64,000 nt of DNA from Alphaproteobacteria bacterium (GTDB taxonomy: Bacteria; Pseudomonadota; Alphaproteobacteria; JANQMY01). Where the stretch lies: assembly GCA_028289425.1 (NCBI GenBank), contig JANQPL010000018.1:62001-126000 (forward strand), in the 5' to 3' direction. This document shows positions 1 to 64,000 of the stretch, piece after piece; the first letter of the stretch is position 1; each line of letters begins with the position of its first letter. The translations under genes were made by a program, and so were the position numbers. A model generated the notes under the pieces. The model did not search any database. It was not told the DNA's origin and saw only the letters and a list, made by a program, of their open reading frames with translations.

Positions 1-1
1 T

Positions 2-454
2 GAGACGATCAACATCGAGATCAACGAGAAAGACGTTCGGGTCGACACCTATCGGGCAAGTGGTGCCGGAGGCCAGCATGTCAACAAGACGGACAGTGCC
101 GTCAGACTGACTCACGAACCGTCCGGAATTGTCGTCCAGTGCCAAAACGAAAGATCCCAGCACAAGAACCGGGCTCAGGCGTGGGATATGTTGCGCGCGC
201 GTCTTTACGAAATGGAATTGCAGAAACGTGAAGAGGCCGCACAGGCAGCAGCCGAAAGCAAGACCGAAATCGGGTGGGGGCACCAGATCCGGTCCTACGT
301 TCTTCAGCCCTATCAGATGGTCAAGGATCTTCGAACAGGCGTCGAAAGTTCCAGCCCCCAGAATGTGCTGGATGGCGATTTGGACGACTTCATGGCTGCC
401 GCGCTGGCGGCGCGTGTCGAGGGAGACTCCGCCGACATAGCAGATCTCGATTAG
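2..454 (+). CDS. prfB: Peptide chain release factor 2, C-terminal part (5' truncated by window edge)
   Basis: RF2 recognises UGA and UAA stop codons on the ribosome and triggers hydrolysis of peptidyl-tRNA. The reading frame is already open at base 2. About 150 residues are visible, ending at TAG 452-454. The catalytic GGQ motif is present at about residue 23 of the fragment in the context [18 protein letters not shown], followed by the conserved [14 protein letters not shown] segment and the C-terminal helices of domain 4. [13 protein letters not shown] is typical of RF2 rather than RF1. The anticodon-mimic domain (SPF in RF2), and the programmed frameshift site found in many prfB genes, lie outside the window, so the RF2 call rests on the GGQ context. 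It converges with the bactofilin gene; the two are separated by a hairpin at 465-484. Confidence 0.93.
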
Positions 455-464
455 CGACGAAAAA

Positions 465-484
465 AGCCGGCACAATGGCCGGCT
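465..484 (-). terminator. Rho-independent terminator between prfB and the bactofilin gene
   Basis: A 7-bp perfect stem (AGCCGGC at 465-471, GCCGGCT at 478-484) encloses a 6-nt loop. Read on the minus strand the stem is followed by a run of T (complement of the A run at 460-465), a classical terminator for the bactofilin transcript. Read on the plus strand it is followed by CTTTC, so it may also stop prfB transcription, less efficiently. Confidence 0.75.
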
Positions 485-526
485 CTTTCAATATCTCGAA
501 GCTTTGCGCTCCAGGTCAAATTTCGT

Positions 527-1126
527 TTAAGGCTTCTTGGGGCCGTCCGGTGCTCCCGCCGGCTGGGGTCTGCGGTCCGCGCCCGTTTTGGGGTCTTTGC
601 GTTGAGTAGATTTGACGCCTGCGGCTTCTTTCGAAGCCTCCGCACCGTCTTTCTTATCCGCTGACGGCGAGAAAATTGACTCTCGCGTGGCAGGCTTGGC
701 GGCGGCAGATTTCGTACCCTCTGACATCGGATCGGACGAGTGGCGGCAATTCCCCTCGAAGAATGCTCCCGTCTCTACTGCCAGAGCTTCATGTAGGATA
801 TTGCCTTCTACATGGCATGTGCTGCAGAGCTGGACGCGGCGAGCGCGTATACTACCGATAATCCGACCACGAACGATTACTTCGTCGGCAACGATTTCGC
901 CTTGTATCGAAGCTTTGTCCCCGACGGTCAATGAATTGCTGTGAATGTCGCCTTCAATGGTTCCGTCAACCTGCATATCGCCGCCGGCGGTGATATTGCC
1001 CGTCAGAACTACATCTACTGAGATGAGAGAAGGCGCTGCCCGCCCGCCCTTTTTTTGAGAGGCCGCAGCAGCGTTGGCCGGTGCAGCCTGATTTGCACTG
1101 TTATTGTTCTTATTCTTTGAAAACAT
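527..1126 (-). CDS. Bactofilin (polymer-forming cytoskeletal protein)
   Basis: Bactofilins polymerise without nucleotide into filaments that place cell-wall enzymes at defined sites in the cell. The protein is 199 aa from ATG 1124-1126. It has a disordered Asn/Ala-rich N-terminus (MFSKNKNNNS), then the right-handed beta-helix core at about residues 30-135 with its repeating hydrophobic-glycine pattern (GNITAGGDMQVDGTIEGDI, VIVRGRIIGSIRARRV), and a charged, Ala/Lys-rich disordered tail ending in a proline-rich stretch. The open frame continues 42 codons upstream, but MFSKNK is the typical start, and the upstream part has no bactofilin character and would lie inside the preceding gene. The start overlaps the 3' end of the LytM-domain gene by 17 bp, so the two are probably translationally coupled. 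Family call is firm; the paralogue name is not resolved. Confidence 0.92.
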   Translation of the reverse strand: MFSKNKNNNSANQAAPANAAAASQKKGGRAAPSLISVDVVLTGNITAGGDMQVDGTIEGDIHSNSLTVGDKASIQGEIVADEVIVRGRIIGSIRARRVQLCSTCHVEGNILHEALAVETGAFFEGNCRHSSDPMSEGTKSAAAKPATRESIFSPSADKKDGAEASKEAAGVKSTQRKDPKTGADRRPQPAGAPDGPKKP

Positions 1127-2513
1127 AACGACCAGCCTCGAAGAACTTGCTCGGGTTTCTGAGTTTGCCGTTGTACCAAACTTCGTAGTGAACGTGTGGC
1201 CCAGTACTTCTTCCGGACGACCCCAGCAATCCCACCTGTTGCTGAAGATCAATCTCCTCGCCCTTCTTTACGGAAATGCGATAGAGATGGCCGTATCTCG
1301 TTTTGAATCCGTTGCCGTGATCAACCTCTACAAGGCGTCCGTAAGGTCCACGGCGCCCGGCAAAAGTAACTTTGCCCGGTGCGGTCGCCAGAACGGGTGT
1401 TCTATAGGGCCCAACCAAGTCGACGCCGGAATGGAACGCGGGACGCTTGGTGTAAGGATCAAATCGCCGGCCAAATCCGCTAGAAATGCGTGAGTTGGGA
1501 TCGATCGGCGTAATGAGGGGCATGGACGAAAGTGTCGAGTGGAGTGTTGAGAGGCGGTCCAAATGCCGGACTAACCGATAGATCTGCTTACCGAAATCAC
1601 TGTCTTCGTAGTCGACTTCCGTAAGGCGATCCATATCTGACAAGCTGATCACCGGACCGCCGGTGCCGCGCGTTGCGGCAGCCGATTCCGTCCGTTCCAT
1701 CAACTGGCCTACGTCAAGCCCCGTGACGGCCATGATCGATTCAAGTTCGGTCACCGTCTCGACTGTGTTTTCTTCGAGCGAGTTCACAAACTCTTTTTGG
1801 GCTGCGGTGAGACTGGACAGACGCAGGTCGATTCTCTGTGTTTCCGCACCGAGTGCCGTGGCAACTTCGGGCTCGTCGTCCGACCCACGAGCACTCTGAA
1901 CGGCCGCGGTCACGGTTGCAAGGGCACCTCCCAAGAAGGAGCCTTGAACCTTCGACTGCCGCGGTGCCACTTCAAGCTCGGTGACACTCATCAACAGTTT
2001 GTTGGACGAACCGCCGACACTCTGATCGACAGCAGCAAACTTCTGTTCCGACTGAGCCATGGCGGCCAGCTTCGTGCGCATCGTTTCGATGCCGTTTTGG
2101 ATCGTTTGCTGATGTGCGATGATTTGGGAAAGTTGGAGATGCTTTGCCTCTAGTTCCGAGGTGGCATCCGCGAAACGCTCCTGGGTCAGGACAAGAGCGG
2201 CATTCAGTTCGTCATATGCCGATTGCATTTCTGCCAAACGCCCTTCATAGGCGGTCTGCATACGGACAAAATGTTGTTCTTTTGCGGTGATTATCTGGTC
2301 TTTAAAGACTACATTTACAGAGGCAAACGCGACCCAGCATAGAAAGCCCAGTGAAATCACCAAAAGGCCAACCTGCACGGGTGCCGACAACGTCATAAAT
2401 TGCACTGAACCATGGCATCGATGGTACAGTTGACGCTCCGGGAAATACCTCTGGAAAAAGTCCCTAACGCCGGCCACAACGCTTGTGGTCATAGGAAGCT
2501 TCCCTCGATTCAC
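1110..2513 (-). CDS. M23 (LytM) family murein endopeptidase with membrane anchor and coiled coil
   Basis: Predicted periplasmic endopeptidase that cuts peptidoglycan cross-links. At 467 aa it has a basic cytoplasmic N-terminus, one transmembrane helix at about residues 47-67 (VGLLVISLGFLCWVAF), a long coiled coil at about 75-170 (the ITAKEQHFVRMQ region, rich in E, Q and A) and a C-terminal LytM domain. The zinc ligands look intact: H361 and D365 in HSGVD, H409 in YGHL, H440 and H442 in HVH. The enzyme is therefore likely active, unlike degenerate LytM activators such as EnvC and NlpD. A second Met at residue 8 (codon ending at 2492) is an alternative start. It lies in a minus-strand block after bcp and DUF455 and overlaps the bactofilin start. 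Bactofilins recruit LytM enzymes of this architecture in stalked and helical bacteria, so a joint role in localised wall growth is the natural inference. Confidence 0.9.
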   Translation of the reverse strand: MNRGKLPMTTSVVAGVRDFFQRYFPERQLYHRCHGSVQFMTLSAPVQVGLLVISLGFLCWVAFASVNVVFKDQIITAKEQHFVRMQTAYEGRLAEMQSAYDELNAALVLTQERFADATSELEAKHLQLSQIIAHQQTIQNGIETMRTKLAAMAQSEQKFAAVDQSVGGSSNKLLMSVTELEVAPRQSKVQGSFLGGALATVTAAVQSARGSDDEPEVATALGAETQRIDLRLSSLTAAQKEFVNSLEENTVETVTELESIMAVTGLDVGQLMERTESAAATRGTGGPVISLSDMDRLTEVDYEDSDFGKQIYRLVRHLDRLSTLHSTLSSMPLITPIDPNSRISSGFGRRFDPYTKRPAFHSGVDLVGPYRTPVLATAPGKVTFAGRRGPYGRLVEVDHGNGFKTRYGHLYRISVKKGEEIDLQQQVGLLGSSGRSTGPHVHYEVWYNGKLRNPSKFFEAGRYVFKE

Positions 2514-2633
2514 TTTTTAACGCCCCACGCAAATGGCATTCCACCGAATCCTTGTCGAAATTGCAAGCTCTTAGACGAAATTAAGTGGCTCCTGGCCTAT
2601 GATTTCAGCAATCGAGGTCAATGAACCCAGAAG

Positions 2634-3452
2634 CTAGTCAATCGAGTTTTGGTAAAATTGAGGTAAAAGACCTGCCCTCGAACGCGCGGCTTCGTTGAAA
2701 GGCGGTTTGAGGCTCCCTTTAAAGTATTGTTCGACCAGCTGTTTGAAGGCCTTGATCGGGTCCAATTGTTGACGCTGGCAAAGCCTGCGAAACCATTTTG
2801 TACCGGCCTCGACATGGCCTATTTCATCCCGAAAAATCGTCTCCAACGCAGCTACAGCCGCCTCGTCCCCCTGCTTACGAAAACGCTCAATCATCGCTGG
2901 CGTGACATCAAGTCCACGTGCCTCAAGAACCATTGGAACGACCGCCAAACGGGCCAGCAAATCGGAGCTTGTGTTTTGAGCGGCCTCCCAGAGGCCATCA
3001 TGAGCCGGCAGGTCGCCATAAGCAGCACCGAGGCCCACCAGGCAGTTTTGGACAAGTAGGAAGTGTTTGGCTTCTTCCGCTCCGATCTTGAGCCAGTCGG
3101 TGACAAACTCGTTCGCATTTGGACCGAGTTCGCTCGAAAACCGGCCCACCAAGTCGAATGCAAGATCGATAGCATTCAGTTCGATATGAGCCACGGAATG
3201 CAGCAAGGCGATACGGCCGGTTAGACCTCTGGCCCGCCGTTTCGGCATCTCGCGAGGTGCCAGCAATCGGGGTCTGGCAGGGCGTGCCGGACGAGCGGGT
3301 GGTTTGGTGTCGCCAAGTGCCAATCTACCCTTTGAGTCGAGCCACAAACGATACACACGCGTGGCTGCCTGTGCTTTTTGCTGTGGATCAGCGGTCATCA
3401 GCACATCAGCCGCGGCGCCGGTTACGGTGTCAGCGGAAAAAGGCCCAGTCAC
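2634..3452 (-). CDS. DUF455 family ferritin-like protein
   Basis: A 272-aa protein of the DUF455 family, a ferritin-like four-helix bundle likely to hold a di-iron site. Its reaction is unknown. The pattern of metal ligands is visible: HIELNAID near residue 115, EAKHF near 150, a further Glu in VLEARGLD and DEIGHVEAG near 225, giving the Glu/Glu-x-x-His pairs expected of the fold. The family-typical PARPARPRLLAPREMP linker and the AYGDLPAHDGLWEAA motif are present. The start is GTG at 3450-3452; an ATG 18 codons inside (3396-3398) is possible but would remove part of the conserved N-terminal region. It lies 21 bp after bcp and 120 bp before the LytM gene on the same strand. The link to a peroxiredoxin suggests iron or oxidative stress handling, but that is inference. 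Confidence 0.85.
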   Translation of the reverse strand: MTGPFSADTVTGAAADVLMTADPQQKAQAATRVYRLWLDSKGRLALGDTKPPARPARPARPRLLAPREMPKRRARGLTGRIALLHSVAHIELNAIDLAFDLVGRFSSELGPNANEFVTDWLKIGAEEAKHFLLVQNCLVGLGAAYGDLPAHDGLWEAAQNTSSDLLARLAVVPMVLEARGLDVTPAMIERFRKQGDEAAVAALETIFRDEIGHVEAGTKWFRRLCQRQQLDPIKAFKQLVEQYFKGSLKPPFNEAARSRAGLLPQFYQNSID

Positions 3453-3473
3453 GAGACACTGCCGACGAACACC

Positions 3474-3944
3474 TCAAAGCTCTTTGATCGCCCCGAGTAC
3501 CGTATCCACATGCCCCGCCACCTTTACCTTCCGCCAGATCTTGCGGATTTTGCCGCTTCCGTCGATCAGAAATGTGGATCGGTCAATGCCCATGTATTTT
3601 CTGCCATACATGTTCTTCTCGACCCAGGCGCCGTACCGTTCGACGACATCGCTTTCGGCGTCCGATCCCAAGACAATCTTGAGGTTGTGCTTATCTCGGA
3701 ACTTGCCGTGTTTCGCCACAGTATCCTTGGAAACGCCGACAACAACGGTCTCAAGCTTCTTGAAATCCTTTAACTTTTCGGTGAAGCCGATGGCTTCTTT
3801 TGTGCACCCAGGCGTATCATCTTTGGGGTAGAAATACAGGACGACGTTCTGGCCCTTCAGGTCCTTAAGGGCGATTTTTTCGCCGGTGTCAGTGGGTAGA
3901 TTGAATGCAGGTGCCTTGGAACCTTCTTCTAGCGGTTTTGCCAT
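3474..3944 (-). CDS. bcp: Thiol peroxidase Bcp (PrxQ-type peroxiredoxin), single-cysteine form
   Basis: Reduces hydrogen peroxide and organic hydroperoxides through a peroxidatic cysteine. At 156 aa it is normal Bcp length, with the thioredoxin-fold signature YFYPKDDTPGCTKEA and peroxidatic Cys47. E. coli Bcp has a resolving cysteine five residues later; here that position is Ile (GCTKEAIGF). Cys47 is the only cysteine in the whole protein. It must therefore either be recycled by an external thiol as a 1-Cys enzyme or form an intermolecular disulfide. The start is ATG at 3942-3944. It is first in a minus-strand block and is followed at 21 bp by the DUF455 ferritin-like gene. Confidence 0.93.
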   Translation of the reverse strand: MAKPLEEGSKAPAFNLPTDTGEKIALKDLKGQNVVLYFYPKDDTPGCTKEAIGFTEKLKDFKKLETVVVGVSKDTVAKHGKFRDKHNLKIVLGSDAESDVVERYGAWVEKNMYGRKYMGIDRSTFLIDGSGKIRKIWRKVKVAGHVDTVLGAIKEL

Positions 3945-4182
3945 GGTAATAAGCCCTTAATCTGGTGGTGAGATCGCGCATGCCTTGAGGACCCGCGGGC
4001 GCAAGACGGTTAATGTGAAATAGAGCATTTACGACAATTACCAATCTTAATCGACGCGACATTCTTTCGGTCGATCATTTGGCATCCATTTGGGGCCGAG
4101 GGGGGCGCCAAACTGAAAATTTGGCTTGGCGGGCAGGAAAACCGCCTTCTGGAGCATAGGGCGCAAGGGGCAAAGTAGCTTT

Positions 4183-7100
4183 GTGAAATCATTTGCCTCA
4201 AAGTTTTTGTGGCGGTTTGCCGCCTTCACGGGACTGGTCGTCATTGTTTTGACGACTCTGCTCGCCGGTCGGCTCATGACTGGGCCGGTCTCGCTGGGGC
4301 CCCTCACCACTTACGTAGAACGCAATCTAAACGAAACCCTAGAGGGTCTGCAGGTTGAGGTTGGCGATCTCGTTGTGCGCTGGTCCGCTGCCGAGCGCGA
4401 CCTGCAGATAAGATTGGTCGATGTGTTGCTCCAGGCGGACAGAGGCAGCACGGTTGCCAAGGTTCCGGAAATGGAAGTGGCGCTGAGCGCCATCGGCGTC
4501 GTGCGCGGCGTAATCGCACCCACGCGCATTCAGTTGATTGGTCCTTCGGCGACCATCATCAGGCGGAATGATGGCTCTTTTAATGTCGGTGTGGGTGGTG
4601 AGGACGTGAACGCGACATCGGCGGCGGACGAAACCAAGCCAATTCTCGAACGGGTTATGGAGCTGTTTCTCGCCAATAAGGCGGCAAACGATCCAGGCGC
4701 CTACCTTCACGCAATCGAAATCACAAATGCCAAGCTCGTTTTTTACGATCAGCCTAGCCGCACATATTGGCAGGCCCCTGATGCGGTGCTGGGTTTGCGG
4801 AAACAAAAGGAAGGTATCTCTGGATACGTCTCGGCGGCACTAGACTTTGGCGGCGATCCTTGGCGATTGGATGTTTCGGGGTTTCTCGACCCGGCAACCA
4901 AATTCCTTGATATCGAAGGCCAATTCGAGAGCGTCGTTTTGTCGAAACTTCAAAGCGTGGGCGAGGGGTTTGACATTTTCAAAGGGGTGAACCTCCCTCT
5001 CTCCGGGACCTATACCCTGGTCATGAAATCGGACGGCGAATTGGTAACGGCCGAAGCCGAGCTTTCGTCTCAGATGGGGGCGATTGCGCCCCCATTTTTC
5101 AATGGCGATGCTTTGAATGTTGAAACGGCGACGGCCGATATTGAGTTTGACGCATCAACCGGCCGAGTGCTGATCGATCATCTTCAAGTTCAAGCTGTAG
5201 AGGGCTCGTTTGGCGCGGTTGGCACGCTTGACCTTGCCCGCAGCAACAGGGGCGCATTGAAGGCGGCTTACTTTGATGTGCAGGTATCGGACATTTGGCT
5301 GAATTTGCCGAATGTTTTCACCGAACCTGGCGGGGTCGACCATTTGGCCCTGAGAGGGCGGTGGGCATCGGCTACCGATAAGCTGGAAATCGAGTCGGCG
5401 TTTCTGCGTGCGGGCGACAGCAATCTTCAAGTCTCCGGTTTGATCGAAGATTTTGGAACGGAGTCCCCACCGATAAAGTTAGAGGGGCAATTCACAAAGT
5501 TTGATGTGGATCGGCTGCCGTCACTTTGGCCCATTCGCATGGCCAATGGTGCCCATGACTGGGTTGTCGCCAACCTTAAGGACGGGCAACTTTATGACGG
5601 TAAGTTGGTAGTAGATTTGCCAGCCGGGGCACTCGACAATCCGAAACTGCCTGACGAGGCGTTGAGGCTTGATTTCTCTTATTCGGGTATCACGGCTCGC
5701 TACATCAACGGCCTGCCCCCGATAAAACGCGGCAAGGGCAACGCGACCCTGTTTGGCGACCGTTTCGAGCTCAACATGAGTGGCGGCGCCACGGGAGACA
5801 TGAACGTTAGTAACGGCCGGGTCGTCATTACGGAATTACACCGCAAGCCTTCTCTGGGAAATATCTCCGTTCTGCTCAGTGGAGATACGTCAGAACTCTT
5901 GAGAATTCTCGATATGGAACCATTGGGCTATCCCAGTGATTTTGGCGTGGATCCTGAGTCGGTCGGCGGTACGACGGTCCTGAAGCTCGAGGTGGCATTA
6001 CCAATGATCCGCGATTTGGCATTTCGGGACGTAGATTTCGATGGCCAGGCCGCGCTGTCACGGTTGAGTATTCCCGACGTGATCAATGACGTCGGTGTCG
6101 ACGACGGCGCTGCTGAGATAAAGGTGACCAATACGCACCTCGATGCAATCGGTGTACTGAACATCGGCACACTCGACGTAAGTGTTACATGGCGCGAGGA
6201 CTTCGAGACGACCGACCTGTCAACTGAAATAATGTTGACGTCCAATTTGGATGGCGCGGACGCGAAGGTGTTCGGAGTCGACTTAACTAATGTGCTTATG
6301 TCGGATGCAAGGGTTGAGTTGAATCTGCAGGGAAATGGTCAGGACGTTAAGTTGGCCATGCTCGAAGCGGACTTCACCAACGCAGTCATTGATATTGGCG
6401 AGATGGGGTGGCGGAAACAAGCAGGCCGGCCCGCCAGGGGTCAGATAGAGGTTGAGCCCAGGGCCTCGGGCGGTTGGGATTTCAAGCGCATTGATTTTGA
6501 TGCTGAAGACTCGAGTTTGCGGGGGCGTGTCGAAGTTGCCCCATCGGGGATTATCGAAAAAGCAGAATTCGATACATTTAAGCTTGGCGAGGAAACGGAT
6601 GCGGTCATCGATTATACGAACTCGCCAAGGGCCACGGCTTTGTCGGTCAAAGGAGAGGCGCTCAACATCAGCGGCCTGATCGATCGGATACTCGAAAACA
6701 CAACCTCATCGACGGAAGAGGCTGATCGATTCAAATCGCTCGATGTGGAGCTTTCTCTTGATGAATTGACGTTGGCGAATGGCGTCATACTCAAAGACGT
6801 TAAAGGCGAACTTCACGACAGCGGTGGGCGGATCGAAGAAGCTGATTTTGAAGGATCGTTCGTCGACGGTGGCGTCGTCTTTGCGAAGATCGAAGCGATG
6901 AGCGAGTTCGAGCGTGGCATGCGGCTGACGGCATCGGATGCGGGTAAACTGCTTCGTGGCGTTGATTTCACGGATCAATTGCTGGATGGACGGCTCAATG
7001 TTTTCGCAAAGCTCACGGAGCTTGCAAATGACGAACCTGTGCGAAGCCAGGGTGACGGCACTGATTTCTCGTTGGTGACGAATGGTGAACTGTCCATCGA

Positions 7101-7578
7101 GAACTTTCGTGTGGTCAACGCGCCGATCTTAGCCCAACTGCTAATCGCGGGGTCGCCCCAAGGTGCTCAGGATTTGCTGAACCGAGACGGCATCGGATTT
7201 GACCGTTTTTTTGTGCCCTTCATGATCAAGAATGGCCGCATTAGTTTTGACCGGAGCCAAGCACTCGGTCCCGCGATTGGCATTACCGTAGGCGGATCAA
7301 TTGATCAGAATGACGATACATTGGATCTCACAGGAACCATCGTGCCGTCCTATTCGATCAATAGCGCCATCGGCTATGTTCCGGTGGTTGGTCAACTTCT
7401 GGTATCGCGAGATGGCGAAGGACTATTTGCCTTCACCTACAATATTGAGGGACCGGTCGAGGAGCCGAGAATTGCCGTCAACCCGCTGTCGGGACTTGCG
7501 CCTGGTTTCCTGCGGCGCATTTTCCAGATCGGCCAAAACGGGCCGATCGTTCCCAAGATAAAACCGGGCGAGCCTTGA
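4183..7578 (+). CDS. AsmA/YhdP-like envelope protein (DUF3971 and AsmA_2 regions)
   Basis: A very large protein (1131 aa from GTG 4183) with a single N-terminal transmembrane helix (residues about 10-30, AAFTGLVVIVLTTLLAGRL) and a long periplasmic part made of beta-rich repeats. The C-terminus has the AsmA-like signature (LAQLLIAGSPQGAQDLLNRDGIGFD, then VGGSIDQNDDTLDLTGTIVP and a final IEGPVEEPRIAVNPLSGLAPG). Related AsmA-clan proteins (YhdP, TamB, YdbH) form hydrophobic grooves that bridge the periplasm and carry phospholipid to the outer membrane; that role is inferred here. The frame is open from TTG 4126, but GTG 4183 gives a short basic N-terminus before the helix and has AAGGGG 12 nt upstream, so I prefer it. 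It is divergent from bcp and ends 7 bp before the convergent tyrS stop. Confidence 0.85.
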   Translation: MKSFASKFLWRFAAFTGLVVIVLTTLLAGRLMTGPVSLGPLTTYVERNLNETLEGLQVEVGDLVVRWSAAERDLQIRLVDVLLQADRGSTVAKVPEMEVALSAIGVVRGVIAPTRIQLIGPSATIIRRNDGSFNVGVGGEDVNATSAADETKPILERVMELFLANKAANDPGAYLHAIEITNAKLVFYDQPSRTYWQAPDAVLGLRKQKEGISGYVSAALDFGGDPWRLDVSGFLDPATKFLDIEGQFESVVLSKLQSVGEGFDIFKGVNLPLSGTYTLVMKSDGELVTAEAELSSQMGAIAPPFFNGDALNVETATADIEFDASTGRVLIDHLQVQAVEGSFGAVGTLDLARSNRGALKAAYFDVQVSDIWLNLPNVFTEPGGVDHLALRGRWASATDKLEIESAFLRAGDSNLQVSGLIEDFGTESPPIKLEGQFTKFDVDRLPSLWPIRMANGAHDWVVANLKDGQLYDGKLVVDLPAGALDNPKLPDEALRLDFSYSGITARYINGLPPIKRGKGNATLFGDRFELNMSGGATGDMNVSNGRVVITELHRKPSLGNISVLLSGDTSELLRILDMEPLGYPSDFGVDPESVGGTTVLKLEVALPMIRDLAFRDVDFDGQAALSRLSIPDVINDVGVDDGAAEIKVTNTHLDAIGVLNIGTLDVSVTWREDFETTDLSTEIMLTSNLDGADAKVFGVDLTNVLMSDARVELNLQGNGQDVKLAMLEADFTNAVIDIGEMGWRKQAGRPARGQIEVEPRASGGWDFKRIDFDAEDSSLRGRVEVAPSGIIEKAEFDTFKLGEETDAVIDYTNSPRATALSVKGEALNISGLIDRILENTTSSTEEADRFKSLDVELSLDELTLANGVILKDVKGELHDSGGRIEEADFEGSFVDGGVVFAKIEAMSEFERGMRLTASDAGKLLRGVDFTDQLLDGRLNVFAKLTELANDEPVRSQGDGTDFSLVTNGELSIENFRVVNAPILAQLLIAGSPQGAQDLLNRDGIGFDRFFVPFMIKNGRISFDRSQALGPAIGITVGGSIDQNDDTLDLTGTIVPSYSINSAIGYVPVVGQLLVSRDGEGLFAFTYNIEGPVEEPRIAVNPLSGLAPGFLRRIFQIGQNGPIVPKIKPGEP

Positions 7579-7585
7579 TCCCGGT

Positions 7586-8839
7586 TCATACCGGCTTGAT
7601 CAAGACGTGTTTCTTCTTGCCAAGCGAGACCTTTATCATGCCGTCCGCATTCAGGTCGCCCTCGCTGACAGTCGCCTTTTCGTCCGTCACGGCCTTGTCA
7701 TTGATGCGGACGCCGCCGCCCTTAATGTCGCGCCTCGCGGCACTGGCTGAAGCGCTTAATCCCGCATGATGCACCAGCTTCGCGGTCAACAAGCCTTGCG
7801 CGAGAACGTCCTTCTCCAGTTCGATCGTCGGCAGGTCCGTCGAGGTGAGGCCTTGTTCGAACGTCTGGCGTGCCGTTTCCGCAGCAAGGTCAGCAGCTTC
7901 CCTGCCATGGGCCAATGCTGTGGCCTCATTGGCCAATACCTTCTTCGCTTCGTTGATCTCGTTTCCCGCAAGCGCTTCCAGTTTGCCGATTTCGTCCATC
8001 GGCAAATCCGTAAACAGTCTCAGGAAACGTCCAACATCCGCATCCTCTGTGTTGCGCCAATATTGCCAGTAGTCATAGGGTGACAGCTCATCTTCGTTGA
8101 GCCAAACGGCACCCGACGCCGTCTTACCCATTTTTGCGCCGGAAGATGTGGTTATGAGGGGGCAGGTAAGGCCATAGAGGGATGTCCCGTTGAGTCGGCG
8201 CCCCAGCTCCACGCCGTTGACAATATTGCCCCATTGATCCGAGCCGCCGGTCTGTAGCGTGCACCCATACCGCTGGTTCAGCACGACAAAATCGTAGGCT
8301 TGCAGGATCATATAATTGAATTCCAGGAACGTAAGCGGCTGTTCTCGGTCCAAGCGCAGCTTGACACTGTCGAACGTCAGCATACGGTTGATTGTGAAGT
8401 GCGGTCCGATGTCCCGCAGAAGCGAGATGTAACCGAGACCTTCTAGCCAATCTGAATTATTGACCATTTGGGCATCGGTCGCTCGGTCGCCGATGGTTAA
8501 GAAGCGGCTGAAAGATCGGCCGATGGACGCAATGTTGTCGTCGATCGCTTTGTCGTCCAGCATTTTGCGGCTTTCGTCTTTGCCACTCGGATCCCCGATT
8601 TTGGTGGTGCCTCCACCCAATAGAATGATCGGTTTATGGCCGGTGCGCTGAAGAATACGCAGCATCATGATCGGCAACAAATGGCCGACATGAAGGCTTG
8701 GCCCCGTACAATCAAAACCGTTATAGGCCGTGATGCAGCCGTCGGCCGCCGCAGCATCCAATGCCTCGGTATCCGTACACTGATGAATGTATCCGCGTTC
8801 GGTGAGAATGTGCAGCAGGTCAGATTTTAGCTTGGTCAT
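7586..8839 (-). CDS. tyrS: Tyrosine--tRNA ligase
   Basis: Class I aminoacyl-tRNA synthetase that charges tRNA-Tyr. At 417 aa it has the HIGH-type motif HVGH at residues 50-53 ([12 protein letters not shown]), the tyrosine-binding segments around residues 170-200 ([24 protein letters not shown]) and the KMSKS-type loop KMGKT at 236-240, a form usual for TyrS. The C-terminal part from about residue 340 is an S4-like RNA-binding domain ([27 protein letters not shown]). Start ATG at 8837-8839. The 3' end faces the AsmA-like gene with only 7 bp between stops. The alpha/beta hydrolase gene lies 75 bp upstream on the same strand. Confidence 0.97.
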
Positions 8840-8914
8840 CAGCCGGGCGTCATTTGTGTGGGCGCCGATGGTGAATTTCTATCATCGGGCGCGGATGCAT
8901 CGGTGAAATAGAGG

Positions 8915-9565
8915 CTAGTTATCCTGCGGCCCTAGTCTTTTATCCAAATACGCCTCTACGCGACTCATCAGTTCCGGAACCTGGTCGTCATAGAAGTGGT
9001 TGGCGCTAGGGATCTTTTCGTGATCGATAACGATCCCCTTTTGCTGTTTCAGTTTCTCGACCAGCTTGTCCACGTCGGGTTCGGGGACCACCTGGTCTGC
9101 TTGCCCATTAACGATGAGTCCGGAGGAGGGGCAAGGTGCCAGAAATGAGAAGTCGTACATGTTTGCCGGCGGCGAGATCGACAAAAATCCTGAAATCTCG
9201 GGCCGCCTCATAAGGAGCTGCATGCCGATCCAAGCGCCGAATGAAAAGCCGGCAATCCAGCAATCGGATGCGTTGGAGTTGATACTTTGCAACCAATCAA
9301 GCGCAGATGCGGCGTCCGACAATTCTCCAACCCCATTGTCGAATACGCCTTGGCTTCGCCCGACCCCCCTGAAATTGAACCGGAGAACGGAGAAGCCGCG
9401 TTTTTTGAAGGTGTAGAAAAGCTCATACGTGATCTGATTGTTCATCGTGCCGCCGAACTGCGGGTGAGGATGAAGGATCAGAGCGACAGGCGTTTTCTCG
9501 CCTTCGGTGTGTTGGTACCGGCCCTCAAGTCGGCCCGAGGGCCCGGTAAAGATGACTTCTGGCAT
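8915..9565 (-). CDS. Alpha/beta hydrolase of unknown substrate
   Basis: A 216-aa single-domain alpha/beta hydrolase with no signal peptide, so probably cytoplasmic. The nucleophile elbow is GFSFG with Ser108; D158 (NGQADQVVP) and H191 (SANHFYDD) complete a plausible triad. The HPHPQFGGTMNN motif near residue 33 fits the oxyanion region of a family of small bacterial hydrolases often annotated only as alpha/beta hydrolase. No substrate can be assigned. It lies upstream of tyrS on the same strand and is divergent from the suf operon, with a 351-bp gap to iscR. Confidence 0.88.
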   Translation of the reverse strand: MPEVIFTGPSGRLEGRYQHTEGEKTPVALILHPHPQFGGTMNNQITYELFYTFKKRGFSVLRFNFRGVGRSQGVFDNGVGELSDAASALDWLQSINSNASDCWIAGFSFGAWIGMQLLMRRPEISGFLSISPPANMYDFSFLAPCPSSGLIVNGQADQVVPEPDVDKLVEKLKQQKGIVIDHEKIPSANHFYDDQVPELMSRVEAYLDKRLGPQDN

Positions 9566-9685
9566 AGTAAGCGTGTTCTGCCCTTGGTTTGCGCTTTTGA
9601 AACATTACCCGACCAATTTTATCGGTCTTTGCTGGCCATTTTTCGCTAAAATCCAACACTTTCCCCGGTCGATCACCCCAATTTC

Positions 9686-9714
9686 TTGACTTTTTTACTG
9701 GGTTTCTCTATATC
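9686..9714 (+). promoter_or_regulatory. Sigma70-type promoter of the suf operon
   Basis: The -35 box TTGACT (9686-9691) and -10 box TATATC (9709-9714) are separated by exactly 17 bp. Expected transcription start is near 9721, about 195 nt upstream of the iscR ATG. Boxes and spacing are read directly; activity is inferred. Confidence 0.7.
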
Positions 9715-9727
9715 GCCGGACAGGTGT

Positions 9728-9768
9728 TCCGAGAAATCGAGTGGTGGCCATTCGGCTTTTTTCTCGGA
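9728..9768. promoter_or_regulatory. 8-bp dyad in the suf leader
   Basis: TCCGAGAA at 9728-9735 is repeated inverted as TTCTCGGA at 9761-9768, with a 25-nt interval. It starts only a few bases after the predicted transcription start. It may be an operator half-site pair or a stem-loop in the leader RNA. It does not resemble a compact Rrf2-family site, so it should not be read as an IscR site without testing. Confidence 0.35.
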
Positions 9769-9887
9769 CCCGCGGGGCGGAAGAAAGTGTCATACAGAAG
9801 CCAACCCTCTGATGACAAGTAAGTTTTCGCGTTGGGGCCCATTTTTGGAGCGGATTTTCCCCCTGTTGAGCCGAAGGAGCTCACATT

Positions 9888-9920
9888 ATGAGGTTTTTGT
9901 TGCCGGAGTATTCGAAATGA
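9888..9920 (+). CDS. Ten-codon mini-ORF coupled to the IscR start
   Basis: An ATG at 9888 has a strong Shine-Dalgarno sequence, AAGGAG at 9874-9879, 8 nt upstream. It encodes MRFLLPEYSK and stops at TGA 9918-9920, which overlaps the iscR ATG (9917-9919) in an ATGA arrangement. This is the usual geometry of translational coupling. The regulator also has its own GGAG (9905-9908) inside the mini-ORF. No cysteine or runs of one amino acid are present, so a classical attenuation peptide is not evident. That the mini-ORF is translated is inferred from signal strength only. Confidence 0.45.
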   Translation: MRFLLPEYSK

Positions 9921-10429
9921 AGCTGACGACCAAAGGGCGCTACGCTGTGATGGCGATGGTGGATCTGGCGACGTGTGTTGATGACAAACCTGTCGCCCTG
10001 TCCGACATTGCCGACCGCCAGGAAATCTCTCAGTCCTATCTGGAGCAGTTGTTTGCCAAGCTCCGACGATGCGGTCTTTTGGACAGCGTTCGCGGGCCAG
10101 GCGGCGGATACATGTTGAGCCGTCCGGCGGCTGAAATCCGCATTTCGGACATCATTTTGGCCGCTGACGAGCCTCTTAAGGCCACGCGCTGCCATACAGG
10201 ATCGCCTCAAGGCTGCATTGGTAATCGCGGCCGCTGCCTCACCCACGATTTGTGGGAGGAGTTGAGCCAACAGGTTCACCTTTATCTGAGTTCTGTGACG
10301 CTCGATGACGTCGTCAACAAGCGGATCATCGGCACGGCGGGACGTTTCAACGCCCAACCGGCGGCTCCATCGATCGAGACGCCCCAGGCAGCAACGCTGG
10401 TCGGCGGGTCCGTCGCCGAACGGGTCTGA
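9917..10429 (+). CDS. iscR: Rrf2-family Fe-S-sensing transcription regulator (IscR-like)
   Basis: Predicted [2Fe-2S] transcription factor that adjusts suf expression to Fe-S supply. At 170 aa from ATG 9917 it has the canonical MKLTTKGRYAVMAMVDLA start, a winged-helix DNA-binding domain (residues 1-75, SQSYLEQLFAKLRR recognition helix with Glu43 as in E. coli IscR, wing RGPGGGYML) and a cluster loop with Cys92, Cys100, Cys107 and His110. The three Cys plus His match the E. coli ligand set, but the spacing is C-x7-C-x6-C instead of C-x5-C-x5-C. The open frame extends upstream to 9686, but the start is fixed by the conserved N-terminus and the GGAG at 9905-9908. First full gene of the suf operon, 5 bp before the desulfurase. 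Negative autoregulation is likely by family analogy. Confidence 0.92.
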   Translation: MKLTTKGRYAVMAMVDLATCVDDKPVALSDIADRQEISQSYLEQLFAKLRRCGLLDSVRGPGGGYMLSRPAAEIRISDIILAADEPLKATRCHTGSPQGCIGNRGRCLTHDLWEELSQQVHLYLSSVTLDDVVNKRIIGTAGRFNAQPAAPSIETPQAATLVGGSVAERV

Positions 10430-10434
10430 GCTGA

Positions 10435-11607
10435 ATGGCCGCAATCTCCACATATCTGGACTACAACGCCAGCGCACCGTTGCGGCCGGGGGTGTCGGAG
10501 GCCGTACGCCGAGGGCTTGAAACGCCCGGAAATCCATCCTCGGTTCACCGAACCGGTCGCGTCGCCCGGCGCCTTCTTGAGGAATCCCGCGACGCCATTC
10601 TTAAGATCGCGAACCGTGCTGAGTTTCGATTGGTTTTCACCTCTGGCGGTACGGAAGCAAACAATCTGGCGCTTTGCGGCGCCGGACAAATGGGCATCAC
10701 GCGCATCATTCATGCGGGCATTGAGCACCCGTCGGTTGCTCAATCGGCCCAAAAGTCCGGCCTTACAGTCGAAACCGTCGCAACCGGCCGAGATGGAATC
10801 GTTGACCTTGATGAGATCCAGGAACGACTGTCCTCCAGTGACACGCCAGCACTTGTATCGGTGATGTCCGCCAACAATGAAACGGGGGTCATCCAGCCTG
10901 TAGCAGCCATCGGTGACCTTTGCCGCGCCCATGGGGCCTTGTTTCATACCGACGCTGTGCAGGTCTTTGCGAAAGCGGATTTGGATGTTGCCCTTGAGAG
11001 CGCAGACATGGTGTCGATTTCCGCCCATAAATTTGGCGGTCCCTTGGGAATTGGCGCGCTGCTTTTCAGATCTGACTTGCATCCGGCTGCGTCGATTGTG
11101 GGCGGCGGCCAGGAGCTTGGGTATCGCAGCGGCACGGAAAACCTGGCCGGTGTTTTGGGGTTTGCCGAAGCGGCAAAACAATCCAGCGCGGACAAGGCTC
11201 TTGGGCCGCGATTGGCCCTCTTGCGGGGTCAGTTGGAAGACGGGCTTCGGAACCTTTCATCCGACGTGGTCATTTTTGGCGAAACGGTTAACCGCCTGCC
11301 GAACACCACGTGTTTTGGCGAGCAAGGAATAGCCGCAGAGACGGCTGTCATGTCCCTCGACCTGGCGGGAGTGGCCGTGAGTGCGGGATCCGCTTGCTCG
11401 AGCGGGAAAGCTGCCAGGTCACAGGTGATTTCCGCCATGGGGTGGGATGATCAACTTGCCTCTGCCTCCATTCGCGTCAGCATGGGGTGGGGGTCGCAAG
11501 AACAGGATGTGGAGCGCTTTCTGAGCGCGTGGAAGGAAGTGCGCGGTCGGCTCTTGTCGGACGGCTGTGCGAGGGCGAGTGTCGTTGCGGCCGGAAAATC
11601 GGCCTGA
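10435..11607 (+). CDS. Cysteine desulfurase, IscS/NifS class (group I)
   Basis: PLP enzyme that takes sulfur from L-cysteine to form a protein persulfide. At 390 aa it has DYNASAP at the N-terminus, SGGTEANNLA around the cofactor phosphate, PLP lysine in SAHKFGGP near residue 202 and catalytic cysteine in SAGSACSSGK near residue 320, inside the long mobile loop typical of IscS/NifS. This sets it apart from the SufS-type enzyme later in the same operon. It is 5 bp after iscR and 15 bp before sufB. Whether it feeds the SUF scaffold or another sulfur pathway such as tRNA thiolation cannot be told from sequence. Confidence 0.93.
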   Translation: MAAISTYLDYNASAPLRPGVSEAVRRGLETPGNPSSVHRTGRVARRLLEESRDAILKIANRAEFRLVFTSGGTEANNLALCGAGQMGITRIIHAGIEHPSVAQSAQKSGLTVETVATGRDGIVDLDEIQERLSSSDTPALVSVMSANNETGVIQPVAAIGDLCRAHGALFHTDAVQVFAKADLDVALESADMVSISAHKFGGPLGIGALLFRSDLHPAASIVGGGQELGYRSGTENLAGVLGFAEAAKQSSADKALGPRLALLRGQLEDGLRNLSSDVVIFGETVNRLPNTTCFGEQGIAAETAVMSLDLAGVAVSAGSACSSGKAARSQVISAMGWDDQLASASIRVSMGWGSQEQDVERFLSAWKEVRGRLLSDGCARASVVAAGKSA

Positions 11608-11622
11608 GAGGAGTATCGAAGT

Positions 11623-13080
11623 ATGGGTGCTGTTCGCGAAACAGTGGATCAGGTGAGTTCCGTTGCGTCTGACAAGTACAAATATGGCTTTGTCACGGAT
11701 ATCGAAACGGAACTTGCGCCAAAGGGGCTCAACGAAGACATCATTCGGTTCATCTCCGCAAAGAAGGAAGAACCGGAATGGATGTTGGAGTGGCGCCTGA
11801 AGGCCTATCGCCGCTGGCTGGAAATGGACGAGCCCAAATGGGCAATGGTGAATTATCCGGATATCGATTTCCAGGATGCGTATTACTACGCGGCGCCGAA
11901 GTCCAACCAAGAACGCCCAAAGAGCTTGGATGAAGTGGACCCTGAGCTTCTAAAAACCTACGAGAAGCTTGGTATTCCGCTGTCGGAACAAAAAATGTTG
12001 GCCGGCGTCGCTGTTGATGCTGTTTTTGACAGTGTTTCCGTTGCGACAACGTTTAAGGCCAAGCTTGAAGAAGCCGGGGTCATTTTTTGCCCCATTTCGG
12101 AAGCGCTGAAGAGCCATCCGGATCTTGTGAAGAAATATCTTGGGACCGTGGTTCCGTATTCGGATAATTTCTACGCCACACTCAATTCGGCGGTCTTTAG
12201 CGATGGATCGTTTGTTTACATTCCGGAAGGCGTTCGCTGTCCGATGGAATTGTCGACCTACTTCCGGATCAATCAGGCGCAAACGGGCCAATTCGAACGC
12301 ACACTGATCATTGCCGATAAGGGGTCATATGTAAGCTACCTCGAAGGATGTACGGCGCCCATGCGGGATGAAAACCAACTTCATGCTGCCGTGGTAGAAC
12401 TGGTGGCCCTTGAAGACGCGGAAATCAAATACTCAACGGTGCAAAACTGGTATCCGGGGGATGAAAACGGCGTCGGTGGCATTTACAACTTTGTCACTAA
12501 ACGGGGCGATTGCCGGGAAAGGAATGCAAAGATTTCCTGGACACAAGTGGAAACCGGCTCGGCCGTCACCTGGAAATACCCGAGCTGCATATTACGCGGC
12601 GACAACACGACAGGCGAATTTTATTCGATTGCCATCGCCAATAATTATCAGCAGGCGGATACTGGGACCAAGATGATTCATCTTGGAAAGAACACCAGCA
12701 GTCGGATTATTTCGAAGGGGATTTCGGCCGGCAAGGCGCAAAACACCTATCGCGGCCTAGTTAGCATGCATACCAAGTCAAAGGGCGCGCGCAATTATAC
12801 CCAATGCGATTCTTTGCTGATTGGAGACGAATGCGGTGCACATACAGTGCCCTATATCGAATCCAAGAACCCGTCGGCCATTGTGGAGCATGAAGCCACC
12901 ACATCAAAGATCAGCGAAGACCAACTGTTTTATTGCCAGCAAAGAGGCATCGATGAAGAAGAAGCCGTGGCCCTAATCGTCAATGGTTTTTGCCGTGAAG
13001 TGTTACAGCAACTCCCGATGGAGTTTGCGGTCGAGGCGCAAAAGCTTGTGGGGATCAGCCTCGAAGGAAGTGTAGGCTAA
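11623..13080 (+). CDS. sufB: Fe-S cluster assembly scaffold protein SufB
   Basis: Core subunit of the SufBC2D complex on which nascent clusters are built. At 485 aa it is standard SufB length, with the conserved beta-helix core ([50 protein letters not shown]) and the C-terminal [21 protein letters not shown] region where conserved Cys and Glu residues contribute to cluster formation. Start ATG 11623, preceded by GAGAGGAG at 11606-11613. Lies between the group I desulfurase and sufC. Confidence 0.97.
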
Positions 13081-13104
13081 GCCAAAAGTTAAGTGGAACA
13101 AAAA

Positions 13105-13854
13105 ATGCTCGAGATTAAAAACTTACAAGCCGCTGTGGACGGCAAGCAGATTTTGAAAGGTGTCAACCTCACGATCAATGCGGGTGAGGTGCACGCGATT
13201 ATGGGCCCGAACGGATCGGGCAAAAGCACGCTGTCTTATGTGCTGTCCGGACGTGACGGTTATGAGATCACAGAGGGCGATATTCTGTACAAGGGTGAGA
13301 GCATTGTCGAGCAATCGCCCGACGAGCGCGCCGCCAGCGGTATGTTTTTGGCTTTTCAATACCCGCTTGAGATCCCCGGCGTGCCCACAATGACTTTCTT
13401 GAGAACCGCATTGAATGCGCAGCGGCGAGCGCGGGGCGAAAAGGAGCTTGACGCTGTCAAATTCCTGAAGCTCGTTCGTGGGAAGGCGAAAGAACTTCAG
13501 ATCAAGGAAGAAATGCTGAAGCGTCCTCTCAATGTTGGTTTCTCCGGCGGTGAGAAGAAACGTAACGAAGTTCTTCAAATGTCTCTGTTCGAACCCACGC
13601 TAGCCATCTTGGACGAGACGGATTCCGGGTTGGACATCGATGCGCTCAAGATTGTATCGGACGGCGTGAATATGTTGCGTTCGCCGGAGCGTGCGATGCT
13701 GGTCATTACGCACTATCAGCGGCTGCTCGATTACATTGTGCCGGACCAAGTTCATGTGCTTGCAGACGGTCAGATCGTCCGATCCGGCGGCAAAGAGCTC
13801 GCAAAAGAGCTTGAAGATTCGGGTTACGGCGCAATCGTGCCGAATGCGGCCTAG
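13105..13854 (+). CDS. sufC: Fe-S cluster assembly ATPase SufC
   Basis: ABC-type ATPase that drives conformational change in SufBCD. At 249 aa it has Walker A GPNGSGKST, ABC signature GFSGGEKKRNE (family-specific), Walker B LAILDETDSGLDIDA and switch His in VITHYQR. No membrane domain, as expected for SufC. The frame is open from GTG 13093, but ATG 13105 gives the standard MLEIKNL start with a purine-rich GTGGA at 13093-13097 as ribosome binding site. It is 24 bp after sufB and 18 bp before sufD. Confidence 0.97.
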   Translation: MLEIKNLQAAVDGKQILKGVNLTINAGEVHAIMGPNGSGKSTLSYVLSGRDGYEITEGDILYKGESIVEQSPDERAASGMFLAFQYPLEIPGVPTMTFLRTALNAQRRARGEKELDAVKFLKLVRGKAKELQIKEEMLKRPLNVGFSGGEKKRNEVLQMSLFEPTLAILDETDSGLDIDALKIVSDGVNMLRSPERAMLVITHYQRLLDYIVPDQVHVLADGQIVRSGGKELAKELEDSGYGAIVPNAA

Positions 13855-13872
13855 GAAGGGTGAGTGGTATCC

Positions 13873-15201
13873 ATGTCAAGCTTGCCCGAATCTAAGCACC
13901 CTTTTGTTGAATTCTATGGTCCTAAGGTTGAGACGGAGGGCGACTCCCTGATACAGCGCCTGAGGGCGTCGGGCCTTGCCACCTATCAAACCCTGGGGCT
14001 TCCGACCAAACGGTGGGAGGAATGGAAGTACACGGACCTCACATCGCTTTCCAAGAAGTCTTTTTCTAAGCCTGTCCAATATTCTGGCGATGTAAGTCAG
14101 GGCCCTTTGTTCGAAACGGGAGATGCGTTGACTGCCGTCTTCGTGAATGGGTTTTTTCGTGAAGACCTCTCGTCCATCTCCGATGCCCCCGCCGGTGTGG
14201 CCATCGATTCCTTGGCTGGCATGGAAACGGTTCCAGATTGGGCAGAACAAGTCCTCGCAAGCAGCAGCGCCCCTGAAGACCATTCCGTCTTGGCCCTAAA
14301 TTCAGCATTGATGAGAGATGGGGTCGTTTTGCGAATTGGCGCTGACATAAAGGTTGAGCGGCCGATACATCTTCGCTTTATCACGACCGCAACCGATGAT
14401 GCGCCGAACCCGTCAAGCTTCTTGCGCAATACTGTGCTGGTGGACCAAAACGCGTCCGTGACGATTGTCGAATCCTATAAAGGCAGTGATGACGCAGATT
14501 ACTTTACCAGCACTGCATCCCAGTTTGTTGTTTTAGAAAGCGCAACTGTCCGTCACATCAAGCTGCAAAAAGAAGGTGTGGGTTCCACGCATCTGGCGAC
14601 ACAAATGGTTTCACTTTCCGCGAAAAGTTCGTTCGGCGGATTTTATCTAAGCGGGGGTTCGGCCGTCAGTCGAAATGAGATTCATGGAACATTCGGCGGC
14701 GAAGGCGCTCATCTCCAGCTTGATGGCGTGTTCTTGGGGGCGGGCTCACAACATTGCGACAATACCACTTTCGTCAACCACGCGGTTCCGTCCTGTACGA
14801 GCAGCCAGGTCTTTAAGGGCGTGCTCGACGAACAATCGAGGGGCGTCTATCAAGGCCAAGTGACGGTCGCGAAAGACGCACAGCAAACGGATGGCCGGCA
14901 ACTGGTCAAAACACTGCTGCTTTCCGACCAAGCGGAAATCGATGCAAAGCCCGAGCTGAAGATCTTTGCCGATGATGTTAAGTGCGCTCACGGAGCAACA
15001 GCCGGCGACATCGATGACGAACAGCTTTTTTATCTACGGTCCCGTGGTATCGATGAAGTTACGGCCCGGGCGCTTCTGGTGGAGGCATTCTTAACGGAAG
15101 TTCTCGAGCGGCTGGAAGACCAAAAAATCCGAGAGTTTTGTCAGCAGCAAATCGTATCCTGGTTGGATGCTCATGGCAGGGGTGCCCGGAATGTTGGATA
15201 A
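13873..15201 (+). CDS. sufD: Fe-S cluster assembly protein SufD
   Basis: Paralogue of SufB that completes SufBC2D and is needed for iron entry into the nascent cluster. At 442 aa it has the N-terminal helical region with LPTKRWEEWKYTDL, a central beta-helix and the C-terminal core with the conserved His in VKCAHGATAG followed by DEQLFYLRSRGI. Start taken at ATG 13873 (MSSLPES); GTG 13864 is three codons upstream. The 3' end overlaps the sufS start by 11 bp. Confidence 0.95.
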   Translation: MSSLPESKHPFVEFYGPKVETEGDSLIQRLRASGLATYQTLGLPTKRWEEWKYTDLTSLSKKSFSKPVQYSGDVSQGPLFETGDALTAVFVNGFFREDLSSISDAPAGVAIDSLAGMETVPDWAEQVLASSSAPEDHSVLALNSALMRDGVVLRIGADIKVERPIHLRFITTATDDAPNPSSFLRNTVLVDQNASVTIVESYKGSDDADYFTSTASQFVVLESATVRHIKLQKEGVGSTHLATQMVSLSAKSSFGGFYLSGGSAVSRNEIHGTFGGEGAHLQLDGVFLGAGSQHCDNTTFVNHAVPSCTSSQVFKGVLDEQSRGVYQGQVTVAKDAQQTDGRQLVKTLLLSDQAEIDAKPELKIFADDVKCAHGATAGDIDDEQLFYLRSRGIDEVTARALLVEAFLTEVLERLEDQKIREFCQQQIVSWLDAHGRGARNVG

Positions 15202-16441
15202 GAAGCTTGCGACCGACGTTTCGGTATTTGACGTAGAACAGATCCGCAAGGACTTTCCAATCCTATCGACCGAGGTGTACGGTAGGCCGCTTGTCTATCT
15301 CGACAATGCGGCATCGGCGCAGAAGCCAAAAGCCGTTCTTGATGCCGTCCAAAATGCGTATGAGAACGAATATGCAAATGTTCATCGCGGGCTACATTAT
15401 CTTTCGAGCACTGCGACCCTGGCCTATGAGGGCGCACGAACTAAGGTCCGTCGGTTTTTGAATGCCCGTAACGACGAGGAGATCATATTCACGTCCGGTG
15501 GAACCGATGCGCTAAACCTTGTAGCGTCGTCATTTGGCGGTTCAATAATCGAACCGGGCGACGAAATAATCCTGTCGATTATGGAGCATCACTCCAACAT
15601 TGTGCCGTGGGATTATTTGCGCCAGAGAAACGGCGCCGTACTCAAATGGGCGCCAATCTCGGACGATGGTGAGTTTCTGTTGGATGAGTTCGAGAAACTG
15701 CTCTCTGACAAAACGAAGATTGTAGCGGTGACCCACATGTCCAACGCCTTGGGGACCATAACGCCAGTCGCCGAAATTGTCCGCTTGGCGCATAACAAAG
15801 GCGCTGCAGTGGTCGTCGATGGATGCCAAGGCGCGGTTCACTTGCCGGTCGATGTTCAGGCACTGGATTGTGATTTTTATGTCGTTACCGGCCATAAGCT
15901 TTATGGCCCCAGTGGCATTGGGGCGCTCTACGGCAAGGCGGAGCATTTGCGGAAACTGCCACCTTATCGCGGCGGTGGCGAAATGATCCGTGAGGTGACC
16001 ACTGAGGGTGTCACATACGCCGATCCGCCAAATCGGTTCGAAGCTGGAACGCCACCGATCGTGCAAGCGATCGGTTTGGGAGCCGCGGTGGACTACATCG
16101 AGAGCATTGGTCGCGAGAACGTTCACCAGCATGAAGCGCAGCTGCTTCAGTACGCAACAGGGAAATTGGTTGGCCTCAACTCACTGCGCATATTCGGAAA
16201 GGCGCCGGGTAAGGGAGCCATCATATCGTTTGAAATCGAGGGAACCCATGCCCACGACATTTCGACGATTATGGACCGTTCTGGCGTCGCTGTACGTGCG
16301 GGGCACCATTGCGCTCAGCCGCTGATGGATCGCTTTGGTGTTGCGTCGACCGCACGCGCTTCCTTTGGCCTCTACAACACGTTGCAAGAGGTGGATGTGC
16401 TGGTGGAGTCGGTGAAGGAAGCCGTGGAGTTCTTTAGATGA
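15191..16441 (+). CDS. sufS: Cysteine desulfurase SufS (group II)
   Basis: PLP-dependent desulfurase dedicated to the SUF pathway; it passes persulfide to a SufE or SufU partner. At 416 aa from ATG 15191 it has YLDNAASAQKP, HRGLHYLS, PLP lysine in VTGHKLYGPSG and the catalytic Cys in VRAGHHCAQPLM, the short-loop form of group II. Met codons at 15167 and 15173 are in frame, but 15191 has AGGGGT at 15178-15183 at good spacing. It overlaps sufD by 11 bp and the scaffold gene by 4 bp (ATGA), so translation is probably coupled. No sufE gene is present in the window; the SufU-like protein next door may take that role. Confidence 0.95.
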   Translation: MLDKKLATDVSVFDVEQIRKDFPILSTEVYGRPLVYLDNAASAQKPKAVLDAVQNAYENEYANVHRGLHYLSSTATLAYEGARTKVRRFLNARNDEEIIFTSGGTDALNLVASSFGGSIIEPGDEIILSIMEHHSNIVPWDYLRQRNGAVLKWAPISDDGEFLLDEFEKLLSDKTKIVAVTHMSNALGTITPVAEIVRLAHNKGAAVVVDGCQGAVHLPVDVQALDCDFYVVTGHKLYGPSGIGALYGKAEHLRKLPPYRGGGEMIREVTTEGVTYADPPNRFEAGTPPIVQAIGLGAAVDYIESIGRENVHQHEAQLLQYATGKLVGLNSLRIFGKAPGKGAIISFEIEGTHAHDISTIMDRSGVAVRAGHHCAQPLMDRFGVASTARASFGLYNTLQEVDVLVESVKEAVEFFR

Positions 16442-16902
16442 TCGATCCGGAGTTGAGGGAGCTGTATCAGGAGATCATCCTCGATCATGGGCGTCATCCA
16501 AGGCACTTCGGTCAATTGGAGGGCGCAAACCGTGAAGCGGACGGGCATAACCCTCTTTGTGGGGACAAAGTGCGCGTGTATCTCCGGGTAGATAACGATG
16601 ACAAGATTGAAGATGTCATGTTCGACGGGCGAGGGTGCGCTATTTCTATCGCGTCAGCCTCAATGATGACGGAACTTCTCACGGGTAAGAACGTATCGGA
16701 AGGAAAGGCGCTTATGGATGCGTTTCTGAGCATGGTGAAAGGCGAAGATGCGTGTTTTGAAGGCGTTGATGAAGATGATCTTGATCAGCTTCAAGCTATG
16801 TCGGGCGTGAGCGAATTTCCAATGCGAGTCAAATGCGCCACCTTGGCTTGGCATACATTTGCGGCGGCGGCCGATGGCACCCAAGAGGCGACCACCGAAT
16901 AG
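16438..16902 (+). CDS. sufU: SufU-like Fe-S scaffold or sulfur-transfer protein (IscU/NifU N-terminal fold)
   Basis: A 154-aa IscU-fold protein with the three conserved cysteines Cys41 (PLCGDKV, with Asp43), Cys67 (GRGCAISIASASM) and Cys133 (VKCATLAW). Length and the longer stretch between the second and third cysteine (about 65 residues, KGEDACFEGVDEDDLDQL region) place it with SufU rather than IscU, which is shorter there. In Gram-positive bacteria SufU takes sulfur from SufS through a bound zinc. Its position directly after sufS with an ATGA overlap fits that role. A scaffold role remains possible. Confidence 0.9.
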   Translation: MIDPELRELYQEIILDHGRHPRHFGQLEGANREADGHNPLCGDKVRVYLRVDNDDKIEDVMFDGRGCAISIASASMMTELLTGKNVSEGKALMDAFLSMVKGEDACFEGVDEDDLDQLQAMSGVSEFPMRVKCATLAWHTFAAAADGTQEATTE

Positions 16903-16915
16903 GTGAAAAGGTAGA

Positions 16916-17284
16916 ATGACGGACGTGACAGATAATTCGCCGGCGGAGAATACGGAAACGCTCGATCAAGAGTCGAAGTTCGACGCGATGGCAGATGAAA
17001 TTATTGACGCCATAAAGACCGTTTATGACCCGGAAATTCCGGTGAATATTTTTGATCTGGGGCTGATTTACAGAGTTGATGTCTCCGATGACAACGACGT
17101 CACGATCGACATGACTTTAACCGCGCCGGGGTGTCCGGTTGCGGGTGAAATGCCGGGCTGGGTTCAGGCGGCGGTTGCCGATGTGGAAGGCGTTGGTGAC
17201 GTTCGGGTAAACATGGTGTTCGACCCGCCCTGGGATCCGTCGCGCATGTCTGAAGAGGCGAAGCTTGAATTAAATATGTTTTGA
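16916..17284 (+). CDS. sufT: SufT family protein (MIP18/DUF59 domain)
   Basis: A 122-aa protein with a single DUF59 domain: IIDAIKTVYDPEIPVNIFDLGLIY, then LTAPGCPVAGEMPGWV with the conserved Cys, and VFDPPWDPSRMSEEAKLELNMF at the end. SufT proteins help mature Fe-S proteins under high demand; eukaryotic MIP18 (CIAO2) belongs to the same family. The first 25 residues are acidic and probably disordered. It lies 13 bp after the SufU gene and 44 bp before sufA. Confidence 0.93.
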   Translation: MTDVTDNSPAENTETLDQESKFDAMADEIIDAIKTVYDPEIPVNIFDLGLIYRVDVSDDNDVTIDMTLTAPGCPVAGEMPGWVQAAVADVEGVGDVRVNMVFDPPWDPSRMSEEAKLELNMF

Positions 17285-17328
17285 GCCATATGTGCTCTCC
17301 TTGATGAGTGATATTGGAGTAATTCGTC

Positions 17329-17697
17329 ATGGCAGGTTTGGAACGCCCAAAAGTAGTCACGCTGACGGAGATGGCCGCCGACCGCGTAAAGTCGATTATG
17401 TCCAGCGCCGATAATGACTACATCGGCGTCCGAGTGGGCGTTAAAAACGGTGGGTGTGCGGGTATGTCGTACACGATGGAATATGCCGACACCCAAGATC
17501 CTCTGGACGAAATTGTCGAAGACAAAGGCGTCAAGATCCTGATTGAAGCCAAGGCCGTGCTTTTTCTGCTCGGCACCGAAATGGACTATCAAGAAGGCAA
17601 GCTTTCATCTGGCTTTGTGTTCAACAATCCTAACCAAACCGATGCATGCGGTTGCGGTGAGTCTGTGAGCATAACCCCCGCAAAATCACTCGCATAA
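17329..17697 (+). CDS. sufA: A-type Fe-S carrier protein (SufA/IscA family)
   Basis: Carries clusters from the SufBCD scaffold to target proteins. At 122 aa it has the three conserved cysteines: Cys43 in NGGCAGM and the C-terminal pair in DACGCGESVSI. The fold signature VTLTEMAADRVKSIM at the N-terminus and GFVFNNPN before the C-terminal motif are typical. Placement at the end of the suf operon supports SufA over IscA or ErpA, but sequence alone cannot separate them firmly. Confidence 0.93.
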   Translation: MAGLERPKVVTLTEMAADRVKSIMSSADNDYIGVRVGVKNGGCAGMSYTMEYADTQDPLDEIVEDKGVKILIEAKAVLFLLGTEMDYQEGKLSSGFVFNNPNQTDACGCGESVSITPAKSLA

Positions 17698-17711
17698 ATT
17701 CACAGGTTGGT

Positions 17712-18074
17712 ATGGCGCTCAGTGCGGAGTTTCGCTCTTTCGTCGTCGATCTTTTCTCGTCCTTGGGCGCAATCAAAGTACGCTCGATGTTCGGTGGCGG
17801 TGGTGTCTATTACAAAGACACAATGTTTGCGCTCATCGCAAACGAGACACTGTTCCTTAAAGTAGATCAGTCAAACAAAGCGGCATTCGAACAGGAAGGT
17901 TGTGGACCGTTTAAGTATGACGGCAAGAACAAGCCGATCGAGATGTCGTACTACGAACTTCCCGAACGGTTATTGGATGATCCCGAGGAACTGATCGAAT
18001 GGGCGCAAAAGAGCATCGAGATTGCGCTTCGATCCAAAAAGCCTAAAAAGGCGCGCCGCAGAAAACCCGCGTAA
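17712..18074 (+). CDS. TfoX N-terminal domain protein
   Basis: A 120-aa protein consisting only of a TfoX_N domain (FRSFVVDLFSSLGAIKVRSMFGGGGVYYKDTMFALIANETLFLKVD) followed by a basic tail (SKKPKKARRRKPA). In Haemophilus and Vibrio the full TfoX promotes competence and has an additional C-terminal domain, absent here. Stand-alone TfoX_N proteins are common in alphaproteobacteria and have no settled role. It starts 14 bp after sufA and is likely the last gene of the suf transcript, ending just before a terminator at 18098-18124. Confidence 0.88.
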   Translation: MALSAEFRSFVVDLFSSLGAIKVRSMFGGGGVYYKDTMFALIANETLFLKVDQSNKAAFEQEGCGPFKYDGKNKPIEMSYYELPERLLDDPEELIEWAQKSIEIALRSKKPKKARRRKPA

Positions 18075-18092
18075 AATAAGGCGGCGCCTCAA

Positions 18093-18896
18093 TTATTGGC
18101 CGGTGAATTTCGCCGGCCGTTTTTCAATAAATGCCTTTATCCCTTCCTTCGAATCCGCGGTGCGTCCTGCGATAGCCTGGGACCGACGCTCCATATCCAA
18201 TTGAGCTTCGTAATTGTTGGAGGCACTTGCCCAATAGAGCTTTCGGATGAGGCCATAGGTCTTTGTCGGCCCGGAAGCGAGCTCCAGGGCAAGTTCTTGG
18301 GTTTTCGCGGCAAGCTCTTCGTCGTCATAGACACGGTTAATCAAGCCCCACTCAAGAGCTGTTTCCGCCGGAAGCTTGTCGGCAAGCATTGAGAGCTCCA
18401 TGGAGCGCGCAAGACCGATAAGCCGTGGTAGCATGAACGTTGAACCGCCGTCCGGAACTAATCCGATTCGCTTGAATGCCTGCAAGAAGTAAGCACTGCG
18501 TGCCGCGAGCACCAAATCTCCCATCAGCGCGAAACTCATCCCCACACCCGCAGCCACGCCGTTTACCGATGTGATGAAAGGAATGTCCAGGTTCTGAAGT
18601 CTTTTCAGGAATGGGTGGTAGTGAGTGTCCAACACAGAACCGGAATCGGGAAATTCATTCGCAAGGCGATCCTTGCTTGCGTCGTCCGCTAGATTGGCGC
18701 CGGCGCAAAAGCCGCGACCTTCGCCGGTCAGAACCAGGCATCGTGCCCCATTCGCAGGATTTTCAATTTCGGCAATTGCGTCGGACAGTTCGCTGATCAT
18801 TTGCAGCGAAACCGCGTTCAGTACTTGCGGATGAGCCAAAGTCAGCGTGGCAATTCCGTTGTCCGCAAAGTCGAGCCGAATGCGTTCGTATGTCAT
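18093..18896 (-). CDS. Enoyl-CoA hydratase/isomerase family protein
   Basis: Crotonase-fold enzyme of 267 aa acting on acyl-CoA thioesters in beta-oxidation or a related pathway. The oxyanion-hole segments are GRGFCAGANL (near residue 65) and NGVAAGVGMSFAL (near 105). The second acid position reads GLVPDGGST, with Asp instead of the hydratase Glu, as in PaaG-type isomerases; the C-terminal EKRPAKFTGQ also fits that group. Isomerase activity is therefore more likely than classical hydration, but the substrate is unknown. Start ATG at 18894-18896 (MTYERIRLDF); the frame runs further upstream without family similarity. It lies 115 bp downstream of the GGDEF gene on the same strand. Confidence 0.88.
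   Translation of the reverse strand: MTYERIRLDFADNGIATLTLAHPQVLNAVSLQMISELSDAIAEIENPANGARCLVLTGEGRGFCAGANLADDASKDRLANEFPDSGSVLDTHYHPFLKRLQNLDIPFITSVNGVAAGVGMSFALMGDLVLAARSAYFLQAFKRIGLVPDGGSTFMLPRLIGLARSMELSMLADKLPAETALEWGLINRVYDDEELAAKTQELALELASGPTKTYGLIRKLYWASASNNYEAQLDMERRSQAIAGRTADSKEGIKAFIEKRPAKFTGQ
18098..18124 (+). terminator. Terminator of the suf operon, embedded in the convergent gene
   Basis: GGCCGG at 18098-18103 pairs with CCGGCC at 18113-18118, followed by GTTTTT on the plus strand. The hairpin lies inside the last codons of the convergent enoyl-CoA hydratase gene (the KFTGQ end), so it serves the plus strand while also coding protein on the minus strand. Confidence 0.65.
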
Positions 18897-19011
18897 GAAA
18901 ATGTTCCCGCAAAGAATCTCGCCGGACCTTTCAGAGGACCGGCGATTAAAGTCATTTGCGGGCAGAATAGAGTGGCTTAATGCGCTTGAAAAGCGCAAAT
19001 GGGCGGCGATC

Positions 19012-20079
19012 CTAGCCGCTGGCTGCTTGTGGATCGAGAACCTTGTCGGGATCGACTTCGTCTTCCGTTTTGACGCAGTTACGACCCGAGTGTTTCGCTG
19101 CGTAAAGGCATGCATCCGCCCGTTTGATCAAACTATCAAGGGTATCGTCCTTCTTCATTTGGGAAATTCCCAATGAAAGGGTAATTGTTCCTAACGACTC
19201 CCCGGTTGTTTTCTTCACAACCTTCTTGCTTTGAACTGTACTGCGAATCTTCTCGGCGACTTCCGACGCTTGTTCGAGACTCACATTTGGCAAAATCACG
19301 CCAAATTCCTCTCCGCCATATCTGGCCGGCATCTGACCTTCCGTAACGCTGGTTTTGAGGCAGTGTGCGACCAACCTCAAGACTTGATCACCGGTCTGAT
19401 GACCCCATGTGTCATTGAATTTTTTGAAGTGATCGATGTCGCTCATGATAAGGCAAAGAGGTTCGTCCGAGTTTGCGGCATTTCGGGCGGCATCCCGCAG
19501 TTCTTTGTCAAATGATTTTCGGTTTGCCAAATTGGTAAGTTCGTCCGTCAACGCTTCGTGGGTAACCGTTTCCAGATTTTCTTTAAGCTGATTAACTTCG
19601 GCTGTCGATTTTTGGAGTTCCTGTTCAAGCGCTTGGCTGCGTGCCTCCATCTTCTTCGTGGCCGTAACCAACTCTTCTACCATCTGGCGCACATCACCGG
19701 TGTCAGACTTGCCAAGGACATCGGCGGCTCCGGCCAAAGTGTTGCCGAATTGTGTTGTGTCTTCGCCTGTCGCTTGGATAATTTCGAGGACGCGATTGAG
19801 TTCGCCGGACATTTTCGAACTGATGTCCAGCACCGCATCCTTGGTGTTCTTGTCGCCGAAGAATTCTTCGCGAATTTCATCGATCACTGCAGGATCAATT
19901 TCACTTCCGTTGCCTTTGATCTCTTCCAGTGCTTTCTTAAGATCTGGGTTTGATCCTGCGGCATAGTGGAACCAAACCTCAAAATTCTGAGGATTGGTAG
20001 GTACTCCGCATTCGGCCATTGACTGGAGAGCTTGCTCACTGAGTGAGCGGCATTGATCGAAATCTTCAAATTTTCGCAC
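19012..20079 (-). CDS. Diguanylate cyclase (GGDEF domain), cytoplasmic
   Basis: Predicted to make cyclic di-GMP from GTP. At 355 aa from GTG 20077-20079 it has an N-terminal helical region (ALQSMAECGVPTNPQNFEVWFHYAAGSNPDL) recurring in alphaproteobacterial GGDEF proteins, a central coiled coil (ATKKMEARSQALEQELQKSTAEVNQL) and a C-terminal GGDEF domain with the active-site loop GGEEF at residues 255-259, so catalysis looks intact. The RxxD inhibitory site expected just before the loop is absent (TEGQMPARYGGEEF), so product inhibition through a canonical I-site is unlikely. No transmembrane helix or sensor domain is recognisable. The frame is open from 20154; GTG 20079 is preceded by GGGA at a suitable distance. 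The 3' end is 115 bp from the enoyl-CoA hydratase start. Confidence 0.9.
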   Translation of the reverse strand: MRKFEDFDQCRSLSEQALQSMAECGVPTNPQNFEVWFHYAAGSNPDLKKALEEIKGNGSEIDPAVIDEIREEFFGDKNTKDAVLDISSKMSGELNRVLEIIQATGEDTTQFGNTLAGAADVLGKSDTGDVRQMVEELVTATKKMEARSQALEQELQKSTAEVNQLKENLETVTHEALTDELTNLANRKSFDKELRDAARNAANSDEPLCLIMSDIDHFKKFNDTWGHQTGDQVLRLVAHCLKTSVTEGQMPARYGGEEFGVILPNVSLEQASEVAEKIRSTVQSKKVVKKTTGESLGTITLSLGISQMKKDDTLDSLIKRADACLYAAKHSGRNCVKTEDEVDPDKVLDPQAASG

Positions 20080-20235
20080 GGTACATTCCCTACCAAATCC
20101 ACACGGGTTCCGTTGGCCACGGTTAGGTGGTTCATACCGAGAAAATGGAAACAAGCCCTTAACTCAATCGGCAAAAATGGCGCGAAACCTAGGTTTTCTG
20201 CATGCATAGGTTGGTAAACTTGCACATTGCGATTT

Positions 20236-20253
20236 GATCTGCGACTTCAGATC
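20236..20253. promoter_or_regulatory. Operator-like palindrome between the GGDEF and aldehyde dehydrogenase genes
   Basis: GATCTG at 20236-20241 and CAGATC at 20248-20253 form a perfect 6-bp dyad with a 6-bp spacer. It sits about 80 bp upstream of the aldehyde dehydrogenase start in a 256-bp divergent region. Size and symmetry fit a homodimeric repressor site, but no cognate regulator is next to it. Confidence 0.3.
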
Positions 20254-20335
20254 TGGGTAAATGAAGGAACGAATCCGGATGTCAAATCTGAACGCCGGAG
20301 ACGGTTAAGCGAGTAGTGACGGAGACCAAAAACAA

Positions 20336-21799
20336 ATGAGCGCGGCGGAACATACATCTGGTGGAGCAAATGAGCATACGGAAACCTCAATCCGTGAAAT
20401 CTTGGAGAAGCAGCGCGCTGATTATTTGAGGAAGGGCCCTCCCAGCGCCGAAGTGCGGATCGAAATGATCGACCGAGCGATTGGGCTGTTAGTCGACCAC
20501 AAGCAGGAAATCGTCGATGCTCTGTCTGCGGATTTTGGGCATCGGTCGCACCACCAGACTGAATTGACGGATGTTTACGGATCCATCGAGCCATTGAAAC
20601 ACGCCAAAAAGAATGTGAGACGGTGGATGCGTGGCGAGCGCAGATCTGTGCAGTTTCCCCTCGGGCTGTTCGGCGCAAGCGCGCGGGTCGAATATCAACC
20701 CTTAGGTGTGGTTGGCGTCATCAGTCCCTGGAACTTCCCGGTAAATCTGACATTTTCACCACTTGCCGGGATATTTGCCGCAGGCAACCGCGTAATGATC
20801 AAGCCGTCCGAATTCACGCCGGCGTCGTCCGAGTTAATGGCAGCTATGTTCCGAAAAGCCTTCGACGAAACTGACGTGGCGGTGATTATGGGCGGGCCGG
20901 AAACCGGTTCGGCCTTCACCAAGCAGCCCTTCGACCATCTATTGTTCACCGGCGCGACATCGATTGGTCGTCATGTCATGCGAGCAGCAGCCGAGAACCT
21001 GGTTCCCGTGACCCTGGAACTTGGTGGAAAATCGCCTGTGATCATTGGTCAGGGGGCGGATATGAAGAAAACGACCGATCGCATCATGGCCGGCAAAATG
21101 ATGAATGCCGGGCAAATCTGCTTGGCACCGGACTATGTGATGGTGCCAGAGAGCGACCAGGACAGTTTTGTTCAGTCGGCGACGGACTCCGTTCAGAATA
21201 TGTACGCCACTCTTAAGTTCAATCCCGACTACACGTCGGTCATCAATCAACGGCATTTCGATCGCCTGAGTGGCTATATTGACGACGCCAAATCCAAAGG
21301 CGCCGAAATCGTAGAAATCAATCCGGCGAATGAGGATTTCACCCAACAGCCAACGCACAAGATTCCGCCGACACTGGTTTTGAATCCGACGGATGATATG
21401 ACCGTTATGCAGGACGAGATATTCGGTCCGGTCATGCCAGTTAAGACCTACAAGCAGCTTGACGAGGCGGTCGATTACATAAACGCCCGTCCTCGACCAC
21501 TCGGCCTGTACTTTTTCGGAGATGATGGCGAACAGCGGGACAGAGTGCTCAGCCGGACCACGTCGGGCGGCGTGACAGTGAACGATGTGGTCATGCATGT
21601 GAGCATGGAGGATTTGCCCTTTGGTGGTGTCGGTCCCAGTGGGATGGGCTCCTATCACGGCCGGGACGGATTCAAAACCTTCAGCCACGCTAAGGCGATT
21701 TTCTCACAGGCCAAGATGGATTTGGGGGCGATGTTGCGCCCGCCCTATGGCGAGAAGTTTGAAAAGTTTATTGGGGGACGGATCAAACGAACCGGCTAA
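20336..21799 (+). CDS. Aldehyde dehydrogenase, coniferyl-aldehyde dehydrogenase type
   Basis: NAD(P)-dependent oxidation of an aldehyde to the acid. At 487 aa it has the Rossmann and substrate residues of the ALDH superfamily: VVGVISPWNFPVNLT, IKPSEFTPASS, FTGATSIGRHVM, general base Glu in VTLELGGKSPVII and nucleophile Cys in NAGQICLAPDYVM. The GQICLAPDYV context and the N-terminal KQRADYLRKGPPSAEVR resemble the coniferyl/fatty aldehyde group rather than betaine or succinate semialdehyde enzymes, so the exact substrate is uncertain. The stop overlaps the convergent rhlE stop by 4 bp. Confidence 0.9.
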   Translation: MSAAEHTSGGANEHTETSIREILEKQRADYLRKGPPSAEVRIEMIDRAIGLLVDHKQEIVDALSADFGHRSHHQTELTDVYGSIEPLKHAKKNVRRWMRGERRSVQFPLGLFGASARVEYQPLGVVGVISPWNFPVNLTFSPLAGIFAAGNRVMIKPSEFTPASSELMAAMFRKAFDETDVAVIMGGPETGSAFTKQPFDHLLFTGATSIGRHVMRAAAENLVPVTLELGGKSPVIIGQGADMKKTTDRIMAGKMMNAGQICLAPDYVMVPESDQDSFVQSATDSVQNMYATLKFNPDYTSVINQRHFDRLSGYIDDAKSKGAEIVEINPANEDFTQQPTHKIPPTLVLNPTDDMTVMQDEIFGPVMPVKTYKQLDEAVDYINARPRPLGLYFFGDDGEQRDRVLSRTTSGGVTVNDVVMHVSMEDLPFGGVGPSGMGSYHGRDGFKTFSHAKAIFSQAKMDLGAMLRPPYGEKFEKFIGGRIKRTG

Positions 21800-23151
21800 C
21801 CGACCGTTTCTTCGCTCGTTTCTTTTGATTTGCGGCTAGGCAGTGGGATCGACATAAAGGCCGGGACGTGCTCTCCCATACCGACGACGGGTTCGTCCGG
21901 TTCTTGATCTCTGCGATCGTTGCGCCGTCTACCTTTGCGGTCATCTTTGGGCGGGTCCCGGTCGTCTCGTCGGCGTGAGCGTGACCGTTTCGTCTTGCCG
22001 TCAGAGTCAGCGGATTTCTTGTCCTCACCCGTCAGGCCGTCGATTTCCACTACCGGGATTTTGCTATCGATAAGTTCTTCGATTGCCGTGACGTATTTTT
22101 TTTCCGCATTGATGGCGATTGTAAACGAAGCCCCTTCACGTCCTGCGCGACCGGTTCTTCCGATCCGGTGCACGTAGTCTTCGGCGTTGAAAGGGACATC
22201 GAAGTTAAACACGTGGCTTACGTCGGGAATGTCGAGGCCACGGGCGGCCACGTCGCTGGCGACCAACAGCTTGATTTCGCCAGCGCGGAATGCATCCAGC
22301 GTTTGCATGCGTACGCGCTGATCAAGGTCCCCGTGAAGCGCGGCGGCACTAAAATCATGTTTGATCAGTGAGCGGAAAACAATAGAAACATCTCGCTTGC
22401 GATTGCAGAAGATGATGCCGTTGTTAACTTCATGGGTTCGGATGAGCTGACGCAGCGCTTCGCGCTTGTCGTCTTTGTGCACATAAAGCAAATGCTGCTT
22501 TACGGTTTCGGCCGTTGTGGCCTGACGCGCTACCTCAACACGTTCCGGGTTCTGCAGAAACGCTTGCGTCAGCCGCGTGATCTCGGGCGGCATTGTTGCC
22601 GAGAAGAAGAGTGTTTGGCGTGTGAAGGGTAGCAGGCCAACGATACGTTCTACATCGGGAATGAATCCCATATCGAGCATCCGGTCGGCCTCGTCGATGA
22701 CTAGAATTTCGACGCCCGTTAAGACGAGCTTGCCCCGTTCAAAGTGATCGATCAGTCGGCCCGGCGTTGCAATGAGCACGTCGACACCGCGGTCCAGCAA
22801 TCGCTCTTGATCGGCGAAAGAAACGCCGCCAATGAGCAGAGCCATGGTGAGCTTGTGTTGCTTGCCATAGGTTTGGAACGCGTCAGCAACCTGTGCGGCC
22901 AGTTCTCGTGTCGGCGCCAAAATCAGTGAGCGCGGCATGCGTGCCCGTGCGCGCCCCCGCTCGAGGCGATCAATCATCGGCAACACAAACGAAGCCGTTT
23001 TCCCCGTGCCCGTCTGTGCAATGCCCAATACGTCCCGGCCACGCAGCGCGGGCGGAATAGCTTGAGCCTGAATAGGGGTGGGGTCCTGGTAACCTGCTTC
23101 GTCGACCGCCTTCAATACGCGGTCACTCAATCCGAGTTCGGTAAATGTCAT
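21796..23151 (-). CDS. DEAD-box ATP-dependent RNA helicase (RhlE-like)
   Basis: RNA helicase probably acting in ribosome assembly or RNA turnover. At 451 aa from ATG 23149-23151 (MTFTELGLSD) it has the Q motif (GYQDPTPIQAQAIP), Walker A AQTGTGKT, PTRELA, DEAD variant DEAD in VIDEADRM, SAT in FSATMP, and the helicase C-terminal motifs (ARGLDIPDVSHV, HRIGRTGRAG). From about residue 380 the tail is rich in Arg and Asp (KRSRSRRRDDRD, KGRRRNDRRDQ), a typical RNA-binding extension. Its stop overlaps the aldehyde dehydrogenase stop, so transcripts of the two genes share at least 4 bp antisense. Confidence 0.92.
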   Translation of the reverse strand: MTFTELGLSDRVLKAVDEAGYQDPTPIQAQAIPPALRGRDVLGIAQTGTGKTASFVLPMIDRLERGRARARMPRSLILAPTRELAAQVADAFQTYGKQHKLTMALLIGGVSFADQERLLDRGVDVLIATPGRLIDHFERGKLVLTGVEILVIDEADRMLDMGFIPDVERIVGLLPFTRQTLFFSATMPPEITRLTQAFLQNPERVEVARQATTAETVKQHLLYVHKDDKREALRQLIRTHEVNNGIIFCNRKRDVSIVFRSLIKHDFSAAALHGDLDQRVRMQTLDAFRAGEIKLLVASDVAARGLDIPDVSHVFNFDVPFNAEDYVHRIGRTGRAGREGASFTIAINAEKKYVTAIEELIDSKIPVVEIDGLTGEDKKSADSDGKTKRSRSRRRDDRDPPKDDRKGRRRNDRRDQEPDEPVVGMGEHVPAFMSIPLPSRKSKETSEETVG

Positions 23152-23317
23152 TAAACGCTTCGAATCTTTGCTGTCTTGGGCGTTCGGTTTGGGAAAGGCC
23201 CCATTTACGAAGTCATTAGGTAAATATTGTCTTGCAGCGCCACAGCGGTTATTTCGCACTGCACAAAAGTTGGCTGAAACATAAGATTTTTCAGGCGCTT
23301 GTCAATGCGTGCATGCC

Positions 23318-25297
23318 TTAAATATCGAGATCTTCTACAAAACTGGCGTTTTCTTGAATGTATTGGAAGCGCAATTCCGGTTTTCGGCCCATTAATTGTT
23401 CAACTAAACTGCCAGTTTCCTTGGATTCATCTTCGGGAATGACCACGCGCAGGAGAGATCTTTGTCCCGGCCTCATGGTGGTTTCCTTGAGTTGCGACGG
23501 CAGCATCTCACCCAGACCCTTAAAGCGCGAGATTTCCACCTTGCTGCCGTTCTTGAATTCGCTTGCAAGCAGTTCATCCCGATGCTCGTCATCGCGTGCG
23601 TAGTGGATCTTGCCGCCTTGAGACAGGCGATAGAGCGGGGGAATGGCAAGGTATAAATGGCCGTCCTGGATGAGCTTGGGAATCTCCCGATAGAAATAGG
23701 TGATGAGAAGAGACGCGATGTGTGCACCGTCAACATCCGCGTCCGTCATGATGATGACTTTTTCGTACCGCAGATCCTCTTCCCGATAGCGGTCGCCCAC
23801 CGCACAGCCCAAAGCTTGCAGCAAATCGTTGAGTTCTTGATTGGCCTGGACCTTTCCGCTGGCCGCACTGGCGACGTTGAGAATCTTGCCCCGCAGCGGA
23901 AGAATTGCCTGTGTTGCCCGGTCGCGCGCTTGCTTTGCGGATCCTCCGGCGGAATCGCCTTCGACCAAAAAGATCTCCGTACCGTCCGCGTTGGATTGCG
24001 AACAATCGGACAGTTTTCCGGGCAGACGCAGTTTCCGGAGCGCCGTTTTTCTAGAAACGTCCTTTTCAAGCTTCCGGCGCAACCGTTCTTCAGACCGGTC
24101 GACCACCCATTGCAACAGTTGATTGGCTTGTGCCGGCGATGCGGTCAGCCAGTGTTCGAAATGGTCGCGCACTGTTGTTTCCACAAGCTTGGTCGCTTCG
24201 GGGCTGGAGAGCTTTTCCTTGGTTTGTCCTTGGAATGCCGGTTCGCGAATGAATACCGACAGCATGCCTGCCGCTGTGCTCATCACGTCATCCTGCGTGA
24301 ATTGCGCCGCCTTTTTGTGATTGGTCAATTCACCGTAGGATTTGAGCCCTTTGGTGAGGGCTGCCCGCAGGCCCGCTACGTGCGTACCGCCGTCGACCGT
24401 GGCAATCGTGTTGCAATATGAGTTGACGAAAGGGTCCATACTGACGACCCAGTTGACAGCCCATTCAACCGATTGGCCGTTTTTGTTCTTTGCCGAGCCG
24501 CTAAATGGGGCGCTGGTGACGGTTTGCTGGTCGCCTACAGTTGCGATGAGAAAATCCTGCAATCCTCCTGGGAAATGCAGGGTTTCTTTTTCCGGCGTTT
24601 CGTCTTTACCCTGAAGAAGTGATTTATCGCAGCTCCAGCGGATTTCCACACCACGAAACAGATAGGCTTTTGACCGGGCCATCCGATACAATCGCGCGGG
24701 CTTGAAGCGAGTCTTCTCACCAAATATTTTTGGGTCGGGAAGGAAAACCACCTTTGTGCCACGCCGGTTCTTCGCCGATCCCGCGTTCTTCAGTTTCGAC
24801 TTCGGAATGCCTCTCGAAAATGTCTGGGTGTAGAGTTTCTGATTGCGGGCAACTTCCACGGACAGCGATTCCGACAGGGCGTTGACGACGGATATGCCAA
24901 CGCCGTGCAGACCACCGGCTGTTTCATAGGCCTTGTCCGAGAATTTGCCGCCCGAATGGAGCGTCGTCATGATCACTTCTAACGCAGACTTGTTCTTAAA
25001 CTTCGGGTGCGGGTCGACCGGGATACCGCGGCCATTGTCGGTAACTGACAAGCCTCCATCGGCCAGAACTTCCACCTCAATGCGGGTCGCGTGACCGGCA
25101 ACGGCTTCATCCATGGCATTGTCCAGGACCTCGGCGGCTAGATGGTGTAGCGCGCGTTCGTCCGTCCCACCAATATACATTCCGGGCCGCCGACGAACCG
25201 GTTCGAGCCCCTCTAGGACTTCGATGTCTCGGGCCGTGTAGGCTTTTTCGGACTTACTGGCGGACTTTTTGTCGAAAAGAGAACGTGCTTGAGCCAT
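23318..25297 (-). CDS. parE: DNA topoisomerase IV subunit B
   Basis: ATPase subunit of topoisomerase IV, which decatenates replicated chromosomes together with ParC. At 659 aa from ATG 25295-25297 it has the GHKL ATPase motifs (VLDNAMDEAVAG, DNGRGIPVDPHP, GGLHGVGISVVNAL), the transducer domain and the TOPRIM domain (LVEGDSAGGSAKQARDR, IIMTDADVDGAHIASLL). The absence of the long insert seen in many proteobacterial GyrB proteins and the RFKGLGEMLPSQLKETTM segment support ParE over GyrB. The frame extends 23 codons upstream without similarity. It lies downstream of glnA, separated by a strong terminator, so it should have its own promoter between 25298 and 25423. Confidence 0.95.
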   Translation of the reverse strand: MAQARSLFDKKSASKSEKAYTARDIEVLEGLEPVRRRPGMYIGGTDERALHHLAAEVLDNAMDEAVAGHATRIEVEVLADGGLSVTDNGRGIPVDPHPKFKNKSALEVIMTTLHSGGKFSDKAYETAGGLHGVGISVVNALSESLSVEVARNQKLYTQTFSRGIPKSKLKNAGSAKNRRGTKVVFLPDPKIFGEKTRFKPARLYRMARSKAYLFRGVEIRWSCDKSLLQGKDETPEKETLHFPGGLQDFLIATVGDQQTVTSAPFSGSAKNKNGQSVEWAVNWVVSMDPFVNSYCNTIATVDGGTHVAGLRAALTKGLKSYGELTNHKKAAQFTQDDVMSTAAGMLSVFIREPAFQGQTKEKLSSPEATKLVETTVRDHFEHWLTASPAQANQLLQWVVDRSEERLRRKLEKDVSRKTALRKLRLPGKLSDCSQSNADGTEIFLVEGDSAGGSAKQARDRATQAILPLRGKILNVASAASGKVQANQELNDLLQALGCAVGDRYREEDLRYEKVIIMTDADVDGAHIASLLITYFYREIPKLIQDGHLYLAIPPLYRLSQGGKIHYARDDEHRDELLASEFKNGSKVEISRFKGLGEMLPSQLKETTMRPGQRSLLRVVIPEDESKETGSLVEQLMGRKPELRFQYIQENASFVEDLDI

Positions 25298-25422
25298 GCG
25301 TGAACGCGGAAACCTGAAGATTGATTCGCAGCAATGAAGAATATCGCTTGTTCTTACGGCGTCCAAAGCCGTTCAACAAGCGGAGGTCTGTTGTTTATAG
25401 CGATTGCGACGAATTAAAGGCA

Positions 25423-25456
25423 GAAAAAAGAAAATGGGCCGCTCATGGGCGGCCCA
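25423..25456 (-). terminator. Rho-independent terminator of glnBA
   Basis: TGGGCCGC (25435-25442) pairs with GCGGCCCA (25449-25456) around a 6-nt loop. On the minus strand the stem is followed by TTTTCTTTTTTC. The best-formed terminator in the window; it lies 23 bp after the glnA stop and isolates parE from glnBA. Confidence 0.92.
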
Positions 25457-25478
25457 CTCTCAGAATATGACAGTCTTT

Positions 25479-26888
25479 TTAGACGCTGTAGTAGTTCTTG
25501 AACTCGACAGGGTGGGGGGTTGTTTCGAACTCAACCACCTCTTCCATCTTGAGTTCGATGTATGCATCCAACTGATCGTCGCTGAAGACGCCGCCCTTTG
25601 TAAGGAACGCGCGGTCGGTGTCCAACGACTCAATCGCTTGACGTAATGATCCGCATACGGTGGGAACGTCTTGAAGCTCTTCCGGCGGCAACGCGTAAAG
25701 ATCCTTGTCCATCGGATCGCCCGGATGGATTTGGTTTTCGATGCCATCAAGTCCGGCCATCAACATGGCGGAGAAGGCGTAGTATGGGTTCGATGCCGGA
25801 TCCGGGAAACGCACTTCCACACGCTTGCCGTTTGCGCTCGGCGCGAATGGAATACGGCAAGACGCCGATCTATTCCGTGCAGAGTAGGCGAGCAGAACGG
25901 GCGCCTCAAATCCTGGGACCAGCCGCTTGTAGCTGTTGGTCGTCGAATTCGTGAAGGCGTTGATTGCCCGTGCATGCTTGATGATGCCGCCAATGTAATA
26001 AAGAGCGGTTTCCGAAAGGTCCGAATAGCCGGAACCGGCAAATGTCGGCTTGCCGCTCTTCCAGATCGATTGGTGAACGTGCATGCCCGAGCCGTTGTCG
26101 TTCATGACCGGCTTCGGCATGAACGTGGCCGACTTACCGTATGCTGCCGCCACCATGTGGATCACATATTTGTAGATTTGCAGCTTGTCGGCAATGCTCA
26201 CCAGCGTGTCGAATTTCATCCCCAGCTCATGCTGACTGGGCGCGACCTCATGGTGATGTTTCTCGGTATCGATGCCCATCTCTTTCATGACGGTGAGCAT
26301 TTCCGAGCGCAGGTCCTGACCGCTATCTACAGGAGGGACAGGGAAGTAGCCCCCTTTGGCTTTCGGCCGGTGACCCATATTGCCGATTTCGTACTCTGTA
26401 CTGGTGTTGTATGGCCCTTCGGCGGAGTCGATTTCAAAGCCCGTTTTGTTCTGTTCGACGCTGAAACGCACATCGTCGAAGACAAAGAACTCGGCTTCCG
26501 GTCCAAAGAAAGCGGCATCGCCAACACCTGTGGACTGCAAGTATGCTTCCGCCTTCTTGGCAGTCGAGCGCGGATCGCGGCCATAAGGCTGTCCGGTAGA
26601 CGGTTCCAGCACATCGCAGAAAATGGCGAGGGTCGGCTGCGCCATAAACGGATCAATAACGGCCGTCGAAATATCCGGCATAAGGTTCATGTCGGACTCG
26701 TTGATCGCCTTCCACCCGGAGATTGACGAGCCGTCAAACATTTGCCCGTTGGCGAAAAACTCTTCATCGACCATGCCCGTGTCAAAACTAACGTGTTGCC
26801 ATTTCCCCTTTGGATCAGTGAAACGCAAATCTACGTATTTCACGTCCTTCTCAGATATGGTTTGCAGCACCGATCTTACGTTGGCCAT
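25479..26888 (-). CDS. glnA: Glutamine synthetase, type I (GSI)
   Basis: Forms glutamine from glutamate, ammonia and ATP; main entry of ammonium into metabolism. At 469 aa it has the GSI landmarks: [13 protein letters not shown] at the N-terminus, [11 protein letters not shown], metal-site segment [20 protein letters not shown], and [13 protein letters not shown]. The adenylylation site is Tyr398 in [10 protein letters not shown] (E. coli Tyr397), so activity is likely controlled by GlnE-type adenylylation downstream of PII. Start ATG 26886-26888. It follows glnB by 72 bp on the same strand, the usual alphaproteobacterial glnBA operon. Confidence 0.97.
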
Positions 26889-26960
26889 TTGCTTGCTTCC
26901 TGTAATTTGTGATTTCGATTGGCTTGATTGCCCATACGGGCGGTTGGTGGAGACCCAAGC

Positions 26961-27473
<513 letters not shown>

Positions 27474-27478
27474 CTATC

Positions 27479-27495
27479 TGCAGAAAATTTGTGCA
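27479..27495. promoter_or_regulatory. NtrC-type enhancer site upstream of the glnBA promoter
   Basis: TGC (27479-27481), 11 bp, GCA (27493-27495): the TGC-N11-GCA core of NtrC sites, with TGCA at both ends. It matches the enteric consensus at 9 of 12 fixed positions. It lies about 108 bp upstream of the -24 element, the usual distance for an NtrC enhancer, and also 35 bp upstream of the divergent aminotransferase start. Confidence 0.55.
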
Positions 27496-27529
27496 GAAAA
27501 ATTGATCGGAAGCATGAAAGCAATCGGTG

Positions 27530-28699
27530 ATGAAAGAACCTAATCAAGGGCTTGCCGGAAGAGGAACGACAATATTCGCGATAATGTCCTCCCTTGCGGT
27601 CGACGAGGGCGCCATCAATTTGGGGCAGGGGTTTCCCGACGAAGACGGCCCGGAAGACATCATTGCCGAAGCGACCCGGGCCATGCTGACGGGCGACAAC
27701 CAGTATCCGCCAATGATGGGAATATCCGAGTTGCGCCAAGCCGTCGCCAATCATAACAAACGATTCTATGGGCTGGATGTGGATTGGGCCACCGAAGTAA
27801 TGGTCACATCGGGTGCCACAGAAGCGCTTGCCGACTGCTTCTTCGGTCTCTTGAACCCTGGGGATGAAGTGATCGTTTTTGAGCCTGCCTATGACAGCTA
27901 CTTGCCGATCATAGAGCGGGCGGGGGCGTCGGCGGTTATCGTCCCTCTGATCCCTCCAAACTGGCAGATTCCGACCGAGCGTCTTGTCAGGGCCTTCGGT
28001 CCCAAGACAAAAGCAGTCGTGATCAATTCCCCAATGAACCCCACGGGAAAAGTATTTACCGCTGAAGAGCTCGCACTGATTGCCGATTTAACGATTTCGC
28101 ACGACGCCTATGCAATCTGCGACGAGGTGTACGAACATCTCGTCTTCGACTCCATCAAGCATGTGCCGATCATGACACTCCCCGGGATGCGGGAACGTAC
28201 CGCACGGATCGGTTCTGCGGGCAAAACCTTTTCGCTCACGGGCTGGAAGATTGGCTATATCACCGCATCTGCGGAGGTGATGAAGGGTATTAGCCGCGCC
28301 CATCAATATACGACCTATACGACGGCGCCGGGACTTCAGGCGGGCGTCGCTTACGGGCTCGGAAAGCCGGACTCTTATTTTTCAGATCTCGCAATGGATA
28401 TGCAGGGCAAGCGGGATCTCATTTGTAATGGGCTCTCAGCGCTGGGATTTGAAATGGCGCCTTGCCAGGGCACATACTTCGTGACCGGTGACTTCAGTGG
28501 TTTGCCATTGGAAGGCACTGCCGATGACGTTTGCCGAAAACTGACGATCGACGCCAAAGTGGCAACGATCCCAATGGGGCCGTTTTATTCCGATGGGAAC
28601 GGCGGAAACATTTTGCGCTTTTGTTTCTGCAAGAAGCCCGAGGTGCTTCATGAGGCGATTGATCGCCTCGCAACGTATTTTTCGAACAACGCCAAATAA
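27530..28699 (+). CDS. PLP-dependent aminotransferase, class I/II (kynurenine/methionine aminotransferase-like)
   Basis: Fold type I transaminase of 389 aa. Visible features: INLGQGFPDEDGPE at the N-terminus, TSGATEALADC, the NSPMNPTGKV motif, Asp/Tyr pair in AICDEVYEHLVFD, PLP lysine in SAGKTFSLTGWKIGY and the carboxylate-binding Arg in ILRFCFCKK. Order and motifs resemble the YbdL/kynurenine aminotransferase group, so the amino donor may be methionine, aromatic residues or glutamine; not resolvable here. GTG 27527 and ATG 27530 are adjacent in frame; ATG is preferred. First gene of a plus-strand run with the thiolase (18 bp), phosphatase and nnrDE genes; divergent from glnBA. Confidence 0.9.
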   Translation: MKEPNQGLAGRGTTIFAIMSSLAVDEGAINLGQGFPDEDGPEDIIAEATRAMLTGDNQYPPMMGISELRQAVANHNKRFYGLDVDWATEVMVTSGATEALADCFFGLLNPGDEVIVFEPAYDSYLPIIERAGASAVIVPLIPPNWQIPTERLVRAFGPKTKAVVINSPMNPTGKVFTAEELALIADLTISHDAYAICDEVYEHLVFDSIKHVPIMTLPGMRERTARIGSAGKTFSLTGWKIGYITASAEVMKGISRAHQYTTYTTAPGLQAGVAYGLGKPDSYFSDLAMDMQGKRDLICNGLSALGFEMAPCQGTYFVTGDFSGLPLEGTADDVCRKLTIDAKVATIPMGPFYSDGNGGNILRFCFCKKPEVLHEAIDRLATYFSNNAK

Positions 28700-28717
28700 A
28701 GGTAAGGAAACGGATTT

Positions 28718-30265
28718 ATGCCTCATGACAATACGCCAATTTTGGTTGGCGGCGGTCAGTTCACCCAGCGAACCGCGCAGCAGAAAAACTGGCGGGCGTC
28801 CCAGTCCCCCATGCAGATGCTTATTCAAGCTGTAAGATTGGCGGCCGATGACACTGGCGTGGCCAACTCGGTTTTGAAGAATGCTGACAATATCTCTGTG
28901 GTGCGTTTCACCGCAGATACGTCAGAGGTCGGCCGACTTCCCGTCGGCCAATACAAAAACCCGCCGCGCTCTGTAGCCAATGCAATAGGTGCATCGCCCG
29001 CCAAGGAGTATTACACCTGCGGCGGAGGGAGCACACCTCAATGGTTGGTCAATCGCACTGCGGAGGAGATTGCCAGAGGGGAAACTAACATCGCTATTTT
29101 GGGCGGATCTGAAGACCTGGCCACAATGACGTCTGCGCTCAACGAAGGGGCGCAACTTGATTGGGGAGACGATCCCGGAGGCGAACCCATTCACATTGGG
29201 GAAGACCGCAGCGGCACAAACGCTCAAGAAAAGGCGCATGGGCTTTACTTTCCGGTGAATGTGTATCCCCTCTTTGAAAATGCCATCAGGGCTGAACACG
29301 GCCGCAGCCTGGAGGAACATCAGACAAAGATTGGCGAACTTTTTTCCAGGTTCTCAAAAGTAGCATCAGAGAACCCTCATTCCTGGTTCCCGACATACCG
29401 TTCGCCTGAAGAAATTGCGACACCAAGCGCTTCCAACCGTTACGTCGGTTTTCCGTACACGAAGTATATGAATGCGATTATCCGGATCGACATGGCGGCC
29501 GCCGTAATCATGACAAATGTCAAGACGGCAAGAGAACTCGGCATTGATGAATCGAAATGGGTGTACCTTCACGGCTGCGGCGACGCGCACGATCTTTGGT
29601 ACTTCACCGACCGCATCGATCTTCATTCTTCGCCGGCGATCAGAACGCTCGCCCGAAAGTCGTTCGGCATGGCCGGCACATCGGTCGATCAGATCGATTT
29701 CTTTGATCTTTATTCTTGTTTCCCCTCCGCCGTCCAGATTGGGGCTCAAGAAATTGGGATCGACCTCAATGATCCGCGAGGGCTGACCGTTACCGGCGGA
29801 CTTCCCTATTTTGGCGGTGCCGGCAACAACTATGTCATGCATTCAATCGTCACGATGATGGACCGGTTGAGAGGGAAGCCCAACTCGTCCGGCCTGGTAA
29901 CCGGAAACGGTTGGTATGTGACAAAGCACTCCATGGGGATCTATTCAACCAAGCCTTTTGAAGGTGTATGGCAACGTGAAGATCCGGCGAGCTACCAGCG
30001 TGAGTTGGATGCCATGTCTCATCCGCGATTTGAAACGGCGCCTGAGGGTGCGGGCAAAGTTGAAACCTACACTGTGGTGAACGGACGGGATGGGCCCATG
30101 ATGGGTATTATCGTCGGCCGCCTTGGCAACGGGGACCGGTTTATCGCCCATACACCGAACGACGCCGAAACACTGAACGGTATGATGGAGGTGGACTGCA
30201 TAGGGCGCACGGGCGTTGTTTCGACCGGTGAAAAGACCAATACCTTTGTTTACGAAGGGGCCTGA
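28718..30265 (+). CDS. Thiolase-superfamily protein with non-canonical active site
   Basis: A 515-aa protein with a thiolase-like N-terminal half (ILVGGGQFTQR, candidate nucleophile Cys101 in YYTCGGGSTPQWLVNRTAEEIARGETNIAILGGSE) and a C-terminal half with DQIDFFDLYSCFPSAVQIGAQEIG in place of the usual NEAF segment. The GHP motif that carries the catalytic His of thiolases is missing: the equivalent region reads TVTGGLPYFGGAGNNY, and the second catalytic Cys region reads GLVTGNGWYVTKHSMG. About 90 further residues follow (beta-rich, VNGRDGPMMGIIVGRLGNGDRFIAHT), longer than ordinary acetyl-CoA acetyltransferases and like the thiolase-like proteins with an added C-terminal domain. Probably binds acyl-CoA, but ordinary thiolysis is doubtful. 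It is 2 bp from the histidine phosphatase gene. Confidence 0.85.
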   Translation: MPHDNTPILVGGGQFTQRTAQQKNWRASQSPMQMLIQAVRLAADDTGVANSVLKNADNISVVRFTADTSEVGRLPVGQYKNPPRSVANAIGASPAKEYYTCGGGSTPQWLVNRTAEEIARGETNIAILGGSEDLATMTSALNEGAQLDWGDDPGGEPIHIGEDRSGTNAQEKAHGLYFPVNVYPLFENAIRAEHGRSLEEHQTKIGELFSRFSKVASENPHSWFPTYRSPEEIATPSASNRYVGFPYTKYMNAIIRIDMAAAVIMTNVKTARELGIDESKWVYLHGCGDAHDLWYFTDRIDLHSSPAIRTLARKSFGMAGTSVDQIDFFDLYSCFPSAVQIGAQEIGIDLNDPRGLTVTGGLPYFGGAGNNYVMHSIVTMMDRLRGKPNSSGLVTGNGWYVTKHSMGIYSTKPFEGVWQREDPASYQRELDAMSHPRFETAPEGAGKVETYTVVNGRDGPMMGIIVGRLGNGDRFIAHTPNDAETLNGMMEVDCIGRTGVVSTGEKTNTFVYEGA

Positions 30266-30267
30266 GC

Positions 30268-30819
30268 ATGGCGCGCATTTATCTTGTTCGACACGGACAA
30301 GCGGCCGCCGGTTTTGATGCCGATCATGATCCCGGATTGAACGAACTTGGTCACGATCAAGCGCAGGCGGTCTGCCAAAAACTTGGACAAAAAGATCCCA
30401 TGGGGGTCATCTCGAGTCCGCTCCGCCGATGCCGCGAAACTGCACAGCCCCTATGTGATTTTTGGAAGGTCACGCCAAGGATTGTTTCGGAAGTTGCTGA
30501 AATTCCATCGCCTACGGATGACCTTACAAATAGAACCGAATGGCTGCGGTCGATCATGCCGGGGACGTGGGGGGATGTGGATGATCCCACACTTGCCGAC
30601 TGGCGCGAACAAGCGATTGGAGCGGTGGCCACTTTGACCCAAGATACGGTTGTGTTTTCTCACTTCATTGCGATCAACGTGATCGTGGGCCATATGCAGA
30701 ACGATGACCGTATGGTTGTCTTCCGGCCGGACAATTGTTCAGTCACGGTCGTCGATGTGCGAAACGGGAACATTGACCTTGTAGAGCTTGGCGCCGAAGC
30801 TTCGACGCACGTGGGTTGA
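30268..30819 (+). CDS. Histidine phosphatase family protein
   Basis: A 183-aa member of the phosphoglycerate-mutase-like superfamily. The phosphohistidine motif LVRHGQ (His9) is at the N-terminus and the second conserved Arg is in SSPLRRCRETAQPL; the late conserved His is in VVFSHFIAINVIVG. This is a small stand-alone domain, compatible with SixA-like, CobC-like or general phosphatase activity; substrate unknown. Start ATG 30268, 2 bp after the thiolase gene. Confidence 0.9.
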   Translation: MARIYLVRHGQAAAGFDADHDPGLNELGHDQAQAVCQKLGQKDPMGVISSPLRRCRETAQPLCDFWKVTPRIVSEVAEIPSPTDDLTNRTEWLRSIMPGTWGDVDDPTLADWREQAIGAVATLTQDTVVFSHFIAINVIVGHMQNDDRMVVFRPDNCSVTVVDVRNGNIDLVELGAEASTHVG

Positions 30820-30827
30820 GGCCGGCC

Positions 30828-32387
30828 ATGGGTGTGCGTCCCAACAAGAATCCGACCGAAGAAAAGACAGAACTCCTCTCCGTAGAGGAAATGTACACCG
30901 CAGACAGTCTCGCCATCTCATCGGGTATTCCTGGTACGGAGCTCATGGACAATGCGGGCAGGGCGCTTGCGGACGAGGCTGCAGGTCTTTGTCAGTCAGG
31001 GCGGATTGTTGTGTTGTGCGGACCGGGCAACAATGGCGGAGACGGGTTCATCGCGGCACGGGCCTTGGCTGAGCGAAACGGAGATCGAGCCGACCCGTCC
31101 TTCGACATTCGCGTTTGCCTTCTTGGCAATGTGGAAACTCTGAAGGGAGATGCCAAATGGGCGGCGGATCAATGGCTTGCGATGCCGGGAGGCGAGATCC
31201 ATCCGATAGACACTGAGTGTCTCGCGGGAGCAGATTTGGTCATTGATGCTCTTTTCGGGGCAGGTCTAGCCCGGCCGATCGAGGGAATTGCGCAAACCGT
31301 CATTTCTAACTTGAACTCAGCCCCTCAGTGTACGGTAGTTTCGGTGGACGTGCCGAGTGGCATTGATGGCAATACCGGTCAGGCACTTGGAGCGGCCGTT
31401 CAGGCGACCAAGACCGTCACTTTCTTTCGAATGAAACCGGCGCATATGCTTTTGCCGGGGCGTATGAACTGCGGGAATGTGGTCTGCGCCGATATTGGCA
31501 TCAAGTCGGCTCATCTTTCTGAGATCGGATGCCGGACGTTTCAGAACGTACCGGCGTTGTGGTGGGAGAAATTTCCGCGGCCTTCGCGTGACGATCACAA
31601 ATATACGAAAGGGCACGCCCTTGTTGTGAGTGGCAACGCCGGCAAAACAGGGGCTGCCCGTCTGGCTGCCATAACGGCTCTCCGCGTGGGGGCGGGTCTT
31701 GTGACGGTTGCGGGTCCCCCCGCGGCAATGCTCGAGCTTGCCAGTCAGCTCACCACAGTGATGGTCACGGAAGCTGATCAGCCTGACGCGCTTCGCGACA
31801 TTCTGGCGGATCAACGGAAGAATGCCGTGGTGATTGGGCCCGGGCTCGGCGTTGGCGGTGTCACGCGAGACTTCGTGGGCGCGGTTTTGAGCGCTAACTG
31901 TTCCGCCGTGTTGGACGCGGATGCTTTGAGTTCGTTTGAAAGTCGCGCAGACCAGCTATTCAAGGGGATACACGATAAGTCGGTCCTGACACCTCATGGC
32001 GGGGAGTTCATGCGTCTGTTTCCTGAGTTCCCACCTGATGAACATGGCAAGCTGCAGTCAGCTCGCAAGGCGGCAGAACGAAGTGGCGGTGTGGTGGTGT
32101 TCAAGGGCCCCGATACGGTCATTGCCGCACCAGATGGCCGCGCCGCGATCAACCGTAACGCGCCGCCAACCCTGGCAACCGCCGGCGCCGGGGATGTTCT
32201 GGCCGGTATGATTGGCGGGCTCCTTGCCCAGGGCATGCCGACATGGGAGGCGGCCTGCGCAGGCGTTTGGCTCCATGGGGAATGCGCGACCAATCTTGGC
32301 CGTGCCGTGATAGCGGAAGACCTTTCCTGGGCGTTGCCGGATGTGCTGGAAGCCTTGGAAAACAGCGGATTGAACAAAATCGCCTGA
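30828..32387 (+). CDS. nnrD: Bifunctional NAD(P)HX epimerase / ADP-dependent NAD(P)HX dehydratase
   Basis: Repairs hydrated NADH and NADPH. The 519-aa protein fuses the two enzymes. The N-terminal YjeF_N-type epimerase covers about residues 15-220 with GIPGTELMDNAGRAL and GPGNNGGDGFIAARAL. The C-terminal ribokinase-like dehydratase covers about 240-510 with HKYTKGHALVVSGN, VIGPGLGVGG, LDADALSSF, LTPHGGEFMRLF and the ATP-site ATAGAGDVLAGMIGG. The start is taken as ATG 30828, with GAGG at 30818-30821; TTG 30816 is possible. It overlaps or abuts the phosphatase gene and is followed by tRNA-Leu at 80 bp. Confidence 0.95.
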   Translation: MGVRPNKNPTEEKTELLSVEEMYTADSLAISSGIPGTELMDNAGRALADEAAGLCQSGRIVVLCGPGNNGGDGFIAARALAERNGDRADPSFDIRVCLLGNVETLKGDAKWAADQWLAMPGGEIHPIDTECLAGADLVIDALFGAGLARPIEGIAQTVISNLNSAPQCTVVSVDVPSGIDGNTGQALGAAVQATKTVTFFRMKPAHMLLPGRMNCGNVVCADIGIKSAHLSEIGCRTFQNVPALWWEKFPRPSRDDHKYTKGHALVVSGNAGKTGAARLAAITALRVGAGLVTVAGPPAAMLELASQLTTVMVTEADQPDALRDILADQRKNAVVIGPGLGVGGVTRDFVGAVLSANCSAVLDADALSSFESRADQLFKGIHDKSVLTPHGGEFMRLFPEFPPDEHGKLQSARKAAERSGGVVVFKGPDTVIAAPDGRAAINRNAPPTLATAGAGDVLAGMIGGLLAQGMPTWEAACAGVWLHGECATNLGRAVIAEDLSWALPDVLEALENSGLNKIA

Positions 32388-32466
32388 CCGGCGCCATATC
32401 GCTGGTGATTTTTAAACCACTCGTGTTATAGAAAGCGCCCAATTTCTCAGGCCCACTGGGCTTCGC

Positions 32467-32551
<85 letters not shown>

Positions 32552-32612
32552 TTGTTTTCAGACAGCTTGCCGGCATGCAATCGAGCAGCCGGCCATTTAC
32601 AGGCGCTCCACT

Positions 32613-34040
32613 ATGCAAGTTACAGAAACGATTTCCGAAGGCCTCAGCCGCGAGTATCAAATTACGATCACGCGCGAGGATCTCGACGAACGCCTTATGA
32701 ATCATCTGGAGTCGATTAAAGGTCAGGTGCGCATGAACGGATTTCGGCCGGGCAAGGTACCGGTTCCGTTTTTGAAGAAGACCTATGGCAAAGCAATGAT
32801 GGGCGACATCATCCAGGAAGCTATGAATGAGGGCACTCAGAAAGCCATCAACGATAATGAGCTGCGCCCCGCTCTCCAGCCTAAAGTGGAGATGGACGGC
32901 GAGATCGAACCGGTCGTGGAAGGTTCTGAAGACCTCAGTTTCAAAGTGGCTGTCGAAGTAATGCCCGACTTTGAAATTACGGATCTGGCGAAATTGGAGT
33001 TGGATCGGCCCGTTGCGGAAGTCTCAGACGAAGACTTGGACGAAATGCTTAATCGGTTAGCGGAGCAAAACCGTAGCTATACGGAGCGGGGCGAAAAAGA
33101 GAAAGCCAAAGACGGCGATGCGCTTCAGATCGATTTCATTGGCCGGGTGGATGGTGAAGAGTTTGAAGGGGGCAAAGGCGAAGATATCCGCCTGACCATT
33201 GGCACCAACCAATTCATTCCCGGCTTCGAAGACCAATTGGTCGGGACGAAGAAGGGGGATGAAAAAACCATCAAGGTGACCTTTCCTGAGGACTACGGTG
33301 CGGAGCATCTCGCCGGAAAGAAGGCGGAGTTTGACGTCACTGTTCACAGCATCAGCGCTCCCGACGACATCTCTGTGGACGATGCGCTGGCAGAGAAGCT
33401 AGGCCTCGAGTCGTTAGACAAGCTCCGGGAGACCTTGTCAGGGCAGATCGGCGAGGACTATAAGTCGGTTTCGCGCGCGCGCTTGAAGCGCAATATGCTT
33501 GACCGTTTGGATGAGTTGCACGACTTCGAGCTACCGCCTGGGATGGTCGAGTCCGAGTTCGATCAGATCTGGCATCAAGTGCAACAACAACCAGAAGAAG
33601 AAAAAGAAGACAAGCCGGAGGAAGAACTCAAGGCCGAATACCGGACGATCGCGGAACGTCGTGTCCGCCTTGGTCTCTTGTTGGCTGAAGTTGGGCGTAA
33701 GAACAACATTACGGTGAGCCAAGAAGAGATCAATCGAGCCATCGCCGAACGTGCTCGGCAGTATCCGGGGCAGGAATCCCAGATTTTTCAGTTTTATCAG
33801 CAGAACCAAGCGGCCATGGCGGAAATCAGGGCGCCGCTTTTTGAAGACAAGGTGGTGGACTTCGTTTCCGAGCTTGCAACGATAAACGATGTCTCTGTAG
33901 GCCGGGACGAGCTGATGAAGGATCCCGACGAAGAAGAAGCGGAGGTTGAGAAGAAGGCCGCGTCCAAAAAGAAGGCCAAGACCACTGCGAAGAAAAAAGC
34001 CGCGCCGAAGGCCAAAAAGGCATCGGATGAGGCGGAATAG
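32613..34040 (+). CDS. tig: Trigger factor (ribosome-associated chaperone, PPIase)
   Basis: Binds near the ribosomal exit tunnel and folds nascent chains. At 475 aa it has the ribosome-binding domain with the FRPGKVPVPFLKKTYG signature (usually GFRxGKxP), the FKBP-type PPIase domain (about residues 160-245, GDALQIDFIGRVDGEEFEGGKGEDIRLTIG and FIPGFEDQLVGTKKGDEK) and the C-terminal helical cradle. A distinct feature is a lysine/alanine-rich basic tail in the last 31 residues (SKKKAKTTAKKKAAPKAKK), not part of the E. coli protein. Start ATG 32613. First of the tig-clpP-clpX-lon-hupB cluster. Confidence 0.96.
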   Translation: MQVTETISEGLSREYQITITREDLDERLMNHLESIKGQVRMNGFRPGKVPVPFLKKTYGKAMMGDIIQEAMNEGTQKAINDNELRPALQPKVEMDGEIEPVVEGSEDLSFKVAVEVMPDFEITDLAKLELDRPVAEVSDEDLDEMLNRLAEQNRSYTERGEKEKAKDGDALQIDFIGRVDGEEFEGGKGEDIRLTIGTNQFIPGFEDQLVGTKKGDEKTIKVTFPEDYGAEHLAGKKAEFDVTVHSISAPDDISVDDALAEKLGLESLDKLRETLSGQIGEDYKSVSRARLKRNMLDRLDELHDFELPPGMVESEFDQIWHQVQQQPEEEKEDKPEEELKAEYRTIAERRVRLGLLLAEVGRKNNITVSQEEINRAIAERARQYPGQESQIFQFYQQNQAAMAEIRAPLFEDKVVDFVSELATINDVSVGRDELMKDPDEEEAEVEKKAASKKKAKTTAKKKAAPKAKKASDEAE

Positions 34041-34095
34041 GGGCGGGCCCACTGCTCAAATGTTGCGGCAGTCTAGGTTTCCTGCCGTTCTAGCC

Positions 34096-34128
34096 TGACA
34101 CAAATTGGCCGCGTCCGCGTGTCATTTT
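34096..34128 (+). terminator. Possible terminator or stem-loop after tig
   Basis: TGACAC (34096-34101) and GTGTCA (34119-34124) flank a GC-rich interval that itself contains CGCG-TC-CGCG, followed by TTTT. The rest of the 236-bp tig-clpP gap shows a smaller hairpin (GCGGCAG ... CTGCCGT, about 34064-34087) and no convincing promoter. Confidence 0.4.
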
Positions 34129-34276
34129 GAGATATGCTGGCGGAATCTGCTATGGGTGAAGCCCAAAGCTGGACGATCCCTGTGAACAAGGCGACTCAGA
34201 CCAAATTTTTACTTTCGGGACCTATGATCAAACTCCCGCGGCCCCGACATTACATTCCAAAAGGGCAGGAAGAAGA

Positions 34277-34915
34277 ATGAGCCACCCCTCAGATATCATG
34301 ATGAACACCTTGGTCCCCATGGTGGTCGAACAAACGAACCGCGGCGAGCGCGCTATGGACCTTTATTCGCGCTTGTTGAAGGAGCGAATCATCTTCGTAA
34401 GCGGGCCGATCAACGACATGGTGGCGACGCTGGTGACAGCCCAATTGCTGCTGTTGGAAAGCGAAAATCCCAAAAAAGAGATCGCAATGTACATCAATTC
34501 CCCCGGGGGAATCGTCACCTCGGGCCTCGCAATCTACGACACGATGCAGTACATCCGGCCACCTGTCTCCACGTTTTGCGTCGGACAGGCCGCATCCATG
34601 GGGTCTTTGCTGTTGGCGGCAGGTGAGAAGGGCATGAGATTTGCTCTGCCGAATGCACGCATAATGGTTCACCAGCCGTCCGGCGGCTTTCAGGGCCAGG
34701 CGGCAGATATTGAACGCCACGCGCAGGACATTTTGGCAATCAAAGACCGATTGAATAGAATTTATGTTAAACACACCGGTCAAGATATTGAAATTGTTGA
34801 AAAAACCCTGGATCGAGATAGCTTTTTGACGGCGCTCGAGGCCAAGGAGTTTGGATTGGTTGACACAGTGGTCGAAGAACGCACAGTTGAAGAGGCAACG
34901 AACACTTCCACTTAA
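34277..34915 (+). CDS. clpP: ATP-dependent Clp protease proteolytic subunit
   Basis: Serine protease that forms the double-heptamer chamber of ClpXP and ClpAP. At 212 aa it has the catalytic Ser in [13 protein letters not shown] (near residue 106), His in [17 protein letters not shown] (near 131) and the catalytic Asp in the following helical region. The [33 protein letters not shown]-terminus is typical; an ATG a few codons into the frame (MMNTL) is also possible. GGCAGGAAGA precedes the start. It is upstream of clpX by 165 bp. Confidence 0.97.
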
Positions 34916-35079
34916 TCAATTCTTGATCCATGGTTCCATATCGTGGTCGAATAAGGAGTAACGGGTAAGGGCCCCACCAGAAGCCCAAAAACTTGGATAT
35001 TTGCCGGCAAGGCCACTATATTTGGTGTCTTTCGCTGGCGGCCTGGGCAGATGGTGGCGTAACGGACCAAGGAGCATGC

Positions 35080-36345
35080 ATGAGCAAAGTTAGTGGTGGC
35101 GATTCGAAGAACACGCTCTACTGTTCGTTTTGCGGTAAGAGTCAGCACGAAGTTCGCAAGCTCATCGCGGGGCCGACGGTTTTTATCTGCGACGAGTGTG
35201 TCGAACTCTGCATGGACATTATCCGTGAGGAAAATAAGAGCTCACTGGTAAAGTCCCGGGATGGGGTGCCGACGCCTCAGGAAATCTGCCGCGTTTTGGA
35301 TGACTATGTGATTGGCCAGGCGCAGGCAAAACGCGTTCTTTCCGTCGCCGTCCACAATCACTACAAGCGGTTGAATCACTCGGCGAAGAACAATGACGTC
35401 GAGCTCGCCAAATCCAACATTCTGCTCATTGGTCCGACGGGGTGCGGTAAGACCTTATTGGCGCAAACCCTTGCACGCATTTTGGACGTGCCCTTCACGA
35501 TGGCCGATGCGACGACGCTCACGGAAGCGGGCTATGTGGGCGAAGACGTCGAGAACATTATTCTCAAGCTGCTTCAGTCCGCCGATTACAATGTGGAGCG
35601 TGCCCAGCGCGGCATCGTTTATATTGACGAGGTCGATAAGATCAGCCGCAAATCCGACAATCCGTCCATCACACGAGATGTATCGGGTGAGGGTGTGCAG
35701 CAGGCCCTGTTGAAGATAATGGAAGGAACAGTTGCAAGTGTTCCGCCCCAAGGGGGTCGCAAGCATCCGCAACAGGAATTCCTGCAAGTCGACACGACGA
35801 ATATTTTGTTCATTTGCGGTGGCGCCTTTGCGGGGCTCGACAAGATTATTTCCGGCCGCGGACGTGGAACCTCGATCGGCTTCGGGGCCGATGTGAAGGG
35901 GCTGGACGAGCGTAATATGGGAGAGATCTTGAAGGATGTGGAGCCGGAGGATCTCTTGAAATTCGGCCTTATTCCCGAATTTGTCGGTCGTCTACCGGTA
36001 ATAGCGACCCTTGAAGACTTGAGCGAAGATGCTCTGGTGGAAATTCTCACGCGGCCCAAGAACGCGCTTGTTAAGCAGTATCAACGTCTCTTCGAAATGG
36101 AAGATACCAGCCTGACTTTCTCGGACGATGCCATGAACGCCGTTGCTCGCAAGGCAATTGCTAGAAAGACGGGTGCCCGCGGACTTCGTTCCATCATGGA
36201 GGGTATTCTTCTGGACACGATGTATGAACTGCCGGCGCTTGATGGCGTTGAAGAAGTCGTGATCAACGGTGAGGTGGTTGAAGGTCGTGCGCGTCCTCTC
36301 TACATCTATGCAGATCGTAGAGATGAGGTTGAAACCAGCGCTTAG
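35080..36345 (+). CDS. clpX: ATP-dependent Clp protease ATP-binding subunit ClpX
   Basis: AAA+ unfoldase that feeds tagged proteins to ClpP. At 421 aa from ATG 35080 (GGAG at 35071-35074) it has the zinc-binding domain (YCSFCGKSQ and CDECVELC), Walker A GPTGCGKT, Walker [11 protein letters not shown], the pore-loop region around [16 protein letters not shown] and sensor 2 in the [24 protein letters not shown] segment. The open frame extends upstream to 34993 without similarity. The 165-bp gap after clpP holds no other gene. Confidence 0.97.
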
Positions 36346-36375
36346 TGCTTTGATTTCGTTTTGATTTTGAGGATT

Positions 36376-36402
36376 TCGCGCCTGCGGAAAAAAAGGGCGC
36401 GA
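36376..36402 (+). terminator. Hairpin after clpX
   Basis: TCGCGCC (36376-36382) pairs with GGCGCGA (36396-36402) around a 13-nt A-rich loop. No T tract follows, so this may be an RNA-stabilising 3' hairpin and not a factor-independent terminator. Confidence 0.35.
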
Positions 36403-36408
36403 GGCCCC

Positions 36409-36438
36409 CTTGATCTATGTTGAATTGACCTCCAATTA
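36409..36438 (+). promoter_or_regulatory. Possible heat-shock (RpoH) promoter of lon
   Basis: CTTGAT (36409-36414), 17 bp, then CCAATTA (36432-36438) is a partial match to the alphaproteobacterial RpoH pattern (CTTG followed by a C-rich/AT -10 box). It lies about 100 bp upstream of lon, a known heat-shock gene in related bacteria. The -10 box is imperfect. Confidence 0.3.
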
Positions 36439-36546
36439 ACCCTTAACACGCACAAACCAAAATTAGCGCTTGATCGGCCGTTATCGGTTGTCAAACTTCT
36501 TTCGGCTAGAATCACCCTCATCGGCGCCAGACAGTAGGATTCCAAT

Positions 36547-38979
36547 ATGGACGAACGTGACGAAGACTTCAGCAAACGTGCCATCGATGAAAACGGCCGG
36601 GTCTATCCCGTGCTACCGCTTCGGGACATTGTGGTTTTCCCCCACATGATCGTTCCGCTTTTCGTCGGTCGCGACAAGTCGGTACGTGCGCTCGAAGACG
36701 TCATGTTGGATGATAAGAAAATTCTTCTTGTTGCTCAGAAAAATGCAGCAGAAGACGATCCGACAACAGACGATATATACCAAGTCGGAACCATCGCTTC
36801 GGTTCTTCAATTGTTGAAGCTGCCAGACCAAACCGTAAAGGTGTTGGTGGAAGGCGGCGCGCGCGCACAGATAACCTCGTTTACCGAGAACGAAGATTTC
36901 TTTGAAGCGCATGCAGAGGCGATTGTCGAAGATCAGGGCACAGAGAAAGAGCTGGAAGCGCTTAGCCGGTCCGTGATCTCTCAGTTTGAACAATACGTCA
37001 AACTTAACAAAAAGATCCCGCCGGAAGTATTGGTGTCCATCAATCAAATTGAAGATGCGTCAAAACTGGCCGACACGGTTGCGTCGCATCTCGCGATAAA
37101 GATTCCGGAAAAACAGGAGCTTCTGGAAATCTCCAGCGTGCCGTCGCGTTTGGAGAAAGTCTACTCGCTGATGGAAGGCGAGATCAGTGTCCTGCACGTT
37201 GAGAAGAAAATTCGAAGCCGCGTCAAACGGCAAATGGAGAAGACTCAACGTGAGTATTATTTGAATGAGCAGCTCAAGGCGATTCAAAAAGAACTTGGCG
37301 AGGGCGAGGACGGCCGCGACGAACTGGGCGAGTTGGAAGAACGGATCAACGAAACCAAGCTTTCCAAGGAGGCTAAAGAAAAAGCTCAGGCGGAGATGAA
37401 AAAGCTCCGCAATATGAGCCCCATGTCTGCGGAAGCAACGGTCGTTCGCAACTATCTCGACTGGTTGCTGTCGATCCCATGGGCCAAACGCGGTCGCATA
37501 AAGAAAGATCTGATCCGGGCCGAAGAGATTTTAAACGAAGATCATTATGGCCTGGAGAAAGTGAAAGAGCGGATACTTGAGTATCTGGCCGTGCAACAGC
37601 GCGCCAAAAAGCTCAAAGGGCCAATACTTTGCCTTGTCGGGCCTCCGGGCGTTGGTAAGACGTCACTCGGTAAGTCCATAGCACGATGCACGGGCCGGGA
37701 ATTCGTCCGTATGTCCCTGGGCGGCGTTCGCGATGAGGCCGAAATTCGCGGGCACCGGCGCACCTATATTGGCTCTATGCCGGGCAAGATCATCCAGTCG
37801 ATGAAGAAGGCGAAACATAGCAATCCGCTGTTTTTGCTTGATGAGATTGACAAGATGGGCGCCGATTTCCGCGGTGATCCGTCATCGGCTCTTCTCGAAG
37901 TGTTGGACCCGGAACAAAACGGGACGTTCAACGATCACTATCTAGAGGTCGACTACGATCTGTCCGATGTCATGTTCGTGACCACGGCAAACTCGCTGAA
38001 CATGCCGCAGCCCCTTATGGACCGCATGGAGATCATTCGCATTCCGGGGTACACGGAAGATGAGAAAGTCGAGATTGCCAAACGCCATTTGATTCCAAAG
38101 CAAGTGGAAGCCCACGGCGTTCGGAAAGGCGAGTGGTCGATTACGGATGATGCCTTGCGTGATCTCATTCGGTATTACACGCGCGAGGCGGGTGTCCGTA
38201 ATCTTGAAAGAGAAATCGCCAACCTGACGCGGAAGGCCATCAAAGAAATCCTCTCTACGAAAGCGGAGATTGTCGAGGTCACGCCCGAAAATCTCAACGA
38301 CTATGCCGGCGTACGCCGCTTCCGGTACGGTCAGGCGGATACCGAAGACCAAGTGGGCGTCGTTACCGGCCTGGCTTGGACCGAAGTGGGCGGCGACATT
38401 CTGGCGATCGAAGCCGTCAAACTTCCCGGCAAGGGCAAGATGACCACGACAGGTAAGCTTGGCGAGGTTATGAAGGAGTCGATCGACGCGGCGCGTTCTT
38501 ATGTGCGGTCGAAAAGTGTGGACTTCGGAATTGAGCCCCCGCGCTTCGATGTGGTCGATATCCACGTCCACGTGCCCGAGGGGGCGACGCCAAAAGACGG
38601 TCCGTCGGCGGGCGTCGCCATGGTGACCTCTATCGTGTCAGTGCTTACCGGGACGCCGGTTCGCCGTGAGGTGGCGATGACGGGCGAAGTGACCCTCCGT
38701 GGCCGCGTATTGCCGATTGGTGGGCTTAAGGAGAAGTTGTTGGCGGCGCTTCGTGGCGGTCTGAAAACGGTGCTGATCCCGGAAGAAAACGAAAAGGACC
38801 TCGCCGAGATTCCTGACAATGTTAAAGACGCCCTCACCATCATTCCTGTGGCGACAGTCGAGGAAGTGCTGAAAAACGCACTGGTTCGGCCTCTGGTCCC
38901 CATTGAATGGGATGAGTCTGTCGAACTCGGCGCCGTGAAGGGTGAAGGCGGCGACAAAAGCCAATCCCTAACTCACTAA
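36547..38979 (+). CDS. lon: ATP-dependent endopeptidase Lon
   Basis: Homohexameric AAA+ protease that degrades misfolded and regulatory proteins. At 810 aa it has the N-terminal substrate-binding domain (VYPVLPLRDIVVFPHMIVPLFVGR), a coiled coil at about 190-250 (EKTQREYYLNEQLKAIQKELGE), Walker A GPPGVGKTS, Walker B FLLDEIDKM and the Ser-Lys dyad protease domain with Ser in PKDGPSAGVAM and Lys in GGLKEKLLAALRGG. Start ATG 36547. It lies 201 bp after clpX and 230 bp before hupB, with a hairpin terminator downstream. Confidence 0.97.
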   Translation: MDERDEDFSKRAIDENGRVYPVLPLRDIVVFPHMIVPLFVGRDKSVRALEDVMLDDKKILLVAQKNAAEDDPTTDDIYQVGTIASVLQLLKLPDQTVKVLVEGGARAQITSFTENEDFFEAHAEAIVEDQGTEKELEALSRSVISQFEQYVKLNKKIPPEVLVSINQIEDASKLADTVASHLAIKIPEKQELLEISSVPSRLEKVYSLMEGEISVLHVEKKIRSRVKRQMEKTQREYYLNEQLKAIQKELGEGEDGRDELGELEERINETKLSKEAKEKAQAEMKKLRNMSPMSAEATVVRNYLDWLLSIPWAKRGRIKKDLIRAEEILNEDHYGLEKVKERILEYLAVQQRAKKLKGPILCLVGPPGVGKTSLGKSIARCTGREFVRMSLGGVRDEAEIRGHRRTYIGSMPGKIIQSMKKAKHSNPLFLLDEIDKMGADFRGDPSSALLEVLDPEQNGTFNDHYLEVDYDLSDVMFVTTANSLNMPQPLMDRMEIIRIPGYTEDEKVEIAKRHLIPKQVEAHGVRKGEWSITDDALRDLIRYYTREAGVRNLEREIANLTRKAIKEILSTKAEIVEVTPENLNDYAGVRRFRYGQADTEDQVGVVTGLAWTEVGGDILAIEAVKLPGKGKMTTTGKLGEVMKESIDAARSYVRSKSVDFGIEPPRFDVVDIHVHVPEGATPKDGPSAGVAMVTSIVSVLTGTPVRREVAMTGEVTLRGRVLPIGGLKEKLLAALRGGLKTVLIPEENEKDLAEIPDNVKDALTIIPVATVEEVLKNALVRPLVPIEWDESVELGAVKGEGGDKSQSLTH

Positions 38980-39003
38980 CGCCCTAAATTCAGCCATTTT
39001 TTC

Positions 39004-39056
39004 CCTGCCTGCACTCTTCCAAAGTGCGGGCAGGACGCATTTTCGCGGTTTTTTTG
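39004..39056 (+). terminator. Terminator after lon
   Basis: A 12-bp stem (CCTGCCTGCACT 39004-39015 with AGTGCGGGCAGG 39023-39034, one GU pair) has a 7-nt loop. A T-rich tract follows at 39039-39043 and again at 39049-39055. The T run is not immediately next to the stem. Confidence 0.6.
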
Positions 39057-39209
39057 ACTTTTCCCCCAGAATCAAGCCAAGAGTCCCGTGATGATTAGGC
39101 GCTTGACCTCTGAAAATTGACGGTTTTCTGCCGTTTTACTTTGCCGCAAGGTTGGGCAGGGGATAATATCGCCGGATAAATTGAGCGTCCTGATGAAAGG
39201 GAACTCCAC

Positions 39210-39482
39210 GTGAACAAAAATGATCTAATTGCAAAAGTTGCTGATGTAACTGACCTCGCCAAGGCGGAAGCCACCAAGGCCGTCGACAGCGTTTTTGACA
39301 TCATCACTGATACTCTGAAAAACGGAGACGAAGTTCGTCTGGTTGGTTTCGGGACGTTTTCGGTAACGCGCCGGCAAGCCAGCGAGGGACGAAATCCCCG
39401 GACGGGTGAGAAAATTCAGATCCCCGCTTCAAACCAGCCGAAGTTCAAGGCTGGCAAGCAGCTCAAAGATTCTGTGAACTAA
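39210..39482 (+). CDS. hupB: DNA-binding protein HU
   Basis: Small nucleoid protein that bends and compacts DNA. At 90 aa from GTG 39210 (AAAGGGA upstream) it has the HU signature GFGTFSVTRRQASEGRNPRTGEKI, with the conserved beta-arm RNPRTG and the proline used for DNA intercalation, and the usual C-terminal FKAGKQLKDSVN. HU is favoured over IHF by the arm sequence and by its place directly after lon, as in E. coli and other alphaproteobacteria. A GATAAT box about 45 bp upstream could be a -10 element, but the -35 is weak. Confidence 0.96.
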   Translation: MNKNDLIAKVADVTDLAKAEATKAVDSVFDIITDTLKNGDEVRLVGFGTFSVTRRQASEGRNPRTGEKIQIPASNQPKFKAGKQLKDSVN

Positions 39483-39492
39483 CAATCATGAC

Positions 39493-39514
39493 TGCGGCCC
39501 CAATAGGGGCCGCA
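39493..39514 (+). terminator. Strong hairpin after hupB
   Basis: A perfect 9-bp GC-rich stem (TGCGGCCCC 39493-39501, GGGGCCGCA 39506-39514) has a 4-nt AATA loop, 10 bp after the hupB stop. No T tract follows, so it may work as an RNA-stabilising 3' end or depend on other factors. Confidence 0.6.
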
Positions 39515-39607
39515 ATGACCCGCTGATCGTCCACGCGAACCCTGGAAAATCACCGAATTGTTCATGTGGACTTTTTCTCAGATGTGTGTTTTTTTGCCGC
39601 CCCCTGG

Positions 39608-39683
39608 GGGCGATTAGCTCAGCTGGAAGAGCATCTCGTTTACACCGAGAGGGTCGGCGGTTCGAGCCCGTCATCGCCCACCA
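39608..39683 (+). tRNA. tRNA-Val (anticodon UAC)
   Basis: Cloverleaf of 76 nt with encoded CCA. Acceptor GGGCGAT (39608-39614) pairs with ATCGCCC (39673-39679). Anticodon stem TCTCG/CGAGA (39634-39638, 39646-39650) holds TAC at 39641-39643. D arm GCTC-AGCTGGAA-GAGC and T arm GGCGG-TTCGAGC-CCGTC are present. Confidence 0.96.
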
Positions 39684-39920
39684 TCTGAAACCGATCCCGG
39701 TTGGTGGCAATTCGATTGCAATTCGTGGGACTCTTGTCACGGTCGGTTGTGTGGCGGACATAATCTTTCGACATGGACCTTGTTCAGTGAACAATGATCA
39801 TGTCTCAGGTAAGGTTTCAGCTACGGTTCGGCGCTATTCTTGACTCGTCGTGAGCGCTGTCATACATCACGCGCTTCGCTGTGTCGGTCGGACGCTCAGA
39901 CGGTGTTTGCTGGATCGCAC
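39684..39920. other. Spacer between tRNA-Val and tRNA-Asp
   Basis: A 237-bp stretch. I see no coding frame with recognisable similarity, no further tRNA and no clear promoter in it. Confidence 0.6.
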
Positions 39921-39997
<77 letters not shown>

Positions 39998-40164
39998 TTC
40001 ATCCCAAGTTTCTTTACGTATTAGCATCCATTTGGTCGTCAAATTCGATGACGCCCGCGTCACCGGGAACCATTGCATCCTGGGGGGGCGAAGATATACT
40101 GCGCCGCGAAAATCCGAATCGTCATGCGGGCAGCCTGACAGTGTTTCGAGGACAGAGGTTTGCC

Positions 40165-40530
40165 GTGGAAGAGCTCCTGCTAAGCTATTTACCTATCATC
40201 ATATTTCTGGGCTTGTCGCTGGCGCTGGGCCTCGTTCTACTTCTGGCGTCGTTCATTGTTGCAGTGCAAAGGCCAGACCCTGAAAAGAACTCCGCTTATG
40301 AGTGCGGCTTCAATGCTTTTGATGATGCGCGCATGCAGTTCGACGTTCGGTTCTATCTGGTGGCCATTCTCTTCATCATCTTCGATTTGGAAGTGGCGTT
40401 CTTATTCCCATGGTCTGTCGCGTTTAAAGAGGTCGGCCTGTTCGGTTTCTGGTCGATGATGGTCTTTCTCGCCGTGCTTACGATTGGGTTCATTTACGAG
40501 TGGAAGAAGGGAGCTCTCGAATGGGAGTAG
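40165..40530 (+). CDS. nuoA: NADH-quinone oxidoreductase subunit A
   Basis: Membrane subunit of complex I at the junction with the peripheral arm. At 121 aa from GTG 40165 (AGAGG at 40154-40158) it has three transmembrane helices and the signature loop [44 protein letters not shown], with the conserved Cys and acidic residues near the quinone site. The frame extends upstream to 40048 without similarity. First of the nuoA-N operon; overlaps nuoB by 10 bp. Confidence 0.96.
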
Positions 40531-41075
40531 ACACGGTGCAGTCCGCTCCGCTCGCTGTCGGAACGACAACTTTGAGAACCGGCGATCCCGCCTTCGAACA
40601 GTTTTCCAATGAGCTTGGCGACAAAGGCTTTTTGGTTGCGCGTTTTGACGACCTCGTGAACTGGGCGCGCACGGGCTCGCTCATGTGGATGACGTTCGGG
40701 CTCGCGTGTTGCGGCGTCGAGATGATGCAAACCAACATGCCGCGCTATGACCTAGAACGATTTGGTGTCGCGCCGCGTGCATCACCTCGGCAGTCGGATG
40801 TGATGATTGTGGCGGGGACACTGACGAACAAGATGGCGCCGGCACTGCGTAAGCTTTACGACCAGATGCCAGAGCCGCGTTACGTGATTTCCATGGGCAG
40901 CTGCGCCAATGGTGGCGGTTACTATCACTATTCATATGCGGTTGTGCGCGGTTGCGATCGGATCGTACCCGTTGACGTTTATGTGCCTGGATGCCCACCC
41001 ACCGCAGAAGCATTGCTTTATGGGATTTTGCAGCTTCAGCGGAAGATCCGCCGGACAGGCACAATAGAAAGATAA
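40521..41075 (+). CDS. nuoB: NADH-quinone oxidoreductase subunit B
   Basis: Holds the terminal 4Fe-4S cluster N2 that reduces quinone. At 184 aa from ATG 40521 the ligands are Cys63 and Cys64 ([12 protein letters not shown]), Cys128 ([16 protein letters not shown]) and Cys158 ([13 protein letters not shown]). The start has GGGAG at a suitable distance and overlaps the nuoA end, as is typical. Confidence 0.97.
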
Positions 41076-41116
41076 GGGCGGCCCTTCTCTTGGGTTTTGG
41101 CCTGTTGGCTTTGATT

Positions 41117-41746
41117 ATGGACGAAAACGGCCTCAAAGAACTCGGCGAGCACATTGCAGTCAATATGGAGCAAGCCGTCAAAAGCACTCACCTGGCGTTC
41201 GGTGAGCTGACGATCAATGCCAAATCGGATCAGATTGTGCCGTTGATGAAGTTTTTGCGGGACGACGGCATGTGCCGTTTTCTCGTGCTCATCGATATCT
41301 GCGGTGCCGATTTTCCGGAGCGGGCTGAGAGATTTAATGTCGTCTATCACCTTCTAAGCCTTCACCAAAACCAGCGCGTGCGCATTAAACTGCAGGTGGA
41401 CGAAGAGACACCGATACCAAGTTGTGCCGAAATCTTTCCGGCTGCGGATTGGTATGAACGGGAAGCGTACGACATGTACGGCATCTTCTTTTCGAACCAT
41501 CCAGATCTTCGGCGCTTGCTCACGGATTACGGTTTCGACGGATTTCCGTTGCGGAAGGATTTCCCCCTCACCGGTTTCGTTGAAGTCAGATATGACGAGG
41601 AGCAGAAACGGGTTGCCTATGAACCGGTGAAGCTCAATCAAGAGTTTAGACGATTTGACTTTATGAGTCCCTGGGAGGGAGCCGAATACATTCTGCCCGG
41701 TGACGAAAAGGCCACTGCCGATGACGCGGACGCGAAGGGAAATTAG
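41117..41746 (+). CDS. nuoC: NADH-quinone oxidoreductase subunit C
   Basis: Peripheral-arm subunit that packs against NuoD (30-kDa subunit family). At 209 aa from ATG 41117 it has the family signature [60 protein letters not shown] in parts (ERE, MYGI, HPDLRR, GFPLRKD). It is separate from nuoD, unlike the fused form of E. coli. The frame extends upstream over the nuoB end without similarity; no strong ribosome site is visible before ATG 41117. The short acidic C-terminal extension DDADAKGN is typical. Confidence 0.95.
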
Positions 41747-41754
41747 GGCGTAAG

Positions 41755-42933
41755 ATGGCCGAAACAGAAATTCGCAATCTCAGTCTGAATTTTGGGCCTC
41801 AGCACCCGGCTGCCCACGGGGTGTTGCGTTTGGTGCTCGAGCTCGATGGAGAAATCGTCGAACGGGTAGATCCGCATATCGGCCTATTGCACCGGGGGAC
41901 CGAAAAGCTCATCGAGCACAAGACCTACCTGCAAGCCGTGCCGTATTTCGATCGGCTGGATTATGTCGCGCCGATGAATCAAGAACATGCGTTTGCTTTG
42001 GCGGTCGAAAAACTACTCGACATCGAAGTGCCGCGGCGGGGCCAGTTTATCCGTGTGCTGTATAGTGAGATTGGGCGGCTTCTGAACCACCTGCTAAACG
42101 TCACCACACAGGCGATGGACGTTGGCGCGTTGACGCCGCCGCTTTGGGGGTTTGAAGAGCGCGAAAAGCTCATGGTGTTTTACGAGCGTGCGTCGGGCTC
42201 ACGAATGCACGCAGCCTATGTTCGTCCCGGCGGGGTGCATCAGGATCTTCCGCCTAAACTGCTCGAAGATATCTACACGTTTTGCGAAGAGTTTCCCAAA
42301 GTTATCGACGATATCGATGCGCTGATTACGGAAAACAGAATCTTCAAACAACGCAACGTGGATATTGGCGTGATCTCTGCGGATGATGCATTCGCATGGG
42401 GATTCTCCGGCGTTATGGTGCGCGGCTCGGGCATCCCGTGGGATCTGCGCCGGAACCAGCCATATGAGTGCTATTCGGAGCTGGAATTTGAAGTGCCGAT
42501 CGGCAAAAACGGGGATTGCTACGATCGCTATCTGTGTCGCATGGAGGAGATGCGGCAGAGCATCCGCATTATGAAGCAGTGCATTGAAAAAATGCCTGAA
42601 GGTCCCGTGACGACGACGGACGGCAAGGTGTCACCGCCGCGCCGCGCTGAGATGAAGCAATCGATGGAAGCGCTCATTCATCACTTTAAGCTGTATACGG
42701 AAGGGTACAAGGTTCCCGAAGGCGAAGTGTATGCGGCTGTTGAGGCGCCCAAAGGCGAATTCGGCGTTTACTTGGTGTCCGATGGTTCGAACAAACCCTA
42801 TCGGTGCAAGATACGAGCACCGGGGTTCCCGCATCTTCAGGCCATGGATTACATGACCAAGGGACATATGCTGGCCGATGTATCCGCAATTCTTGGTTCG
42901 CTGGACGTCGTGTTCGGGGAGATTGATAGATGA
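41755..42933 (+). CDS. nuoD: NADH-quinone oxidoreductase subunit D
   Basis: Forms the quinone-binding cavity with NuoB. At 392 aa it has [23 protein letters not shown], the quinone-site His in [37 protein letters not shown] and the C-terminal end at [19 protein letters not shown]. It is 8 bp after nuoC and overlaps nuoE by 4 bp (ATGA). Confidence 0.97.
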
Positions 42934-43556
42934 GTGCGCGTCGTCTTGCTAAGGAGCAACCAACCGAATTTTCATTTTCAGCGGAAAATCTGGAAATTGC
43001 AAAGCAGCAGATTGCCAAGTATCCGGAAGGACGTCAGGCAAGCGCCGTCATCCCGCTTCTCTGGATTGCGCAGCGACAAGGAGACGGATGGCTTAGCGAG
43101 CCTGCAATGCGTTGTGTCGCCGATATGCTGGGGATGGCGTATATCCGGGTCTACGAGATCGCGACGTTTTATACCATGTTCAATCTGTCGCCCGTGGGTA
43201 AGCACTTAGTCCAAGTTTGCACCACAACGCCGTGTTGGCTGCGCGGATCGGACGATGTGGTCAATGCTTGTAAAAAACACATCCACGAAAAACCGCACAC
43301 TGTATCCGAAGACGGAACATTCTCGTGGATGGAAGTGGAATGTCTCGGAGCGTGTGTGAATGCGCCAATGGTGCAAGTCGGTGATGATTTCTTTGAGGAC
43401 TTGGATGGCCCCAAGATGGAAGCCTTGCTAAGTGATCTGCGTGCTGGAAAAAACCCGGAGCCGGGTCCGCAAAATGAACGGCACTCGTCCGAACCGATGG
43501 GCGGCGCGACCACCTTGTTGGACAAAGAAATCTATGCAGCGCAGGGGGAGAACTGA
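42930..43556 (+). CDS. nuoE: NADH-quinone oxidoreductase subunit E
   Basis: Carries the 2Fe-2S cluster N1a next to FMN. At 208 aa the ligands are in [11 protein letters not shown] and [12 protein letters not shown]. The N-terminal helical part ([39 protein letters not shown]) is typical. The C-terminal 35-residue extension rich in Pro, Gly and Glu is common in alphaproteobacteria and probably disordered. The stop overlaps the nuoF start by one base (TGATG). Confidence 0.97.
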
Positions 43557-44836
43557 TGCTGCAAGATAAAGACCGCATTTTTACGAACCTGTACGGCTTA
43601 CATGATTGGCGTTTGCCGGCAGCGCGCAGCCGCGGCGCTTGGGACGGCACCGCGAAATTGCTTGAACGCGGCCATGACGAAATCGCAGAGGTCATCAAAG
43701 AGTCCGGGCTGAGGGGGCGGGGCGGCGCCGGGTTCCCGACGGGCCTTAAATGGACATTCATGCCCAAAGAGGTTGGAGAGCGCCCCCACTATCTGGTGGT
43801 CAATGCGGATGAGTCCGAGCCCGGAACGTGTAAGGACCGGGACATCATGCGTCACGACCCTCACATCCTTATCGAGGGTTGCTTGGTTGCCAGCTTCGCC
43901 ATGCGCGCCCACACTTGCTACATCTATTTGCGTGGTGAGTTCATTCGGGAACGCGAACGCCTTCAGGCCGCCGTTGACGAGGCCTATGAAGCGGGCCTTA
44001 TCGGCAAAAACGCCGCCGGGTCGGGATGGGACTTCGATCTCTACTTGCACCATGGGGCAGGGGCCTACATTTGCGGCGAGGAAACGGCGCTATTGGAAAG
44101 CCTTGAGGGGAAAAAGGGGCAGCCTCGCCTAAAGCCGCCATTTCCCGCCAATGTGGGCCTGTATGGCTGTCCGACGACGGTCAACAATGTGGAATCCATA
44201 GCGGTCACGCCCACGATACTTAGGCGCGGCGCAGATTGGTTTGCCGGCCTCGGCCGTCCGAACAATACGGGCACGAAAGTGTTTTGTATTTCCGGTCATG
44301 TGAACAATCCGTGCAATGTCGAAGAAGAAATGGGTATTCCGCTTAAGGAGCTTATAGAGAAACACGCGGGCGGTGTGCGCGGCGGATGGGATAATCTGAA
44401 AGCGGTTATCCCGGGCGGATCATCCGTACCCATGATCCCCAAAGAGATTTGCGATACCGTTTTGATGGATTTCGATTCATTGCGCGACGTCCAAAGTGGT
44501 CTGGGTACCGCTGCAGTTATTGTGATGGACAAATCTACGGATCTGATTAAGGCAATTGCCCGACTCGCCTATTTCTATAAGCATGAAAGTTGCGGTCAGT
44601 GTACGCCGTGTCGGGAAGGAACCGGCTGGATGTGGCGTGTGCTGGAACGTATGGTGCGCGGCGAAGCGCAGGTCGAAGAAATCGATATGTTGTATGAAGT
44701 GACAAAGCAGGTCGAAGGACACACGATCTGTGCCCTGGGTGACGCGGCTGCGTGGCCGATCCAAGGTCTCATCCGGCACTTCCGGCACGAGATTGAAGAA
44801 CGGATCGGGGCTGTCCCCGCGGTAGCGGCGGAGTAG
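43556..44836 (+). CDS. nuoF: NADH-quinone oxidoreductase subunit F
   Basis: Binds NADH and FMN and holds 4Fe-4S cluster N3. At 426 aa it has the FMN/NADH site [48 protein letters not shown] and the cluster ligands in [13 protein letters not shown] with the fourth Cys in [13 protein letters not shown]. 6 bp before nuoG. Confidence 0.98.
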
Positions 44837-44842
44837 AGCGCG

Positions 44843-46939
44843 ATGCCAACCATCACCGTTGACGGGAACGAAATAGAAGTTGAAGCCGGCCTCACAGTGC
44901 TTCAGGCCTGCGAAATGGCCGGCGCCGAAATACCGCGGTTCTGCTATCACGAGAGACTGTCGATTGCCGGCAATTGCCGCATGTGCCTTGTGGAACTGGA
45001 AAAGTCAGCGAAGCCTATCGCTTCCTGTGCGATGCCGGTTGCGGAAGGGATGGTGGTGCACACCAACACCCCCACCGTCAAAAAGGCGCGCGAAGGCGTT
45101 ATGGAGTTCTTGCTCATCAACCATCCGCTCGATTGTCCGATTTGCGATCAGGGTGGGGAGTGCGATCTGCAAGACCAGGCAATGGCCTATGGTGTCGACA
45201 GTTCGCGATATGACGAAAACAAGCGCGCTGTCGAAGAGAAATATATGGGTCCACTGATCAAGACGATCATGACCCGATGCATTCACTGCACGCGATGCGT
45301 CCGATTTTCCACGGAAGTTGCGGGTGTCGAAGAGATTGGCGCGATCGGCCGCGGCGAAGACATGGAGATCACGACCTATCTAGAGCAAGCGGTTAACTCC
45401 GAGCTTTCGGGCAATGTCATCGACCTCTGTCCTGTTGGGGCCCTGACATCCAAACCCTACGCATTTTCTGCACGACCCTGGGAACTGCGAAAAACTGAAT
45501 CCGTCGATGTGATGGATGCGGTCGGCTCGGCCATTCGTGTGGACAGCCGTGGGCGCGAAGTCATGCGCGTACTGCCGCGCCTTCACGAAGACGTCAATGA
45601 AGAGTGGATATCAGACAAGGCTCGGTTTGCTTGCGATGGTCTCAATCGGCAGCGATTGGATCGCCCTTACATACGGGTCGATGGAAAGCTTAAGCCCGCA
45701 AGCTGGGATGAAGCCTTCAACCTAATTACCTCAAAAATTTCGGCCGTTGGCGGCGAAAAGATTGCTGCGATTACAGGAGATCAGGTCTGCCTCGAGTCCA
45801 TGAAGGCCCTAAAGGACTTGTGGTCAGCCCTTGAGAGCCCACATTTGGATTGCAGGCAGGATGGCACGCCCTTGGGGGGCGGCCGCGGTACGTATCTGTT
45901 CAATTCGACGATTGCGGCCGCCAATCAGACTGACGCGGTGCTCTTGGTCGGGGCGAATCCCCGGTGGGAGGCACCGGTCCTGAATGCGCGCATTCGCAAG
46001 GCATATCTTGACCGCTTGATTCCGATTGGCGCCGTTGGACCACAGACCGATCTAACCTATCCCCACGAGGTGTTCGGTGCCGGCGCTCAGACGCTGGAGC
46101 AAATTGCGAACGGTCAACATACATTTGCTGAAAAACTGAAGGCGGCGGAGCGGCCCATGTTGATCCTTGGCCAGGGAGCTCTGGCAGGGCCAGATGGAAA
46201 GGCGGCCATTACTCTTGCCGCGCGCATTGCAGATACCAATGGGATGCTGCGGGAAGACTGGAATGGCTTTAATGTTCTCCACACAGCGGCTTCACGTGTT
46301 GGTGGCTTGGACTTGGGGTTTATCCCCGCGGATGGTGGGCGCGACACGAAACAAATTTTGAGTGGGTGCCGTTCCGGTGACATAGAGCTGGTTTATCTTC
46401 TTGGGGCGGACGACCTGCCCGAGGCGGGGGACAAGGCGGATGTCTTTGGCGAGGCTTTTGTGGTGTACCAGGGAAGCCACGGGGACTCAGGCGCCCATTT
46501 CGCCGATGTGATCTTGCCGGGCGCCGCGTATACGGAAAAGCACGGACTGTGGGTCAATACCGAAGGACGGGTTCAAGAGGCAAAAGCTGCGAGCTTTCCT
46601 CCGGGCGAAGCCCGAGAAGACTGGAAAATCATCCGAGCGCTGTCTTCTGCGATCGGCAAGCCTTTGGACTACAACACCTTAGCAGAACTTCGAGCCTCTC
46701 TCTTTGATGCGCATCCGCATCTGGCCGCGATCGACGACATCTCGCCCGGCGACATATCGTCTATTCGGGCATTGGGCGAACAGTCCGTCGGGCAACTTTC
46801 GGGCGATCCCTTCGCATTGCCGATCAAGGACTACTACCTCACCAATCCAATTGCTCGTGCGAGTGAGACCATGGCCGAATGCTCGGCACTATTTGCACAG
46901 CGTCAAAGTGACGGGAAAGTGACGGGCACCCATGGATGA
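44843..46939 (+). CDS. nuoG: NADH-quinone oxidoreductase subunit G
   Basis: Largest peripheral subunit, with several clusters. At 698 aa it has the N-terminal ferredoxin domain (N1b ligands in [15 protein letters not shown] and ASCAMP), the His/Cys-ligated N5 region ([15 protein letters not shown] nearby) and N4 region ([12 protein letters not shown]), then a molybdopterin-oxidoreductase-like domain without cofactor. No extra N7 cluster motif of the E. coli type is evident. The stop overlaps nuoH by 8 bp. Confidence 0.96.
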
Positions 46940-47945
46940 GCAATTCATGACGGATTATGGGTGGCCGTTCCTCTGGATTGTCGGTCAATCATTGGCGCTA
47001 ATGATCGTATTGCTGGTATCGCTTGCCTTCCTTCTTCTGGCGGACCGGAAGATCTGGGCAGCCGTTCAGCTCAGACGCGGCCCTAATGTGGTAGGCGCAT
47101 TCGGGCTGTTGCAATCGTTCGCCGACTTCTTAAAGTTTGTGTTCAAAGAAGCGTTGATTCCGTCAAGCGCTAACAAAGCCGTCTACTTGTTAGCACCACT
47201 GATCACCTTCACACTGGCAATGGCAGCCTGGGTTGTTGTGCCGGTTGCTGATGGCTGGGTTATCGCGGATATCAATGTGGGGATCTTGTATCTCTTCGCC
47301 ATATCGTCTCTCGGTGTATACGGCATTATTATGGGGGGCTGGGCGTCCAACTCGAAATATCCGTTCTTGGGTGGTCTTCGGTCGGCGGCGCAAATGGTGT
47401 CTTACGAAGTGTCCATCGGATTTGTCATCGTCACCGTTTTGCTGACGGCGGGAACACTGAACCTATCGGGTATCGTACGCGCGCAAGAGGAATCGATTTG
47501 GTACTTCATTCCGCATTTTCCGATGTTCGTTGTTTTCTTTATCTCGGCACTCGCGGAAACGAACCGACCGCCATTTGATTTGCCGGAAGCAGAATCCGAG
47601 TTGGTGGCGGGGTATCAGGTCGAATATTCGTCGACGCCCTATCTGCTCTTCATGATCGGTGAATATCTCAACATCGTGCTGATGTGCGCGATGACCACAA
47701 TCCTGTTTCTCGGGGGGTGGCTGCCGCCCCTCGATGTGGCGCCGTTCAATTGGTTGCCGGGGCAGTTTTGGTTTGCGTTCAAAGTCATCGCGATTTTCTT
47801 CATGTTCGCCATGGTCAAGGCCATGGTGCCCAGATACCGCTACGATCAATTGATGAGGCTGGGGTGGAAAGTGTTCTTGCCGCTATCGCTTGCGTGGGTC
47901 GTGATCACGGCGGCCGTTTTGCAGTATTTCGATTTGGCGCGTTAG
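46932..47945 (+). CDS. nuoH: NADH-quinone oxidoreductase subunit H
   Basis: Membrane subunit at the base of the quinone cavity. At 337 aa with about eight helices it has [61 protein letters not shown] and [21 protein letters not shown], all diagnostic. It starts at ATG 46932 inside the nuoG end and is 19 bp before nuoI. Confidence 0.97.
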
Positions 47946-47964
47946 TCCGTATGAGGTTCTGAGG

Positions 47965-48453
47965 ATGGCATTTTTGGATAGAACAGCGCGCACCATCATG
48001 CTGCAGGAGTTTGTGTCGAGCTTCCTGTTGGCTATGCGCTATTTCTTCAAGCCCAAGGCGACAGTGAACTATCCGTTCGAGAAGGGACCGCTCAGTCCCC
48101 GGTTCCGCGGGGAGCATGCACTTCGCCGTTACCCCAATGGTGAGGAGCGCTGCATCGCCTGCAAACTTTGTGAAGCGATTTGTCCTGCGCAAGCCATAAC
48201 CATCGAGGCGGAACCGCGGGAAGATGGCAGCCGGCGGACCACGCGCTACGACATCGATATGGTCAAGTGCATCTATTGTGGGTTTTGTCAGGAAGCGTGC
48301 CCTGTCGATGCGATAGTAGAGGGGCCCAATTTCGAGTTTGCGACAGAAACGCGCGAAGAACTTCTTTACGACAAGGACAAGCTGCTCGCGAACGGCGATC
48401 GTTGGGAGCGGGAGATTGCCCGAAACCTAGAATTGGATGCTCCCTACCGTTAA
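47965..48453 (+). CDS. nuoI: NADH-quinone oxidoreductase subunit I
   Basis: Ferredoxin-like subunit with two 4Fe-4S clusters (N6a, N6b). At 162 aa the ligand sets are [12 protein letters not shown] and [12 protein letters not shown]. An N-terminal amphipathic helix ([27 protein letters not shown]) lies before the cluster domain, as usual. It is followed by the longest gap of the nuo operon, 120 bp. Confidence 0.97.
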
Positions 48454-48524
48454 TTGTCTGAGCGAGCATTCACGAATGTGTATTCGTCTTTGTACATAGC
48501 AAATCGCGGATACACCCAATCTCC

Positions 48525-48547
48525 GCAACCGGCGTTCCTTCGGTTGC
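48525..48547 (+). other. Hairpin in the nuoI-nuoJ gap
   Basis: A perfect 7-bp stem (GCAACCG 48525-48531, CGGTTGC 48541-48547) has a 9-nt loop and ends 26 nt before the nuoJ start. A weaker CGAAT/ATTCG dyad lies at 48473-48486. No T tract follows either. They may be RNA-processing or stability elements between the peripheral-arm and membrane-arm gene sets. Confidence 0.4.
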
Positions 48548-48573
48548 CGCCAATCGGCTTCAGGAGTTAGGAA

Positions 48574-49191
48574 ATGGTATTGCAGGCCTTGGCCTTCTAT
48601 TTTTTTGCGGGCATCGTCATTGCTTCGGCGGTGATGGTGATTTCCGCGCGCAATCCCGTCCATTCGGTGCTTTTTCTTATCCTTGCCTTTTTCAATTCGG
48701 CCGGACTGTTTGTCCTGCAAGGGGCGGAATTGTTGGCGATGACACTCGTGATCGTCTATGTGGGTGCCGTGGCGGTGCTGTTTCTCTTCGTCGTCATGAT
48801 GTTGGACATCAATTTCACAGAACTTCGGCAAGGCTTTAGAGACAACCTCCATTGGGGCATTGCTGTTGGACTTCTTCTCATTGTCGAGCTGGTGATTTTT
48901 CTCGCATCCTGGCAGTTTTCCGGCGCGATCGAAGAGACGGTTGTGGCAAAGCAGCCCCCGGTCGAATCTGGCATAACCAACGCCGAAGCTTTGGGACAAA
49001 TCATCTACACCAAATACGTCTACTTTTTCCAAGCGGCAGGAATCGTTCTATTGATCGCCATGATCGGCGCCATCGTCTTGACGTTGCGGCAGCGGGAAGG
49101 CGTTAAGAAACAGAATATCGGGGCACAGGTGAATCGGTCGGTGAAAGAATCTGTCGAGCTGGTTGATATCAAACCGGGTCAGGGACTTTAG
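48574..49191 (+). CDS. nuoJ: NADH-quinone oxidoreductase subunit J
   Basis: Membrane subunit with five helices; the pi-bulge helix region near the N-terminus links quinone chemistry to proton pumping. At 205 aa it has [59 protein letters not shown] in segments, the family hallmark. The C-terminus is a soluble extension of about 40 residues. Strong AGGAG at 48562-48566 precedes the start. It is 13 bp before nuoK. Confidence 0.96.
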
Positions 49192-49204
49192 GGCGGACGG
49201 CAAC

Positions 49205-49516
49205 ATGTTGGAGATCGGGCTTGGGCATTACCTCACGGTGGCGGCAATACTGTTTACCTTGGGTGTGTTCGGGATTTTCCTCAATCAGAAGAATGTCATC
49301 ATCATTTTGATGTCGATCGAGCTCATGTTGCTTGCCGTCAACATCAATCTGGTCGCCTTTTCCACTCATCTTCAAGATCTTGTGGGCCAGGTGTTTGCGC
49401 TCTTTGTGCTGACAGTTGCCGCGGCGGAGGCCGCCATCGGGTTGGCGGTGCTAGTGGTGTATTTCCGAAATCGGGGAACGATCGCGGTGCAGGATATCAA
49501 TCAGATGCGCGGTTAA
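49205..49516 (+). CDS. nuoK: NADH-quinone oxidoreductase subunit K
   Basis: Small membrane subunit (103 aa) with three helices and two key buried glutamates, in [17 protein letters not shown] and [17 protein letters not shown]. Start ATG 49205 is preferred over the upstream GTG-type frame start because family members begin [10 protein letters not shown] or similar. Confidence 0.97.
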
Positions 49517-49535
49517 GGGTAGGGGCAACTCGTCT

Positions 49536-51605
49536 ATGTATTCTGCAATCGTCTTTCTGCCCCTCGCGGGTGCGATAATCGCAGGCTTCTTTGGCCGCGC
49601 TCTCGGACCGCGCGGGAGCGAGGTGGTCACAAGCGGATTCCTCATAATCTCCGCCATCCTCGCTTGCATTGCCTTTACTCAAGGCGGCGGCACGCAGGTG
49701 GTCACGGTTTTACCTTGGATGGAGTCCGGTAGTTTTGCGGTCGACTGGTCGCTGCGGATTGACGCGCTGACACGCGTAATGCTTGTCGTTGTGACCGTTG
49801 TTTCGTCAGTGGTACATGTCTACTCGATCGGCTACATGTCCCACGACCCACACCGGCCGCGTTTTTTCGCTTATCTTTCTTTGTTCACGTTTGCCATGCT
49901 GATGTTGGTAACCGCGGACAATTTCCTGCAGCTCTTTTTCGGTTGGGAAGGCGTTGGCCTGGCATCCTATTTGCTGATCGGCTTTTGGTACAAAAAACCC
50001 TCGGCGAATGCTGCAGCTATTAAGGCCTTCATCGTCAACCGCGTTGGTGATTTCGGGTTTGCCTTGGGGATCATGGCAACTTTCTTCGTCTTCGACACGG
50101 TCGATTTTACGTCCGTGTTTCAGGCGGTGCCAAGCAAGGCAGATGACACCTTCTTTTTCTTGGGTTTCGAAGTCCATGTGATGACGACGATTTGTCTGCT
50201 GCTCTTTATGGGCGCGATGGGCAAGTCGGCTCAGTTCTTCCTTCACACATGGCTGCCGGATGCCATGGAAGGCCCCACGCCAGTATCTGCGTTGATTCAT
50301 GCGGCGACCATGGTGACGGCGGGCGTCTTCTTGGTTTGCCGGTGTTCGCCCATGTTTGAATACGCGCCCGGTGCATTAGCGGTCGTGACCGTGATCGGTG
50401 CAACCACCGCATTTTTTGCGGCAACAATCGGCTTGTTCCAAAACGACATTAAGCGGGTCATCGCGTACTCAACCTGCAGCCAGTTGGGGTACATGTTTTT
50501 TGCGGCTGGAGTTTCGGCCTATGGCGCAGCCATGTTCCATTTGTTTACCCACGCATTCTTCAAAGCGCTGCTTTTCCTAGGAGCAGGATCGGTCATCCAT
50601 GCCATGTCCGATGAACAAGACATGCGCAAAATGGGCGGGTTGCAGACCATGCTGCCCATCACGTGGAGCTTTATGGTCGTCGGCACCTTGGCGCTGACCG
50701 GTGTCGGGATACCCTTCACATCTATTGGTTTTGCCGGATTTGCCTCGAAAGATGCGGTCATCGAGTTGGCCTATGCAGCGGGCACGAGTGTGGGCATGTA
50801 TGCCTTTGTGATGGGGGTAGTGGCTGCCTTGATGACCTCATTCTATTCCTGGCGCTTGATCTTCATGACATTCCATGGGCCCCACCGCGCGTCGAACGAA
50901 GTGATCAAGAAGGTCCATGAATCCGGCAACGTCATGCTGATACCGCTCGTTGTGTTGGTTGCGGGGTCGATTGTCGCGGGCGCCTTCTTCAAGGACTTCT
51001 TCATCGGCAGCAAGTCAGACAGCTTCTGGGGGGAAGCGATCTATGTGGCCGATCATGGCGCGCATGCAAAATATGATCATGCAGCCATTGATCACGACGC
51101 TCACGGATCGGATACGGCAGAACATGCTGCTGCGGATGAACATGGAACGGCTGTGGACACACACACCGACAGTCATGCAGAAGATGCCGGGCACGGAGGT
51201 GGTCACGGACACCACCCACCAGATTGGGTCGTCTTGATGCCGGTCTTGGTGACCGTTCTGGGCTTTGCGATTGCGTGGTATTTTTACATTTCACGACCAG
51301 ACCTGCCGCCTAAGATCGCGGCGCGCAGGAACCCGATCTATTTGTTCCTGTACAACAAATGGTATTTCGACGAGCTCTACGATTTCATCTTTGTACGTCC
51401 GGCCCGCTGGTTAGGGCGTATGCTTTGGAAGCAAGGGGACGGTTGGTTCATTGATGGCTTTGGGCCTGACGGCGTGTCCGCGCGGGTTCTGGATACGACC
51501 AAGCGGGTCATCCAACTTCAAACCGGTTACATCTATCACTACGCATTCGCGATGTTGATTGGGGTGGCTATCCTCACCACCGTCTTCGCTGTGAGGGCAT
51601 TCTAA
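49536..51605 (+). CDS. nuoL: NADH-quinone oxidoreductase subunit L, with histidine-rich insert
   Basis: Distal antiporter-like proton-pumping subunit, 689 aa, with the conserved core ([69 protein letters not shown]) and the C-terminal lateral helix region. Between helices near the C-terminus, residues 506-560 (51051-51215) form a soluble loop with 13 histidines among about 55 residues and many Asp and Glu ([24 protein letters not shown]). His-rich loops occur in this part of some alphaproteobacterial NuoL proteins, but such a density is notable. The reading frame is intact throughout. The stop overlaps the nuoM start by one base. Confidence 0.96.
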
Positions 51606-53227
51606 TGGATACGGTGCCCTGGCTTTCATTGATTACGTTTCTGCCGCTTGTCGGCGTTCTTTTGATTGCAACGCTCGGTTCAGACGACAGCGAAATCATC
51701 AAACGAAACGTACGTAACGTCGCGCTGTTCACGACCATTGCAACGTTCATCGTGTCGCTCTTCATCTGGGTAAACTTTGACTACACCACGGCGGAATTTC
51801 AATTCGTTGAAAAATTCGACTGGTTGGGGGCGGGCGGGCAATGCTCTGTCGACGGAGCGGTTCCATCCGATGGAAGCCTGCAACTCCCGTGTTACCATAT
51901 GGGCGTGGACGGCATTTCGATGTTGTTCGTCATCTTGACCACTTTCCTGATGCCGTTTTGCATCTTGGCGAGCTGGAATGCGATCAACGAACGCGTAAGC
52001 CAATACATGATGGCGTTTCTTGTGCTGGAAACGCTGATGATCGGTGTTTTCTGCGCTCTCGATCTTGTGCTGTTTTATGTGTTCTTCGAAGGTGGCCTCA
52101 TACCCATGTTCCTGATCATCGGAATATGGGGCGGTGCCCGGCGGATCTACGCCACGTTTAAGTTCTTCTTGTACACATTGCTCGGCTCGGTGCTAATGCT
52201 GCTGGCGATGATGGCCATGTATTGGAATGCGGGGACGACGGATATTCCGACTCTGTTGGCCCACGACTTCCCCGCCAGCATGCAGACGTGGTTGTGGCTG
52301 GCATTCTTTGCATCATTTGCCGTCAAGATGCCCATGTGGCCGGTTCATACCTGGCTTCCCGACGCTCACGTTGAAGCGCCAACGGCCGGCTCGGTCATTT
52401 TGGCGGGCATCCTGCTGAAAATGGGCGGCTACGGCTTTATCCGTTTTTCCCTCCCCATGTTTCCGGTCGCGTCGGAGGTTTTTGCACCGCTTGTCTTCAC
52501 GCTGAGTGTTGTTGCCATCATCTACACCTCCCTCGTTGCGCTCGCGCAGGAGGACATGAAGAAGCTCATCGCCTATTCATCGGTGGCGCATATGGGCTTC
52601 GTCACCATGGGTATTTTCTCGGCGGCGGTCCCAAGACCGGACACAGGTGCCTATGTAGTCCAGGGACTTCAGGGCGGCATTATCCAGATGCTGAGCCACG
52701 GATTCATTTCAGGGGCCCTCTTCCTATGTGTGGGCGTGATCTACGACCGAATGCATACACGGGAAATCGCCGCGTATGGAGGGCTGGTCAACCGCATGCC
52801 GATTTATGCGTTCGCCTTCATGGTGTTCACCATGGCGAATGTGGGACTGCCCGGTACAAGCGGATTCGTGGGCGAATTTCTGACCCTGTTAGGCGCCTAT
52901 CAGGTTAACACTTGGGTCGCGTTCTTTGCCACGACCGGCGTCATCCTAAGTGCGGCCTATGCTTTGTGGCTTTACCGGCAAGTGGTGTTTGGCGAGTTGC
53001 AGAAAGAGTCGCTCAAACAAATCGCCGATTTGAGTCCGAGGGAAATTGCCGTTCTTGCACCACTCATCATCGCAACGCTCTTTTTTGGCATCTATCCAAA
53101 ACCCCTTTTCGACGTGACCAAGGTTTCCGTCGATAACCTGGTCGAAGAGCATCAAAGTTCCATGGCTTCGTATCATTCCGCGAACAGTGTAGCGGTTGTC
53201 GGCCCCGACCAGACAGAAGGCAATTAG
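51605..53227 (+). CDS. nuoM: NADH-quinone oxidoreductase subunit M
   Basis: Antiporter-like proton-pumping subunit, 540 aa, with the conserved lysine/glutamate core ([70 protein letters not shown]). A periplasmic loop between the first two helices and the HMGVDGISM motif carries two cysteines, Cys80 and Cys96 ([10 protein letters not shown] and LQLPCYHMG), in an insert longer than in E. coli. They could form a disulfide. It starts at ATG 51605 inside the nuoL stop and is 3 bp before nuoN. Confidence 0.97.
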
Positions 53228-53230
53228 GCC

Positions 53231-54700
53231 ATGTCGCAGCAACTCAATTCAGACTTTCCCATTCCCGACATTGTAGTTGCATTGCCGGAGGTTATCCTTG
53301 CTGTCGGCGGCATGGCGCTGCTGATGCTTGGGGTATTTCGGGGGGACCGTTCGACGCGCACGGTGTCCTGGCTTGCGGTTCTCACATTTCTGATTGCGGC
53401 GGTCGTCGTTATTCAACAACCAGGCGACAGAGTTGTGGCCTTTGGATCGACTTTTGTCGTCGACGCATTCTCCAAATTCGTGAAGGTCCTCGTGCTCTTG
53501 GGATCTTCCGTTGCGCTCATCATGTCGCACGGGTTCATCCGCTCAGAGAAGATCGAACGGTTTGAGTTTCCGATTCTGATCGTTTTCGCGACACTGGGCA
53601 TGTGCATGATGGTCTCCGCCAACGACCTCATCTCGCTATACATGGGGATCGAGCTTCAAAGCTTGGCCTTGTATGTGTTGGCGGCATTCAACAGGGACTC
53701 CCTGCGGTCGACCGAAGCGGGACTGAAGTACTTCGTTCTCGGCGCGTTGTCGTCCGGCCTGCTCCTCTATGGTTGCTCACTGGTTTATGGGTTCAGTGGG
53801 ACCACCACATTTGAAGGTATCGCACTTGCGCTTACCAGTGACGGCGCGAGCAGTGCACAGAACATTGGTCTCATTTTTGGCCTCGTGTTTTTGACCGCAG
53901 GGTTGGCCTTCAAAGTGTCGGCCGTCCCATTCCATATGTGGACACCGGACGTATATGAAGGTGCACCTACCCCGATTACGGCTTTCTTTGCGGGTGCCCC
54001 AAAGATGGCGGCTATGGCACTTTTTGTCAGGGCTCTTGTCGGGCCGTTTCCGGATCTGACGCCTGAGTGGCAGCAGATTATTGTGTTCATATCGATTGCT
54101 TCCATGCTGTTGGGCGCGTTCGCTGCAATCGGCCAGACCAATATAAAGCGCCTGATGGCCTACAGCTCCATCGGACACATGGGTTTTGCATTGGTGGGAC
54201 TCGCCGCCGGAACCGAGGACGGGGTGCGGGGTGTTCTAATATATCTCGCGATCTATCTCGCGATGACAATTGGAACCTTCGTCTGCATTCTTTCCATGCG
54301 AAGAACAGAAGGCATGGTCGAAGACATTGATGATCTGGCGGGGTTGTCACAAACCAAACCGCTTATGGCTCTGTCGCTTCTCATTCTTATGTTTTCGCTC
54401 GCGGGTATACCGCCGATGGCTGGCTTTTTTGCGAAATTCTATGTGTTCCTTGCGGCCATCCAGGCAGAGCTCTACACACTTGCGGTCCTGGGCGTCTTGT
54501 CGAGTGTTGTGGGAGCGTTCTATTATATCCGTATCGTGAAGGTAATGTACTTCGACGAACCGGCGGAGGCGTTTGCCTATCCAATGTCCGGCGAGATGCG
54601 GGTTATTCTTTTTGGCTCGGTTGCATTTACCGCATTGTTTTTCCTTTACCCTTCTTTGTTGGTTGCAACGGCAACGTCGGCAGCATCAGCCCTCTTTTAA
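53231..54700 (+). CDS. nuoN: NADH-quinone oxidoreductase subunit N
   Basis: Third antiporter-like proton-pumping subunit, 489 aa, with about fourteen helices. Hallmarks: [67 protein letters not shown] and [19 protein letters not shown]. Last gene of the fourteen-gene nuo operon. birA starts only 6 bp later and may be on the same transcript. Confidence 0.97.
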
Positions 54701-54706
54701 CTCGAA

Positions 54707-55495
54707 GTGGGATTAAGGAAATTGGCGGCATCGCGTCCAAGTCTTCCGGCGGGTTACGAACTCCTCCATTGTGAGGAAATCGACAGCACGAATGCCGAGG
54801 CGCTCCGGCAAGCCGCAGCGGGGGCGCGGGGTCCCCTTTGGATATTGGCCGATCGGCAAAACGCCGGACGCGGACGGCGCGGGCGGACGTGGGTATCCCA
54901 GTCAGGGAACTTGTTCTGCACATTGCTAATCACCGTTGACCGTACCGCTGCGCAGGCGGCGACACTTTCATTCGTTGCCGCACTTTCAGCGGCCGACGCG
55001 GTGTCTCATTTCGCGCCAAATGCGGACATTCAGTTGAAATGGCCAAACGACGTTCTATTAGACGGCAAGAAGATTGTCGGAATACTGCTCGAATCCGCCA
55101 TGTCAAATGACAGTTCGGAGATCGTTCTATCCATCGGTATAGGAATTAATCTCCGATCGCATCCAACGGATGTGGAATTGGCTGCCACGTCACTCCGGGC
55201 TGAGAATATGGAAGTGCCCACACCGGACAAGGCCCTGGCTCATCTTGCAAAGGCATGGGTGCGCTGGCTTAACCCTTGGCAAGAAGAGGGGTTTAGCCCG
55301 ATCAGAGAAGCCTGGCTTGCGCGTGCAAAGGGCGTGGGGCAGGATATTCAAGTGCGCTTGCCAAACGAAACCCTTGAAGGCCTCTTTAAGGGGCTTGATG
55401 CGTCCGGCACCCTGCTGCTTGAACTTGGCAATGGCACTTGTCGCGAAATAAATGCGGGCGAGGTCTATTTCGGTGCCGTGGAAAAGAACCGGTAG
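54707..55495 (+). CDS. birA: Biotin--[acetyl-CoA-carboxylase] ligase (no DNA-binding domain)
   Basis: Attaches biotin to the carrier protein of acetyl-CoA carboxylase. At 262 aa from GTG 54707 it has the catalytic core only: [19 protein letters not shown] around the biotinyl-AMP loop, [20 protein letters not shown] and a small C-terminal SH3-like domain. The N-terminal winged helix of E. coli BirA is absent, so it should not repress biotin genes itself. It is 6 bp after nuoN and 5 bp before coaX. Confidence 0.94.
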
Positions 55496-55500
55496 ATGAA

Positions 55501-56268
55501 ATGCTGCTAGCAATCGATGCAGGCAATACAAACACCGTTTTTGCTGTGCTGAATGGCACTGAGGTGAAATCTCAGTGGCGCAGCTCCACGAAAGAAGTGC
55601 GTACGGCCGACGAGCACTTTGTTTGGTTGAGCCATCTTATGACGCTTAACGGTATCGGGAAGGAAGAAATCTCTGCCGCCATTATTTCAACCGTGGTTCC
55701 CCAATCGCTGTTTAATTTGCGTTCGTTGTGCAGGAACTATTTCAGTGTCGAGCCGATGGTCATCGGGGACGCCAATGTCGATTTAGGCATCGGTGTTCGT
55801 GCGCAAGATGTTGGGGCCGACAGGCTTGTGAACGCGGTTGCCGCGCACAAATCGTACAAAGGCGCATTAATCATAATCGATTTCGGCACTGCGACCACAT
55901 TCGATGTGGTGAGTGCTGAGGGTGACTATGAAGGGGGCGTGATCGCCCCCGGCATTAACACCTCGCTTGAGGCGCTTCACTTGGCGGCGGCGAAACTCCC
56001 CCGCATCGAAGTTGCACAGCCGCAGCGGGTCATCGGTGATGGGACCATACCCGCAATGCAGTCGGGAACGTTTTGGGGATATGTTGGGTTGATAGAAGGC
56101 TTGGTAAGCCGCATTCGAGCAGAATACGATGAGCCGATGAAAGTCATCGCCACGGGGGGGCTGGCCAGCCTGTTCAAAAACGCAACCAATGTGATTGAGC
56201 AGGTGGATCAGGATCTTACAATCCGAGGACTGCTCGAAATCTATCGCAAGAACACCGGTCGATCGTGA
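55501..56268 (+). CDS. coaX: Type III pantothenate kinase
   Basis: First step of coenzyme A synthesis, phosphorylation of pantothenate. At 255 aa from ATG 55501 it has the ASKHA-fold motifs [12 protein letters not shown] at the N-terminus, [25 protein letters not shown], the GGVIAPG loop and VIATGGLA. Type III has no similarity to E. coli CoaA. The frame extends upstream inside birA without similarity. Overlaps rnj by 4 bp (GTGA), so translation is probably coupled. Confidence 0.96.
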
Positions 56269-57968
56269 CATCGGACACGGCAACTCAGCAAGGGTCTCGC
56301 TCTGCCCACGAGAATGCTGAATTGGTTTTTCTCCCTCTCGGCGGTGCGGGCGAAATCGGCATGAATCTCAATCTCTACGGCTATGGACCGGACCATGACC
56401 GGAAATGGATCATGGTGGATCTGGGCGTGACGTTCGGTAATGAGGCGACGCCAGGCATCGACATCATCATGGCGGACCCGCAATTCATCGCCGATAATCG
56501 CGAGAATCTGGTCGCGTTGATCCTGACTCATGGCCATGAAGATCACATTGGCGCTGTGCCCTATTTGTGGCCGGAATTGGAATGCCCGCTTTACGCAACA
56601 CCGTTCACGGCTTCTTTAGTACGGCGGAAACTGGATGAAGAAGGGCTGAACGATGTGCCGCTTAATGTGGTCCCACTTGGCGGCGTCATCGACCTAGATC
56701 CGTTTTCCGTTGAGTTGATTTCTCTGACCCACTCGATCCCGGAACCGAACGCGCTGGCGATCCGAACGCCAGCCGGCACCGTGTTGCACAGCGGTGATTG
56801 GAAAATCGACGACGAGCCACTGATTGGGCAGACTACGGATGAAAAAGCCCTCAAAGACTTGGGGGATGCGGGAGTTTTGGCAATTGTCTGCGATTCAACC
56901 AACGCTTTGAGCGAAGGCATATCCGGATCGGAAGGAGACGTGCGGCGCAATCTGGTCGACCTTGTCCGTGACATGACCGGCCGGGTTGTGATTACCGCAT
57001 TTGCCTCGAACGTTGCCCGTGTGGCAACAGCGGCACATGCGGCGGCAGAATGCGATCGTCACTTGGTGTTGATGGGGCGGTCCATGCACCGCATTGTGGC
57101 TGCCGCCCGTGAGAACGGTTACTTGAGCGATTTTCCGAATCTGGTCGATGAGCGCGATGCCGGATTCCTACCACCGGACAAGGTGCTTTATCTTTGCACT
57201 GGAAGCCAGGGCGAACCTCGTGCAGCCCTTGCCAGAATAGCCAGCGGCACCCATCCCCATATCGTTCTCGAGGAAGGCGATGCCGTCATCTTTTCATCCA
57301 GAATTATTCCGGGTAATGAAAAAAGTATTTTCGCTTTGCAAAACGAACTTGTCGCGCAGGGCGTTCAAATTCATACGGAAAAAGACAACGACATCCATGT
57401 TTCAGGTCATCCGTGTCGGGATGAGTTGACAAGAATGTACCAATGGGTGCGGCCCGAAATCTCTATTCCGGTTCATGGTGAGTTGAGACATCTCCAAGCA
57501 CACGCCAACCTCGCAAAAGAGCTTCAAGTTCCGAACGTATTCGTGGCACCCAACGGAACACTTCTCCGGTTGGCACCGGGAGCGCCGGAAGTGATCGATC
57601 ATGTGCCCACAGGACGGCTCTACCTGGATGGGGACATACTTTTGTCCTCAGACGACGAGCCGTTAAAGGAGCGTCGCAGGGTCGCGTATTCGGGGTTGAT
57701 TTCAGTGGTTCTAGTGGTTGATGGCGAAGGACGATTGGCAGCAGAGCCCGCCATTGAAATTGTCGGTGTCCCTAGTGTGCCTGGGGAACCCCTTTCGGTA
57801 GAAATCGAAGAGGTTATCGACCAGGTCTTCCAGCGCGAACGCTATCGAAAGTTCCATAAAGGTCATTCCATGGAGGAACTCGTTCGCCGGGCCGTTCGCC
57901 AAAAGGCCAAGGAACTGACCGGCAAAAAGCCGACCACCGTCGTACGCCTCGTAAGCTTGGACAGATAG
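56265..57968 (+). CDS. rnj: Ribonuclease J
   Basis: Metallo-beta-lactamase/beta-CASP nuclease with 5' exonuclease and endonuclease activity; acts in rRNA maturation and mRNA decay. At 567 aa from GTG 56265 it has the zinc motif [15 protein letters not shown] (His89, His91, Asp93, His94), further ligand His in [18 protein letters not shown], the beta-CASP domain ([30 protein letters not shown]) and [15 protein letters not shown]. The C-terminal domain is present. It lies between coaX and the DUF1467 gene, a stable alphaproteobacterial order. Confidence 0.96.
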
Positions 57969-57979
57969 GGACGGCATTT

Positions 57980-58231
57980 ATGTCCATATTCACTCAGATC
58001 GGTATTTTCTTTATTGTTTGGTGGGTTGTGCTTTTCGTGACGTTGCCACTATGGGTTCAAGGGCAAGTCGAGCAAGAGGAAGTCGAGCCTGGAACGGATC
58101 CGGGCGCTCCGGTTAATCCAAACCTTGGCCGCAAATTCCTACTAACAACCGCCATCGCATTGGTAGTCTCGATCGCGATTATCGCCGGGATTAATCTCGG
58201 GCTTTTTGATCGGTTTTACCAAAACAAATAA
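57980..58231 (+). CDS. DUF1467 family small membrane protein
   Basis: An 83-aa protein with two transmembrane helices (about 5-27 and 53-75) and a short polar loop rich in Glu and Pro (QVEQEEVEPGTDPGAP). The family is confined mostly to alphaproteobacteria and has no assigned function. Start ATG 57980, 11 bp after rnj, so the two genes likely share a transcript, which ends at the hairpin immediately after this gene. Confidence 0.9.
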   Translation: MSIFTQIGIFFIVWWVVLFVTLPLWVQGQVEQEEVEPGTDPGAPVNPNLGRKFLLTTAIALVVSIAIIAGINLGLFDRFYQNK

Positions 58232-58269
58232 GCAGAGCCCGTTTCCGGAGCTCTGCTTAAATGACCTTT
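58229..58269 (+). terminator. Terminator after the DUF1467 gene
   Basis: TAAGCAGAGC (58229-58238, starting in the stop codon) pairs perfectly over 10 bp with GCTCTGCTTA (58250-58259), loop 11 nt. A short T run (TTTTT, 58266-58270) follows after a 6-nt gap. Likely end of the nuo-birA-coaX-rnj-DUF1467 transcription region. Confidence 0.65.
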
Positions 58270-58611
58270 TTCCATCTCAATTTCGCTGAACTACCCGCAA
58301 TTGGGGCGAAATCAAGGTAGCCTCCCCAGACTTTGGCTGCTTTGAGCAGTTCCCTTTCAAAGGTGTCGCAATAATAAGTCCAGGTTTTAAGCCTGTCACG
58401 CAACTTTGTTATTTGGGCCGAAAAAAAAACGACAAACTATTGCGAAAACGTCACAGCCATATGGTTGACGGAGGCGCCTTGGTCGGGAAGGTGAGCACCT
58501 TGGGGCCGCTTGTAAACCAAGTTTGATTCCCGGGCCTTGACAGCGGCCAGTCTCCACGCGACCCTCCTTGGAAAGTGGGTCCAAAATTCCAGTATTTGAG
58601 TGAGGTAGTTG
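58270..58611. other. Intergenic region before the secreted protein gene
   Basis: A 342-bp gap. I see no gene of recognised family, RNA gene or repeat. A TTGACA occurs at 58537-58542 on plus but has no matching -10 box at 16-18 bp, so no promoter can be assigned with confidence. GAGG at 58602-58605 is the probable ribosome site of the next gene. An A-rich tract (AAAAAAAAA) lies around 58420-58430. Confidence 0.5.
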
Positions 58612-60270
58612 GTGAAAAAGGGGGTAGTGATCGGCGGATTGCTGAGCGTTCTCCTTGCGTTTGGAGAGGCCGCGGCCGCCGAATGGCGCGTTAGCAAGAC
58701 CAGTTGGTCTGCAGCCGATGAAGAGAAGTTTGGGGAATTTGTCCGGTCGATCGGCGAAAGTGATTGTAACACGGTCACTTCCTGTTTGGCCGGCTCTGCA
58801 AATCCTTATCGAAGCACCGATCCAAAGGGGTTGCGTTTCGTTGCCGACTGTGCGGATCTGCCGTATCTGCTTCGGGGCTATTTTGCCTGGAAAATGGAGC
58901 TCCCCTTCACTTACGTGAACAGCGTTTATTTGAACAGCGCGGCGGACGGGGATCCGCGCTTTTCGAAATCCGGAAACCGTGTTGGATCGCGTACGTCGGT
59001 TAAACTGGCGCCGACGGGAGGCGGGACGAACGCTGTTTCGTTTCTGAAGACCATCCGCAATGTGGTTTCTTCGGCCACGTTCCGCACATCACCCGAATTC
59101 AATCGATATCCTTATTCGGACTTCTATTCTCCCGAGATCAATAGAGAGTCCGTTCGTGCGGGCACAGTCATTTATGACATTAATGGCCATGTAGCTGTGG
59201 TTTACAAAGTCGGAACAGATGGGCGGATCTACTACATTGATGCTCATCCCGATAACACGCTGACCAGAAGCATTTATGGCCGGCAAATCCCTCGTACGGA
59301 CCCGGAACTCGGCGCAGGGTTTAAAAACTGGCGACCCGTCAAGGTGATCAATGCTGAGCGCGACGATAACGGCACGGTCGTCGGGGGCAAGATCACACTA
59401 GAGAAGAACGAGAACATCCCCGACCATTCAACGGTCCAGTACTTCGGCACCGAACCCAATCCCGACGAAAACTGGGAGCTGGCCGAATACACCTATGGCG
59501 ACCAAGCGGTCCAGTATTACGAATTCGTCCGTCATGCCATGGCCGACGGCGATCTGGTTTATGACCCGATCTTCGAGCTCCGGGCCATGATGCAGGGCCT
59601 GTGTCAGGACATCCAGGATCGCGGGTTGGCGGTTGACGCCGCCATTCGGCAAGGGATCCATCAAAAGCCGGCCCCGGATCGGTTGCCAGACAATATTTAT
59701 GGCACCCATGGGGAATGGGAAATCTATTCGTCTCCCTCTCGGGATGCACGTCTGAAGACCAAGTTCAAAGAGCTGCGCGATCAAATCGCCTATTTCGCGG
59801 ACCTATACTACCAATGGGATTCGCGCGTGGTATTTTCGGGCTCAAGCCTGAAGCGCGCGCTCTTGCCGGTCTACGAGGAAGAAGCTGCTGCGTGCACGTA
59901 CACCTACACGAACAGCAGCGGCAAACCGGTGACACTGAGTTTTCAACAAATATCGGACCGACTCTTCGATCTGTCTTTCGACCCCTACCACTGCATTGAA
60001 CGCCGTTGGGGGGCCACGGAACGGCCGGAGATTTCTTCCTGTAAAGATGGCCGCAAGAAGCGCCGCTGGTACGAGGCCCAACAAAATCTACGCAATCAAA
60101 TAGACCGCACCTACGATGCGTTTATGGGACATTCGGCGGAAGAGCTCCTTCAGCCGGGCGGCGAGGGCAAAGGCGTGGCGGAAGCCCCGGATATCGACGT
60201 GAAATCGTTGATCGAGAGTTTTCACATTCGCCCCGTACCGCCGGGACCGGAGCGCGAAAGCGAAAGCTGA
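58612..60270 (+). CDS. Secreted protein of unknown function with cysteine-peptidase-like Cys/His/Asp signature
   Basis: I cannot name this family. The 552-aa protein has a Sec signal peptide: KK, hydrophobic GVVIGGLLSVLLAF, then cleavage near AAAAE (about residue 23), so the mature protein is periplasmic or outside. The N-terminal half carries Cys80 in FVADCADLPYLLRGYFAW, His193 in YDINGHVAVVYKV and Asp210 in IYYIDAHPDNTL. Order, spacing and the local patterns (Cys at the start of a helix, His in a GHVAxV strand, Asp on the next strand) are those of NlpC/P60, CHAP or amidase-like papain folds. The C-terminal half (from about 300) is alpha-rich, with a pair of segments near 410-430 and 480-490 and eight Cys overall (several in CTYTYTNSSG, CIERRWG and SSCKDGRKKRRW). 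No peptidoglycan-binding repeat is visible. Start is GTG 58612 with GAGG upstream. Its gene stands alone between two terminators. Confidence 0.75.
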   Translation: MKKGVVIGGLLSVLLAFGEAAAAEWRVSKTSWSAADEEKFGEFVRSIGESDCNTVTSCLAGSANPYRSTDPKGLRFVADCADLPYLLRGYFAWKMELPFTYVNSVYLNSAADGDPRFSKSGNRVGSRTSVKLAPTGGGTNAVSFLKTIRNVVSSATFRTSPEFNRYPYSDFYSPEINRESVRAGTVIYDINGHVAVVYKVGTDGRIYYIDAHPDNTLTRSIYGRQIPRTDPELGAGFKNWRPVKVINAERDDNGTVVGGKITLEKNENIPDHSTVQYFGTEPNPDENWELAEYTYGDQAVQYYEFVRHAMADGDLVYDPIFELRAMMQGLCQDIQDRGLAVDAAIRQGIHQKPAPDRLPDNIYGTHGEWEIYSSPSRDARLKTKFKELRDQIAYFADLYYQWDSRVVFSGSSLKRALLPVYEEEAAACTYTYTNSSGKPVTLSFQQISDRLFDLSFDPYHCIERRWGATERPEISSCKDGRKKRRWYEAQQNLRNQIDRTYDAFMGHSAEELLQPGGEGKGVAEAPDIDVKSLIESFHIRPVPPGPERESES

Positions 60271-60322
60271 CCTTTTCTCCTCTAGGGTGTTCGGGCAATC
60301 TTTTCATAGTATGGTTTAACGG

Positions 60323-60351
60323 CGGTCATCGATTCGGATGATCGTCTTTTT
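60323..60351 (+). terminator. Rho-independent terminator before proS
   Basis: CGGTCATC (60323-60330) pairs with GATGATCG (60337-60344, one GU pair) around a 6-nt loop, followed by TCTTTTT. It ends 20 bp before the proS ATG. It either ends the transcript of the secreted protein or, if proS is read through, acts as a leader element. Confidence 0.6.
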
Positions 60352-60371
60352 GCCGTAACAGACGCCCTCTT

Positions 60372-61688
60372 ATGAGACTTTCCCGTTATTTCCTGCCGAC
60401 TTTGAAAGAGAACCCGGCCGAAGCGCAAATCATGTCCCATCGCTTGATGCTTCGCGCAGGACTAATGCGGCAGTCTTCCGCCGGTATCTATTCTTGGCTA
60501 CCCCTTGGCTACCGGGTGCTCAAGAACATTGAGCAAATCGTGCGCGAAGAGCAGGATCGGGCCGGGGCGGTTGAGTTGTTAATGCCGACAATTCAATCAG
60601 CGGACCTGTGGCGGGAAAGCGGACGCTACGATGATTATGGAAAAGAGATGCTGCGGATTACCGATCGGCACGATCGGGAAATGCTGTACGGTCCCACAAA
60701 CGAAGAACTGATCACGGACATATTTCGCAGCGCTGTAAAGTCGTACAAAGACCTTCCTCTCAATCTCTATCACATCCAATGGAAATTCCGCGATGAGATC
60801 CGCCCCAGATTTGGCGTGATGCGTGGCCGCGAGTTCCTTATGAAAGACGCCTATTCCTTTGATATCGACAAAGAAGGGGCGCGTCAGGCCTACAACAAGA
60901 TGTTTGTCGCTTACTTGCGCACCTTTGACCGAATGGGACTAAAGGCGATCCCCATGGCGGCGGACACGGGGCCAATTGGCGGCGATATGAGCCACGAGTT
61001 CATTGTGCTTGCCGATACCGGTGAATCCGAGGTGTTTTGCCACAAAGATCTTGTGGCCATGGACCCACCGGATGCGGGCATCGACTACGAGTCTGACCTG
61101 CAACCCCTCATTAATCAGCGCACGGCGCTTTATGCGGCAACCGATGAACTGCACGATGAGAGTGAGTTTAACAAAATCCCGGAAAGTGACCGGTTGACCG
61201 CCCGTGGCATAGAGGTGGGTCATATTTTCTACTTCGGGACAAAGTACTCTGCCTCTATGGGTGCCGTCGTTACAGGGCCGGACGGCAAGGACGTGCCCGT
61301 GGAAATGGGGTCCTATGGCATTGGGGTATCTCGATTGGTGGGCGGCATTGTTGAGGCGTGTCACGATGACAATGGAATTATTTGGCCGGACAGCGTTGCG
61401 CCGTTCTCGGTGGGGCTCATAAACCTCAAGTCAGGCGATACGGGCACGGACAATGAGTGTGAGGCCATTTATGCCGAGCTTACGAACAGAGGCTTCTCGG
61501 TTCTCTACGACGACACCGATGAACGGGCAGGCGCTAAATTTGGTCAGATGGACCTGATTGGATTGCCTTGGCAGCTGATTGTTGGGCCAAGAGGCCTCAA
61601 GTCCGGCGTCGTTGAGGTCAAGAGGCGCGATACCGGCAAGCGCGAGGAGCTGTCTCGCGAGGCGGCAATGAACCTGATCGCAGCTTAG
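60372..61688 (+). CDS. proS: Proline--tRNA ligase (short alphaproteobacterial form)
   Basis: Class II aminoacyl-tRNA synthetase that charges tRNA-Pro. At 438 aa it has motif 1 ([36 protein letters not shown]), motif 2 ([25 protein letters not shown]) and motif 3 ([16 protein letters not shown]), with the anticodon-binding domain at the C-terminus. The editing INS domain of the long bacterial form (570 aa, as in E. coli) is absent, typical for alphaproteobacteria. A stand-alone editing protein such as ProXp-ala would be expected elsewhere. 13 bp before the first Lol permease gene. Confidence 0.96.
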
Positions 61689-61701
61689 GACGCTTGGCAT
61701 C

Positions 61702-63000
61702 GTGGCGGAAACTAGGCCTTTTGCTGCTTTCGAATGGGGACTTGCTTGGCGCTATTTGAGGGCCCGACGGCAAGAGGGGTTCTTGTCTCTAATAGCCGGG
61801 TTCTCCATCTTGGGTATTTCGCTGGGCGTTGCCACCCTGATCATCGTGCTCGCGGTTTGGAATGGCTTCGAACGCGAGTTCCTCGACCGTGTATTGGGCT
61901 TTAACGGTCATGTGGTCATGCGGGCCTATGAAGGAGCCGATGGACGAGGATTGATCTTTGGACATGGAGAAATTGTCGCGAAAGTCCTAAACGATCGGGA
62001 TGTTACGGCAGCTATTCCGTATACTGAAGGGGCCGCAATTGCACAGAGCAGGCGGGCGAGCCTAGGTATTCTGGTACGGGGGCTCGATACTGACGGACTT
62101 CGAAACAACAAGCTCCTATCCGAACAGATAGACGAAACGGCGCTGGAGTCGCTCAGCGCGGGAAAAGGCGTCATTCTCGGAAGGAGGCTGGCTGAGACCG
62201 CCGGGGTCGGCGTGGGGGATCTCATAAAACTCGTTTCCCCCGAAGGCGATCGAACGCCCTTCGGCATTATTCCGCGCACCAAAGACTATACGGTCTCGGG
62301 CATCTTCGAAGCGGGAATGTTCACAATCGACAATACATTTGCATTCCTCGATTTCGACGAGGCTCAATTGTTCTTCGGCTATGGGGGGAACGCCACATCG
62401 ATTGAAATCATGCTGGCCGATCCAAATGATGTGGAATGTCCGGACCCTCAAGCCCAATCCTGCGTTCTGCGGCGCCTTCTGATGGCCGGGAACGACCAGG
62501 TCTATTTGCGGGATTGGCGGCATTCCAGCGAGGGATTTCTCAATTTTGTCAAAGAACAGCGCAATGTGGTCGCTTTGGTCCTGGGCCTGATCGTGCTTGT
62601 GGCGGCGCTCAACATCATCTCGAGCCTGACCATATTGGTCAAAGACAAAGTCGAAGACATTGCCGTACTGCGCACCATGGGAACGTCCCGTGGTTCCGTG
62701 ATGCGGGTCTTTCTCATTTCCGGCACGTCGATCGGGGTTGTGGGGGCTTTGCTCGGGCTGTTGCTCGGTGTCGGCGTCACGTCGAACATCGAAACGCTGC
62801 GGGCCGTCATAACTTCCCTGACCGGCGCCGACCCCTTCTCTCCAGAGATCTATTTCATCGACAAACTACCGGCGCGCCTCGATCCTTGGGAAACCGGGCT
62901 CGTCGTTTCGTTCGCCATTTTGGTCTCCTTTGTTGCAACACTGCTGCCGTCCCGACGCGCGGCCAGAACTGACCCCGTGGAAGCGCTGCGCTATGAGTGA
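61702..63000 (+). CDS. Lipoprotein-releasing ABC transporter permease, LolC/LolE family (first copy)
   Basis: Inner-membrane permease that, with LolD, releases lipoproteins to the carrier LolA. At 432 aa from GTG 61702 it has the FtsX/MacB-type layout: cytoplasmic FEWGLAWRYLRARRQEGFLSLIAGFSILGISLGVATLIIVLAVWNGFE with the first helix (about 25-50), a large periplasmic domain (about 50-285), then three helices (about 290-315, 335-360, 385-415). The core motif VKDKVEDIAVLRTMGTSRGSVMRVFL is typical. Ends at TDPVEALRYE, the usual end of the family. LolC and LolE cannot be separated from sequence alone. It follows proS at 13 bp, a frequent alphaproteobacterial arrangement. Confidence 0.93.
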   Translation: MAETRPFAAFEWGLAWRYLRARRQEGFLSLIAGFSILGISLGVATLIIVLAVWNGFEREFLDRVLGFNGHVVMRAYEGADGRGLIFGHGEIVAKVLNDRDVTAAIPYTEGAAIAQSRRASLGILVRGLDTDGLRNNKLLSEQIDETALESLSAGKGVILGRRLAETAGVGVGDLIKLVSPEGDRTPFGIIPRTKDYTVSGIFEAGMFTIDNTFAFLDFDEAQLFFGYGGNATSIEIMLADPNDVECPDPQAQSCVLRRLLMAGNDQVYLRDWRHSSEGFLNFVKEQRNVVALVLGLIVLVAALNIISSLTILVKDKVEDIAVLRTMGTSRGSVMRVFLISGTSIGVVGALLGLLLGVGVTSNIETLRAVITSLTGADPFSPEIYFIDKLPARLDPWETGLVVSFAILVSFVATLLPSRRAARTDPVEALRYE

Positions 63001-63056
63001 CACGTTTGTCGGTGAACCGATGGTGCTTGTGAAAAATAGGCCGGACGCTGTTTGAA

Positions 63057-64000
63057 ATGATCGTTTTCAATCGCCACGAACAGATGTTGGCCTCGAGATA
63101 TCTACGTGCCCGCCGCCGCGAGGGCTCGGCTTCCGTGACGGCTGTGTTTTCGTTTCTCGGGATCATGCTTGGCGTCGCAACGCTCATAATCGTCATGTCC
63201 GTCATGACCGGTCTACGCCAACAATTGCTGGACCTCATTCTGGGTACCGAAGGGCACATCATTGTCGAAGCCGACAGCCGATATTTTGCCGGGTACGAAG
63301 AATTGCAAAACAAAATTCAACAATCACCGCATGTGGCGCGCGTGGCCCCGATCATCAATGGGCAGGCCATGGCGTCGAAAAGATCGCGCGTTGTACCCGG
63401 TCGGGTTCGCGGCGTCGAACCAAGCTATTTCAGTGACCAAAGTGAGTTTTCTCAGCGGGTCCGTCGTGGGTCGCTCGATGATTTTGAAGGGGATGTTGTG
63501 GTGCTCTGGCTGGGCATCTCTTCCCAACTAGGTTTGCGGGTGGGAGACACCGTTACGCTTCTGACGCCGGGGGAGCCTGAGGGTGATTTTCCGGGTGTTC
63601 CGCTTACTCGCAGTTTTGAAATCGTGGCTTTATTTTACGTCGAATATGACTACGAGTTCCCCGAAATACTCATGCCACTGGAGACTGCCAAAGGGTATTT
63701 CGAAACGAATGGCGGCATTAGCGCCCTTGAGGTTTTGGTGGACGAGCCGCTGGCTGTCGACGCCCACCGCGCGGCCATTGAAGCAATGCTCGGCCCTGGT
63801 CAGCGATTGCGCGATTGGCAGCAGATCAACAAATCGCTGGTGAACGCGTTGTATGTGGAACGCAACATGATGTTCTTCATCTTGGTACTGATTGTGTTGG
63901 TTGCGTCCATGAACATTGTGTCGGGGTTGGCCATGTTGGTCAAAGACAAGGCGCGCGACATCGCCATTCTTCGAACTATGGGCGCGACCCAAACATCCGT
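63057..64000 (+). CDS. Second LolC/LolE-family permease, truncated by window end
   Basis: The frame opens at ATG 63057, 57 bp after the first permease, and runs to the window end without a stop; about 315 residues are visible. It begins MIVFNRHEQMLASRYLRARRREGSASV in two blocks (ASRYLRARRREG, AVFSFLGIMLGVATLIIVMSVMTGLR) and later has VLIVLVASMNIVSGLAMLVKDKARDIAILRTMGATQTS. It is clearly paralogous to its neighbour, with the same conserved blocks. Two adjacent copies suggest a LolC/LolE heterodimer instead of the single-permease form. The third and fourth helices and, probably, lolD lie beyond the window. Confidence 0.9.
   Translation, partial: MIVFNRHEQMLASRYLRARRREGSASVTAVFSFLGIMLGVATLIIVMSVMTGLRQQLLDLILGTEGHIIVEADSRYFAGYEELQNKIQQSPHVARVAPIINGQAMASKRSRVVPGRVRGVEPSYFSDQSEFSQRVRRGSLDDFEGDVVVLWLGISSQLGLRVGDTVTLLTPGEPEGDFPGVPLTRSFEIVALFYVEYDYEFPEILMPLETAKGYFETNGGISALEVLVDEPLAVDAHRAAIEAMLGPGQRLRDWQQINKSLVNALYVERNMMFFILVLIVLVASMNIVSGLAMLVKDKARDIAILRTMGATQTS

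Follow-up and report, generated by a model that had tools for sequence, protein, structure and literature searches.

A secreted, probably papain-like cysteine hydrolase family distantly related to DUF4846 in alphaproteobacteria and Myxococcota

Introduction

The window considered here is a stretch of 64,000 nucleotides of alphaproteobacterial DNA, and one of its genes encodes a secreted protein in which a first-pass annotation had recognized a hydrolase-like signature formed by Cys80, His193 and Asp210. The locus raises the question of what kind of enzyme, if any, this protein represents, and on what substrate it would act. The reading that we favor, with a probability of roughly two in three, is that of a secreted papain-like cysteine hydrolase belonging to an undescribed family, distantly related to both DUF4846 and the NlpC/P60-CHAP enzymes, that would cleave the peptides of peptidoglycan. 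The features of the gene and its surroundings are collected in Table 1.

Table 1. Coordinates (positions in the window), strand and supporting evidence for the gene, its predicted protein regions and the flanking elements
Feature	Position	Strand	Evidence or remark
Hairpin, putative terminator	58229..58259	.	between upstream gene (57980-58231) and family gene
Possible own promoter: TTGACA, 17-nt spacer, GACCCT	58537..58565	+	-35-like block kept in G001
Gene for 552-residue secreted protein	58612..60270	+	ORF, relatives, dN/dS vs G001
Signal peptide, residues 1-23	58612..58680	+	read from sequence; hydrophobic leaders kept in relatives
N-terminal catalytic-type domain, about residues 24-290	58681..59481	+	short relatives, hhalign to DUF4846, VIA-align
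Cys motif D79-C80-A-D-x-P-Y-x-L-R88-x-Y-F-A-W-K-x-x-L-P-F-x-Y	58846..58917	+	putative nucleophile Cys80
Strand pair R-x-G184-T-x-x-Y-D189-x-N-G-H193	59161..59211	+	putative general base His193
Third-residue strand D210-A-H212-P-D214	59239..59253	+	88-sequence conservation
C-terminal domain, about residues 303-500, mostly helical	59518..60111	+	conservation
Hairpin and T-run (terminator or proS leader element)	60321..60346	+	between family gene and proS

The gene and its product

The open reading frame opens directly after a stop codon, with TTG at 58609 and GTG at 58612 as its possible starts, and runs to 60270. If the GTG is counted as residue 1, Cys80 is encoded at 58849-58851 within DCADLPYLLR, His193 at 59188-59190 within GHVAVVYKV, and Asp210 at 59239-59241 within YIDAHPD, so that the earlier coordinates and motif numbering are reproduced exactly. 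The counterpart protein in G001, another genome of this genus, is 85% identical, and the dN of 0.105 against a dS of about 2.5 (saturated) in this comparison indicates that the gene is under purifying selection; the downstream proS has a dN of 0.100 in the comparison with the same genome. The coding status of the frame is regarded as certain on the evidence listed in Table 1. Cleavage of the signal peptide is predicted, by eye, between MKKGVVIGGLLSVLLAFGEAAAA and EWRV, there is no lipobox cysteine, and the junction of AAAA and EW is the likely signal peptidase I site. The protein is probably located in the periplasm, from which it may possibly be released.

The family gene is probably transcribed by itself. 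The hairpins on its upstream and downstream sides both fold far better than shuffled sequences (z -6.2 and -5.1, respectively), and both are kept in G001, where the stem letters differ and the pairing is preserved (alignments read by eye). Terminator-like sites as a group number 9 vs 7.1 in shuffles, which represents no enrichment. The first-pass annotation had placed the gene between two terminators; hairpins are indeed found on both sides, although the second is possibly a proS leader rather than a terminator, because only about 25 nt separate its end from the ATG of proS. The region 60309-60351 has a conserved TATGGTT-AACGG ahead of this hairpin and its T-run, and may comprise the proS promoter together with a leader hairpin. 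The candidate promoter of the family gene itself is weak, its GACCCT hexamer not being sigma-70-like. In the upstream gap at 58262-58608, the blocks CCTCCCCAGACTTTGGCTGC, GCCTGTCACGCAACTTTGTTA and GGCCTTGACAGCG are conserved with G001, beyond the needs of a bare promoter, and a small RNA or leader is a possible occupant of this gap. An Rfam search around the gene, including the gap, gave no match.

Distribution of the family

The protein had been described as an orphan, a description that is contradicted by the finding of about 88 relatives, one of which is a second copy in the same genome. Among the 385 sampled alphaproteobacterial genomes, the family is present in 12, belonging to four family groups; it is also present in two further genomes of a Pseudomonadota-wide sample, and in 67 of the 284 sampled Myxococcota genomes. 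The second copy in the window genome (G000, L002) is a 605-residue frame at C5:337841-339499. It retains the Cys, the His and D210, and has Ser in place of H212 (DASPDN); its sister in G001 has Asn at position 212. A tree of the full-length proteins points to an old duplication into copies at the rnj/proS locus and copies elsewhere. A scan of the genome contigs in which a single sequence served as the query returned only two loci. Plasmid, phage and IMG/VR collections contained no relatives, and a phage or plasmid origin is therefore unsupported in the collections searched.

Conserved residues of the N-terminal domain

The N-terminal domain occurs by itself in short relatives (L011 4225-5214, L113 and L134), and at the first of these, in Myxococcota, the N-domain-only protein (4225-5214, minus strand) forms a divergent pair with a full-length member (5335-7440, plus strand). 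Seven residues, D79, C80, R88, Y172, G184, H193 and R241, are invariant in the alignment of 88 sequences. The N-terminal domain has six Cys/His positions, and only C80 and H193 are conserved in all 88 members, with a Cys-His spacing that ranges from 96 to 181 residues across the family and is mostly 101-113. That the aligned family conserves a Cys-His dyad is beyond doubt. D189 is kept in 85 of the 88 sequences, as is D214.

The third member of the proposed Cys80-His193-Asp210 triad has fared less well. Position 210 is occupied by D in 74 sequences, E in 5, S in 5 and A in 4, so that homologues lacking one of the three residues, which the first-pass annotation had named as evidence against its own proposal, do exist, at D210 only, where the acid is lost in 9 of 88. 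Position 212 is Q in 51 sequences and H in 35 (H or Q in 86 of 88). All nine members with S or A at position 210 have H212, so that none of the 88 sequences lacks both an acidic residue at 210 and H212. Within the papain-like superfamily the third polar residue may be N, Q, D or E, and in some families H or S (PMC10318531); a residue of a permitted type is found in 88 of 88 members, a statement that concerns sequence only. D/E210 or H212 thus probably supplies the third residue, and D214 is another candidate.

Inactive enzyme families usually lose their catalytic residues. The retention of Cys80 and His193 in 88 of 88 sequences, over two phyla and in several paralogues, makes it very unlikely that these are non-enzymatic papain-fold proteins that recognize peptidoglycan, as proposed for DUF1175, even though inactive peptidoglycan-binding families with this fold, DUF1175 among them, are known (PMC10318531).

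Fold and kinship

The first-pass annotation recognized no family to which the protein could belong, and neither Pfam nor NCBIfam gives a match above its cut-off. In Pfam, the window protein has a sub-threshold CHAP (PF05257) match at the His strand, with 13.3 bits and an E-value of 0.13 against a gathering score of 26, and of 25 alphaproteobacterial members examined, 16 likewise have weak CHAP matches at that strand (best E 0.028). The window protein has no match to NLPC_P60 (PF00877) at its Pfam gathering score and none in NCBIfam. DUF4846 (PF16138) is absent from the Pfam matches of the 25 members at E<=10, and a PDB sequence search, with either the protein or the family profile, found no match.

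The strongest statistical link comes from the alignment of profiles with hhalign, for which a DUF4846 profile was built from members collected in Myxococcota. The alphaproteobacterial profile aligns to it with P 85.6% and E 5.5e-6, and the whole-family profile with P 73.9%, E 2.9e-5 and a score of 41.8; these are single pairwise E-values for a family that was picked for its likeness, and hence somewhat overstate significance, so that the fairer yardstick is the shuffled control, in which 60 block-shuffled alignments reached a maximum score of 26.4 (a reversed control scored 13.1). The alignment spans 107 columns and places Cys on Cys and His on His. DUF4846 has itself been proposed as an NlpC/P60-like cell-wall domain in a classification paper (PMC10318531), the only mention of it that our literature search returned, an experimental paper not being found.

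Two AlphaFold2 models, made from four input sequences each, are poor, with a mean pLDDT of 42-43, and in the second of them the block means rise to about 50-84 at residues 10-40, 60-70 and 160-200. In the low-pLDDT model the Cys lies 3 residues before a helix at 60-71, and the His just before a strand at 171-177. A Foldseek search of the model against the PDB gave no match at E<=0.001. Ranks 1-15 of a VIA-align comparison with the poor model are essentially all papain-fold cell-wall peptidases, including Ly7917, MepS, RipB, LysGH15, PlyC and LysK, at Z 6.2-3.8, all of which are below 8 and so amount to no proof; unrelated folds begin at Z 3.4. The low confidence of the models, and per-match statistics that are weak except for DUF4846, would be in keeping with a Cys-His pair in some different fold, such as a metal-binding site or another cysteine-enzyme scaffold, whose likeness to CHAP and NlpC is coincidental. 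Since the CHAP strand, the DUF4846 profile and the structural ranking are independent lines that agree, such a coincidence is scarcely credible. The assignment of the protein to the papain-fold (NlpC/P60, CHAP) class, as originally proposed, is supported by these last two lines, by the invariant Cys and His, and by the fusions described below.

Papain-like enzymes also include transglutaminases and acyltransferases (PMC10318531), and the Cys helix, with its C-x-D-x-x-x-L ... GLPxxY arrangement, looks by eye like the transglutaminase core, which hhalign also places at this helix. A papain-like transferase of transglutaminase or transpeptidase type, whose Cys-His center would couple an acyl group with amines or peptides, for example a protein or peptide onto peptidoglycan, is nonetheless unlikely, as the fusion partner and the structural matches are hydrolases and the hhalign comparison with Transglut_core (PF01841) is at the level of noise (P 0.2%, E 0.32), on which basis kinship with transglutaminases was rejected.

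Domain fusions and genomic neighborhood

In at least 33 of the 47 long Myxococcota members, a Pfam NLPC_P60 domain precedes the family domain, and it is this upstream domain, rather than the family domain, that accounts for the NLPC_P60 matches; by pattern, the Cys motif is found in 35 of 63. A profile of the NlpC-fused proteins matches 3M1U, a gamma-D-Glu-diaminoacid endopeptidase, with E 5e-18, and also 6SQX. The 3M1U-like enzyme PnpA cleaves the gamma-D-Glu-mDAP bond and is directed against the peptidoglycan of other bacteria (PMC7860986). An alphaproteobacterial member in G319 has a C-terminal FGE-sulfatase domain fused instead of NlpC/P60. At L044, a family member with such a C-terminal fusion (6081-8663, minus strand; E 2e-54) is adjoined by a gene at 8723-9559, also on the minus strand, in which a motif like that of YkuD L,D-transpeptidases can be seen by eye.

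The C-terminal domain of the window protein has its own set of invariant residues, W369, D378, C461, E463, R465, W466, C477 and W486. A search for this domain without the N-terminal domain found none, the C-terminal domain occurring only in reading frames that also hold the N-terminal one.

The gene had been noted as lying beside Lol lipoprotein-export genes. The next gene is in fact proS, and lolC and lolD come after it. Seven genomes from three alphaproteobacterial family groups have, like the window, one copy between rnj and proS-lolC. A comparison of neighborhoods in the alphaproteobacteria found no consistently adjacent cell-wall genes and no cell-wall operon, the neighbors being rnj, proS and lolCD; these identities come from inspection of the sequence, and the greedy calling of reading frames is noisy in GC-rich loci. 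Such a position in several genomes, along with the long C-terminal domain and the presence of lipid amidases and proteases among papain-fold relatives (PMC10318531), could suggest a papain-like protease or amidase that acts on an envelope protein, a lipoprotein or a lipid and not on peptidoglycan. We consider this improbable, as lol and proS form a conserved housekeeping string, second copies of the family gene are located elsewhere, and the NlpC/P60 fusion points to peptidoglycan.

Proposed mechanism and significance

Most likely, the family cuts, or possibly re-links, peptidoglycan peptides. In the papain-like hydrolase that we propose, Cys80 would sit where the core helix begins and act as the nucleophile, attacking through its thiol, and His193 would activate it as a base from the neighboring strand. 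A polar residue of the strand that follows, either D/E210 or, where position 210 is non-acidic, His212, would in turn orient His193. An acyl-enzyme would then form on a peptide or amide bond of a peptidoglycan stem peptide and be hydrolyzed by water, with the C-terminal domain serving to position the substrate or to gate the active site.

A bolder proposal, which is possible but doubtful, is that of a separate non-GD papain-like family with an obligatory partner domain that carries out a new envelope reaction, such as transpeptidation or action on an unusual peptidoglycan bond. Some alphaproteobacteria would use such an enzyme by itself, and in the myxobacteria it would be paired with a gamma-D-Glu-diaminoacid endopeptidase, perhaps for use on foreign walls.

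As a peptidoglycan hydrolase, this unnamed family of about 88 members in two phyla would join the papain-like cell-wall hydrolases and provide a second anchor for the uncharacterized DUF4846. In Myxococcota it is often found within a lipoprotein-like NlpC/P60 enzyme, as the second module of catalytic type; its substrate can therefore be tested directly, and the family may bear on the remodeling or digestion of cell walls by myxobacteria.

Comparison with known systems

The closest relative appears to be DUF4846, which shares the QCAD/DCAD and PGH/xGH motifs in register and in which Cys and His are similarly far apart, at about 100 residues. However, DUF4846 has P-G-D before the His strand where the window family has P-G-T, and it is without the C-terminal domain. 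DUF4846 is frequent in Myxococcota, with 41 of 141 sampled genomes having it, and where both families are present in a genome they occupy separate loci; the DUF4846 reading frames have 248-1227 residues.

The CHAP enzymes LysK and LysGH15 are among the best structural matches and have the GHVAVV strand in common with the window protein, as well as the layout of Cys, His, acid at H+17 and polar residue at H+19. In LysK these residues are C54, H117, E134 and N136, of which E134 is less conserved, and its replacement in E134A only reduces activity (PMC4126393); in the window protein they correspond to D210 and H212 at the last two positions. As most Myxococcota members have a longer hairpin and an offset of +22, the H+17/+19 offset alone is weak evidence. 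The Cys-His spacing of LysK is 63, in contrast to the longer spacing of the window family, which also differs from CHAP in its extra C-terminal domain, its scores below the Pfam cut-off and its lack of a GD motif.

That motif, on beta-strand 1, characterizes the NlpC/P60-CHAP cluster (PMC10318531), and in the 88 sequences the residue after G184 is T in 72, A in 6, S in 5, V in 4 and I in 1, and never D. With the Pfam cut-offs missed and G-T typically replacing GD, the family is not to be filed as NlpC/P60-CHAP. The SH3b-type NlpC/P60 endopeptidases (3M1U DvLysin and PnpA), which are fused in many Myxococcota members and presumably share their compartment and chemistry, represent a different domain, a neighboring module that is missing from the window protein. 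Transglut_core is alike by eye, in having a Cys at the start of a helix followed by G-L/I-P-x-x-Y, but not by hhalign. The family is best described, from its predicted features, as NlpC/P60-CHAP-like in its working mode, yet as a separate, undescribed papain-like family that is sister to DUF4846 and has a C-terminal domain of its own.
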